A stretch of DNA of 44,514 nt from Candidatus Poseidoniaceae archaeon (GTDB lineage Archaea > Thermoplasmatota > Poseidoniia > Poseidoniales > Poseidoniaceae), in NCBI GenBank assembly GCA_028356125.1, contig JAOMTZ010000014.1, positions 1 through 44,514 on the forward strand. The letters run 5' to 3'. Below the pieces are notes generated by a model. The model saw only the letters and a program-made list of their open reading frames with translations, made no database searches and was not told where the DNA came from. Below are positions 1 through 44,514 of the stretch, piece by piece (the stretch's first letter is position 1; each line of letters begins with the position of its first letter). The position numbers and the translations under genes were made by a program.

Positions 1-480
1 CATGCGGCACGACCTTCTGCCCCCATTGAGAGACCTGTTGGATTATGGGCTGGATCATTTAGCCAAACCATGATTTTGTCTTGCTTTTGACATAAATCTT
101 CCAAACTTTGTTCGAATTCATCTGCTGCAAAGTACGGATGTTCATCATGGCCATTTGGTGGAAGAAGGGGCCAGGTCACGAAATCAATCCCATTGTTATC
201 TAGGAACCCTTTGTATGGGCCCCAGTGCCGATCTCTGAGCAGAGCGCTTTGGCCACGTTCAAGGAGATTATTGGCTGCAAGATACAATGCACCGCTACCC
301 CCAGGACTTGCAGTAGCCACGAAGTTGAACCCTAATTCTTCAAGGCGAGTTCGGGACTCTCCAAAAGCGAGTGTCTTTGACAGGTCTAGGAAAGAAGGAA
401 GTCCTGCTAAAGGAGCATACGCTGAGATTTCTACTTCGGGGGCTGCTCTAACTGCAGCATCAACAACTTTGTTGATAATA
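1..480 (-). CDS. Aspartate/aromatic aminotransferase (class I/II), internal fragment
   Basis: Reading the minus strand from about 480 to the window edge gives one open frame of about 160 codons with no plausible start. It contains TASPGGSGAL, matching the PLP-phosphate-binding segment of aspartate/aromatic aminotransferases, and WLNDPAHNPTGL, whose NPTG is the family's conserved Asn contact with PLP. The upstream part (AYAPLAGLPSF, then LAFGES) fits the substrate-side segment preceding that motif. In the family this covers roughly residues 40-200 of about 400. The lysine-bearing C-terminal half lies beyond the left edge. The 5' end, about 40 codons, is missing: the frame runs into folD sequence on the other strand and meets a stop near 505. 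The gene is cut at the junction described in the findings. Family assignment is confident; substrate is unknown. Confidence 0.8.
459..476. repeat. Short inverted repeat at the folD/aminotransferase junction
   Basis: ATCAAC (459-464) and GTTGAT (471-476) are perfect inverted copies around a 6-base loop. They sit where aminotransferase homology on the minus strand stops and FolD homology on the plus strand begins. Short inverted repeats at an orientation switch are what a fold-back chimera from genome amplification would leave, but six bases can also occur by chance. Confidence 0.4.
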
Positions 481-1239
481 GTAGGGGACGACCCTGCGTC
501 ACATGTTTATGTTAGAAACAAAATACGCTCCTGTGAAAGGTTAGGAATAAAATCTACTCATGTTGAATTACCTGCTGATGCTACGCAGCAACAAGTTGCA
601 GAATCTATAATTTCGATGAATGATGACTCAAGCCTCCACGGAATCCTAATTCAATCTCCTTTGCCAAAACATATGGATGAAGAAGCACTGACCGATTTGA
701 TTGATCCATCCAAGGATGTCGATGGTTTCCATCCTTCAAATTTAGGTAGAATTGTTCAAGGTCGTCTTGATGGAATGATTCCTTGTACTCCTGCAGGAGT
801 AATGGAAATGTTACGCTGGGGCGGTGTTGAAATGTCTGGTAAAAAAGCAGTAGTGATTGGCCGCTCATTCAATGTAGGAATGCCTCAAGCGTTACTTTTG
901 GCAGCAAAAGGAGCAGATGCGACCGTTACAATAGTCCATTCTCGTACTGCCGATTCTAAAGCCGAATGTCTGGCTGCAGACATTGTAATTGCAGCGGTAG
1001 GACGACCTGAAATGGTTACTGCTGATTGGATAAAGCCAGGTGCTGTAGTCGTAGATGTGGGAATAAATAGAGTTGAAGACTCTTCTAGAGATAGAGGCTG
1101 GAGATTGGCAGGTGATGTCCATCCAGATGTTGCAGAAATAGCATCTCTATTGTCTCCGGTTCCAGGTGGTGTGGGGCCAATGACTGTTGCTATGCTGATG
1201 GCTAATACAGTAACGTCCGCAGAAAGCCAACATTCTTGA
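463..1239 (+). CDS. folD: Bifunctional methylenetetrahydrofolate dehydrogenase/cyclohydrolase FolD, 5'-truncated
   Basis: FolD interconverts methylene-, methenyl- and formyl-tetrahydrofolate using NAD(P). Visible motifs in order are VGDDPASHVYVRNK (with the catalytic Tyr and Lys), GILIQSPLP, DVDGFHPSNLGR, PCTPAG, the dinucleotide-loop GRSFNVGMP, and PVPGGVGPMT at the C terminus. About 258 FolD-like residues are present; family members have about 280-295. The missing 30-35 N-terminal residues should carry the first helix. The frame stays open upstream to an ATG at 193, but that extension is antisense to an aminotransferase and has no FolD character, so 193 is not a real start. No good start codon lies before the GDDPAS motif. 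I therefore read the gene as truncated by a rearrangement or assembly join at about 459-485. It ends 13 bases before the next gene on the same strand. Confidence 0.9.
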   Translation, partial: TTLLIIVGDDPASHVYVRNKIRSCERLGIKSTHVELPADATQQQVAESIISMNDDSSLHGILIQSPLPKHMDEEALTDLIDPSKDVDGFHPSNLGRIVQGRLDGMIPCTPAGVMEMLRWGGVEMSGKKAVVIGRSFNVGMPQALLLAAKGADATVTIVHSRTADSKAECLAADIVIAAVGRPEMVTADWIKPGAVVVDVGINRVEDSSRDRGWRLAGDVHPDVAEIASLLSPVPGGVGPMTVAMLMANTVTSAESQHS

Positions 1240-1252
1240 GTTCAACACCCGA

Positions 1253-1909
1253 GTGAGTGTTATGGACCCGAAGCACCCTAACATTGCCTTTACTGCGAAT
1301 ACCGCGGCTTTGGTATTCGTAGTAGGGCTGTTATTCTCATTTTTCCTCCCTGTTGGTACAGCCAAAGGGTGGGCAATGCCGGAATCAATCTTAGCAGTAC
1401 TAATTCCTCTATCATTCGCAATTTCTTGGTGGGCTAAAAGGGAACATGACATACCTATCGTTCATGCACACGGCGGTGCAAATTCTCAGTATGAGGATTT
1501 GGAGGATTTGCCTACAATGGTCAGTCTAGACAATGCTAGTGAAAATGTCAACCCCAATACTGCAGCAGTTATTGCATCGATCATTGGAGCAGAAGTGGCT
1601 CAGAAAGAATCCGCAGTCTCTATGGCTATCGATACCCTTTCTACTGGTACTATTGGCGAATCAGCAGCGGCTGCTGTTGCCCACAATGATGTTGATCATA
1701 CTAAAGTGAACACAGATAATTTCGACCACCGAGGATTTCAAACACAGGGAATTGAATCTGTACCTTTACCTGTAGTGCCAGCATTAGAACTACCTGCCCT
1801 ACAAGAGTCAGAACTACCAGAAATGCCTGACCTTGAGGATTTATTATCAGAGGATGCAAATACAGCAGCACCGCCTCCACTAGATTTACCTGAGTTGCCT
1901 GAATTCTGA
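1253..1909 (+). CDS. Small membrane protein with acidic, proline-rich tail, unknown function
   Basis: I do not recognise this protein. Residues 11-33 and 42-60 are two hydrophobic segments forming a membrane hairpin. The rest, about 155 residues, is low in hydrophobics, with an Ala-rich central part and a Pro/Leu/Glu-rich C terminus with repeated P-x-L and ELP/LPE steps that is probably disordered. The listed start is GTG at 1253; ATG at 1262, three codons in, is equally possible. It follows folD by 13 bases and precedes the PHP gene by 8, so the three are probably cotranscribed. No catalytic motif is visible. Confidence 0.6.
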   Translation: MSVMDPKHPNIAFTANTAALVFVVGLLFSFFLPVGTAKGWAMPESILAVLIPLSFAISWWAKREHDIPIVHAHGGANSQYEDLEDLPTMVSLDNASENVNPNTAAVIASIIGAEVAQKESAVSMAIDTLSTGTIGESAAAAVAHNDVDHTKVNTDNFDHRGFQTQGIESVPLPVVPALELPALQESELPEMPDLEDLLSEDANTAAPPPLDLPELPEF

Positions 1910-1917
1910 GTGATAGT

Positions 1918-2742
1918 ATGTGGACTGATTGTGTGGATTTACATTGTCATTCGTGGCACAGTGACGGACTATGGTCACCGAGTGAAATGGCTCAAAGAGC
2001 CTTTGATTCAGGTGTTAGAATTTGGTCGTTGACAGACCATGATACGAACCACGGATGGGGTGAAGCCAAAGAGGCATGTGACAAATTAGGTATGAAGTTC
2101 ATCCCTGGTGTTGAGATTACTTGTGAGGTTGAATTGCAGAGTGAGACTCAGAGTCCAACATCTTGGCATTTACTAGCATATTTCCCCGAGGGTGCATCAG
2201 AGGAGTTCACTAAATGGTTATTAGACCTGAAAGAAGCTAGAGTCCCCAGAATGAAAAATATGCTTGCAGCTCTCGAAGAGTTAGGCCATATCATCCCAAT
2301 TGAAGATGTCGAAAAGCACGCATCAGGTTCCTTAGGACGCCCACACTTAGCTAGAGCGATGATTGAGCACGGTATTGTTGAGACTGTTCAACAAGCCTTT
2401 GACGAGTGGATTGGAGATTCAGGTCCAGCATTCCGCGAACGCCCATTACCTACAATTTCTGATTCTGTTAAGATGGTACAACAATCCGGTGGTATCACTT
2501 CGCTGGCACACCCCAAATATTACGGAATTGAAACAGAGGTCTTGATTCCAACACTATTGAAATTAGGAGTGGATTGTGTAGAGGCAATGCATAATTCCCA
2601 TCCTGACTCATACAGGTGGGAATTGATGCAACACGGTCTTCCAATTACAGTAGGAGGCGATTCACACGGAACAGAAAGGAGACCCTCTCCTGGAAGAATG
2701 GCTGTACCAATCAAGAATTTACATCCGTGCTTTCGCCCGTGA
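1918..2742 (+). CDS. PHP-domain metal-dependent phosphoesterase
   Basis: This 274-residue protein carries the PHP metal-binding series: HCHSWHSDG (His9, His11, Asp16), TDHDT (Asp40, His41), PGVEI (Glu66), SLAHP (His198) and GGDSHG (Asp248, His250). This set binds a di- or trinuclear metal centre that hydrolyses phosphoesters. Length and motif spacing resemble stand-alone PHP proteins of the YciV/RNase AM type (3',5'-nucleoside bisphosphate phosphatase or 5'-3' exoribonuclease), so nucleotide or RNA-end hydrolysis is the best guess; the exact substrate is inference. The start is ATG at 1918, eight bases after the previous stop. The last 32 bases overlap the 3' end of convergent tatC, so the C-terminal NLHPCFRP is encoded antisense to tatC. 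Confidence 0.82.
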   Translation: MWTDCVDLHCHSWHSDGLWSPSEMAQRAFDSGVRIWSLTDHDTNHGWGEAKEACDKLGMKFIPGVEITCEVELQSETQSPTSWHLLAYFPEGASEEFTKWLLDLKEARVPRMKNMLAALEELGHIIPIEDVEKHASGSLGRPHLARAMIEHGIVETVQQAFDEWIGDSGPAFRERPLPTISDSVKMVQQSGGITSLAHPKYYGIETEVLIPTLLKLGVDCVEAMHNSHPDSYRWELMQHGLPITVGGDSHGTERRPSPGRMAVPIKNLHPCFRP

Positions 2743-3460
2743 TTTTATCCCATAACATAGCGGCTTCGAATAGAAGTATTATTGGAATTGCAACCAAAAA
2801 TAAAGAAAGTGGATCTGGTGGTGAGAAAGCAGCACCAAGGACGAATGTAGTGAACCAAATGTGTCTTCGGAATTCTAGTAAAGTGGGTCTGTCAATTGCG
2901 CCGCTTTGAAGTGATAGTAGAGTGATCAAAGGTGCTTGGAATCCTATGGCACAAGCAAGACACAAACTGACTATGAATCCAATAAATGAGGACAACCTCC
3001 ATTCAGTCGATAATCCAGCAGCCTGCGCATCTGTAGCCAGATACTCGAGGAGCATTGGAGTTAAAAGATACCAAGAATAGACTAATCCTGCTGTTGTCAA
3101 AAGTATTGCCAAAATCGTAGTTACTACCACTGTCCTTGCAGGGCGGGGAGTTTTCTTTGCAAGGCCACTTTGCCATGCTGCATCTATTATCAGTCCAAGT
3201 ATTGCAAAACCTGCTCCTAGCCAAGCACCAACTTTTACCTGTAGCATTATGAACTCAACAGGTGTTAGAATGATTATATTGACATCGTCAGGCAATAACC
3301 CGACATTTAGTAGCCATTCTACAACTCTATGTGCTACTGGTATTCCAAGGACCAAACCTAGTAAGAAAAAGAATACTATCATCTTCATTCTGCTTCTAAT
3401 GTGAAGAGAAACCTGGTTGAACAGTTTCTTGATTTCGGGATCAATAAGGGTCTCCGACAT
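2711..3460 (-). CDS. tatC: Sec-independent protein translocase TatC
   Basis: TatC is the signal-peptide receptor of the twin-arginine pathway, exporting folded proteins across the cytoplasmic membrane. The 249-residue length and six hydrophobic segments fit the family. Diagnostic segments are LTPVEFIMLQVKVG after the first periplasmic loop and AFSPPDPLSLFLVAIP near residues 213-228, the counterpart of the conserved segment with SPPD/TPPD before the last helices. The N-terminal amphipathic helix contains LHIRSRM where bacteria have a HLxELRxR motif. The start codon directly abuts the stop of the upstream PAP2 gene on the same strand, implying cotranscription. No tatA is recognisable in the window. 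Confidence 0.9.
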   Translation of the reverse strand: MSETLIDPEIKKLFNQVSLHIRSRMKMIVFFFLLGLVLGIPVAHRVVEWLLNVGLLPDDVNIIILTPVEFIMLQVKVGAWLGAGFAILGLIIDAAWQSGLAKKTPRPARTVVVTTILAILLTTAGLVYSWYLLTPMLLEYLATDAQAAGLSTEWRLSSFIGFIVSLCLACAIGFQAPLITLLSLQSGAIDRPTLLEFRRHIWFTTFVLGAAFSPPDPLSLFLVAIPIILLFEAAMLWDKITGESTDVNS

Positions 3461-4924
3461 TCACTCTTCCTCCCAAAGATGGGATGGGGTGGAATCTATG
3501 ATTGACTTTCCTGCAAACTTTAGACGTGCAACACGATAAACTACGAATCCAGTAATCCACATAGATGGAATAGACATAATCAATGATTTGGTAATTTGGT
3601 CATCAACCCAGTCGTTCAAGTTATCAGCTCTTGTTGGTGAGTAATCATTTAGAATTCTAACTTCAATAACATCATCTACATCATCTGCATCATTATGCAA
3701 AATTATCAAATGCCAGAATTTTTCATCCGAGGTTACTATTTCTAATTCCTCGCCAGGTTCTATTGAAATTGTAGTATGATTCTTAGACAACTCTTCCCAA
3801 TCAATCACTCCATCGTCCATGTATCTTACTGATTCATCAACCCAGAGTAAAACGATCTCTAGTTCTAAATCTTCGTCCCAATTTTGTATTTTCGTTGAGA
3901 CCTCTTCTCCATATTGTAATGGTGTAAGAATCTCATAAGTCGAGTCTCCACCACCAAGACGCATCGACACACGTTCATCGACATTGTCGCTTTGGTAAGA
4001 CACAGCTCCTATCACTAAGAATAGCATCAAAATGGTTATTGCACCTTCCCAGATAAAGTGGTTCTTGACCTTCTTCTTATCAACGCCTTCAAACATTTTA
4101 CCATGGTTATTTCGTAATCTCGGTTGAATGTGATGTATGAATAAAGCACCTATTGCTCCGACTAACATTCCTAGTGGGATGTCGACAAACCAGTGTATTC
4201 CTAGGTAAGCAATTGTGAAGATAAATAGAATCGTATTAATTACAATGAATAGATGATATGGCCAATGTGCCCAATCTCGCATTCGAATTTTCTTCTCTTT
4301 ACAATGCAGCCAATTTAGGAGAATCATTCCAAATGGTATTGCAACATGCAGCGATGGAACAGCATTGTCCAATGGGTCATGGGATGCATAGAACACAGTA
4401 TACCATCCATCGTGATACAATAGCGCCTTCATTCCTGGAATCCAAGATGAGGTGACCTCTACATTGAAGAACAGATAGTATGGAACAGCTATTGCATAGA
4501 TTAACAAATAGTTCAATGTAACTTTGTCAGTCATGTCTCTTTCACCAACATAGGCAAAGTAGACCGTAGTGATGTAAATCAAGAATAAGTAGATGAATAA
4601 ATAGTGGAAATTCAAAACCTCTGTTAGAATTGCATTTTCAAAAGTCTTCTGAACCCATAAGGTCGCATCCCCTTCAAGCGCATAGATGTAATCAGTCCAG
4701 TTTCCAGTACGGATTTTCATCGGTTCATTCAGGTCATCGGTAAGAGCCTTCCACCTGATAATAACCATGTATCCGAGAATATGTAGGTAATACCTGTTCT
4801 CGTGGATTTTTTGGAACACATTGTTGAGTGGCATTCGTGTATCCTTTCTGCCAAGAGTGAACACCCAGCAGGTGAATGGAGTCAAAATCAAGATGATTCC
4901 CATCATCACCCAGTATGGACTCAT
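3461..4924 (-). CDS. PAP2-superfamily membrane phosphatase/transferase
   Basis: This 487-residue polytopic protein has two clear PAP2 motifs: AVPSLH (residues 188-193) and GIHWFVDIPLG (His244, Asp248). The third motif (KxxxxxxRP) is not obvious. The closest general class is PAP2_3/inositol-phosphorylceramide-synthase-like, which moves or removes phosphate head groups on lipids outside the membrane. About six hydrophobic helices span residues 1-310. A roughly 120-residue acidic extracytoplasmic stretch follows (about 320-440), then a final helix near 455-472. That domain is additional to a basic PAP2 fold and has no family I recognise. The gene lies 35 bases downstream of the MFS gene and abuts tatC. 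A role in archaeal phospholipid or glycolipid metabolism is inference. Confidence 0.75.
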   Translation of the reverse strand: MSPYWVMMGIILILTPFTCWVFTLGRKDTRMPLNNVFQKIHENRYYLHILGYMVIIRWKALTDDLNEPMKIRTGNWTDYIYALEGDATLWVQKTFENAILTEVLNFHYLFIYLFLIYITTVYFAYVGERDMTDKVTLNYLLIYAIAVPYYLFFNVEVTSSWIPGMKALLYHDGWYTVFYASHDPLDNAVPSLHVAIPFGMILLNWLHCKEKKIRMRDWAHWPYHLFIVINTILFIFTIAYLGIHWFVDIPLGMLVGAIGALFIHHIQPRLRNNHGKMFEGVDKKKVKNHFIWEGAITILMLFLVIGAVSYQSDNVDERVSMRLGGGDSTYEILTPLQYGEEVSTKIQNWDEDLELEIVLLWVDESVRYMDDGVIDWEELSKNHTTISIEPGEELEIVTSDEKFWHLIILHNDADDVDDVIEVRILNDYSPTRADNLNDWVDDQITKSLIMSIPSMWITGFVVYRVARLKFAGKSIIDSTPSHLWEEE

Positions 4925-4959
4925 AGTTCACTCCCCTTTGCTAACGGATATGAGCGTTT

Positions 4960-6726
4960 TCACTCCACAGTGGCTGAACGGTTTCTTTCGTCCTCTGCTT
5001 TGGCAACTGCGATTCCATCCTCAACATCGACCTTACGCAGGATTAATACTCCCGCAATAATCAATATTGATAGTGCAAATATACCTACTCTTGAGTCAAA
5101 CCACACGGTCATCAGAGCGTAAATCAGTGGGCCAAGTAAAGCAGCGACCTTACCAAAGAACCCGAAGAATCCGAAGAATTCTGCAGACCTTGTTTCTGGT
5201 ACCATTTGTCCAAACATCGAGCGTGCTAGACCTTGAGATCCACCAAGTAGTGCTCCTGCAAATACTCCAAGGAGTAAGAATTGGAAGAATACAGTCATTC
5301 CTAGTGGCTCCCATACCACAGAGCGAACTGTTTCAGGAATGACGTCCAGTGTTCCATCGCCAAGACTGGATGGGTGGTTTATTCCCAATCCTGTCATACC
5401 GTCAAATTCGCCGCCCTCTATACTATATGAGAATCTTGATTCATCCATTGTAGACTTGATAGATTCGAGGTTGTCTGCAGTCAAAATAACTTCTATTGGG
5501 ACAGCCTCGCCATCATCATCAAATGCCCATTTCACAGCATAGCCTTGCCTTTTTACATCTTCATTTTCTTCAACTGGAAGAATGTTTTCATATTCGAGCG
5601 CCCATTTTTGTTCGTCGTCATCAGGGAGTGCTGCAATGTTGTTCACCCCTTCTCTCGCTTCTGCAATGTATGTGCTTGCATCTTCATCCCAAGTGTATTG
5701 AACATCGTATTCGTCATGCTTCTCAAGTTCTAGTGGTGCGAATGATAGAGCACCTACAATTACGAAACACCAACATACGAGTGAAAATTGTAAAGCGCTC
5801 TTAGTGCCCCACTTCTCAGCTAACTTTGTGAACCCAATAGCAGCGGGTGCTGCCACGAATTGAATGATTAGAATTGTTAGGATTAGTCCGGTAGTCGTTA
5901 ATCCCAATACTACAATTCCAAACACTCCCGCTAGTGCAGTGACTGAATTTATTCCATCGATGAAACAGAAATATGCTATCATGTAGATGAATAGAGTTTT
6001 GAAACTCTTGATATCTCCTAATGTGGATTTAACTTCACCAAGTGCCATCTTAGTTGAATCGACAACACCCATTGGTTCCATTTCATTTTCGATGTGAGGT
6101 TCTGGAATCATCTTGAAAGTCATTTGAGCAAATCCTAGCCACCAAATTCCGGAAGATGCCATTACGAATGGAATAACCCATGTCCCATCAAGCGACAATA
6201 CCATCCCTAGATGTACCACAAGTAGTAGACCTCCTCCAAGGTAACCTGCTGCAAACGCTTTGTTTGAAATGGAATCCATTTCTGATTCATCACCCATGTG
6301 TGGAAGTAGTGCATTGTAGAATACACCTGCACCATTCAATCCCACATTGGCAATCATGAACATTATCATGGCCCAAACCCATCCCATCGAGACTCCTAAA
6401 TATGGAGATAGAGCTAGCAATATACAAGATACTGAACCTACAATTGTCAGTATCCTTAGCCACCACAATTTGATCATGCGTCTATCAGCAATCACTCCTA
6501 AAGATGGGGCGCATATTGCGACGAAGAGTGCACCAGCCATTACTGCCGCCGAAAACATTGCATCTGCAGTCCATTCCGAACCTAGGAATTTAGTTGAGAT
6601 ACCGTTTGCTTCAGCGAATAAATAAGCGAACCATGCGGGAAATACAGCCGTTGTAACTGAGGTTTCAAAAGCACTCTTTCCCCAATCATATGCACAATAT
6701 CCTCGTACGCGTTGGTCTTCTGCCAT
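4960..6726 (-). CDS. MFS transporter, UMF1 (Atg22-like) family, with large extracytoplasmic insertion
   Basis: The N-terminal YDWGKSAFETSVTTAVFPAW matches the family signature (YDWANSAF...VFPxYF), and GGSQGLARSMFGQMVPETRS followed by AEFFGFFGFFGK matches the conserved later segment. The protein is 588 residues, well above the usual 420-470. The extra length is a hydrophilic, acidic block at about residues 335-465 between two transmembrane helices, containing DEDAST, DDDEQKW and SIEGGEFDG. The substrate is unknown; the family includes nutrient and amino-acid exporters. The start is ATG at 6726. Its upstream region holds an 8-bp inverted repeat flanking a TATA-like sequence, so local regulation is plausible. 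Confidence 0.85.
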   Translation of the reverse strand: MAEDQRVRGYCAYDWGKSAFETSVTTAVFPAWFAYLFAEANGISTKFLGSEWTADAMFSAAVMAGALFVAICAPSLGVIADRRMIKLWWLRILTIVGSVSCILLALSPYLGVSMGWVWAMIMFMIANVGLNGAGVFYNALLPHMGDESEMDSISNKAFAAGYLGGGLLLVVHLGMVLSLDGTWVIPFVMASSGIWWLGFAQMTFKMIPEPHIENEMEPMGVVDSTKMALGEVKSTLGDIKSFKTLFIYMIAYFCFIDGINSVTALAGVFGIVVLGLTTTGLILTILIIQFVAAPAAIGFTKLAEKWGTKSALQFSLVCWCFVIVGALSFAPLELEKHDEYDVQYTWDEDASTYIAEAREGVNNIAALPDDDEQKWALEYENILPVEENEDVKRQGYAVKWAFDDDGEAVPIEVILTADNLESIKSTMDESRFSYSIEGGEFDGMTGLGINHPSSLGDGTLDVIPETVRSVVWEPLGMTVFFQFLLLGVFAGALLGGSQGLARSMFGQMVPETRSAEFFGFFGFFGKVAALLGPLIYALMTVWFDSRVGIFALSILIIAGVLILRKVDVEDGIAVAKAEDERNRSATVE

Positions 6727-6734
6727 GTCTGTTG

Positions 6735-6758
6735 ACCATCATGTTTGCTTATGATGGT
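6735..6758. promoter_or_regulatory. 8-bp inverted repeat bracketing the MFS promoter
   Basis: ACCATCAT (6735-6742) and ATGATGGT (6751-6758) are perfect inverted copies separated by 8 bases. On the minus strand the spacer and inner arm read CATAAGCA, a TATA-like stretch about 21-27 bases upstream of the MFS start codon at 6726. A dimeric regulator bound here would block TBP. This is inference from geometry; no other copy was noticed in the window. Confidence 0.35.
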
Positions 6759-6761
6759 TGG

Positions 6762-6780
6762 GCCGGATTAGTGAACCGGC
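6762..6780. promoter_or_regulatory. GC-rich inverted repeat upstream of the GDPD gene
   Basis: GCCGG (6762-6766) and CCGGC (6776-6780) flank a 9-base spacer in the 91-bp divergent region between the MFS and GDPD genes. It lies just upstream of an AATAAGATA stretch (6790-6798) at about -20 to -28 from the ATG at 6818, which is a plausible TATA box. It could be an operator or chance. Confidence 0.25.
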
Positions 6781-6817
6781 ACATGATTCAATAAGATAAT
6801 CCTTACAAGCGGGGATA

Positions 6818-7831
6818 ATGGGAAGAGAGCAGCCTGCGGAAAACACCCATGAGTCTTTGGTCAAGGCAATGAATATCATGGATGGTGTCGAATTCGATTT
6901 GCGCTTGACTGCTGACGACCAACTAGTAGTCCACCATGACCACATAGTCTCAGTATCAGATGATTTGTTAGATGGCCGTTCAGAATATGTTGAAGAATGG
7001 AATCTAAAAGAATTAGAAGAAGTTGGATTTTGTTCATTTGAGAAGTTGATGTCAGACAAAGAGTGGCTCGTTCCTTGGCAAGAACACTCGAAGGTGGCTT
7101 GCCTCGAAATTAAACGCAGCCTACCACACATTTCCAAAGACCCGACGAAAAGAATGGCTAGAGTGATGGAACTCGCCAGTGAAATGGTTGATGAGGCAGA
7201 AATCCACACTGAAGCAGCTGTATTCTATGCATTTCACCGACCAATGGCTAAGGTTGCTAAATTATCAGGTTCCAACCGGCCATGGTCTAGGTTGTTACCA
7301 ATAGTGCCGAGAACTGGCTCACACAATAGTAAGAGGTTTCGTGCAGCGCCAGAATTCATCGCTTATTCATTCGCCCGATTATTACGTTCTCAGAAAAGAT
7401 CTGGCGCACCAATGATGCCATGCGCAGTCGATTATTTTGAAGGGTTGAAGAAATACCTTCACATTGGAATGCCAGTGGGTCTCAAAGGACGTCAATTGAA
7501 ACGTTTGACAAAGGTTCGTAACGATTTCCCAGTTTATGTGTGGCCAGGTCACCCTGAATTGGAAAGAGATTTACTAGATGCAGGACTTTCACTATTGACC
7601 GATTATCCAGATCCTCAGATGAAATTACCCTGTGGTAGCGCTCGTTGGTTGAGACCTGCTACGATGCCTCTTAGCGAAGAAGAAGAAGCGGATTTACGAA
7701 AAGGAATCATTCCTGAAAATGTAACTCCATGGCATGAAATTAGTGATGAGAAACTAGGTTGGAACGCTGTTAGAATGATTGGTCACAGAGGATGTGGAAA
7801 AACACCCAGGCCTGTTATTCAATCTAAGTGA
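6818..7831 (+). CDS. Glycerophosphodiester phosphodiesterase (GDPD) family, apparently circularly permuted
   Basis: GDPDs hydrolyse glycerophosphodiesters to glycerol-3-phosphate and an alcohol within a TIM barrel. Residues 6-41 carry PAENTHES, DGVEFDLR (Glu25, Asp27) and VVHHD (His40); residues 95-99 are CLEIK (Glu97, Lys99); LLTDYPD near residue 260 is the last-strand motif. The first family motif (strand 1, GHRG, with a catalytic His and an Arg) normally precedes PENT by a few residues but is absent from the N terminus. An in-frame stop at 6797 excludes extension to find it. Instead MIGHRGCGKTPRP occurs at residues 320-332, after the barrel and a 45-residue acidic linker. All catalytic residues are therefore present in permuted order. 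Its 3' end overlaps convergent citrate synthase by 13 bases. It is probably cytoplasmic, since no signal peptide is seen. Confidence 0.78.
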   Translation: MGREQPAENTHESLVKAMNIMDGVEFDLRLTADDQLVVHHDHIVSVSDDLLDGRSEYVEEWNLKELEEVGFCSFEKLMSDKEWLVPWQEHSKVACLEIKRSLPHISKDPTKRMARVMELASEMVDEAEIHTEAAVFYAFHRPMAKVAKLSGSNRPWSRLLPIVPRTGSHNSKRFRAAPEFIAYSFARLLRSQKRSGAPMMPCAVDYFEGLKKYLHIGMPVGLKGRQLKRLTKVRNDFPVYVWPGHPELERDLLDAGLSLLTDYPDPQMKLPCGSARWLRPATMPLSEEEEADLRKGIIPENVTPWHEISDEKLGWNAVRMIGHRGCGKTPRPVIQSK

Positions 7832-9012
7832 CGAAGAGTTTGTTCTTCAGCGATATACTTAGGTCGATAAATTGGGATGCCCTTTCCATTTCGCATTATT
7901 GTTCTTTCATCGACAATTTGAGCGCCGATACCTGCAACTCTAGCCCAACCAAAGAAAGTAGTGTAATATTCAGCATCTTTCAAGCCGACGAAATTAAGCA
8001 ATGTACCACTTGCAATGTCGACATTCGCATTTGTGTTTCTGATTTTTGGATTTTCAGAAAGCACCATTGGAGCAACTTGTCTCAGAACTCTGATCGTTCT
8101 GAAGTATTCGTCATCAGGGCAGATTTCTTCACCGAGCGCGAATTGAGCAGTTGCTCGAGGGTCTTCACTTCTTAGGACAGCGTGTCCAAACCCGAATACA
8201 GGGCGCTTAGATTCCAGCTCCCCACGAACAAACCTCTCGACTTCAGCAGGGTCAGATGTTCCTATGCGTTGGACAAATTCGAAACATGATTGATTCGCTC
8301 TTCCATGAAGAGGACCAGATAGTGCATTCATTGCACCTGCCATAGATGAATATACAGTTGCATGACCACTAGCAACAGCCTTACCTGCAAATGTAGACAG
8401 GTTTCCTCCACCATGGTCCATGTGTAGTACGAGATATGTGGATAGAACGCGATTCATTACTGCTTTATCGACTCCATTAAGATCGATTGTGTTGGTAAAC
8501 CTGCCAACTAACGGTAGTGATAAATCATCAGCAGGGATATTTTCACTACGGTCTTCTCTGTATCTGAATATTAGGCCCATCAATCTAGGCATTCTAGCGA
8601 TGAGGTTCATGGCATCCTCTCGCCAATCATCTACACCACCCAACATTCCAAGTGTATGGATTCCAATAGACAACCAATCCATTGGGTGTCCATCCTTTGG
8701 GAGAGTTGCAAGCACCTGTTCTAATCCTTCAGGAATTGCTCCTCTTGATTGTAGTTCTTCACGGAACTCAACGGATTGTTCTATGGTCGGTAACTCCTTG
8801 TGAAACAGTAAGAATACGATGTCTTCTGGCGACATCATTGCTAATTCACTGATTGGATATCCGCAATAATGTACTCCTTCGCCTGGAGTGACATATGATG
8901 TTCTGCAAGTTCCCACCGGAACTCCTCGCAGTCCTGTATTCAGGTGGGCTGTGGTCAAGTCAAGTAGAGACTCTTCCTCACTCATTGATTCACCATCCGA
9001 ACACAGGGACAT
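7819..9012 (-). CDS. Citrate synthase, eukaryotic/mitochondrial-like type
   Basis: This enzyme condenses oxaloacetate and acetyl-CoA to citrate, the entry to the TCA cycle. The catalytic trio is visible: His236 in GPLHGRANQ, His277 in GFGHAVLR and Asp332 in NANVDIASG. GLRGVPVG near residue 28 and a GYP segment at 51-53 mark the N-terminal domain. GHAVLR followed by DPRA, the HMDHGGGN segment and SSMAGAMNALSGPLHG resemble mitochondrial citrate synthase more than the common archaeal and bacterial form (GFGHRVYK, LHADHE). The encoded start at 9012 gives 397 residues; ATG at 8985 (MSEEESLL) is an equally credible start and removes an odd N terminus. A stem-loop lies about 50 bases upstream. Confidence 0.92.
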   Translation of the reverse strand: MSLCSDGESMSEEESLLDLTTAHLNTGLRGVPVGTCRTSYVTPGEGVHYCGYPISELAMMSPEDIVFLLFHKELPTIEQSVEFREELQSRGAIPEGLEQVLATLPKDGHPMDWLSIGIHTLGMLGGVDDWREDAMNLIARMPRLMGLIFRYREDRSENIPADDLSLPLVGRFTNTIDLNGVDKAVMNRVLSTYLVLHMDHGGGNLSTFAGKAVASGHATVYSSMAGAMNALSGPLHGRANQSCFEFVQRIGTSDPAEVERFVRGELESKRPVFGFGHAVLRSEDPRATAQFALGEEICPDDEYFRTIRVLRQVAPMVLSENPKIRNTNANVDIASGTLLNFVGLKDAEYYTTFFGWARVAGIGAQIVDERTIMRNGKGIPIYRPKYIAEEQTLRHLD

Positions 9013-9060
9013 GAGGCTTCTGTATAAGTGCGACGCTAGATTTTCTCTTCAGAAGGCCTT

Positions 9061-9082
9061 TAGGTGTGTTTTGCAACACCTA
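9061..9082. terminator. Stem-loop between the cysteine-cluster gene and citrate synthase
   Basis: TAGGTGT (9061-9067) pairs perfectly with ACACCTA (9076-9082) around an 8-base loop. It sits 3' of the leftward cysteine-cluster gene and 5' of citrate synthase, so it could end one transcript or regulate the next. An AAGGCCTT palindrome lies beside it at 9053-9060. No U-tract is seen. Confidence 0.35.
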
Positions 9083-9118
9083 GTTCCTGTTACAATATTC
9101 GGGCTATAGTTGAAAGTT

Positions 9119-9583
9119 TCATCTAGATTTAGGAGGCCATTGTCGGAACCCTCTAGATGCATCTCGGTCTTCAATAATTTTAGTTCGAATAGTGTCCCCG
9201 CTTATGATGAATGCCTCTTCAGATTCTAGACCTGGGCATTCACTAACTGTCTTTCTCCAAGACCTATCAGAACGAACATTTTCTGCCCAAAAGGGATAGG
9301 ATTTACATTGGGCAGGCCTTGCTTCATACGTGGTGCATTTCTTCTGCTCATCCAAGTAAATACATATGTCAGTTACAGGATCGGATTTCAAAACCCACCT
9401 GCCGTCTAAGGTTTGTCTACAATCTCTTTGCAACCAATCAGCAACTTCTAGGCCATGGTGTTGCGCCATAATTTCAGCATCTTCAGGGCGCAAATATACA
9501 ATTCCACCAGGTTCATCACAACACTTTCCACAATCTGGTTGGCAAGCAAATGGAACGCCAGCCATCCACCACGACGGGTTCAT
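9119..9583 (-). CDS. YkgJ/UPF0153-family cysteine-cluster protein
   Basis: The family's cysteine series is present: CQPDCGKCCDEPGG near the N terminus, then CIYLDEQKKCTTYEARPAQC and a final SECPG. These clusters are predicted to bind zinc or iron (CxxCxxCC domain); no reaction is established. The frame can start earlier at 9613, but ATG at 9583 lies one base after the stop of the upstream ATPase gene and fits the family's N terminus, so I chose it. It is the third gene of the DUF835/AAA+ cluster by position and probably by transcript. Whether it belongs functionally with them is unknown. Confidence 0.75.
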   Translation of the reverse strand: MNPSWWMAGVPFACQPDCGKCCDEPGGIVYLRPEDAEIMAQHHGLEVADWLQRDCRQTLDGRWVLKSDPVTDICIYLDEQKKCTTYEARPAQCKSYPFWAENVRSDRSWRKTVSECPGLESEEAFIISGDTIRTKIIEDRDASRGFRQWPPKSR

Positions 9584-9584
9584 T

Positions 9585-11330
9585 TCATTCACCCTGTGGT
9601 TCAAGGCGAACAATCGGAGTTAGCATTGTGTAGTTTGGTAACTGGGAAACATTCCCTAGTAGTAACTCGATTTCACCAACTCTGTCGGCGATTTGAATCA
9701 ACTCTTCTACAGATGCTTCTCTGCTAGATTCGACTAATTGAATCATCTCGTTTTCGAGTTCCTTTAATTGATTGGATTCATTCAAATGCTGCTCACTCAT
9801 TTCTTGGAACATAGTTTCGGTAATATTGTCTATACTCGCAGCTGTTTCGTTAACTCTAACTCTGTCTAGTCCTGAAATTCCAGATTCTCGATTTACTAGG
9901 AAATCTTCTCTTTCATCTACAGTCAAAGTAGTTGTGACATGTGGAATTAGATTTTCACCAACTAGCACTTGATGTAAATCGCTTCTCTCCTCAATTGTCA
10001 TCTCAGGAACTTCCCATCCGTCTTCCAAATCAGGCAATGGTGAATTCAACTCAACTCCTCCAATATCAGAGCCGGTGTAAACATGGTCCAGAGTCTCTGT
10101 TACCACGCGTGATGCAATTTCTTCAAGGTCTTCTCTCTGCGTGAATATTTCTTGTTCTGTGATTTGTACAGGAGTATCATCTAGTATGTCCCCAACATCT
10201 TCGCTAGTAACAACACGTTCACCCGATTCAATTGCTAGAGCGACCTTCTCAAAAGCGCTATCCGTGCCTCGCCAATCTCCGCCACCGAAAGCCACTATCT
10301 TAGCTAACATTGAGTCATCAAGCAAAAGGGCTCTACCGCTAGCAGATCTTCGTAAATGAGTGATCAGAGATGAAGAACTCGGACTTCTAATCCATATGCT
10401 AGTGGCTGAACGCATAACTTCCCAAAGCCTTCTTGCTTGCCATTCGTTGGAATCAACTCGGGATGTTGCGATAACTTGGACTCCTAAATTAAGGGCATAA
10501 TCAATTAGCATGCCTATTTCTGTAGCAATTCTTTCTTCAGCGAGATGAAGGTCGTCGATCGCAATCAAGTTTGCATGTGCTACGGCTTCTTCCCAGCCTT
10601 GGGGGAGAGAATCCCAACCTCTCATTGCTGAAGTTGATAGTAGGTGTACATTGCCATCTTGTCTTCGGATCATTGCCTGAACTGAGGCGCTAAGTATGTG
10701 TGATTTACCACAACCACTTTCGCCCAAAACAAGTAACGGGTTCATTGAAGTTCCAGGTTTGCTAATCACTTTTTCACAGGCACTAGATGCTCTTGAATTC
10801 TCTTCGACAACATGCCAGGATTTCCATGTGTTATGTTCTGATAAGTATTGTACTGGCGGCCACAGTGGCTTGAATGACAAATCTTTCATTCCAAAATCCG
10901 TTGAATTGGTTGAGTATCCTCTCTGTGAGTCCAATACTTCTGCCCAAATTGGCCTTCCGTCTTTGAGGACTCCCAAGTCTTCACTCAAATCATCTACTTC
11001 AATCTCTTCAGTAATCTGTTTCTCTCGCATTCCGCCTATTCTTTCAGCAGCTATTTGCGCAAGAGAACTACTTCCCTCATCCAAATCAATACTAACTTTC
11101 CAAGGTTTAGACTTTCCAAGGATGTTGTCTGCTACCATGTCGAAAACGGGGCGAGTCTTGACTCCAGTGCGTGTGATTATATCTCCACTTCTTGTGTCCT
11201 CTGCTGCTTCAATGCCTCGTAATTTATTCAGGTTTGAAAGTGCAGGTCTTCCAGTAGGTGTACTCTTTCCTAATGTCTGTCGAGCATTGGCCAAAGCAAG
11301 TTGGAGTTTTTCTTGGCGCGAAATATTCAT
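9585..11330 (-). CDS. DnaA-clade AAA+ ATPase with unusual N- and C-terminal regions
   Basis: The central 170-370 region matches DnaA domain III in order: a T-W-K-S-W-H-V-V segment, NPLLVLGESGCGKSHIL (Walker A 203-211), LIAIDDLH (Walker B, 255-262), VIATSR (288-291), an arginine-rich RRLWEVMRS and GDWRGTDSAFEK (sensor-2-like Arg354). The roughly 165 N-terminal residues are unrecognised. The C terminus (about 390-581) is acidic and ends in a predicted coiled coil (about 510-565), with no DnaA domain IV helix-turn-helix. Archaea initiate replication with Orc1/Cdc6, so this is unlikely to be an initiator; a loader- or Hda/DnaC-like regulatory role is inference. The start codon overlaps the stop of the upstream DUF835 gene by 4 bases, implying coupled translation. 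Confidence 0.72.
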   Translation of the reverse strand: MNISRQEKLQLALANARQTLGKSTPTGRPALSNLNKLRGIEAAEDTRSGDIITRTGVKTRPVFDMVADNILGKSKPWKVSIDLDEGSSSLAQIAAERIGGMREKQITEEIEVDDLSEDLGVLKDGRPIWAEVLDSQRGYSTNSTDFGMKDLSFKPLWPPVQYLSEHNTWKSWHVVEENSRASSACEKVISKPGTSMNPLLVLGESGCGKSHILSASVQAMIRRQDGNVHLLSTSAMRGWDSLPQGWEEAVAHANLIAIDDLHLAEERIATEIGMLIDYALNLGVQVIATSRVDSNEWQARRLWEVMRSATSIWIRSPSSSSLITHLRRSASGRALLLDDSMLAKIVAFGGGDWRGTDSAFEKVALAIESGERVVTSEDVGDILDDTPVQITEQEIFTQREDLEEIASRVVTETLDHVYTGSDIGGVELNSPLPDLEDGWEVPEMTIEERSDLHQVLVGENLIPHVTTTLTVDEREDFLVNRESGISGLDRVRVNETAASIDNITETMFQEMSEQHLNESNQLKELENEMIQLVESSREASVEELIQIADRVGEIELLLGNVSQLPNYTMLTPIVRLEPQGE

Positions 11331-13021
11331 TGAACTTCCTCCTTAAATTTCCAAGACATCAATTCCTTGTCTAAATCTAATTCCTTTTGGGGTACACTGG
11401 ATGAACGCTTCCGGTTAGATTCATTCCGCTTAACTTCAACTCCTCTTGCAGCAGTTGGGCTAATCGGGTCTTTGGCCGATTTTTTCTTTCCATGAATAGA
11501 TGATACGGATTTGGGTCCAAGTTGAGTACTTGGTAATGTACGAACTTTGTTGGTTGAGTCTTGCCTTACAACGTCACTTAGTGAGTTTGGTATCACCTCA
11601 GGTATCGATGGCATTTTGCCTTCTTTTCCATGACCTGTTACAGTTTTAGGGATTGATTTGGATGAAGGCATTTCTCCTAATATTGTGCCACTTTTAGCAG
11701 CATCGAGTCCTGCTTTACGCATTTCCCTCTCATTCATGATCTTCGCCTTTTTAGGTCTGCGGCGCTTCACAGTCTGAGCCTTCCTTGGGCCCTTAGATAC
11801 ATTTGGCACAGGAATGTCCTCAATTTGTTCTTCAATGATTTCAGTCAAGACGGTTTCTGTCTCTTCAGGCTCTAGGTGCTCAATTTCAGCTTCTTGTACT
11901 TCAGTGAGAGTTGTCTCTTCAACCAGTTCTTCTCTATCTTCAATAGTGAATGTCTCGGGAGTATTTTGCTCTAAATAATCGGCTAATCTCAGAAGTTCTT
12001 CTTCGGTAGGAGGTGCCATTAGTGGATGGCCAAGTAATGATTCGGAATCAAGATTCCAAGAATCAATAGTTTCGGATTCGAGGTACGGTGCGGCCCTCGT
12101 TAATTGAGCGGCTTCGGAAGTAGTCCATGCATTTCTGTCGAATGAAATCAGCAGACAATCGTCTTCGAAACGCATCCGATCTCCCAATTCTCTAACCATT
12201 TCGATAACAGCAGCCGAACCGCAAATATTTGCCAAGTATTCTAGTCCGTCTAGGAGCAATACTGCCCTTAAGTTTCCTTCCAAGAAACCGTAAACGGTTC
12301 CTTTAATCGCATCAATGTCTACGAATTGAACTCCTTCAGCCTCTCTTTGCGAGAGCCATAAACAATCTTCAGTAGGTAATCCATGATTGACGACTAAATC
12401 CTCTCTAGTCTTACGACTGATAACAAGAAGTGGCTTTCCGTGTGCTTTCAGATTAGCGGCGAGGGTGAAAAACGAGTCACTTTCATTTGAATACACACTT
12501 CCGGGTTTCAATAATTTACCGCTGGCAGTTAGTTTATTGACCATAGATGCTGCCTTAGTTTTGATGAATTCCGGCGCTTCAGTTGAAGCCTCGATGTTTG
12601 GTAGTTTACTAGATCTAGTCCAACTATTGGAGTGGCTTCCTACACTTTGCCACCATTTAGAGGATTTACTTCCCTCTGGTGATTCAATAATTAATTTCGC
12701 AGTAGGGTGTAAATCTAAGATTCGGTAGGTGTCAACACCTTCAACCAATTGAAGCATACAATCTAATTCCAAACAATCAGATTCAATTTCAATCAAGGCT
12801 TCTAGTCCTTCCAATATTGCCTCAGATTCGTGTATAGCAGCAGTTATTGTACCATTTGAAACAACAACTTGGCCGACTCTAGGCATCGACTCAACAGGTG
12901 TTCTTTCACATCTAATGTACCCATTAGAATCGAGCTTAATCATCTCATTTACGAGAGTGGCTAGAACGCTGGCGCCACCCCGTCTTTCTTCGATGATATT
13001 ACCTCGTGGTAACTCGACCAT
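11327..13021 (-). CDS. DUF835-domain protein with N-terminal PATAN/DUF4388-like region
   Basis: Residues about 195-315 resemble DUF835: LLVISRKTREDL, CLWLSQREAEG, AVLLLDGLEYL and LLISFD, in the order of that archaeal family. The N-terminal 20-110 (LATLVNEMIKLDSNGYIRCE, then GQVVVSNGTITAAIHES) has the look of a DUF4388/PATAN or roadblock-like regulatory fold; this is weaker. An acidic region (about 355-400) precedes a long basic, Ser/Pro/Lys-rich linker (about 405-545) and a terminal helix ending WKFKEEVQ. I place the start at ATG 13021; the frame extends to a TTG at 13084, which would overlap the divergent gene. DUF835 proteins are often tied to archaeal signalling, but function is unknown. 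The next gene is translationally coupled. Confidence 0.65.
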   Translation of the reverse strand: MVELPRGNIIEERRGGASVLATLVNEMIKLDSNGYIRCERTPVESMPRVGQVVVSNGTITAAIHESEAILEGLEALIEIESDCLELDCMLQLVEGVDTYRILDLHPTAKLIIESPEGSKSSKWWQSVGSHSNSWTRSSKLPNIEASTEAPEFIKTKAASMVNKLTASGKLLKPGSVYSNESDSFFTLAANLKAHGKPLLVISRKTREDLVVNHGLPTEDCLWLSQREAEGVQFVDIDAIKGTVYGFLEGNLRAVLLLDGLEYLANICGSAAVIEMVRELGDRMRFEDDCLLISFDRNAWTTSEAAQLTRAAPYLESETIDSWNLDSESLLGHPLMAPPTEEELLRLADYLEQNTPETFTIEDREELVEETTLTEVQEAEIEHLEPEETETVLTEIIEEQIEDIPVPNVSKGPRKAQTVKRRRPKKAKIMNEREMRKAGLDAAKSGTILGEMPSSKSIPKTVTGHGKEGKMPSIPEVIPNSLSDVVRQDSTNKVRTLPSTQLGPKSVSSIHGKKKSAKDPISPTAARGVEVKRNESNRKRSSSVPQKELDLDKELMSWKFKEEVQ

Positions 13022-13024
13022 GCG

Positions 13025-13039
13025 CACCCCTACGGGGTG
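13025..13039. promoter_or_regulatory. Perfect 6-bp stem next to the start of the DUF835 gene
   Basis: CACCCC (13025-13030), a 3-base loop and GGGGTG (13034-13039) form a very GC-rich stem 3 bases upstream of ATG 13021. It lies between that start and a TAATT stretch at 13043-13047 positioned about 22-26 bases from 13021. It could act as an operator or as an mRNA hairpin near the start. If the gene really begins at 13084, it is coding. Confidence 0.3.
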
Positions 13040-13062
13040 GTTGGTAATTCCACCCTTCTTGA

Positions 13063-13740
13063 ATGATGGGGGTCGAAACTGCAAAACAACGACGGTTTCA
13101 TGTCCTTAATGCTCTTCGCCAAAGCATGGACGCACCACGTGGCTTGATACCATTTGGAAGAACTCCATTAGGTGTAGAACATTCCAAATCTGCTATGAAG
13201 AACTATTCAATTTACGCAATAATCGCTTCAGTGCTCATTTTTGGAGTATTATATTGGTTCGCCCATATAGGAGTAGTTATCTCAGTGATTGTCATGGCTG
13301 ACTTGATAATAATATTCCGAGTGAAAAACAATTCAGTCATTCCATTAGCAGTAAACCTAAATCATCCATTCATGGAATCCGCCGCAGTAGCCGATTCAGA
13401 AATAATGGTCCGGTTTTCTAAAGATTGGATAAATCCAGGGATTAGCCGTCTGAAGTTGGTAAAAGATCCATTGACCGGATGGAATGTCCACAAACAAGAT
13501 GAACAATTGTCAATACTCTCTGGATGGGATTCCAATCTTAGCGAGAAGGCGTTGAATCGACAATTATCGATAATCAATCAAGCAATATCACTTAACAATG
13601 CAATAAATGAATCTAACGATGAATTTGAGGACGCGAGAGATAGGGAAGCGCAAGACTCAACTTTACTTGAAAGAGAATGGTTGCCTGAAGATGAAATTGA
13701 TGTTCAAGGTCCATTGTCTCGGATTTTTTCTTCAGAGTGA
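13063..13740 (+). CDS. Membrane protein, unknown function
   Basis: I do not recognise this 225-residue protein. A basic N-terminal stretch (about 45 residues, rich in Arg and Lys) leads into one long or two short hydrophobic helices (about 48-84). A soluble, probably cytoplasmic domain of about 140 residues follows, ending in an acidic tail. Possible starts are ATG 13063, 13066 and 13126; the first is kept because the stretch after it looks coding. The 5' end abuts the divergent DUF835 gene, so the two likely share a promoter region and perhaps regulation. Confidence 0.55.
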   Translation: MMGVETAKQRRFHVLNALRQSMDAPRGLIPFGRTPLGVEHSKSAMKNYSIYAIIASVLIFGVLYWFAHIGVVISVIVMADLIIIFRVKNNSVIPLAVNLNHPFMESAAVADSEIMVRFSKDWINPGISRLKLVKDPLTGWNVHKQDEQLSILSGWDSNLSEKALNRQLSIINQAISLNNAINESNDEFEDARDREAQDSTLLEREWLPEDEIDVQGPLSRIFSSE

Positions 13741-13805
13741 TAATTGGGTCAAACCCCTTCTCAACTCACCGTACCTTCAAATGTGCAATTCTCTGCCCTC
13801 AAATT

Positions 13806-14420
13806 ATGGGCACAAGTGCCGCCTGGGACGAACGAACGGGTTCATTAGATGAATCTCAACGTGAAATGATAACTGGCGGCGGTCTTTCAAAGCGTTTTTC
13901 ACGACTTCCACTATGGCTTTCTCATCCTTCAAATATTGGGGCATTTTACGGTTTATTGGTATCTCTTGCCTTGGTTTTACCTTATTATATGACTGAGGAG
14001 TTTTGGCTTCCATTGTGGATACTTCATGCTAGTTTACTAGTATTTGCAACTGCGTTCTTGGGACTATCAAGCAGAATTGTCAATGCTCTAACTAAGCGAA
14101 TGCCCATGGCAGTCAATCGTAAAATCATGTATCCTATGCCTTTCTTAGGCTTCACATTATTCACTTTAGTCCATACCGATTTGTTAGTATCTAATACATT
14201 CACAGAATATCTATCATGGACTCTTCTAATGCTGCCTGGTCCAATGTACGTCCATTTGGCATGGGCTCCTAGGTGGAGACTATTGTGCATGATTGAAGAC
14301 GGGGCTAATCCATTCGAGGGAATGCCGCATGTAGAAGAAACTCGCAGTGAAGATGTCTCTGATGTGGCAGGAAACGACTCTGAACTTATCGAAGTTGTAG
14401 AATCATTCGAAGAAGAATGA
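13806..14420 (+). CDS. Four-helix membrane protein, unknown function
   Basis: About four hydrophobic segments are visible (starting near SNIGAFYGLLVSLALVLP, PLWILHASLLVFATAFLG, PMPFLGFTLFTLVHTDL and TEYLSWTLLMLPGPMY), followed by an acidic tail ending in repeated Glu. The frame extends upstream to 13737, but the added residues look non-coding and overlap the preceding stop, so ATG 13806 (MGTSAAWDE) is preferred, leaving a 65-base gap for a promoter. No known family or catalytic motif is seen. It converges on the large membrane protein on the other strand, 8 bases away. Confidence 0.6.
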   Translation: MGTSAAWDERTGSLDESQREMITGGGLSKRFSRLPLWLSHPSNIGAFYGLLVSLALVLPYYMTEEFWLPLWILHASLLVFATAFLGLSSRIVNALTKRMPMAVNRKIMYPMPFLGFTLFTLVHTDLLVSNTFTEYLSWTLLMLPGPMYVHLAWAPRWRLLCMIEDGANPFEGMPHVEETRSEDVSDVAGNDSELIEVVESFEEE

Positions 14421-14428
14421 TACATATC

Positions 14429-16627
14429 TTAATCGATATTTGTCGCAGTAATATTGCCGATTCCTACACTTTCAATCATGAATGATAATTTCAATTCTGA
14501 GTCAGAATCAAATTCAGTTGTACCTCCATTCACGTTTGCTACAAATTCTGCTGTCCAAATACCGAGGCCCCCTCCTTCTACCGAGAATTGATCTAGATAA
14601 TCTTCTTCAGTTTCTGCAAATTCACTCTTTGGAAAGTTAATGTCTGCATCCCAGGTGAATACTCTTTGCCAATCAAAAGCCTGTTGAGAACATTCTAATT
14701 CTCCTTGTCTCATTTCACCAAATAAATCAGTTTCTTCTGGTGGGTTAATTGTCCAACTTATTGTGTCTATTTGTTGATTAGTGAGGCTAGTTTCAGATTC
14801 ATCGCAGGACAGCCAAACTTCAAAACTAGAGGGAATGCCATTTTCCTTATTATCAAGTTCGCTTTGAATAGTGTCTTGGTCATCCATTGGTAGCTCAAAT
14901 TCCTCGTCACCTGTTGATGAAAGTTCAAAATCCAAATCCCACTTGTAAATACCAGCAGGCACAGAGGATTTTGAATCAAAGATTAATTCACCTAAACCCA
15001 TCCCAATTGATGATGTGATTAGCAATGTAACCAATGCAATAATTGTAGGCTTAGCGACCCAAGATCTGCTATCAAATTCAAAGTCCTTTATCGATTGATA
15101 ATCATTGATTGAATCAATGACAATAGGCCCATACTGAACTGAAAGTATTGCAAAAATAGCGAGCGGAATGATAATTGCAAAGTAGTATCCAATAGCAGGA
15201 CTCCATGTCGTTAAAATTGTAGATGATGTAGAATCAAACGTGAACCCTCCTGGAGTTGAAGTAAAGCCACTGCTAAATGCAGACCCTAATTTACTACCTG
15301 AAATAGATGCAGAAATCTCAGAGTGGAATACCTCATTATCCCAAGATGGGCTCAAATCTTGCAAATCGTTGTCGATTTTTTGGGACATTTCATCTTCGAA
15401 ATTCCCAATCGCTCCGTATGAATATATCAGTAAAGTTGATGCTAATACAAGCATAATCCAACCATTGTTTGTACCTGATATTGCGGATGAGAATTTCCCA
15501 ATATATCTCTGCATCAGCATAAACATACCAATAATGATTGCACAAATTAATGGCCAGCGCAAATCTAGCATAACTTTAGATGAATCTGATAATTCTGAAT
15601 GTTCTTTGTATGAATCATATGAACTAGTTTCTTCTCCTTCGAATGAAGCATTGCCTAATGCCGTGTCATTGTCAAACTGGATGTAAAATGGATTCATATT
15701 CCAAGAGATTTCAGATGAATGCGTTGTAACATTAATCTCTCCACTGAAGCTTTCAGAACTTTGTTCAACTTCCCATTCTTGGTTTATTGTTTGCCATGGC
15801 GTAGTTACAGAGCCTATAATGGAAACAACCAAAATCATCCACAATACGGCCACTAAATGGCTATTCGCTAAACTAAATATCTTCGAATCTTTAATCCAAA
15901 TCGATGCATCTTCAATCTCTAAATCCTCTTTGAGATATGATATATTAGCAATGCCTCCAATCAATGCAAGCATTGAGAATACAAATAATGCTAACATCAT
16001 GAAACCTGGATTCCATTCCTGATAAAATGTAATTGATTGACCATCAAATGGTTCGAACTCAACTGTGGCACTACCCCAAACCCCTTCATCAACATCCCAA
16101 TCCAAATCAGAATCTGCAATTTCATCTGAATAATCTGAAAGACCAGATGTGATGCTAAAGACTGAAATTAACGAAATGACACCCATGAATATCATCAAAT
16201 ATCCTTTAATGGAATTGAACGAAACGAAACTGTTAATGCTGATTTTCTCTTTTCTATTCATGAAACAAAATAAAACCAGAATGAAACACGACATAGTTAT
16301 CAGTCCTAATCTTCCATCCAAAGTTTCAGCTGAATCCTCAAAGGCTTGTTCAGGCCCATCTATTTGTTTGTATGAATAACTTTCACTATATTCTCCGCCG
16401 AAATAGTCACTATTATTCTCACCAAATCTATCTTCACTTTGGCTTGTTATAATTGCAGAATCAGTGTAGTATTCATCAGTAGTTTGAACATCAAGGTCAT
16501 CATTGCCAAATTCTTTTGTTACTTCAGCGAATGAAGTAGTGTGTAATGAGATCAGAAAAACGATGAGAACTATTGGCGACCAGTATGCGATATTAGAGCG
16601 TTGACTCAACAACTTCTCTTTCCACAT
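14429..16627 (-). CDS. Large repeat-organised membrane protein with extracytoplasmic loops, unknown function
   Basis: This 732-residue protein starts with a likely signal anchor (about 16-35). It then alternates paired membrane helices with long polar, acidic loops rich in Ser, Asp and Trp. The same architecture recurs about three and a half times: helix, acidic loop with D/E-x-W, then an aromatic turn and helix (NPGFMMLALFVFSMLALIG, RWPLICAIIIGMFMLM, SPAIGYYFAIIIPLAIFAIL). The last 190 residues form a soluble extracytoplasmic domain with Cys and Trp, ending in a beta-like segment. I recognise no family. It stands alone between convergent genes, so its context gives no role. Confidence 0.6.
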   Translation of the reverse strand: MWKEKLLSQRSNIAYWSPIVLIVFLISLHTTSFAEVTKEFGNDDLDVQTTDEYYTDSAIITSQSEDRFGENNSDYFGGEYSESYSYKQIDGPEQAFEDSAETLDGRLGLITMSCFILVLFCFMNRKEKISINSFVSFNSIKGYLMIFMGVISLISVFSITSGLSDYSDEIADSDLDWDVDEGVWGSATVEFEPFDGQSITFYQEWNPGFMMLALFVFSMLALIGGIANISYLKEDLEIEDASIWIKDSKIFSLANSHLVAVLWMILVVSIIGSVTTPWQTINQEWEVEQSSESFSGEINVTTHSSEISWNMNPFYIQFDNDTALGNASFEGEETSSYDSYKEHSELSDSSKVMLDLRWPLICAIIIGMFMLMQRYIGKFSSAISGTNNGWIMLVLASTLLIYSYGAIGNFEDEMSQKIDNDLQDLSPSWDNEVFHSEISASISGSKLGSAFSSGFTSTPGGFTFDSTSSTILTTWSPAIGYYFAIIIPLAIFAILSVQYGPIVIDSINDYQSIKDFEFDSRSWVAKPTIIALVTLLITSSIGMGLGELIFDSKSSVPAGIYKWDLDFELSSTGDEEFELPMDDQDTIQSELDNKENGIPSSFEVWLSCDESETSLTNQQIDTISWTINPPEETDLFGEMRQGELECSQQAFDWQRVFTWDADINFPKSEFAETEEDYLDQFSVEGGGLGIWTAEFVANVNGGTTEFDSDSELKLSFMIESVGIGNITATNID

Positions 16628-16667
16628 GTTGGTGACTCAATCTAATCTGTAATCTACTTTTACCCGG

Positions 16668-17888
16668 TTATATCAGATTAATTTCTTTTCCTGCCTTTTC
16701 GAAAATACGTAGAACTTCATCAAGGTCGTCTCTTGATAATCCAGCAGACATTTGAGTCCTAACTCTTGCCTTATCTTTGGAAACCATTGGGAATACAATG
16801 GCTCCTGCCATAACGCCTTGGTCTAGCATTGCTTGTGACAACTCCTTAGCTTTGGAAGATTCTCCACACATTACAGGAATAATCGGGGTAGTTGAAACAC
16901 CAGTGTCGAAGCCTAGTGATTGCATTTCGCCACGGAAGTATTCAGTATTCTCCCATAATTTAGCGTGATGCTCTGGTTCATCCATCAAAACTTCAACAGC
17001 GGCTTTCTGTGCTGCTGCAACACCAGGAGGTTGTGAGCCTGAAAGTAACCATGAACGAGAATGGTTCAGTGCGTGTTTCCTAACGATTTCTTTACCGGCT
17101 AGAATTCCTCCCTGGACTCCAAGTGCTTTCGAGAACGAACCGACTTCAAAATCAACTCGGCCTTGAAGTTTGAAATGGTCAACAATTCCTCTGCCTCCAT
17201 CCCCAAGAACACCTTCACCATGACAATCATCAACCATCACCATTGCATTGTATTCTTCAGCAAGAGCTGTTAATTCATCAAGGGGGCAGATGTCTCCATC
17301 CATAGAGAAAACACCGTCAACAATTACGAGTTTACGATCAGCACCTTCGTATTGTTTCAGAGTTTGCTCGAATGCACCCATGTCATTGTGAGGGAATACT
17401 GCCCTCTGTGCTTTAGTCAGCCTAACTCCATCGATAATCGAGCCATGGTTAAGTTCATCAGATATTATCACATCTTGCTTGCCCTGAACTAGGGAAGGGA
17501 TTAATCCGACATTTGCAGTGTATCCGGCAGAATAAATCAGAGATGATTCAACACCTTTGAACTCAGCAACCTTATCTTCAGCTTCAAGATGAATGTCCAT
17601 AGTTCCAGCAATAGCTCGAACTGAACCACTTCCTGCTCCATATTTTCTTGTTGCTGCAATTGATGCTTCGACCACTTTCGGATGGGTTGTCAAATTCAAA
17701 TAATTATTTGCAGAAAGCATGATTGTAGGCTTTCCATCCATTGTACATCTAGGTGTATTGGCACTTTCAAGGGTTGGGGGTTGCCACAGTAATGCCTGTT
17801 CCTCGAGTTGCGAGTAGCGCTCTTCCATCCAAGATAAGTCACCTGCCATGGCCTGTCCATGGAGAGGTTCTACATCTTGTTTGCCCAC
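16668..17888 (-). CDS. Alpha-oxoamine synthase-family PLP enzyme (2-amino-3-ketobutyrate CoA ligase / AONS-like)
   Basis: The alpha-oxoamine synthase fold is clear: LSANNYLNLTTHP, GAGSGSVRAIAGT, the DELNHGSIIDGVR segment, VMVDDCHGEGVLG (with the PLP-contacting Asp) and EVGSFSKALGVQGG with Lys254 as the internal aldimine. The 406-residue length fits. Enzymes of this group join an acyl-CoA to glycine, alanine or serine (glycine C-acetyltransferase Kbl, or BioF). GSFSKALGVQGG resembles many proteins annotated as glycine C-acetyltransferase, but no tdh or bio gene is adjacent, so the substrate is undecided. ATG 17849 is an alternative start. It diverges from ribK with 38 bases between starts. Confidence 0.82.
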   Translation of the reverse strand: MGKQDVEPLHGQAMAGDLSWMEERYSQLEEQALLWQPPTLESANTPRCTMDGKPTIMLSANNYLNLTTHPKVVEASIAATRKYGAGSGSVRAIAGTMDIHLEAEDKVAEFKGVESSLIYSAGYTANVGLIPSLVQGKQDVIISDELNHGSIIDGVRLTKAQRAVFPHNDMGAFEQTLKQYEGADRKLVIVDGVFSMDGDICPLDELTALAEEYNAMVMVDDCHGEGVLGDGGRGIVDHFKLQGRVDFEVGSFSKALGVQGGILAGKEIVRKHALNHSRSWLLSGSQPPGVAAAQKAAVEVLMDEPEHHAKLWENTEYFRGEMQSLGFDTGVSTTPIIPVMCGESSKAKELSQAMLDQGVMAGAIVFPMVSKDKARVRTQMSAGLSRDDLDEVLRIFEKAGKEINLI

Positions 17889-17926
17889 TCACAAACAGTC
17901 ATGAGTCAGATGCGTGTCGGCGGGTC

Positions 17927-18355
17927 ATGCGCATCGACGGTATAGTTTCGTCAGGGCTCGGCCGAGCACACATTTTCATGTCGCAACATCACTACCAAGA
18001 ACAATTCAAAACCATAATCGGCAGAAGTGCTTGGCCTGGGACTTTGAACGTCGCAGTGAAAGGAGATTTCCTAACCAAATACAAGAAACTCAGAGTAAGT
18101 GCAGGTCTTGATGAAGGTGAAGGGAGTCAAATTGAATCTCACCGAATCAAGGGGTTTGACAGAGATGGGGTTTCCTTTGGGGGAGCGACTGCATTCTTAG
18201 GGAAAATAATCTGTGGAGAAGGAGATCATGAATGTGCAATCCTGATTCCTGATTTGACCAGGCATGAAGATGTAGTAGAGGTCATTGCAGGAATTTTCCT
18301 GAGAGAAACTTGTGATTTATCAGATGGGGATATGGTCAGTATCGTCCTTGAATAA
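17927..18355 (+). CDS. ribK: CTP-dependent-type riboflavin kinase RibK
   Basis: Archaeal RibK makes FMN from riboflavin, using CTP in characterised members. The 142-residue protein has the family pattern: MRIDGIVSSGLGRAHIFMS at the N terminus, YQEQFKTIIGRSAWPGTLNV (with the conserved PGTLN), GVSFGG, CAILIPDLTRH and a C-terminal LRETCDLSDGDMVSI. The frame stays open upstream to 17753, but that region is antisense to the PLP enzyme and has no RibK similarity; ATG 17927 gives a family-like N terminus. The 3' end overlaps convergent truA by 20 bases. Confidence 0.88.
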   Translation: MRIDGIVSSGLGRAHIFMSQHHYQEQFKTIIGRSAWPGTLNVAVKGDFLTKYKKLRVSAGLDEGEGSQIESHRIKGFDRDGVSFGGATAFLGKIICGEGDHECAILIPDLTRHEDVVEVIAGIFLRETCDLSDGDMVSIVLE

Positions 18356-19196
18356 TATCGAACTGTCTAATCAGAATCTCTTTTTGCTGTTGGCGACACA
18401 ATTCTTGCCAACGTGAACTCGAATGATCAGGCTTAGGAATAACTGGCTCTGTTGATTCTAACGCAGGGATTCCTTCCCATGATACAGACCAAAGTATCAG
18501 CCAATCTGGTTCAGCCAATCCTAGATCAATTTCGGTTTGAGGGTTATCTCGGGCTTCGATTACTTTATCGACACTTTCGTAACCAGTGGAAACTGCAAAA
18601 ATGGCATTTGCAATTCTTCTAACTTGATTCCAAATGAATGCTTCACCAACTATCTCGAACCCAATAATGCGTCCAGAGTTAATCCACGGCCTGCATGTTT
18701 CAACAACACGAGTAGTTGAACGGTTTGTTTCTCGACGGCAGAAGTTATCCCAATCATGTTCACCTTCAAACAATGAACAAAGATGTTTGAAGTCTTCAAT
18801 TTCCGGTTCAATCCAGCCTTCCATACATTCCATTCGATAACGATAAGTTCGGTGTAATGCACGCCTTGGACTCCAATCTTCATCTACTTGTCTGGCATCA
18901 AATAGAGAGATTGTGTCTGGGATTTGATGACCTACAGCTTTCATGAATCCTACTTCACCCATCGCGTCCCAGCGGTTTTGATCAATATCAATAAATCCGC
19001 CATTTTGACGAACATGGACGCCAGAATCGGTTCTACTTGCCATCGGGACTGGCATTCTTTCATTTGTCCATTTCAACTTCTTTTTGAAAATGTGCATGAA
19101 CTCACCTTGAACGGTAGGAACATCTGGTTGAACTTGACTACCGTGATAGCAATCGCCAAAATGTCCGAAACGGAAGGCTATTCGCGCCTTCCCCAT
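18336..19196 (-). CDS. truA: tRNA pseudouridine synthase TruA family
   Basis: TruA isomerises uridines 38-40 in the tRNA anticodon arm. The catalytic aspartate is visible as Asp57 in ASRTDSGVHV, and AFIWNQVRRI matches the conserved later motif (FLxxQVRRI). An F-x-G-x-x-Y-x-G-x-Q-type segment (RFGHFGDCYHGSQVQP) opens the protein. The 286-residue length is normal; the last 35 residues (PVIPKPDHSSSRWQELC onward) are a short extension. It lies 11 bases downstream of the TPR-like gene and is probably cotranscribed with it. Confidence 0.9.
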   Translation of the reverse strand: MGKARIAFRFGHFGDCYHGSQVQPDVPTVQGEFMHIFKKKLKWTNERMPVPMASRTDSGVHVRQNGGFIDIDQNRWDAMGEVGFMKAVGHQIPDTISLFDARQVDEDWSPRRALHRTYRYRMECMEGWIEPEIEDFKHLCSLFEGEHDWDNFCRRETNRSTTRVVETCRPWINSGRIIGFEIVGEAFIWNQVRRIANAIFAVSTGYESVDKVIEARDNPQTEIDLGLAEPDWLILWSVSWEGIPALESTEPVIPKPDHSSSRWQELCRQQQKEILIRQFDIIQGRY

Positions 19197-19207
19197 CTCG
19201 ATTCACC

Positions 19208-19729
19208 TCATTCTTCGCGAGAGAGCATTTCAATTGCATCTGCTGGACTGTATCCCAATCCGCCAACAGACCAAATGAGTGCCTGTTTGAGCCATGGCTG
19301 TACCATAGGGTTTTGCTTTGTAGGGTCCATCACTTCAATTGCATCAACGATGTTTCGACTTGCGTTAAACAGTACTTCGTCAACAGGGATGTCTTCAATC
19401 TCCAGTCTTCGAGCGTAGCGCTGGAATTCTTTAACAGCAACTGGTATCCTTCTACATTCAAGAGCGAACGTAGCGAAATCACCGATGTACTCGACGTTTT
19501 CTTCATCCATTTGCATAGCTTTCTTGTAAGCCATCATGATCTTCCCACCAGGAATCACATCATCCTGTGCTTCGGTGTTCTTCATGTTTGCAAATTCAGC
19601 GTACATGTGGTGAACTTCAGCATTTGTTTTGTGGACTGACATCAAATCATCGAGTTCTGCAATGGCCCCATCTAGGTCACCGTTGCGCAATTTTTCAATC
19701 GGTCCTTGGAGTACTTTGTCATCGCTCAT
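19208..19729 (-). CDS. TPR-like helical protein
   Basis: This 173-residue protein has alternating helices with TPR-type spacing: a first repeat near residues 8-40 (LRNGDLDGAIAELDDLMSVH), then NAEVHHMYAEFANMK, then MMAYKKAMQMDEENVEYIGD and VAVKEFQRYARRLEIED. Such folds mediate protein-protein contacts. No catalytic residues, signal or membrane helix are seen. The gap to truA is 11 bases and to the upstream PH-domain gene is 53. The partner is unknown. Confidence 0.6.
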   Translation of the reverse strand: MSDDKVLQGPIEKLRNGDLDGAIAELDDLMSVHKTNAEVHHMYAEFANMKNTEAQDDVIPGGKIMMAYKKAMQMDEENVEYIGDFATFALECRRIPVAVKEFQRYARRLEIEDIPVDEVLFNASRNIVDAIEVMDPTKQNPMVQPWLKQALIWSVGGLGYSPADAIEMLSREE

Positions 19730-19782
19730 ATCGTCGCCTCTATTTCGTGGGCATCCTTACAGTTTTTGAAACCTATGTGTGA

Positions 19783-20799
19783 TTACTGACTTTCTGCAAT
19801 CTGGTCTTTCAATTCATTGAGAATGCCAGATTGGCTGTGTCTCTGATGCATTTCATTCAATAGATTCTCAACAGATTTCCAGTTTGTTATGCAAAAGAAT
19901 GAGAATTTAGGGTCAGGCAAGTCGATTTTACGAGTTCTTTGGTATGTGATGAATGCGAAAAGTTTCTTGAATATGCTTCGAGTAACTTGCCCTTCTACAC
20001 TGTTTGCATCTCCGCTTGGAACAGAGTTCCCTGAAACGCCTGCAGAAATCGACATGGCTTCTTCACCAATACCTAGTTGGCTACCTGTGTCGCAAATAAT
20101 TGTGTTATATCCTAGCATTGCACCCATGAATGTTCTCTGAGTTCTAATCTCATTGATGTTATCGAAAAGAATTCTTCTTCCATCCCCTGGGATGAATAGA
20201 TGCTGAGTAAAGATGACCCTGTGGTTGGTGATTGCATAGTGAAAACTCCTTTGGTAGAAGATAGTCAATGCGACGAAGAGTATCGACCAAAATAGTCCGA
20301 ACATAAGATAGTCAAAATCATCAAGAGGAATAAATCCGCTTTCGATAATTCCGAGAGATTCCATGATGTTGTCTATGCTAAGTACCATTGGTGTGAATGC
20401 AACCAAAAGCAGGTACATTGTACTCCATTTGCCACTGGTTGATCCGTTTAACATTCTATTGAACCAAGCAACTCCCAGCATGACAAATACGAATCCAAAG
20501 TTCCCTACCTTTCCGAAGGTGATAATTCCCTGCATTATAGTTGAGAATGTAGAACCATCACTATCCCAGTTCATCTCAAACATCCAGTGTGCGAATAATA
20601 TTAACAAAGCAATTCCGTACATTGGCGTGAAAGCAAATAATGACGGTTTGATGTCTTGGAGAATCTCTTCATCATTTGTAAGTCTGAATTTCTGTTTCAA
20701 AGATGCAGATGTATCAACAGCAGCATCCTCTGCAGCCTCCTCTACAGGGGTTTCTTCGGCAATTTCTTCTTCGACAGGTGGTTGTTCCTCATCTGACAT
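19783..20799 (-). CDS. Membrane protein with bacterial-type PH domain (bPH_2-like)
   Basis: The N terminus is a 45-residue acidic, Glu/Pro/Ala-rich tail. About four hydrophobic helices follow (near residues 58-75, 95-115, 125-145 and 163-183). Right after the last comes SFHYAITNHRVIFTQHLFIP then ILFDNINEIRTQ, the signature of YdbS/bPH_2 domains (Y-x-I-T-x-x-R, later I-x-x-I). A C-terminal helix ends with FCITNWKSVENLLNEM. PH domains here usually scaffold membrane proteins or bind lipid. A hydrophilic insertion (GVSGNSVPSGDANSVEG) interrupts the domain. Function is unknown. Confidence 0.7.
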   Translation of the reverse strand: MSDEEQPPVEEEIAEETPVEEAAEDAAVDTSASLKQKFRLTNDEEILQDIKPSLFAFTPMYGIALLILFAHWMFEMNWDSDGSTFSTIMQGIITFGKVGNFGFVFVMLGVAWFNRMLNGSTSGKWSTMYLLLVAFTPMVLSIDNIMESLGIIESGFIPLDDFDYLMFGLFWSILFVALTIFYQRSFHYAITNHRVIFTQHLFIPGDGRRILFDNINEIRTQRTFMGAMLGYNTIICDTGSQLGIGEEAMSISAGVSGNSVPSGDANSVEGQVTRSIFKKLFAFITYQRTRKIDLPDPKFSFFCITNWKSVENLLNEMHQRHSQSGILNELKDQIAESQ

Positions 20800-20858
20800 A
20801 ATGACCCTTCCTAATTGCTAACGACACATAGTCGATGATGAACCTTGCGGCGATTTTG

Positions 20859-21986
20859 TTAGTGAAGTAGCCCCCAAGAGTGTTCTGCATTACCGCGAAC
20901 AACACCCCAATCGCTACGAGTTCTGACTCCTTGTTCATCATCAATCTCTAATCTTGTCACATCTAATGGATACTCATTGTAAGTTAGATGTGACTTCATG
21001 CCGCCGCGAGTCGGCTGGTCGAAAGTCCAATGCGCTCTTGTGACAGCTCTAGCCTCAATTCTAATCTCAGTTATCCCATTCCACATGTGTACATGGAAGG
21101 TAGGCAACCCATCATCATCACAAGTCCTTTCCACTCGCACTTCACTAAACTTCTCACTCCGGCCTCTGCTGACATCATGAAACAGTCCTCCCATCGAGAG
21201 TGGTAAATGAGTAATATCTCGGCTTTTCCAAGGGCGTGAGTCTTTAGCAGTAATTGTTGGTGATACGTGAGGTACGAACCAATCTATGTATGATCCATCA
21301 TCTAGATGCAGCATTCCCCAGAACCATGGCGGTGAAGGGGCTTGTACACACACTTTTTGGAAGTATGCAGTACCGGAGGTTTCCTTGCCATCAATAGTGC
21401 CTTTGCACAGAGTTCCGTGTAATCTAGAGATTCCATATCCCATCCCTAGTCCGTATTCTGCTTGGGCTACTTTCATACTAGACATCGCTTTGTTCCAAGG
21501 CTCCATCTCCAAATCGAAATCGCCATGATCTGTTTCTAGCCTTAACCAGAACTTTGATTCATCTGGAGTCAGGCCCATTGAAAATTCCTTGCTTGTATGA
21601 GAGGCTACAACTCCTCCCTTATCGTGAGGCCATTTCGGATGGCCTTCAGCCAAAACAATAATTCTGCTCTCTTCAAGGACTAATGGTTCAATCATGTTCT
21701 CACCATCATACCACCATGCTGCTACCATTCCATCCATTGCGATAGCCCCATCGTTGTCGAAACCAGGTCTCCCCACAGGAGTCCATGGGTGTCCATTCAC
21801 TTCGACAAGTGGATTGTCCTTAGTTGACCAGAGTACCATTAATTGCTTGCCAGCAGGGTTGCCACCTTCATCATCTAGCATTACCAGCCACCACCACCAG
21901 TCCCATGTTAGGCGATGTATTGGTGGTAGGTTTTGCAACTTCCACAGGCTCGATAAGTCGCCTTCAAACCTTTTCATTTCTGCCAT
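20859..21986 (-). CDS. Lipocalin-like (AttH/CrtC-type) beta-barrel protein, ABC operon member
   Basis: The 375-residue protein is beta-rich with repeated Trp motifs: a WDWWWWLVMLDDEG stretch followed by GKQLMVLWSTKD, and SPPWFWGMLHLDDGSYIDWF later. This is the double-lipocalin pattern of AttH/CrtC-like proteins, a hydrophobic-ligand fold that includes carotenoid hydratases. The frame extends upstream to 22031, but ATG 21986 shares one base with the TGA of the upstream permease (TGATG), a strong coupling signal, so I use it. No signal peptide is seen, so it is probably cytoplasmic. As the last gene of the ABC operon it may bind or modify the transported compound; that is inference. Confidence 0.62.
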   Translation of the reverse strand: MAEMKRFEGDLSSLWKLQNLPPIHRLTWDWWWWLVMLDDEGGNPAGKQLMVLWSTKDNPLVEVNGHPWTPVGRPGFDNDGAIAMDGMVAAWWYDGENMIEPLVLEESRIIVLAEGHPKWPHDKGGVVASHTSKEFSMGLTPDESKFWLRLETDHGDFDLEMEPWNKAMSSMKVAQAEYGLGMGYGISRLHGTLCKGTIDGKETSGTAYFQKVCVQAPSPPWFWGMLHLDDGSYIDWFVPHVSPTITAKDSRPWKSRDITHLPLSMGGLFHDVSRGRSEKFSEVRVERTCDDDGLPTFHVHMWNGITEIRIEARAVTRAHWTFDQPTRGGMKSHLTYNEYPLDVTRLEIDDEQGVRTRSDWGVVRGNAEHSWGLLH

Positions 21987-23308
21987 CAATCCACTTCCTT
22001 GCCTTTGAAAATGCTTTGACCGATGAACCACGACAATGCTCCTTGGAATACCAATACTAAACTCGAGATTACAAATGCAATCCAGTTGCTAACTCCGAGA
22101 CCACCATTTCCACTAAATGTTCGAAGAGGCTGCGCACCAGGAAGTGCTGCATATTCCGTCTCGCCTAGCCAATTATCTTCTACGACCTCGCCTCCGCCCC
22201 ATAATCCCATTTCGATTAATTGCCAATTATCTGGCCAGCATACTGCGACTCCAGAATCTACAATTATCATTCCCCAGCCGATTACTGAGAAGTATCTTAT
22301 CGATGAATCTCCACCACCTAACAAGGCAACAAAGGCCATTCCTAACTCCCATGCAGCGAATAGTATTGCCAATATTACTCCGTTTTTCCATATGATTCCG
22401 AATCCACAAAATATTGTTCCATATACTAATGATACAAGCATGGCGGCCCAAGCAATAGTCATCCAAACACCAATATCCTTCCATCGGAAGATTTCCTCCC
22501 CTGGGCCCGTGAAGCCAGTAATTAGAGCCATGGTTACACACAATCCAATAATGAATGGCCACGTGATGCCTATGTACCCTAGCATTCTGTAAAGAAGAAC
22601 TTCGCCTCTGGCTATTGGCTTTGCTAGCATGTAATGTATGGTGCCATCATTCATTTCCTCGCGAATCAATCCTGTTGCCAAAAATAAAGGTAAGAAAATT
22701 CCTAGAAGATAGACTATTCCGAATTTACCGATTCCAAGAATAAAAGCTCTGTGTCCTGCTTCTTTACCATATTTATCTTCATCAGGATCTTCGTCAACAC
22801 TACTGTCGGCATCAATATTTATGGTACCATTTAATTCGTCAATAGTTACGACAATATCGCATTCTCGATTGTTGTCATTTGTGTCCTTTTGACTGCTTGT
22901 ATCTAGGTTTTCACAGTCTCCATCATCATCTTGGCCAACATAATTTTCGCCATTAGAAAGAGTGTCCCAATCAATATCATCTTCATTTATCCATTTTTCA
23001 GGAGGATCAGGTTCTACCCAATCTGGGAACGATTGATCAGATTCAGGGTTAGTTCCTTCCAGTCTTTCTTGGCCGTCAGGATAGCCATCTCCATCAGTAT
23101 CGAAAGAATCTCCATCGTTATCAATTGCCTCAATCTCTGTGTTCATTGCTTCAATGTAGAATAACAACATTAGGAAAATTGCTACAGATGCAGCACCTAA
23201 TACGACCCATGTAGATATCCTTGTACGGTATTGACGCATTGTGAATTCTGCAATGGCAGTAGACTTACGGTCAAGCTTGGACCAAATTGTATCCATGCGA
23301 TTACTCAT
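21986..23308 (-). CDS. ABC-2-type permease with calcium-binding TSP3-like insertion
   Basis: The 440-residue permease has one N-terminal helix (about 33-51), a 130-residue extracytoplasmic insertion, then five or six helices beginning near residue 186. MLAKPIARGEVLLYR and the preceding REEMNDGTIHY are the conserved permease motif of ABC-2 exporters (NosY/YhaP type). The insertion (residues 63-92) carries DNDGDSF and DTDGDGYPDGQERLEGTNP, a thrombospondin type-3/calcium-binding repeat, followed by further acidic residues and two Cys. Its start overlaps the stop of the upstream ATPase gene by 4 bases. The substrate is unknown. Confidence 0.78.
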   Translation of the reverse strand: MSNRMDTIWSKLDRKSTAIAEFTMRQYRTRISTWVVLGAASVAIFLMLLFYIEAMNTEIEAIDNDGDSFDTDGDGYPDGQERLEGTNPESDQSFPDWVEPDPPEKWINEDDIDWDTLSNGENYVGQDDDGDCENLDTSSQKDTNDNNRECDIVVTIDELNGTINIDADSSVDEDPDEDKYGKEAGHRAFILGIGKFGIVYLLGIFLPLFLATGLIREEMNDGTIHYMLAKPIARGEVLLYRMLGYIGITWPFIIGLCVTMALITGFTGPGEEIFRWKDIGVWMTIAWAAMLVSLVYGTIFCGFGIIWKNGVILAILFAAWELGMAFVALLGGGDSSIRYFSVIGWGMIIVDSGVAVCWPDNWQLIEMGLWGGGEVVEDNWLGETEYAALPGAQPLRTFSGNGGLGVSNWIAFVISSLVLVFQGALSWFIGQSIFKGKEVD

Positions 23309-24294
23309 AGAGAGCCCCCAGTTAGGTACATCAATATGGATTGAAGGTCATCGTCTGGATTATCAATTCCAGTTACCAATTGTTTGCTATTAACAATTAT
23401 TTCAGGCAATCTTTTGTGAACTTCGCCGAGATGCTTTGTTTCGATTTGCAATTTGCCAGATGCTTTGAAAGTGATCCCAGTAACTTCCTCAAAATCTACG
23501 AAGTTCTTTGCTAATTCGCGAGGGTCTTCACAATCGATAACAATCTTGTGAGGGTGTTGGTCTAGCATTTCTCTGATCGCATGTGAGTTGCCCAATGCCA
23601 ATACTCTGCCCCTGTGCAATATGACAATTTGTTCAGTAATGCGTTCGATTTCATGCAAGATATGGCTTGATACGAGAACGGTTCTACCCATTGCTCCCAA
23701 TTGCTTAATCACATTCATGATAGTAGTTCTTGCAAGAGGGTCGCACCCCTGTAGTGGCTCATCAAGAATTATCAATTCAGGATCGTTAACAAGTGCGTGA
23801 GCGATTTTTACTCTCTGACGCATACCTTTAGAGAACTGACCGATTCTTTTGTGCATCACATCCTCTAAGGATACGAATGATAGAACTCTTGCAGCTTCAC
23901 CAGCAGCCTCATCCCTAGTCATACCGTGTAAGCGAGCAAATGTCGTGACGAAATCAAATGCAGTCATCCAATCGTGCAGCTTTTCATGCTCTGGAACAAA
24001 TCCGACTCTTGAGTATGGTGCTGGGTTTTTCCATGGATCAGTTCCGAATAACCTGATGGCTCCTGAACTTGCCTTTACTTTCCCCATCATCAATTTGAAC
24101 ATAGTTGACTTTCCTGCTCCATTCATTCCAAGAATACCTGTGACTCCACCAGATATGCCAAGAGAAACCCCTCCGAGAGCATTAATCCGTCCATATGTCT
24201 TCGAAACTCTATCAAACATGATTACTGGAGTATTAGCAACTGGCTTCCAATCTTCGGTCTCAGTCTTACCATGTTGAGTCATATCTGGCATCAT
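23305..24294 (-). CDS. ABC transporter ATPase (ABC-2 exporter type), second in operon
   Basis: Walker A is GILGMNGAGKST (about 53-64), the signature is QFSKGMRQR and Walker B is LIILDEPLQGCDP, followed by the H-loop VLVSSHILHEIER. The ATPase has a short 20-residue N-terminal extension and a C-terminal 90-residue domain typical of NatA/CcmA-like exporter ATPases. It overlaps its neighbours by 4 bases on both sides (24291-24294 and 23305-23308), so it is translationally coupled to both permeases. It most likely pairs with the permease immediately downstream, as in the first ATPase/permease couple of the operon. Confidence 0.88.
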   Translation of the reverse strand: MMPDMTQHGKTETEDWKPVANTPVIMFDRVSKTYGRINALGGVSLGISGGVTGILGMNGAGKSTMFKLMMGKVKASSGAIRLFGTDPWKNPAPYSRVGFVPEHEKLHDWMTAFDFVTTFARLHGMTRDEAAGEAARVLSFVSLEDVMHKRIGQFSKGMRQRVKIAHALVNDPELIILDEPLQGCDPLARTTIMNVIKQLGAMGRTVLVSSHILHEIERITEQIVILHRGRVLALGNSHAIREMLDQHPHKIVIDCEDPRELAKNFVDFEEVTGITFKASGKLQIETKHLGEVHKRLPEIIVNSKQLVTGIDNPDDDLQSILMYLTGGSL

Positions 24295-25340
24295 TCTCTG
24301 GTCACCTCCAGGGAAGATACTCTATTTGCTAGGAGATAAAGGGCTAATCCATTCATCACAACGACTGAAATCAGACTCCAAACCCACGGGTGGTCATACG
24401 TCATCTCCGTTCCAATCAATGCTTGACATACATGTGCTACTGCATCAAATGGTGATATGACATAGAGAATCGATTTGTCAAATAAGCCATCGATGATTGC
24501 TGCCATTGAACGTGTCCCCATCAAGATGGCAATCAACCCAATTGCGGGGAAAAAGCGACCTCTGGATACACTAGACAGAGCTAATCCTATTGAAGTATAT
24601 GTGAATGACAGAATGATTCCACATGCAAATGTGGCTATGAATAACGGGAATGTGTCAATAATCCAGGCCCAACCTTTGCCCATAACCAAAATGTCTGCAA
24701 AGTAGTATACGGCAAGAGTTCCATCAATTATGAAGAATAAAATTAGACCCACTGATAAGAACTTCATTGCAGCATAGTCAAACCGATTAATTGGTCTCGA
24801 AAAGTACATTGCACTTGTTCCATGAGCCCTGTCTTCGGAAATCATGCCTCCCACCAAAAGCGCTGCAACTATTGGGTAGTAGAGGATATTTCTAGGGAAG
24901 AAGCCCATTACGTGGCCGTACATATTGTCTCTGTTAACGCCCCATATCCCATACAACTCTGGCTCTCCAATCATCCCGAATAACAAGACCATTGCGACAT
25001 CGGTCATCGATGCAATTATTACAAAAAATATGAACAATTTAGTAGGTATGTTCCAAGGTCTATGTCCCTTTTTGAAAACACCCAATAAATGATGGCGTAG
25101 GATAGCCCAGTTCCTCATCCACCTTGGGTTCAGAGTACCTTCCCATGGTTTGTATATCTGCTCAAAAATTTGACCTTCTGGCATTGCAGCAACTTGCGCA
25201 CCGGCTTCCTCATCCCCACTGTCTGCTGACCATGCTGCCTGCATCTGGCTCTTGCCGGTGACTGGAGTTTCTGCACCGTACATCTCGTCCTTAGATGGAA
25301 CTGGCTCGAAAGGAGTGTTTTCTGATTCCACTTCTTCCAA
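24291..25340 (-). CDS. ABC-2-type permease, first in operon
   Basis: The first roughly 90 residues are hydrophilic and acidic, presumably cytoplasmic. Six hydrophobic helices follow from about residue 105. The conserved MISEDRAHGTSAMYFSRPI followed by NRFDYAAMKFL is the ABC-2 permease core motif (E-x-x-x-G-T-x-x-L-x-x-P). The 349-residue length is normal apart from the N-terminal tail. The start abuts the stop of the first ATPase with no spacer; the stop overlaps the next ATPase by 4 bases. It is likely to homodimerise or pair with the second permease; the substrate is unknown. Confidence 0.82.
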   Translation of the reverse strand: MEEVESENTPFEPVPSKDEMYGAETPVTGKSQMQAAWSADSGDEEAGAQVAAMPEGQIFEQIYKPWEGTLNPRWMRNWAILRHHLLGVFKKGHRPWNIPTKLFIFFVIIASMTDVAMVLLFGMIGEPELYGIWGVNRDNMYGHVMGFFPRNILYYPIVAALLVGGMISEDRAHGTSAMYFSRPINRFDYAAMKFLSVGLILFFIIDGTLAVYYFADILVMGKGWAWIIDTFPLFIATFACGIILSFTYTSIGLALSSVSRGRFFPAIGLIAILMGTRSMAAIIDGLFDKSILYVISPFDAVAHVCQALIGTEMTYDHPWVWSLISVVVMNGLALYLLANRVSSLEVTRE

Positions 25341-26300
25341 TCAGACACCTCCCAATAAATCTTCAGAACTCTTGATGTCATGGCCTAATCTTTCCATGAT
25401 AACCAAGAATAGGTCTTCTAAACTTGCCTCATGGTCATGCATCCTTCTGACCTGAGTTCCAACATCAGATGCTGTTCGTAGAATTTGGTTATAGGTTTCA
25501 TCTCCAGTATGTCCGATTCGCATTACGCGCCCTTCCCTTCTGACTTTCATGCCCCTGTCGGTTAGCGCTTCTTCCATCTTATTGGCAGAACCCCAAACAT
25601 GAATCTCGACCTCCCTATCAATTGCTTTTAGATCTTCAATTTTACCTTGGGCTGCGAGTTTACCCTTATGCAATAAAACAATATTTTCGCAGACTCTTTC
25701 TACATCGTCCATCAAGTGAGATGCCATCAGTACTGAACGATGGCCTGTGTTAACTGTCGTCTCAAGAGTGTTCAACATGAATTCTCTAGCTGTGGCGTCC
25801 AAGCCGTTACTCGGTTCATCTGCGATAATGAGGGCTGGGTCGTGAATCAAAGCGCAAGCCAACTTTGTAGCCTGTTTCATTCCCGTAGAGAAAGTAGAAA
25901 CTTGACGATATCGCTGTTCTCCAAGCCCTACATATTCCAAGGCTTGATGTGCCCTTTGTAGAGCAACATTAGGGTTCATTCCAATTAACTCACCACTGTA
26001 TCTGACTTGGTGAATAGCTTCCATTCCAGGATTTAGTGCATCATACTCTGGCATGTAGCCTATCCTTTGTCTGATCATGTCTCCTTGAGTTCTAATATCA
26101 AAACCTAGAACCTTACCTTCACCAGAAGTCAATTGTATTAGACCAAGCATTGTCTTTAGGAAAGTGGATTTACCTGCGCCATTAGGACCTAGCAGTCCAG
26201 TTGCGCCTTTTTCAATCTTGATGTCTAATGAATCTAGAGCAATATGTGGACCGTATGACTTAGTTAGAGCAGTCGATTCGATAATCAACTCTCTTACCAT
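25341..26300 (-). CDS. ABC transporter ATPase (ABC-2 exporter type), operon leader
   Basis: Walker A is GLLGPNGAGKST (near 33-44), the signature is TFSTGMKQATK, Walker B is LIIADEPSNGLD and the H-loop VLMASHLMDDVER. The 319 residues comprise the ATPase and the small C-terminal domain of exporter-type subunits. It is the first gene of a five-gene leftward operon. The 40 bases between it and the upstream tgtA contain a stem-loop straddling tgtA's stop, suggesting separate transcription from here on. Confidence 0.88.
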   Translation of the reverse strand: MVRELIIESTALTKSYGPHIALDSLDIKIEKGATGLLGPNGAGKSTFLKTMLGLIQLTSGEGKVLGFDIRTQGDMIRQRIGYMPEYDALNPGMEAIHQVRYSGELIGMNPNVALQRAHQALEYVGLGEQRYRQVSTFSTGMKQATKLACALIHDPALIIADEPSNGLDATAREFMLNTLETTVNTGHRSVLMASHLMDDVERVCENIVLLHKGKLAAQGKIEDLKAIDREVEIHVWGSANKMEEALTDRGMKVRREGRVMRIGHTGDETYNQILRTASDVGTQVRRMHDHEASLEDLFLVIMERLGHDIKSSEDLLGGV

Positions 26301-26332
26301 AGAACTTACACACCGAGACGGGCACTTGAATA

Positions 26333-26349
26333 TGCCCCTTTCAGGGGCA
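26333..26349. terminator. Hairpin straddling the tgtA stop codon
   Basis: TGCCCCT (26333-26339) and AGGGGCA (26343-26349) form a perfect 7-bp stem around a 3-base loop. On the minus strand it spans the last sense codons and TGA of tgtA. It is 33 bases upstream of the ABC operon start and is a candidate terminator or mRNA 3'-end protector. No U-tract follows. Confidence 0.45.
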
Positions 26350-28512
26350 GCCTTCTCTCACCTTTACTGCAATACCTTTGTTGAAGCATGCCAGTTCTCC
26401 AGCAGTAGATTGAGAGCGACCAATTGCTAACAATTTACCCTCTGAATTTACGATTAAAACAGTCTCTCCTGGTCGAACCCAAGGGTCACAGGCTAATACA
26501 AACCCATGCATGACATTGCGGCCTTCGTTTACAAATGGTTCAGCATCACTGTCTACCACTACCCATGCGGGGCCCTGCCCTGCATAGAATGAGAAATCAT
26601 TCTCATTGAAATTGCTAGGCGTTGCTAATTTTCTCAAAGAATGAAGTTTTCTTGCACCTTCAACCGTTAGAGACATTCCACCCTCTGCAAGTCTTGGCGA
26701 AAATAAATGCAGTCCTTCAGAATTTATGAGGTTACGAATTCTATTTGTCCTACTCATGACAAATGTCGAATTTTCACATAGCTGAATTGCGTCCTGTAAA
26801 TCAACATTGTACAATACGCACAACTTGTCGATTATCTGGCCTTGCTTTTTCAGATCTGGAGTTCTATCCATTGGTTCAATACCTAATTGTTCGAATACTC
26901 GGTTGTGCAATTCCTCAGTATCGGATATGTCTACAGATACTATCTTGCGATCATAGATTCCAAGTCTTTGTAACTCCCTCTGCATCCACGCGTAGTCGGG
27001 TTTTCTTTTCCATAACCATTCCGGGCCCTCGATGTGCGCCCAAGGATTCAGGTCTTCAAGGCCCCAAGGTACCAAACCAAGTGGTGTTTGAACAAATATT
27101 TCCATGTCGTGAGAATAGATTCTTTCCACTAAATCTCCCACTCTTTCACGCCATGGTGCGCTTGCTCCGTGGAATACAATCACGTCTCCCGACTTACGAG
27201 ATGTCCAGCGAGCAAAGAGTCTCCTTCTGGCCATTTCAACATGAGGTCTGTGGTGAGTGTCCGTGCCCCCCCAAGATTCGCCTCCATTGCGTGGCGTATA
27301 CTGTGAATGTACTAGCCAGTCCCAATTGTCTTCCCACTTCCCTCTCTCATTACCGGTTTCCTTTGACGCCGATATTTCATCTAATATTAGAGGGTCCATC
27401 GATGACCTTGCGGGATTGGTTACAATCCACAAGAATGCTTCTCGAAGGGCAGGGTGTTCGTGACTTCTTCTTTCGGCAAGTCTCCAGATAGTGCCATCCC
27501 TTACAGCTTGCCGGCATCTTGACATTTCTTGCAGGGTTACCTCTAGATTATATTTGGAAAGCAGAATAGTTCTTTCCTGCTTATCCATTGCTCGGACTTC
27601 CGCAGGAGAATAGTTTGTGATTGCAGGCATGAGAATCGGCCATTCTTCAATGTCAGAAATCCTTTCAGTTCCCCATGGGGTCAATAGTCTTCCATCTCTG
27701 GCAAACAATACATATGCAGCTGAATCGAAAAGGTCCGCCCCCATTGCTACAAGCATCGGGAACAACATTGGGTGTCCACAACCAAACATGTGAACTGGGC
27801 GATTTGGTGCTAGGTTAGATTTGCATGCCAACATAATTTTTGCCAAGTCGCGATATTTTTGTTGTTCCATAATAGGAACAATTCCCCCAATGGGGTGAAT
27901 ACTGAAATCTAATTTACTCATACCGACAGAACTCTTGACTCTTAATTCAGGAAATAATCCCCCTTGGATAGGACCATTTAGCATTACATCACCTGCTGTC
28001 TCAATAGAGATCTGTCCTCTATCGACAGTCTCATCCACTGCTTTTTCAACTTGAGAATATGTCATGTCTGGACGTGTGAATATGTCCAGCATAGTAGCAA
28101 TATCAACTCCGATGTCTTTCTGGAACTTCACTATCTCTTCTACGCCAACTTCTACATCTCCATAGACATAAGATTGGAATGTTCCCGAATCGGTCATAAC
28201 TACTCCCGGGTAATCAATCAACGAGTGAACTCCTTCTGCGAGTGCTTTTTCCTTGAGATTATCATGTTTCCATATTACATATGAATTAGTGATGAGTGCT
28301 TGAATTCCATATCTATCCCACATTTCTCGCGGTTCGATTGTCCTAATGTTTGGATTGATTACAGGAAGTAGACACGGGGTTTCTAAAATTCCATGCAATG
28401 TGTGTAATTTACCAAGCCTGGCTTGTCCGTCTCTTGCAATAATCTCGAAACGCCCATTGTCCTTTTCGCGGCAACTTTTGGGGTCTTTCCGCCGGCCGTC
28501 CTGCCACTTCAT
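26341..28512 (-). CDS. tgtA: Archaeal tRNA-guanine transglycosylase (ArcTGT) with altered zinc site
   Basis: ArcTGT swaps guanine-15 of archaeal tRNAs for preQ0, the first tRNA step of archaeosine synthesis. The catalytic TIM barrel (about 20-360) has the two active-site aspartates: MTDSGTFQ (Asp108) and GADLFDSAAY (Asp263). HPIGGIVPIMEQQ is the base-binding loop region. The archaeal C-terminal domains follow, including HGASAPWRER and QTPLGLVPWGLE (about 460-515), and a PUA domain closes the protein (about 640-723). The zinc-binding segment of characterised ArcTGTs (C-x-C-x2-C plus a later His) is replaced by WPILMPAITNYSP (residues 291-303) and a SKYNL segment, so all four ligands are gone. 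Length is slightly over the roughly 580-660 typical of the family. The gene is preceded by the HTH regulator. Confidence 0.9.
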   Translation of the reverse strand: MKWQDGRRKDPKSCREKDNGRFEIIARDGQARLGKLHTLHGILETPCLLPVINPNIRTIEPREMWDRYGIQALITNSYVIWKHDNLKEKALAEGVHSLIDYPGVVMTDSGTFQSYVYGDVEVGVEEIVKFQKDIGVDIATMLDIFTRPDMTYSQVEKAVDETVDRGQISIETAGDVMLNGPIQGGLFPELRVKSSVGMSKLDFSIHPIGGIVPIMEQQKYRDLAKIMLACKSNLAPNRPVHMFGCGHPMLFPMLVAMGADLFDSAAYVLFARDGRLLTPWGTERISDIEEWPILMPAITNYSPAEVRAMDKQERTILLSKYNLEVTLQEMSRCRQAVRDGTIWRLAERRSHEHPALREAFLWIVTNPARSSMDPLILDEISASKETGNERGKWEDNWDWLVHSQYTPRNGGESWGGTDTHHRPHVEMARRRLFARWTSRKSGDVIVFHGASAPWRERVGDLVERIYSHDMEIFVQTPLGLVPWGLEDLNPWAHIEGPEWLWKRKPDYAWMQRELQRLGIYDRKIVSVDISDTEELHNRVFEQLGIEPMDRTPDLKKQGQIIDKLCVLYNVDLQDAIQLCENSTFVMSRTNRIRNLINSEGLHLFSPRLAEGGMSLTVEGARKLHSLRKLATPSNFNENDFSFYAGQGPAWVVVDSDAEPFVNEGRNVMHGFVLACDPWVRPGETVLIVNSEGKLLAIGRSQSTAGELACFNKGIAVKVREGCP

Positions 28513-28537
28513 GGTGGGGCGTCCCTAGTATTCAGCA

Positions 28538-28560
28538 TCAACCTTGTTGTCAAAGGTTGA
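28538..28560. terminator. Hairpin straddling the stop codon of the HTH_10 regulator
   Basis: TCAACCTT (28538-28545) and AAGGTTGA (28553-28560) form a perfect 8-bp stem with a 7-base loop. The regulator's final sense codons lie in one arm and its TGA in the loop. It is 26 bases upstream of the tgtA start, so it may separate the two transcripts. Confidence 0.45.
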
Positions 28561-29212
28561 GGCGTTTAGCCATTAATGTAGCAAGATGGTTTTCAATAGA
28601 GCGTAGGTGCCCTGTCAGTGTTACTCGAGATATCCCAATACTTGATGCGATATCTGTAGGGGATGACCCTCTTGGGTTCTGGTAATACCCCATTTTCCAT
28701 GCTGCAGCAAATGCAGTAATTCTTGCTTCTGTAAGGTCTTTTGTGAAATAGTCCATGTCGTCAGGTGTAGAGTCGACTACTGAAATCGAGTTTGGCTCCC
28801 TCCACAATCTGATGCCTTCAACCATTTGTTTACATCCTTCTGGTGATCCCCTTATGATGACAACAGCCTCGCTGCGGCCTACACAAGAACCAGGAACTAC
28901 TACTGCTGTTTCTATGGCTTGTCCGATAAGCCCAAGTCCGTGGTAATTACGTACAACTGCAGTATGAATGACATGTCCTTTTTCTTCTCTTACAGAAAGG
29001 ACATCTTCAACAGCCATGAAACTAATGTCATTTATCGAATCGATAACTTGGCCTTCAAGCATTTTAATTTCAAAGATTTGGCGAAGAAATCCTTCTTCTT
29101 CATCTCTCCAAATGGAGCCCATCAAAGTAATTCTTTCACATATCTCAAGGAGTTCTTTGAAATCACTCCGCATCATCTGTGCACCGGAATACCTTACCCT
29201 GACCTCTCGCAT
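28550..29212 (-). CDS. HTH_10 (bacterio-opsin activator/Bat-like) transcription regulator
   Basis: The C-terminal 158-215 region is the archaeal HTH_10 domain: LTEARITAFAAAWKMGYYQ, then SSPTDIASSIGISRVTL and a GHLRSIENHL recognition-helix continuation. The N-terminal 150 residues are an alpha/beta sensor-like domain without known motifs or cofactor ligands. The protein is 220 residues, as in other short Bat-like regulators, and is presumably a DNA-binding dimer. Its targets are unknown. It lies between tgtA and the nfu/suf divergent region, so either could be regulated by it. ATGs at 29176 and 29173 are alternative starts. Confidence 0.8.
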   Translation of the reverse strand: MREVRVRYSGAQMMRSDFKELLEICERITLMGSIWRDEEEGFLRQIFEIKMLEGQVIDSINDISFMAVEDVLSVREEKGHVIHTAVVRNYHGLGLIGQAIETAVVVPGSCVGRSEAVVIIRGSPEGCKQMVEGIRLWREPNSISVVDSTPDDMDYFTKDLTEARITAFAAAWKMGYYQNPRGSSPTDIASSIGISRVTLTGHLRSIENHLATLMAKRLNL

Positions 29213-29254
29213 GATTCATACTAACGGAGCCATTATTTGATTGTAAGCCCAGAA

Positions 29255-29692
29255 TTATACAAAATCCACCTTTCCATGAGCCAAAATAAACTCTCTCCCC
29301 AAGTCATCAAATGTGTCTAATAGGCTTGAGCAGAAACTAACTCTAACAATTTCTTCATCGTTTTCAAGGTCATCTTTCACACCTTGCAGGGTGCCAGGCG
29401 CTGCCCCGCAAGACAAGCACGCTCCAGTCAAGTCAAGAACGAGTGACAATCCTGATTCTAGTGTTTCTTGACTGGTAACGGCAATACCTCCTCCGTGTCC
29501 ATCAAGTGCTGCCCTTACAGGACCCAATCTTGCTAATAGAGAGGGCACTAAATCATCAACACCATGCAACGATTTGTTCCTTAACATTTCATCATTTTCG
29601 GAATCAGAAGTTTCAGCAATTCTCTTGTTCGCTTCTACTTCCATTGCAGCAGCAGCCTCCCGGCGATATTGCTCCAATATGTCGTCATCCAT
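29255..29692 (-). CDS. NifU C-terminal-like (Nfu) iron-sulfur carrier with extended N terminus
   Basis: Residues 55-110 match the Nfu domain: LGPVRAALDGHGGGIAV then GACLSCGAAPGTLQGV, with Cys92 and Cys95 as the CxxC that carries an Fe-S cluster between two subunits. The N-terminal 50 residues are acidic and helical, unlike minimal Nfu proteins. The gene is transcribed away from sufC and shares its 92-base upstream region, so coregulation with the SUF operon is likely. It would accept clusters from SufBCD and deliver them to client proteins. Confidence 0.8.
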   Translation of the reverse strand: MDDDILEQYRREAAAAMEVEANKRIAETSDSENDEMLRNKSLHGVDDLVPSLLARLGPVRAALDGHGGGIAVTSQETLESGLSLVLDLTGACLSCGAAPGTLQGVKDDLENDEEIVRVSFCSSLLDTFDDLGREFILAHGKVDFV

Positions 29693-29712
29693 GGCTCTGC
29701 GTTCAGTTTGCT

Positions 29713-29763
29713 ATTCAATAACCCTCGCTTTGCGAGTTACAACGCCGTACAGTCCTTCATAAA
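29713..29763. promoter_or_regulatory. Divergent nfu/suf promoter region with inverted repeat
   Basis: CTCGC (29724-29728), a 3-base spacer and GCGAG (29732-29736) form a perfect inverted repeat. On the minus strand TTATTG (about 29717-29722) lies 25-30 bases from the nfu start. On the plus strand TCATAAAG (29758-29763 and just before) lies about 22-28 bases from the sufC start. The repeat sits next to the first TATA-like box and about 21 bases from the second, so one regulator could control both directions. Inferred from position only. Confidence 0.45.
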
Positions 29764-29784
29764 GGGGAGGCGGTAGCAGAGGGT

Positions 29785-30525
29785 ATGGGAGACGAGGTGC
29801 TGAGTATAGACGACCTCTACGTAAGCGTGGAGGGTACAGAGATTATCAAAGGTCTTTCACTGACAATTAACATAGGTGAAATCCACGCCATAATGGGGAG
29901 GAATGGAGCTGGTAAATCCACTCTTGCCAATGTGATTATGGGCCACCCCTCTTATGAGATTACATCCGGTTCAGTCAAATTCAAAGGTACTCCATTGGAA
30001 GAAATGGAAGTTTTTGAGAGGGCACGTGCGGGGATGTTCCTTTCATTCCAATACCCCTCTTCAATTCCTGGTGTTCAAGTTGGTACATTCTTGCGTAAAT
30101 CAGTCTCCGCTGTTCGTGGCGATACTGCTCCAAGTGCTAGAGATTTCAGAAAGGAACTCAAATCTCATATGGAGGCATTAAGTATGGATCGTTCATTCCT
30201 ATCAAGGTATGTTAACGACGGTTTCAGTGGTGGAGAAAAGAAGAGGTTAGAGATTCTTCAAATGCTATTGTTAAATCCAACTCTTGCTCTTTTAGATGAA
30301 ACCGATTCAGGACTGGACATCGATGCACTAAGAGTAGTTTCTGATGGGATAAACAGCGTTGCTCCCAATGCTGGCTGTCTACTCATAACCCATTATCAGC
30401 GATTACTTGAGCACGTCAAACCAGATTTTGTGCATGTAATGATCGATGGAAGAATAGTCAAAACCGGAGACGCAACTCTCGCAGGTAAGTTAGAAGCCAA
30501 GGGGTATGATTGGCTAGAAGCATGA
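29785..30525 (+). CDS. sufC: Fe-S assembly ATPase SufC
   Basis: SufC is the ABC-type ATPase that drives cluster assembly on SufB/SufD. Walker A is GRNGAGKST (38-46), the signature is GFSGGEKKR and Walker B is [11 protein letters not shown], the last being diagnostic of SufC. Residues 70-95 contain the Q-loop region with [14 protein letters not shown], also typical. Length is 246 residues. ATG 29785 is used; GTG at 29797 (reading [12 protein letters not shown]) is also credible and matches many family N termini. It is the first gene of a six-gene unit and lies 12 bases upstream of the preferred sufB start. Confidence 0.95.
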
Positions 30526-30532
30526 GAGGTGA
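30526..30532 (+). promoter_or_regulatory. Shine-Dalgarno motif deciding the sufB start
   Basis: GAGGTGA ends five bases before the ATG at 30538. The frame also offers a GTG at 30529, but that GTG lies inside the motif itself. ATG 30538 is therefore the more likely start. Confidence 0.6.
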
Positions 30533-30537
30533 ATGGA

Positions 30538-31947
30538 ATGTCAGGTGAAACAGCAAGAGAAGCAGTAGGGGACTATCGATATGGTTTCCACGATCCAGAA
30601 AATGCCACCATTCGATTCGACAAGGGTCTCTCAGAACAGGTAGTCAGAGATATATCAGAACTCAAAAACGAACCTGAGTGGATGACAGAAATCCGTGTGA
30701 AAGCTTACAACCGTTTCATGGAGATGCCGATGCCAAAGTGGGGCAACTGTAACATGCTTGATCAGATTGATTTTGATTCAATTACATACTTCCTGCGTTC
30801 ATCCAAAGGTACAGAGAATGATTGGGATGACGTTCCAGATGATATCAAGAATACCTTCGATCGCTTAGGAATACCAGACGCAGAGCAAAAATGGCTTGGT
30901 GGAGTTACTGCTCAGTACGAATCTGAAGCAGTTTACCATTCGATACGAGATGATCTTGAAGAGCAAGGGGTAATATTCCTCGACATGGATTCTGGACTGA
31001 AAGAGTATCCTGAAATAGTAAAGAAATATTTCTGCTCTGTTGTTCCTGCAAGTGATAACAAATTCTCAGCACTAAATACTGCGGTTTGGTCAGGTGGTTC
31101 ATTCCTCTACATTCCAAAAGGGGTACATGTTGAAATGCCAGTTCAGGCATACTTCAGAATTAACGCTAAAAACATGGGGCAATTTGAGAGAACTATGATT
31201 ATTGCAGATGAAGGTTCTTCAATTCACTATGTCGAAGGATGTACGGCGCCAACTTATTCTACAGAATCACTACATTCAGCAGTTGTCGAATTAATTGCTA
31301 TGGATGGAGCAAAGATTCGTTATTCAACAGTTCAAAATTGGTCTGCTAACGTTTACAATTTAGTTACCAAAAGAGGAGTTGCCCATGCAAATGCAACCAT
31401 CGAATGGGTAGATGGAAACATCGGTTCGAAACTTACAATGAAGTATCCGTCAGTTCTTCTCAAAGGAGAAGGTGCTCATGCTGAAGTGATTTCAGTTGCA
31501 TATGCTGGAAAAGGACAACACCAAGATGCTGGAGCTAAGGTACACCACCTGGCTCCAAATACGACGTCCAATATATTGTCAAAGTCGATTTCAAAGAACG
31601 GCGGGCGCTCTTCATATCGAGGAATGCTTCAAGTTACGCCCAAGGCTAGCGGTTGCCGCTCAAAGATAGTTTGTGATGCACTTATGCTTGATGCAGATAG
31701 CCAATCAGATACTTATCCTACAATGGAAGTTGGAAATGCTAGTGCAGACTTAGAACACGAAGCAAGTGTATCTAAAGTCAGTAACGATCAACTATTCTAT
31801 CTCATGTCTAGAGGACACAGCGAAGTAGAAGCAATGGGACTAATCGTTAATGGTTTCTTTGAACCTTTTACCCGTGAGTTGCCAATGGAATATGCAGTCG
31901 AACTCAATCGTCTTCTTGAATTGGAGATGGAGGGTGCAATCGGATGA
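30538..31947 (+). CDS. sufB: Fe-S cluster scaffold protein SufB
   Basis: SufB is the scaffold on which SufSE sulfur and iron are combined, in complex with SufC and SufD. The approximately 469 residues show the SufB pattern: [16 protein letters not shown] near the N terminus, a [19 protein letters not shown] segment, [31 protein letters not shown] and [11 protein letters not shown]. The conserved cysteine near the C-terminal core appears in [33 protein letters not shown] segment followed by LMSRG closes the domain. The stop overlaps the sufD start by 4 bases (ATGA). Confidence 0.95.
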
Positions 31948-32954
31948 TGCTTTATCCGGAAATACCAATTCCACCTCGCTCCGAACACCTATGGCGCTAC
32001 ACTCCTTGGAAGAGAATCCACCCGACTAATGTCGCAGAGATGCCTCAATCCGACGCCATAAAAATGGCTCTAGGTACGGATTCAGAAATGGAAGGTAGCG
32101 AGGAAATAGGTCGTTCATTCATACATTCAATTTCGAATGTCTGTAAAGAAATAATTCTTTCCGACGAGTCTAAGGAATTAGATTTGAGATGTTCGGGGCA
32201 TATCTGCTCAGGTGAATTGAAAATCAAATCCTCGGGTGATTCGTCTCTTATCATCCGTATCAGCGGTGATTCCGGTTGGACAGGAATTAGAGTTCTTGGA
32301 GATGTATCTGGACAACTTTCAGTAGCCCTAATCAACGACTTATCTGCGGATTGCCACCTACTTCGCTGTGAAGATTGGATAGTGAATCGTGATTCTTCAT
32401 TGGAATTGTCTACACTCTCGACCGGTGGATTTCTCGTCAAATCAGATATTAGAATAAAACTGGACCAAAACGGGGCAGAAGTACGAGGAGGAATTGCATC
32501 AAACGGCCATGGAAGCCGTCACGATGATCACCATGTGGAAATCGACCACAAGGTAGGACACACCCAATCCTCTCTAGTAATGCATGCTGCTTGTAATGAC
32601 TCATCACATTCTGTGGGAACAGGATTGTTGAGTATTAGAGATGGTGCGGACAAGAGTGATGCAGGACAAGTTTTCCGTAATTTACTACTTTCAGAAAAAG
32701 CGAGAGCTGAAGCAATTCCTGAATTAGAAGTCCTGGCAGATGATGTCAAAGCGGCTCATGGGGCGGCAAGTGCGCCAATCGATTCAAATCAACTTCATTA
32801 TCTTCAGTCTAGGGGATTATCTGGTGATGAAGCATCTTCATTAATTGTTGAAGGGTTCCTAATGGATGCATTCCGAGATATTAAAAATCAAGATGTTATT
32901 GCCTCATTAAGAACTAGGCTTTTGGTGCATTTAGAGTGTCTAATTAATGGGTGA
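31944..32954 (+). CDS. sufD: Fe-S assembly protein SufD
   Basis: SufD forms the SufBC2D complex and assists cluster assembly. The N-terminal [14 protein letters not shown] and the C-terminal [17 protein letters not shown] followed by [12 protein letters not shown] are the family's two ends; the latter matches the sufB C-terminal helix pair and the conserved His in SufD. The beta-helical middle (about 75-250) is more divergent and Ser-rich. At 336 residues it is shorter than E. coli SufD (about 420). It overlaps sufB by 4 bases and lies 4 bases before sufS. Confidence 0.88.
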
Positions 32955-32958
32955 TTAA

Positions 32959-34143
32959 ATGAAGCAAGATTTCCCTATCTTTTCACGTCTAGTGAATGGT
33001 AAACCGTTGGTCTATCTTGATAATGCTGCAACAACCCAGAAACCTTCGTGTGTTATCGATGCGATGTCTGAATTTTATTCGGTATCGAATGCGAACGTTC
33101 ACCGCGCAGTTCACACCCTTGCTGGCGAAGCTACAGAAGGATACGAGAAATGCCGTAAATTACTGAAACAAAGGTACAACGCAGAATATGCTGTTATCAC
33201 GAGCGGCACTACAGAAGCCATCAACCTAGTTGCTCATGCATGGGGCAAACATAATCTGAGTTCTGGTGATGTGATTGTCTTGACTGAAATGGAACATCAC
33301 AGTGACATAGTTCCTTGGCAAATGCTAGCTGAGAAAAGCGCTATCGAAATCAGATATGTGCCAGTAACTGATGGAAAGTTAGACATGGATGCATTTGAAG
33401 TTGCTCTTGAAGACGCAAAATTAGTTTGCGTAGTCCATACCTCCAATGTCCTAGGCGTTAGAAATCCAGTCGAAGATATAATCTCCCTATCGAAGGCTGT
33501 AGGTGCAAAAGTATTGCTAGATGCCGCACAAGCAGTTCCTCATGAGTTAATTGATTTCAGAGAACTTGGTGCTGACTTTATGGCATTTAGCGCTCATAAA
33601 ATGTGTGGCCCTACTGGCATAGGTGCATTACTAATCAGTAATGATGCATTTTCAGAAATGGAACCATTTATGGGGGGCGGAGATATGATTGATACCGTTA
33701 CTTTAGAAGGCTCAACATACCAAACTAACGAGCATAAATTCGAAGCAGGAACTCCTCGAATTGCAGAAGGCGTCGGCTGGGCTGCTGCTCTTGAGTGGAT
33801 ATCAAATGTGGATCTAGAAGCCCATCATGCCCGCCTATTGTCGATAGCCTCAGATGTTGCAGAACAACTTAAGAATCGTGGTATGGCTGTTTATTCATCA
33901 TTAGGTCCAGGAGATGCCGCTGTAGTTTCTTTCAATCATCCTACTATTCACCCCGAAGACTTTGCACGTCTCTTAGATGCGCAAGGTGTAGCGGTTAGAA
34001 CCGGTCACCACTGTGCACAACCACTAATGGATAAGTTGGGAGTTAGCGGTACAATAAGGGCTTCATTCTATCTTTACAACGATGCGTCAGATGCTGAGGT
34101 ATTTCTTTCAGGAGTCGACAGAGTTTTGGAGGCAATGGCATGA
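32959..34143 (+). CDS. sufS: Cysteine desulfurase SufS
   Basis: SufS removes sulfur from cysteine, forming a persulfide for Fe-S assembly. YLDNAATTQKP opens the PLP domain. Lys214 in FSAHKMCGPTG forms the aldimine, and Cys352 in RTGHHCAQPLM is the persulfide cysteine. VHRAVHTLAGEAT and EMEHHSDIVPW are class II (SufS/CsdA) signatures. Length is 394 residues, normal for the family. It overlaps sufE by 4 bases, so desulfurase and sulfur acceptor are made together. Confidence 0.95.
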   Translation: MKQDFPIFSRLVNGKPLVYLDNAATTQKPSCVIDAMSEFYSVSNANVHRAVHTLAGEATEGYEKCRKLLKQRYNAEYAVITSGTTEAINLVAHAWGKHNLSSGDVIVLTEMEHHSDIVPWQMLAEKSAIEIRYVPVTDGKLDMDAFEVALEDAKLVCVVHTSNVLGVRNPVEDIISLSKAVGAKVLLDAAQAVPHELIDFRELGADFMAFSAHKMCGPTGIGALLISNDAFSEMEPFMGGGDMIDTVTLEGSTYQTNEHKFEAGTPRIAEGVGWAAALEWISNVDLEAHHARLLSIASDVAEQLKNRGMAVYSSLGPGDAAVVSFNHPTIHPEDFARLLDAQGVAVRTGHHCAQPLMDKLGVSGTIRASFYLYNDASDAEVFLSGVDRVLEAMA

Positions 34144-34550
34144 GTTGGCCAGTTGCTATCCAGGAATTAATCGAAGAGTTTCAAGATATTGATGAACAAT
34201 TCGAACGTCTCGAAGTTCTAATGGAGTTTTCTGAAGAAGTCGAAGAACTCCCTGTCGAAAGTTGGAATAACCATAATCTAGTCAAGGGTTGCCAATCAAT
34301 TGCGCACATTGAAATTGAGATGGTTGAAGGCAAAGTGTGGATGAAAGCCGCTGCTGATGTAAAGATGGTACAAGGTTTACAAGGAATATTATCGATTGCA
34401 GTAAACGGGTCAACACCCGAAGAAGTGCTGGAATTAACTCCTGAGTTTGCAGAAGAAGCAGGAATCCTAAACAGTTTAACTCCATCAAGGTCAAATGGTT
34501 TTCGAACTATGTTTGATATGGTTCAAAGAAATGTTAGAGAGGCGATGTAA
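34140..34550 (+). CDS. sufE: Sulfur acceptor SufE
   Basis: SufE accepts persulfide sulfur from SufS and passes it to SufB. The key cysteine is Cys51 in LVKGCQSIAHIE, the same number as in E. coli SufE. The family segment MVQGLQGILSIAVNGSTPEE and the C-terminal LTPSRSNGFRTMF complete the match. Length is 136 residues. It overlaps sufS by 4 bases and sufT by one base. Confidence 0.92.
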   Translation: MSWPVAIQELIEEFQDIDEQFERLEVLMEFSEEVEELPVESWNNHNLVKGCQSIAHIEIEMVEGKVWMKAAADVKMVQGLQGILSIAVNGSTPEEVLELTPEFAEEAGILNSLTPSRSNGFRTMFDMVQRNVREAM

Positions 34551-34861
34551 TGGCGACAAAAGACGAAGTGTTAACTGCTCTAGATGATGTTGAAGACCCA
34601 GAATTAAAATTATCAATTGTTGAACTCGGACTGGTTTATGATGTCCGTTTTGAGTCCAAAGAAGGCAAGGAACATGCCGAAGTGGACATGACTCTAACAA
34701 GCCCAGGATGCCCTGCTGCTGCAGAAATAATGGCGGCAGCCCATCGTGCAGCACTAAATGCTGTTGAAAGTGTTCACATCAATTTAGTCTGGTCTCCAAG
34801 ATGGGATCCTAAAATCCATGCATCTGAAGATGCTAGGATGGATATGGGGATTTGGGACTGA
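34550..34861 (+). CDS. sufT: SufT/MIP18-family (DUF59) Fe-S maturation protein
   Basis: DUF59 proteins help mature Fe-S proteins. The motifs are DPELKLSIVELGLVYDVRF and MTLTSPGCPAAAEIM, with Cys54 as the conserved cysteine. The 103-residue length fits. It is the final gene of the SUF operon. Its stop and the stop of the convergent helicase abut with no space, together spelling the palindrome TGATCA at 34859-34864. Confidence 0.9.
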   Translation: MATKDEVLTALDDVEDPELKLSIVELGLVYDVRFESKEGKEHAEVDMTLTSPGCPAAAEIMAAAHRAALNAVESVHINLVWSPRWDPKIHASEDARMDMGIWD

Positions 34862-37648
34862 TCACAGATAGACTTCTTTGTGATGGATACTGTTTTTTGG
34901 CCCCATGCGGTTTTTGCGTATTTCAGCAATATACTGTTTACCTTCATCATTTCTACAATATGTAATCTCGCTAGTTCCAATGTAGTAATTCCAATGTGTT
35001 AGGAATATTTCAGCTCTTTCTTTTGTATTCGCAACAATAGAAGGCACCTTGTGATACATTTGGACGCTTCGCACAGCCTTCTTCAAGAACTTAGCAAGAA
35101 CCTCTGGCAATAATTTCGAAAGCCAAGTATCACGCATGTGCATTGCTGGACGGCTGATGATATATCTTGGATTATCAAGAGGGCCAAGAACTTCCTCTAG
35201 GGCTTTAGTGAACTTCTCAGTTTCTTCTTCTGTGGCATGTTCAAGATGGAATCTTAGCCATCCACCTCCACGACTTCCTCCTGCAGCTCTACAATCTCTA
35301 TCAATTTCCCGTAAGTCACTGAGAGTATCGACTATGACCTTTGAAATTTCAAGCATTAACGATTCATCTGTCCATGGATGTTTGTTAATCCCGAATTTGA
35401 ACCCACCACTGAATCCAGAACTTAATTTGGCTTCGACAGCAGTACTGGATTTGACATTAAACGGTTGGCCAATACCCCAAAGTCCACGGACATGAGGACG
35501 GTTTGCAGCACGACTTAGCATCTCTTCATTGAATAATTCCATTCCCTCGTTCACACCTTCTGGCTTTGCGTCATTGAACGCTGCATGAACGTGGCCAACT
35601 CCTTTTTCGATAGTCCCGTCGTCACAAACTCCGTACAACTGTTTGTGCTTTCTCTTGAATCGGTCGTAATCATCGAATCCTTTGGTAAACTCTTCTGCTA
35701 AGCAAACAATATCCCAATTGTTCGCAACCTTCTCTTTCCAAGTTGAGTCCAATCTAATAGAGCGTCCCCGAAGTTGGTTTATGCTCATACTGGTAGTGAC
35801 TGTGGTCATATCGATTAGTACATTGATTCTAGAGGCATCCCATCCTTCACCGAGCAAACCTCTAGTTCCAATCAAACATTTTGTTAATCCTTCTTGGAAG
35901 AACTCTGTAATCATTAATGAATAATATCTTGGAACCCAATCCTTGCCTTTACCATGTATCTCATGATATCCATCATGCACATGGTCTTCCAATCTGATCT
36001 CGACTTCATTTTCGGAAATCCATTGTCTAGCCCTTGACATGAATCGCTCAAACAAATCATCATCAACCAGTACGGTGCTACCAGTCATCAGTATTGGATC
36101 AAGTGAATCTCCCTCCGGATGGGATACCATTGAACGGAAAACGGCAATAGCTCCACCCGCCTCATCGTCCAGAATTCCATCAACTAATGATGTAGCAGAT
36201 GTCTTTTCAAAATCAGTCACAATAACTGCTCTAATTGTATCCCCTAATGTGTTAATCTCAGTTGAGAATATTCTGTTTAGAGCAGAAATTTTCGATGAAG
36301 AATATGCCATCACTCTGCCAACAGGTGAAGCGCAAGGCCTAGAGCCGGTTTCTGTAATTTGAATTCCCAGAAGTCTTAATCTGGATACTACCGATTCCGA
36401 CAATCGATGGTCTTCTTCATCTTTTGATCTCCTCAGTCCATGTCTAACATATCGACTGAGAACAGTTCTCAGCATACTCATTCTTGTCCATGATTCATCA
36501 TCGCCATCCATTACAATTTCAGGCACATCTTGTGGTAATTTTGTCATAGTGGATTGCAAATATCTTCTGGCATCATCTGCAAATGCCGGATGCTTCCTGT
36601 GGAATTCTTTCCAATCCATTGGCTTTCCACCTGGAGATTTCCTCTCAGAAAGCGACTTGAACAACCAACTGTCCAAATCTAGAACGCGCTCTGGACCCTT
36701 CGAAAGTTCCTTTTCACGTAACTCGATTAGTAAATCCTCAAATTCAGAATCAACTCCTGCAATGTATTGTAGTTCCTTAGAATCTGGTCTAACGAAGTAG
36801 CATAAATCTTGGTAAGGTGCGAGGTTGGCTTCTCTAACCAATGCAGGAACTGGTACTTCGTAATCTACTGGGCCAAAAAACTCCTCATATCGATTAGCAT
36901 CATCTTCGTCAAAATCCTCTGGTACGGGTGGTGTAGCTGTTAATCCTAGAACTACTGGGTCTCCAAATAGTTCCTTGACTTCAGTTAGAATTCTGCCCCA
37001 ATGGTGCATTAGATGATGGCATTCATCCAGAATAATTAGGCCAACTCCAATGTCCTTCAAGCGTTCGAGGTTTTTCTTAGCACTCTCACCTAAAATTGAA
37101 AGAGCATTTCCTTCTTTTGCAACCATGTCACGAACTTTCTTTCTGTAAGTGCCCAATCTAGCATCATAATAATCTCGATTCCTCTCCTTGAGATCATTTT
37201 GCCACGCCGTACATGATTCGTAATCATGGGCTTCGCCTTCGCTAATTAATTTCTCAGCCCACAGAGTTAGGGCTTGAATCTCAATGTCTTCTCCACCCTT
37301 TCCGGGGGCTGTAATCGATTGATATGTGAGGGATGTAAGCAATCCCGGGTTCTTTGGGTCTGTACTGATGAAGTCATCCTTTCCATCTAGGTCAAAAAGA
37401 GATGTTCTTGCAGCCCATTGTGCTTGAATAGCAGAGTTTGGGGACAATACTAATGCGGGTTTTTTGACTAGATCTGCCCAGACATAGAGGCCAAGGATTG
37501 TTTTTCCAGAACCCGGAGGTGCAACTATGTGTAAGCGAGTTGCACCAGACTCAAGTTGTGGAATTATTACTTTGCAAGCAGCATCTTGAGATGGTCTCAA
37601 TTTACCGGTGAAGTGAATATTGCCAAAATCCGGAAGTGGTTCTGGCAT
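34862..37648 (-). CDS. Superfamily II helicase with large unassigned C-terminal region
   Basis: Motif I is VAPPGSGKTILGL (residues 42-54), motif II is LIILDECHH and motif III-like is LGLTATPP. Motifs V-VI are TRGLLGEGWDASRINVLID and then MSINQLRGRSIRLD, the family's RGRxxR. A Q-motif-like RPSQ occurs at 18-21. The DECH box and helicase layout are of the XPB/Res-like, DNA- or RNA-translocating type; the substrate is not decidable. From about residue 680 on, roughly 250 residues are unassigned, with Gly/Trp-rich stretches and no nuclease motif I can see. The gene abuts the convergent sufT stop. Nothing beside it suggests a defence cassette. Confidence 0.82.
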   Translation of the reverse strand: MPEPLPDFGNIHFTGKLRPSQDAACKVIIPQLESGATRLHIVAPPGSGKTILGLYVWADLVKKPALVLSPNSAIQAQWAARTSLFDLDGKDDFISTDPKNPGLLTSLTYQSITAPGKGGEDIEIQALTLWAEKLISEGEAHDYESCTAWQNDLKERNRDYYDARLGTYRKKVRDMVAKEGNALSILGESAKKNLERLKDIGVGLIILDECHHLMHHWGRILTEVKELFGDPVVLGLTATPPVPEDFDEDDANRYEEFFGPVDYEVPVPALVREANLAPYQDLCYFVRPDSKELQYIAGVDSEFEDLLIELREKELSKGPERVLDLDSWLFKSLSERKSPGGKPMDWKEFHRKHPAFADDARRYLQSTMTKLPQDVPEIVMDGDDESWTRMSMLRTVLSRYVRHGLRRSKDEEDHRLSESVVSRLRLLGIQITETGSRPCASPVGRVMAYSSSKISALNRIFSTEINTLGDTIRAVIVTDFEKTSATSLVDGILDDEAGGAIAVFRSMVSHPEGDSLDPILMTGSTVLVDDDLFERFMSRARQWISENEVEIRLEDHVHDGYHEIHGKGKDWVPRYYSLMITEFFQEGLTKCLIGTRGLLGEGWDASRINVLIDMTTVTTSMSINQLRGRSIRLDSTWKEKVANNWDIVCLAEEFTKGFDDYDRFKRKHKQLYGVCDDGTIEKGVGHVHAAFNDAKPEGVNEGMELFNEEMLSRAANRPHVRGLWGIGQPFNVKSSTAVEAKLSSGFSGGFKFGINKHPWTDESLMLEISKVIVDTLSDLREIDRDCRAAGGSRGGGWLRFHLEHATEEETEKFTKALEEVLGPLDNPRYIISRPAMHMRDTWLSKLLPEVLAKFLKKAVRSVQMYHKVPSIVANTKERAEIFLTHWNYYIGTSEITYCRNDEGKQYIAEIRKNRMGPKNSIHHKEVYL

Positions 37649-37804
37649 ATTTACTCCTTCTCAAACCGAGTATAAGATGGTAGGCACTGAAAAGAACAAC
37701 TGCAACCTCTTCGAACTACAATTCGTAGCAATGGCTAATCGTTGAAACAGGGTGTTCGGAAGCTTCCTAACACATGAATCTACTGTTTCTAAATCTACAG
37801 ATTA

Positions 37805-38695
37805 CTAAGAATCGCTCTTCCCCATTCGATAAGCATCTATTACTGCTCTTGCTATTGCTTCAGGGTCGTTGTTAATTTGATTGTCAATTTTGACTCCACC
37901 CATGACGGAATCGCCAACCATCACTGAATCTGTAAGAGACAGTGACTTTCCATCGCCTTCATCTTTGGATTCTGAACTCTCTTGAATCATTTTATCAAAA
38001 TGGGTTTTGGATTCCTTGATTTGTTTTATTTCAGAATCTTTCTCTTGAACTTCAATTTCTAGCGTCACGACCTTTTCTTTAGTTTCCTCTAATTCAGATT
38101 TTAATTCTTCAGCAGCATGTACAGCTTGTTTCAGTTCTAAATCCATTGCTTGAAGTACAGCCGCAAAAGTGGCAGGTTCGTTACTTTCAGTTGTCGATTC
38201 GGGAGGTGTTGCAGATGAATCTTGTGTTGTTTCCGAATCGATGATTTTCTCCAAAGGCCAGGGGGTTTGGATTCCAAAACCCTCCTCTGCTGGAAGTTCT
38301 CCTAGGAGTAATTTCCATCTCGCATCTTTCATCCGTATGATGAGCAATGTCTCATTGTAGATTGCGAATAGTGCAAAACACAAAACCGTAAAACAGAGTC
38401 CGATGTAGGCTATTCTTAGATCATATTGTTCATAGCTTTCAGATATATCATACATCTCGCTTAAGCTTTCGGTTGAACCACCTAAGATATTGATACATTC
38501 CGATAGTAAACTACCAGAAATAAAGATCAGAAACAAAATGTAAATTACATTACTAAATTGTTCCATTCCCCCTAATTCCCGTGGGGAAATATCTGAAAAA
38601 TCTTCTTTCCGCTTTCCTGTAATATACCACAATAAAACTATTGAAGCCATAAGAGTTAGGAAACCCACCCATATGAACATTTCATTGTCGCGCAC
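37805..38695 (-). CDS. Three-helix membrane protein with coiled coil, unknown function
   Basis: Hydrophobic helices lie near residues 6-24, 48-68 and 92-118. Residues about 180-240 form a strong coiled coil (LELKQAVHAAEELKSELEE onward). The last 50 residues contain a polar, beta-prone stretch (VMVGDSVMGGVKIDNQIN) and a helix with PEAIARAVIDAYRMG. I recognise no family. A coiled coil behind membrane helices suggests an oligomeric or tethering role. It is followed by 156 bases without a recognised gene before the helicase; I see only a 22-codon frame there and assign nothing. Confidence 0.55.
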   Translation of the reverse strand: MRDNEMFIWVGFLTLMASIVLLWYITGKRKEDFSDISPRELGGMEQFSNVIYILFLIFISGSLLSECINILGGSTESLSEMYDISESYEQYDLRIAYIGLCFTVLCFALFAIYNETLLIIRMKDARWKLLLGELPAEEGFGIQTPWPLEKIIDSETTQDSSATPPESTTESNEPATFAAVLQAMDLELKQAVHAAEELKSELEETKEKVVTLEIEVQEKDSEIKQIKESKTHFDKMIQESSESKDEGDGKSLSLTDSVMVGDSVMGGVKIDNQINNDPEAIARAVIDAYRMGKSDS

Positions 38696-38749
38696 ATATA
38701 TTTCATAACTTTATTTAATTTAGTTGTGTTGATTCAAAAAGGGCACTTC

Positions 38750-38755
38750 TTTAAA
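38750..38755 (+). promoter_or_regulatory. TATA-like box before the 27-codon ORF
   Basis: TTTAAA lies 21-26 bases upstream of the ATG at 38776, the distance expected for a leaderless archaeal transcript. The surrounding gap (38696-38775) is AT-rich, so chance occurrence is likely enough to keep confidence modest. Confidence 0.35.
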
Positions 38756-38775
38756 CATTAACCGATACGTAGTCT

Positions 38776-38859
38776 ATGCGCATAATATCTTTTACTCTAT
38801 CTTTGTTGATGCTCGCATCCGTTTTCGCAGGTTGTCTTGAAGAATTAATTTCTAATTAG
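38776..38859 (+). CDS. 27-residue lipoprotein-like small ORF
   Basis: The frame reads a Met-Arg start, a hydrophobic core of ISFTLSLLMLASVF and then AGC followed by LEELISN and stop. This is a complete lipoprotein signal peptide (lipobox F-A-G-C) with a mature part of only eight residues including the lipidated cysteine. A TATA-like box lies at leaderless distance upstream. It could be a genuine membrane-anchored lipopeptide or the remnant of a lipoprotein gene cut by an early stop. Its stop lies within a 12-bp palindrome shared with the convergent FkbM gene. Confidence rests on the signal-peptide pattern alone. Confidence 0.4.
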   Translation: MRIISFTLSLLMLASVFAGCLEELISN

Positions 38860-38861
38860 AA
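38850..38861. repeat. 12-bp perfect palindrome containing both convergent stop codons
   Basis: TTCTAATTAGAA is its own reverse complement. It holds the TAG of the small lipoprotein-like ORF (38857-38859, plus strand) and the TAG of the FkbM gene (38852-38854, minus strand). It has no loop, so it is more likely a shared stop arrangement or protein site than a terminator hairpin. Confidence 0.4.
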
Positions 38862-39691
38862 GTGAATATAATTCCATCCTCACCAATGTTTGAGTCATAC
38901 ATTTTCTGTAGTACAGTATTGACTTCTGAAATGTTGTGTTCTTGTTTATTATCCGGTAATTCAAATTTAGTAAAATGACCTGGTAAAACAGAGAGGAATG
39001 TTTCAACATCGATATCTGCAACATTCTTTAGATGATGCGGCAGGAATTCAACAACTAATGTTTTACAATTAGATAGAATGTCTTTCATACCTTTCATTGC
39101 AAAGTACTCAGAACCCTCTATGTCCATTAGAATTAGATCATAATCATGCTCAGACAAATAATCGTCAAGTCTGTGAGATTCTAATTCAATAATTTCGGGG
39201 TTGTCAAAATCATATAGGAAACTGCTCTTTTTTGGTTTCCTCTTGCTTCCACCCGAGTTTACAGTATTGAGTAGAAATTCTACTTTTTCCTGTGAATCAC
39301 TAGCAAAAATATTGTGAGGTGTTATGTTTTCAGCATTGTTAAGTTGGAGATTTATTTCTAGTAATTCGTAGGTGTTCGGATTTGCTTCAATCGCCGTTAC
39401 TTCCTTACAATGTTTTGAAAGTGGTATTGCTAAGGAGCCGATGTGCGTTCCAACGATCAAAACTTTTGATTTACTGTTGATAAATTTCTTTAGTCGTTGC
39501 ACTTCTTCAATACCAAATCCACCTGAACGTAACTTTTGGCCTACTTCAAGGTCTTCTGGGTCAACTGCGAATAAACCGTTTTCACTATTCGTGATGATGG
39601 CTCTGATATTATTGCCGAGTTTCTTGCTAAGTCGCTTTGATTTTATTTTCTTAAAACCAAGATTAAGGCGCCAATAAATCGCTCTAAGCAT
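38852..39691 (-). CDS. FkbM-family SAM-dependent methyltransferase
   Basis: VLIVGTHIGSLAIPLSK is the SAM-binding motif I, EVTAIEANPNTYELLEINLQ is motif II, and YDLILMDIEGSEYFAMKGM is the FkbM-typical acidic motif. LDDYLSEHDY precedes it. FkbM enzymes O-methylate sugars, lipids or peptides; the acceptor is unknown. Length is 279 residues with a short basic N terminus (residues 1-27, rich in Lys and Arg) and no signal. Its ATG lies within the last codons of an upstream 53-codon ORF (8-base overlap), suggesting translational coupling. Confidence 0.83.
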   Translation of the reverse strand: MLRAIYWRLNLGFKKIKSKRLSKKLGNNIRAIITNSENGLFAVDPEDLEVGQKLRSGGFGIEEVQRLKKFINSKSKVLIVGTHIGSLAIPLSKHCKEVTAIEANPNTYELLEINLQLNNAENITPHNIFASDSQEKVEFLLNTVNSGGSKRKPKKSSFLYDFDNPEIIELESHRLDDYLSEHDYDLILMDIEGSEYFAMKGMKDILSNCKTLVVEFLPHHLKNVADIDVETFLSVLPGHFTKFELPDNKQEHNISEVNTVLQKMYDSNIGEDGIIFTSN

Positions 39692-39845
39692 GTTGAACCC
39701 TCATTTGAACTTCATGGCTCATCGTTATACTAGCCACTTGCAAACCCACAGGTTCTGTTATTGATTTGCGTGCTGAAAGCAAGTTCTTAAGGCGCAAAAT
39801 ATCGTCTTCTTTGACCGACATACTTGGCTCATAATGTGCCTGCAT
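39684..39845 (-). CDS. 53-residue small ORF upstream of and overlapping the FkbM gene
   Basis: The frame starts at ATG 39845 (second ATG at 39821) and ends with TAG at 39684-39686, overlapping the FkbM start by 8 bases. It reads MQAHYEPSMSVKEDDILRLK and continues with LKNLLSARKSITEPVG and ASITMSHEVQMRV. Composition is protein-like, with a helical first half, and an in-frame stop lies just upstream. A GAATATC stretch at about 27-33 bases from the ATG could be its TATA box. No family is recognised. It may be a small partner or a translated leader for the methyltransferase. Confidence 0.42.
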   Translation of the reverse strand: MQAHYEPSMSVKEDDILRLKNLLSARKSITEPVGLQVASITMSHEVQMRVQHA

Positions 39846-39897
39846 ATGAGCCTATTTGATTCAATGCGACGGATATTCGTGACATGGCCGAAATGGT

Positions 39898-40653
39898 TCA
39901 AAGTCTACTTCGTAACAAGACTAAAGTCAATAATACCATATTCAAGCCCAATACTAATTCTGGTAAATATTCAAGTGAATCTGAAACTGCGAGTCCGAAA
40001 ATAATCAATGACTGCATTCCGAATCCAAGTACTGATGACATTGTTAATTCAAAACCCAAACCCTTCGAACCTTTACCTGATAACGCAGAGATGATGCTAT
40101 CCTGCCAACTGAAAAAAATAAGATATATTGAATGGAAAATATTGACGTTTCTTTGCTTCTCCCAAGAATGGGCGACTGGCCGTATGCGTTCATCGATCCG
40201 ACTCGTAGAGTCTCCCGAACCCAAAGAACGCATCAAAACCGAATAATGATTGAATAATGAATATTGGAATAATGTGGCCAGAATCATTCCACATGTGAAT
40301 ATGACATCCCAATCAAAAGCCCTACCAAATGCCCACATTACAGCAATTAAACCAATCGTGTCTGCTACTGTATCCCAATATCGGCCAACATGCGAAGGTC
40401 TTCCACGGATTCGGGCTAATTCACCATCAACAGCATCAATCACTCCCTTAACGATCAGTAAGAAGCATGGAATGACAGTATAGCCTTCAAAAATTAACCA
40501 TGCACTGAAAATTGTGAGAATCAAATGTAAGTTTGTTACCATTATCACAGAGACTGGTTTTTCTTTCAGGAATCGAGCCATAATCCTAGCGATTGGCCTT
40601 CCCCATTCAGATAAATCAATGACTTTTCGCCCCCCATATTTACCCGCTGTCAT
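39898..40653 (-). CDS. CDP-alcohol phosphatidyltransferase family protein
   Basis: The full catalytic motif D-G-x2-A-R-x8-G-x3-D-x3-D is present: Asp76-Gly77, Ala80-Arg81, Gly90, Asp94 and Asp98. It lies between helices, in 251 residues with about six membrane segments. The family joins a CDP-activated lipid to an alcohol head group (inositol-phosphate, glycerol-phosphate, serine). In archaea it builds polar lipids such as archaetidylinositol phosphate; which one here is not decidable. The N terminus (YGGRKVIDLSEWGRP) is a short polar helix. It lies 52 bases upstream of the 53-codon ORF and FkbM gene on the same strand. Confidence 0.9.
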   Translation of the reverse strand: MTAGKYGGRKVIDLSEWGRPIARIMARFLKEKPVSVIMVTNLHLILTIFSAWLIFEGYTVIPCFLLIVKGVIDAVDGELARIRGRPSHVGRYWDTVADTIGLIAVMWAFGRAFDWDVIFTCGMILATLFQYSLFNHYSVLMRSLGSGDSTSRIDERIRPVAHSWEKQRNVNIFHSIYLIFFSWQDSIISALSGKGSKGLGFELTMSSVLGFGMQSLIIFGLAVSDSLEYLPELVLGLNMVLLTLVLLRSRL

Positions 40654-40858
40654 TTAGACACCCAGTTGGCGGTAAAGCACTACATTGATAATTTAGCGTA
40701 CAATAAACATGATGCGGAATCAACTAATGTTAACTTTTGTAAAAATAAAAGTCAATTGAATTAGGGGGAATACAAATTTTGTAAAACCTTGAACCATGCG
40801 TTTCCATTGTTTCCTTAGTTCGACCAGCCTATTAGTTGACCAACAAAAAAAGCGCAGG

Positions 40859-40872
40859 CCGAAAGGTTATAT
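40859..40872 (+). promoter_or_regulatory. BRE/TATA promoter for a leaderless transcript
   Basis: CCGAAAGG (40859-40866) resembles a purine-rich archaeal BRE and is followed by TTATAT (40867-40872), centred about 26 bases upstream of ATG 40896. This spacing is what a leaderless archaeal transcript needs and supports 40896 as the start of the zinc-ribbon gene. Confidence 0.6.
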
Positions 40873-40895
40873 TCGTGAGATTAACAGATTTTCAC

Positions 40896-41561
40896 ATGGT
40901 AGAAATCCTTTGTCCACACTGCGACGGAGATATAGAGTTACCAGATGGAGAATATGGGGAGTTTTCATGCCCATTATGTGAAGAAGATTTCCTCTGGGAA
41001 GATGATTCCCTCTCGGAAGAAGATTCCATCTCGGAAGATGAAGCCGTTCATGGCCCTGTTTCTTTTATTGAATCTGAAAATATCGAGTTGAGTTACAAGT
41101 TAGCTGCGATAGCGGTTGTAGTTGTAATTTTCGTGATTATTATGGCGATTTCTTCTGCGTTTTCATCAGGAGAGGCTAATACCAGTTCATGGCCATTGGA
41201 ACAGGTAGAGATTGTTGAGATTACCAATAAAGGAAACAGTGGCATGGAGGGAGATACTTACTATGCCGTGGATATCAAATTCGCATTAAATGATTCAAGG
41301 GAAAGAACTACGACGTTAAAATGTAATGCTGAAAGGGATGCTGAGGCATATGTAGAAGATAACCCCGTTGGCACAACTATCGACATCAGAGTCAACCCCG
41401 TCAAAGGCGAATCTCCATTTTTTGAAATTGAGGGAGGTTGTCCATCCCCTGAATACACCACTACTGAAATAGTCAGTAGTGCCGCCTGTTTTGGATTGAT
41501 AATTGTTATTATTGGGTTTGAGAAAATTAGCGAAGTGATTAGATCTAAAAGGCAACAATAG
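40896..41561 (+). CDS. Zinc-ribbon membrane protein with DUF3592-like domain
   Basis: The N terminus carries two CxxC pairs, LCPHCDGD and SCPLCEED (residues 6-9 and 25-28), a zinc ribbon. An acidic linker made of three 6-residue repeats (LWEDDS, LSEEDS, ISEDEA) follows. A hydrophobic helix (about 68-90) precedes an extracytoplasmic domain with YYAVDIKFALNDSRERTTTL and VGTTIDIRVNPVKGESPFF. That pattern (beta sandwich, V-x-V-x-Y/N-P) is DUF3592-like. A final helix (about 195-215) ends in a basic tail. The frame extends to a TTG at 40836, but the BRE/TATA position supports ATG 40896. Function is unknown. Confidence 0.62.
   Translation: MVEILCPHCDGDIELPDGEYGEFSCPLCEEDFLWEDDSLSEEDSISEDEAVHGPVSFIESENIELSYKLAAIAVVVVIFVIIMAISSAFSSGEANTSSWPLEQVEIVEITNKGNSGMEGDTYYAVDIKFALNDSRERTTTLKCNAERDAEAYVEDNPVGTTIDIRVNPVKGESPFFEIEGGCPSPEYTTTEIVSSAACFGLIIVIIGFEKISEVIRSKRQQ
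40992..41045 (+). repeat. Three imperfect 18-bp tandem repeats
   Basis: Units at 40992-41009, 41010-41027 and 41028-41045 share the core CTCGGAAGA(T/A)GATTCC with few differences. They encode the acidic linker of the zinc-ribbon protein. They look like slippage-driven expansion, so copy number may vary between strains. Confidence 0.7.
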
Positions 41562-41583
41562 GCCTAGTTTCTAGATTATGGAA

Positions 41584-42699
41584 TCAGCGTTTGACAATGA
41601 TTGAAAGAATATCACCGTCTTTCAATGTGTGATCTAAACCAACCCTCTGCCAGTCAAACTTAGCAGATGGTCCTTTCACACGTGCGAATCTAAACTTCCT
41701 CACGAAATCTCTGTGCAGATTGTTACATACATTTCGAACAGTTGAATCATCCTTAACGATAAGAGGTTCTTCCATGTCTGCTTCCTGGCCTTGCGGTTTC
41801 AGAAAGATACTCATGAAACCAAGGTTGTCATAGATGAAATCTTTCAACTCATCCAATCCTGTGCCTTTGAATGCAGAGATTCGCATAATCGGCCAATCCT
41901 GAGGTAGTGCTTTTTCGGCTGAAGTGATTTCTTCCTCAGAGGCAATATCGATTTTGTTGACTGCAATCACTGACTTCGAATAGATTCTGCTACCTGCCAA
42001 AGTATCGACTAACATTTCTGCAGTAGTGTCCTTCCTTAGAGTTACAATAGCCGATGTGTAACCGAATGATCGGATGATGTCACCCATTTCATCAGACGTC
42101 AAGTGTGTTTGCTCAACAGTAGTGCGAACATCAATTCCACCTTTATCGACTCTCTTTACGAATACAGGTGGTTTAGTCTGATTAAGTCTAATGCCAGCAT
42201 TCTCTAATTCTCGATGCAATACACGGAAATGGGCATCTTGGAAAGGGTCTACAACGTATAGAACCATGTCACACGATCTAATTACTCCAAGTATTTCTTT
42301 TCCTCTTCCTTTCCCTTCAGCAGCCCCTTTGATTAGACCTGGCAAATCGAGAATCTGTATTTTTGCACCCTTGTGCTCCATCAATCCCGGAATACAGGTT
42401 AGAGTCGTAAAAGCGAAATTTCCAGCCTCAGACTTAGCATCAGTGACTTGGTTAATCAATGTTGATTTACCGACTGATGGGAAACCTACCAATGCAACCG
42501 AGGCATCACCCGACTTTTTCACTTCAAAACCTTTAGCAGGCCCTGCTGCTTTTGCAGAAGCAGCTACTTTTTCTTCTTTGAGTTTGAGTTGTGCAATTTT
42601 AGCCTTTAACTTGCCAATGTGGGCATTTGTGGCTTTGTTCTTTTGAGTCTTGTTTATCTCGTCGTAAAGGGCCTGAATTTGCTCTTTGATTGTAGCCAA
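41584..42699 (-). CDS. DRG-family GTPase with TGS domain
   Basis: This OBG/DRG-type GTPase has G1 GFPSVGKST (about residues 72-80), G3 DLPGLIKGAAEG, the G4 NKID and an N-terminal helix with KTQKNKATNAHIGKLKAK, the DRG hallmark. The C-terminal TGS domain holds KPQGQEADMEEPLIVKD, then VRNVCNNLHRDF, and ends with GLDHTLKDGDILSIIVKR. DRG proteins associate with ribosomes or RNA and are near-universal in archaea and eukaryotes. The frame continues to ATG 42735, but TTG 42699 is preceded by a strong SD and gives the family start MATIKEQIQ. Confidence 0.9.
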   Translation of the reverse strand: MATIKEQIQALYDEINKTQKNKATNAHIGKLKAKIAQLKLKEEKVAASAKAAGPAKGFEVKKSGDASVALVGFPSVGKSTLINQVTDAKSEAGNFAFTTLTCIPGLMEHKGAKIQILDLPGLIKGAAEGKGRGKEILGVIRSCDMVLYVVDPFQDAHFRVLHRELENAGIRLNQTKPPVFVKRVDKGGIDVRTTVEQTHLTSDEMGDIIRSFGYTSAIVTLRKDTTAEMLVDTLAGSRIYSKSVIAVNKIDIASEEEITSAEKALPQDWPIMRISAFKGTGLDELKDFIYDNLGFMSIFLKPQGQEADMEEPLIVKDDSTVRNVCNNLHRDFVRKFRFARVKGPSAKFDWQRVGLDHTLKDGDILSIIVKR

Positions 42700-42703
42700 A
42701 ACA

Positions 42704-42712
42704 CACCCTCCT
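42704..42712 (-). promoter_or_regulatory. Shine-Dalgarno motif setting the TTG start of the DRG gene
   Basis: On the minus strand AGGAGGGTG runs 42712-42704, ending 4 bases before TTG 42699, with its GGAGG core about 7 bases away. The in-frame ATG at 42735 would place this motif inside coding sequence. DRG proteins usually begin MATI, as the TTG start gives. Confidence 0.65.
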
Positions 42713-42809
42713 GTTTCACTCGGGTGGCTGAGCATTCTTGAATGCTTTCAGCGATGTCAGCTAACTAAGTCCCGATGCAATGATGAGTGTTATCTGCTAC
42801 GGATGAATT

Positions 42810-43469
42810 ATGGGGATAGATATGCGCCTTCACCTAGTTGATGGTGATGTGCTGCTAGATGTGCTCAAAATGGACTGGAGTACTCTCCTTTCAAAGATTG
42901 ATGACCTTTCAATTAGAGAATTAAGGCCTCATTTAGACTCGAAATTGAATCGTGATTTTGATATCGATTGTGAAGCTGAGTTTTTGGATTTAGTTGAATC
43001 GATAGATGATGTTGGAACCGTCAAGGAAGTATTATCCAAAAACTCAGCACATAGTGCGTTATTGAAGTTGATAGAATGGTCAAGTATTGGCTATTGGGAA
43101 GCATGGGAAGGACGTTGTTTCATTTATCTAGAAAATGCTATTGGAAGGGAGATATCTGATGTTGAAGAGATGTATTCTCACACGACATGGTCTGAACTGA
43201 GATCAGCACTTTCTTCTATGAGCGAATCTGAATATTCTGAGAAAGTCTGCGAGGATTGGATGCAAAGGCGTACTGATTTAGGAGAAACCTTAGACGAAAA
43301 GAAAGACCCAAGAATAATTCCTACTTTCGAAGCACATGATCGTACTTCGAGACTATTACACTATGCTGTTAACAAAACAGGGTATGTTCAAATCTTAGGT
43401 CGTGACCATCTTGAATCAAGGCAATGGGGACATGGCGATTGGAATCTTGCGTATCTTTTAGATTCGTGA
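42810..43469 (+). CDS. Unknown soluble protein upstream of grpE
   Basis: The 219-residue protein is soluble and acidic with no membrane helix. It starts with a hydrophobic strand (MRLHLVDGDVLLDVL) and is predominantly helical. A conserved-looking C-terminal part has HDRTSRLLHYAVNKTGYVQI and GHGDWNLAYLLDS. I do not recognise the family or a catalytic motif. ATG 42822 (MRLHLVDG) is an alternative start. It lies 25 bases before grpE on the same strand, so cotranscription with the chaperone gene is likely. Confidence 0.55.
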   Translation: MGIDMRLHLVDGDVLLDVLKMDWSTLLSKIDDLSIRELRPHLDSKLNRDFDIDCEAEFLDLVESIDDVGTVKEVLSKNSAHSALLKLIEWSSIGYWEAWEGRCFIYLENAIGREISDVEEMYSHTTWSELRSALSSMSESEYSEKVCEDWMQRRTDLGETLDEKKDPRIIPTFEAHDRTSRLLHYAVNKTGYVQILGRDHLESRQWGHGDWNLAYLLDS

Positions 43470-43494
43470 TGTTCAAAAACTGGTTACTGGTGGA

Positions 43495-44031
43495 ATGTCC
43501 ATGGACGAAGACGAAGTTGTTGCTGAAACTACTGTTGGTTCCGAAGTTGAAGATGTCGTTGTAGAGGAAGTTGAGCAAGCAGAGCCAGTAGAAGAAGTGG
43601 ATCCTCTTGCTGAAGCAATCGCTAGAGCGGAGGCCGCTGAGAAAGAAATCTCATACAGGGATGCCGAGATTCAAAATGTTCGTAAAAGGTTCATGGCTGA
43701 AAAGTCTACTGCTATCCAATATGGCGGTATGGGTATGGCCAGGAAGATGCTCAATATCTTGAGTGACATAGACCGGGCACTATCTGTTAATGAGGACGAT
43801 GGACTTTCACTAATTCGTTCTAAGATGTGGTCCGAGCTTTCGGGTGATGGGGTGTCAAAAATCCAGACCAAAGGTGAAAAATTCGACCCAACAAAAATGG
43901 AAGCAATTACCGCAATTCCTCCTTCTGAAGATTTCCCCCCCAACTCTGTAATCGATGAAATTGAAGCCGGCTATCTCTACAAAGATAGAGTTCTGATACC
44001 AGCTAGGGTAGTGGTTGCATCCGATCAATAA
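43495..44031 (+). CDS. grpE: Nucleotide exchange factor GrpE
   Basis: GrpE releases ADP from DnaK, completing the Hsp70 folding cycle. The central helix NVRKRFMAEKSTAIQYGGMG followed by MARKMLNILSDIDRAL is the GrpE dimerisation and core region. KFDPTKMEAITAIPP and a final GYLYKDRVLIPARVVV match the beta domain. The N-terminal 45 residues are very acidic and disordered, as is common. Length is 178 residues. Both ATG 43495 and 43501 are possible. GrpE in an archaeon normally comes with dnaK/dnaJ; neither is in this window. Confidence 0.92.
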   Translation: MSMDEDEVVAETTVGSEVEDVVVEEVEQAEPVEEVDPLAEAIARAEAAEKEISYRDAEIQNVRKRFMAEKSTAIQYGGMGMARKMLNILSDIDRALSVNEDDGLSLIRSKMWSELSGDGVSKIQTKGEKFDPTKMEAITAIPPSEDFPPNSVIDEIEAGYLYKDRVLIPARVVVASDQ

Positions 44032-44045
44032 TCGTTAGCGATTAT
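44028..44045. terminator. Hairpin spanning the convergent stops of grpE and the radical-SAM gene
   Basis: ATAATCG (44028-44034) and CGATTAT (44039-44045) form a perfect 7-bp stem around TTAG. It includes the TAA of grpE (44029-44031) and the TAA of the opposite gene (44035-44037). It could end both transcripts. Confidence 0.5.
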
Positions 44046-44514
44046 GATTAAGGTTTACCACACCAACTTCTAATCTGTCATGGGTTGGATGAACTTCTAC
44101 CATCAACACTGGTACAGAAATGTGTTCTGCTATATCTTCAGCAGCAGATAGTGGGAATTCAATACGATTAGTCGCCCCATTGTATCTGATCCATTCTTGG
44201 TGAAGTCCAAGAGTTTCAGTTAATTCTTCAACATCTTCTGATGCATCTTCTAGGGAGCAAGGTATTGCTCCGAATACAATCGTATCATCCTCTGAAAGAA
44301 TCTCATATGGTCGTAAGGTAGCCTCCCCTCTTCTTCTGAAACGGTTTCTTAATTGTCCAGCATCTTTGTAAGATGCAGTACAGAATTTGACATGGAAGTC
44401 CAAGTCTTTCGCTGCTTCTTTGAGTTCAATTGCCAATGCTGCTGAACCATCTGCTGCTGCGGTAATACCTCCTGCTAAATTGAACCCTCTTACATCCATA
44501 TTCTTTTGATTCCC
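44035..44514 (-). CDS. C-terminal part of a radical-SAM-type protein (partial, off the right edge)
   Basis: The frame stays open to the window edge (44514); the ATG at 44499 is probably internal, so this is the C-terminal part of a longer gene. The segment HVKFCTASYKDAGQLRNRFR followed by RRGEATLRPYEILSEDDT resembles the C-terminal domain of archaeal radical-SAM proteins annotated as pyruvate-formate-lyase-activating-enzyme-like (pattern H-x3-C-x-S-x-x-K-D-x2-Q-L-R-x-R). The CxxxCxxC cluster motif would lie outside the window. It converges on grpE, 3 bases away. Confidence 0.65.
   Translation of the reverse strand, partial: GNQKNMDVRGFNLAGGITAAADGSAALAIELKEAAKDLDFHVKFCTASYKDAGQLRNRFRRRGEATLRPYEILSEDDTIVFGAIPCSLEDASEDVEELTETLGLHQEWIRYNGATNRIEFPLSAAEDIAEHISVPVLMVEVHPTHDRLEVGVVNLNHNR

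Follow-up and report, generated by a model that had tools for sequence, protein, structure and literature searches.

Canonical glycerophosphodiester phosphodiesterases (GDPDs; Pfam family PF03009, UgpQ/GlpQ type, PDB 2pz0, 2otd and 3qvq) carry barrel strand beta1 and the HRG motif first in the chain. We take the residues of HRG, ENT, ExD, HD and ExK to have the catalytic and metal-binding roles familiar from this family. In the open-access literature we found no paper linking GDPDs or glycerophosphodiester enzymes with circular permutation; an excerpt of PMC3482391 has GDPD in a list of toxin domains, and an excerpt of PMC9723677 concerns Asgard archaea. The usual models for the origin of circular permutations, as given in an excerpt of PMC3320104, are duplication and fission-fusion.

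In the window, i.e. the whole stretch of 44,514 nucleotides that we analysed, one gene of this family has its HRG at the C terminus. Very probably its product is a GDPD-family TIM-barrel enzyme which was circularly permuted once, on the stem of Poseidoniales, which has its new termini in the beta1-alpha1 loop and which probably is still active. The original prediction was that beta1 had moved to the C terminus with all the catalytic residues kept, and this is supported by the motif order in two families, profile rotation, a canonical sister family and two AlphaFold2 models, the pairing of beta1 with its neighbours being inferred.

Motif order in the protein and its homologues

The gene occupies positions 6818..7831 of the forward strand, like all its parts given below, and encodes 337 amino acids plus the stop. 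In the protein, PAENT (residues 6-10), GVEFDLR (23-29), HHD (39-41), CLEIK (95-99) and TDYPD (261-265) follow each other, and the HRG corresponds to residues 323-325 instead of the N terminus. The new N terminus, MGREQPAENT (6818..6847), begins inside the canonical HRG-to-ENT loop. Strand beta2 (residues 23-30; 6884..6907) bears E25 and D27, presumably the ExD metal ligands, and H40 of the HHD (6932..6940) is presumably the second catalytic histidine. They are followed by the ExK (residues 97-99; 7106..7114), by strand beta8 (258-261) together with TDYPD (7589..7612), by a segment which links the former C-terminal part with strand 1 in its new place (266-319; 7613..7774), with predicted helices at 287-294 and 305-308, and finally by the relocated beta1 and HRG in MIGHRGCGK (320-328; 7775..7801).

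The Pfam GDPD profile matched the protein with 40.2 bits (cut-off 23.6). Residues 5-79 were aligned to profile positions 8-70, so that the N terminus lacks the start of the profile, the place of HRG. PF03009 also matched, at E <= 0.01, every one of the 44 members of A1, our alignment and profile of permuted homologues. A1 was made from 44 of 54 complete frames, omitting L007, L011, L014, L015, L019 and L051 (X or near-copies), both L031 frames, L033 (X) and L057 (no HRG). In all 44 rows N9, E25, D27, H40, E97, K99, D262, H323, R324, G325 and G327 were invariant; as L057 had been excluded, the invariance of HRG is limited to A1 and the fair count is the one given below. Another alignment, A2, had 36 sequences. 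Judged by its sequence, the protein is a permuted variant of the PF03009 family and not an ordinary member of it. Since all that Pfam sees is an N-terminal match which misses the beginning of the profile, permuted enzymes of this kind can be misread as fragments.

We counted the motif order in 120 distinct complete homologous ORFs (at least 250 aa, E up to 1e-30, no contig edge). The HRG was inside the last 40 residues in 119 of them, and reading the ORFs from stop to stop we found no HRG within the 30 residues before ENT in any of the 120. An order retained by 119 of 120 distinct complete homologues is far beyond chance. The original prediction that MIGHRGCGK comes last was right in its coordinates, ORF and motif positions, and the homologue search that it proposed as a check found the HRG C-terminal in 119 cases and N-terminal in none. 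The sole exception, L057 of G039 (G039:C3:17200-20100), has no HRG and lacks its 3' end, the protein being around 36 residues shorter than its congener L058; both neighbour genes are intact, and the gene runs to its end in five other searched genomes of the same genus. The lack of HRG in L057 may be a real loss or an error of the draft genome.

Regarding the spread of the gene, a homologue was present in 56 of 61 genomes (its own and 60 relatives). When 389 genomes were sampled evenly across the phylum, the A1 profile had a match in 182, and, counting from the listed rows, a strong match (E 1e-82 or better) in 122 of the 127 genomes of the order's two families. Among the matches listed, those outside the order had E values of 1e-10 or worse and reached no further than the first part of the profile. 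Scanning GTDB contigs, we obtained 238 loci, the best 80 of which were retained; in these, the HRG was C-terminal in all the 76 loci not cut at a contig end. The titles of the 80 are mostly Poseidoniales, Poseidoniaceae, Thalassarchaeum, Marine Group II and unresolved Euryarchaeota, together with one Thermoplasmatota and one Phycisphaerae bacterium, and one of the loci is on CM001443, a single-contig chromosome. The locus titled Phycisphaerae bacterium (NZFX01000059.1, L142) is 84% identical to the window protein and has the same downstream neighbours, the title being probably wrong. We also noted a 25 kb contig, PAJN01000001.1 (L031/L156/L186; G024:C1), with two blocks of permuted GDPD and citrate synthase in opposite orientation, one GDPD copy being 76% and the other about 40% identical to the window protein; this contig is probably chimeric. 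In a scan of viral contigs none of the 57 pattern matches was a relative.

The neighbourhood is conserved as well. A convergent citrate synthase gene (7819..9012, minus strand; PF00285), which served as synteny marker, overlaps the 3' end of the GDPD gene by 13 bases. It followed the GDPD in 75 of the best 80 of the 238 GTDB loci, and in the other five the sequence stops 0 to 190 bases past the GDPD. Upstream, a divergent transporter gene of ATG22/MFS type (4960..6726, minus strand) was found in 35 of the same 80 loci. Within this neighbourhood, an ORF at 9585-11330 (minus strand) of this archaeal genome matched weakly PF00308, the ATPase domain of bacterial DnaA (1.5e-7).

Rotation tests, predicted structure and the gene ends

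When A1 was aligned with a profile of 41 canonical GDPDs in its native order the score was 145.3, and a second native alignment set the C-terminal GHRG of A1 against the canonical N terminus. Moving the C-terminal columns of A1 to the front raised the score to 169.9, a gain of 24.6, whereas the controls remained at 145.4 with the moved columns shuffled (one shuffle) and at 145.5 with them omitted. With a canonical HMM, 43 of 44 proteins scored higher after rotation (median from 44.5 to 47.7 bits), and the rotated scores summed 1998.7 over the 44 proteins, whereas none of 50 shuffles exceeded 1903.3.

The effect is small in the window protein taken by itself. Its score against the canonical HMM went from 50.8 to 51.7 bits (a 0.9 bit gain) and 12 of 50 shuffled tails equalled the real one. 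Its gain with the Pfam profile was 3.4 bits, in a test of five hand-chosen proteins, four of them from the larger gainers of the canonical HMM test. When each protein was compared with 50 shuffled tails, many of those from the same genus showed a weak gain, and for the homologues L020 and L029 shuffled tails scored at least as high in 50 of 50. The gain of the window protein is small because the extra residues widen the HRG-ENT loop, and thus the case for a permutation rests on the family. By these profile scores, rotation appears to restore the unpermuted match weakly for the window protein alone and clearly for the family. The A1 rows have 6-16 residues ahead of EN and 3-13 past HRGxG (n=44), and the canonical HRG-ENT gap is 3-5 residues (37 of 41 sequences measurable by pattern). 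The new termini would therewith bracket the canonical HRG-ENT loop.

AlphaFold2 predicted a confident barrel for the window protein (pLDDT 91.4, pTM 0.90), in which residues 320-323 are the only candidate for the eighth strand. A second model, of a 31%-identical homologue, agrees on the C-terminal strand. In the structure prediction that had been proposed as another check, two models put the C-terminal HRG on a confident strand, 320-323 in the window protein. We infer that this last strand pairs with its two barrel neighbours (23-30 and 258-261). The predicted fold is a TIM barrel like that of the solved GDPDs and the best structural matches of the models are annotated as ordinary GDPDs. Unlike in canonical GDPDs, the termini of the window protein would, going by the sequence, be in the beta1-alpha1 loop, and in the models 58 residues lie between beta8 and beta1 (97 in the homologue L055).

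These results bear on the idea that the C-terminal HRG lies outside the barrel as a motif of its own, the enzyme having neither strand 1 nor the first catalytic histidine. The alignments of the models to solved GDPDs do stop short of the last strand, which speaks for this idea. Nevertheless, both confident models place a strand exactly there, the only candidate for the eighth one, the rotated profile gains 24.6 over the native one, and each of the 44 A1 rows has the same H, R and G as well as the G two positions further on. We consider it very unlikely, and we favour a relocated strand beta1.

The moved segment is also maintained, with a low pN/pS: among 16 congeneric genes of the same length, residues 313-329 had 0.124, compared with 0.201 over the full gene and 0.252 in residues 263-312 (values uncorrected, with synonymous sites near saturation). 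The original prediction had pointed to a near-match between the two DNA ends as a possible trace of a duplication or deletion. The near-match sits where it had been placed, but its reading as such a trace is not supported. Its exact core of 10 nt is in two different reading frames and the ends of 15 congeners share only 5-7 nt. When 60-nt pieces of the window were paired at random, 12 of 2000 pairs reached 10, which makes the near-match unusual at about 1 in 170. Moreover, the permutation extends over the whole order and has its age, so that a trace in a single genome is unexpected, and one private to one genome cannot date from it. We thus rejected the near-repeat as a duplication relic; it is most likely due to chance.

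Canonical relatives and alternative readings

The nearest relatives by taxonomy are the GDPDs of the sister family f3, of the same class, which we take to be probably Marine Group III. They belong to the same Pfam family and, unlike the Poseidoniales protein, have the canonical order, with full-length PF03009 matches from profile position 1 to 242 or 243 in the 7 genomes searched. Outside the order, all the 73 PF03009 matches among those listed begin at profile position 1, at least two more matches (G145 and a second one of G357) not being among the 73. Within the order, the match begins at position 2 in an ORF of G176 (Poseidoniales), at 1 in two canonical ORFs of genus g19 and at 2-10 in short paralogues. 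Furthermore, H[RK]G was in the first 25 residues of the domain in the 41 canonical sequences collected. However, the first canonical profile (the HMM of the rotation test, with 14 of 15 sequences used) had been chosen by a pattern demanding HRG first and is therefore biased, as are the 41 sequences picked with it; the unbiased check of the canonical order is the set of 73. In a tree, a branch supported at 99/98 separated the permuted rows from the rest; the tree had 26 of the 44 permuted rows and only a midpoint root, and in it short paralogues and permuted rows, both with long branches, come together. Since the order is canonical in the sister family and outside the order Poseidoniales, the simplest reading is that the permuted state is the derived one and arose on the order's stem.

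Some canonical proteins occur inside the order too. In genus g19 (f2; L092, L222) there is a canonical GDPD whose N-terminal region includes a hydrophobic stretch; G312 of this genus has a canonical and a permuted GDPD, and in G052 the canonical one alone was found. Short GDPD-like proteins (L099, L118, L137-L141; frames of 193-236 aa) from f2 genomes and one f1 genome have the canonical order and start with GHRLG. The six f2 ones carry a PKWLFG-like tail and appear too short for a full barrel.

Two further explanations would make the order only apparent, and we give practically no weight to either of them. An assembly or local rearrangement artefact could be suspected because the source genome is an incomplete draft (41 contigs, 65% complete), but 119 of 120 distinct complete ORFs show this order too, and the neighbouring genes are conserved; as orthologues in other assemblies share the order, the artefact was rejected. 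A wrong start codon hiding a normal N-terminal HRG upstream was rejected as well, since no in-frame upstream HRG exists. The stop-to-stop frame has 343 aa, which leaves just 6 residues before the ATG, without HRG among them, and an HRG shortly before ENT was seen in 0 of 120 ORFs.

A different question is whether the permutation is real but the enzyme has ceased to act as a GDPD, the new termini at the mouth of the active site having shifted it to another substrate such as a lysophospholipid or a different phosphodiester. This is conceivable but rather doubtful to us, as all the catalytic motifs are retained and the proteins closest in structure carry the annotation of ordinary GDPDs.

Regarding the origin of the permuted enzyme which we favour, the usual termini of a TIM barrel lie close together at its bottom and hence are easily joined, and termini opened in the beta1-alpha1 loop would face the catalytic side of the barrel. 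The old C terminus would have been joined via a linker to the beta1 bearing HRG, and new termini would have been opened in the beta1-alpha1 loop, between HRG and ENT, giving the present order of beta2 to beta8, helical linker and beta1. This may have occurred, following the usual model, by tandem duplication and later trimming. HRG at both ends was found in 0 of 120 ORFs, and tandem or partly duplicated intermediates were not seen among them, although they may have been lost.

Function and comparison with known permutations

The invariance of the catalytic motifs in A1 makes a GDPD-type metal-dependent phosphodiesterase most likely, and the permuted enzyme is probably still active. Going by its motifs, it would be likely to catalyse the usual reaction of the family, in which a glycerophosphodiester is hydrolysed in a metal-dependent manner, giving sn-glycerol 3-phosphate and an alcohol. 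An N-terminal signal was not apparent by eye, which suggests a cytosolic enzyme.

The permuted gene was the sole PF03009 match in 43 of 61 genomes; 10 of 24 f2 genomes had a second match, which in the six f2 genomes examined was a short canonical-order protein. The G3P dehydrogenase family was matched in 10 of 10 Poseidoniales genomes tested and the G1P dehydrogenase family in 0 of 10; in the sister family the counts over cut-off were 0 of 2 and 1 of 2 respectively. All these counts come from incomplete genomes. An enzyme yielding G3P fits this distribution. According to an excerpt of PMC6461757, the enzyme that makes the archaeal glycerol-phosphate backbone is not encoded in any of 270 Poseidoniales genomes, G3P dehydrogenase occurs in nearly all the genera, and the membrane lipids of these archaea, abundant in the ocean, are predicted to be mixed. 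One may think of an adaptive permutation tied to the switch of Poseidoniales to sn-glycerol-3-phosphate lipids, in which the enzyme, its termini at the mouth of the active site, would have become a dedicated salvage enzyme feeding G3P to lipid synthesis. We regard this as unlikely; permutation and lipid switch share one branch, which is one coincidence and not a test. Being the sole PF03009 match in 43 of 61 genomes, the enzyme bears on the supply of glycerol 3-phosphate in abundant marine archaea, and this supply matters for their predicted mixed membrane lipids.

The permutation which we suggest is natural, fixed and order-wide. As it affects a catalytic TIM barrel whose unpermuted forms persist in the sister family, it is a clean case for how barrels tolerate a cut between two catalytic motifs. 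Luger et al. (1989) permuted a beta/alpha barrel in the laboratory, and their title reportedly announces the correct folding of the permuted variants; that barrel was permuted artificially, whereas the GDPD permutation is natural. A natural circular permutation of a (beta/alpha)8 barrel is that of transaldolase B with respect to class I aldolase, described in an excerpt of PMC2213659. There, according to the excerpt, the shift is by two units and between two enzymes, whereas here it is by one strand and within one family, and, unlike in that pair, the canonical forms are found in the sister family.
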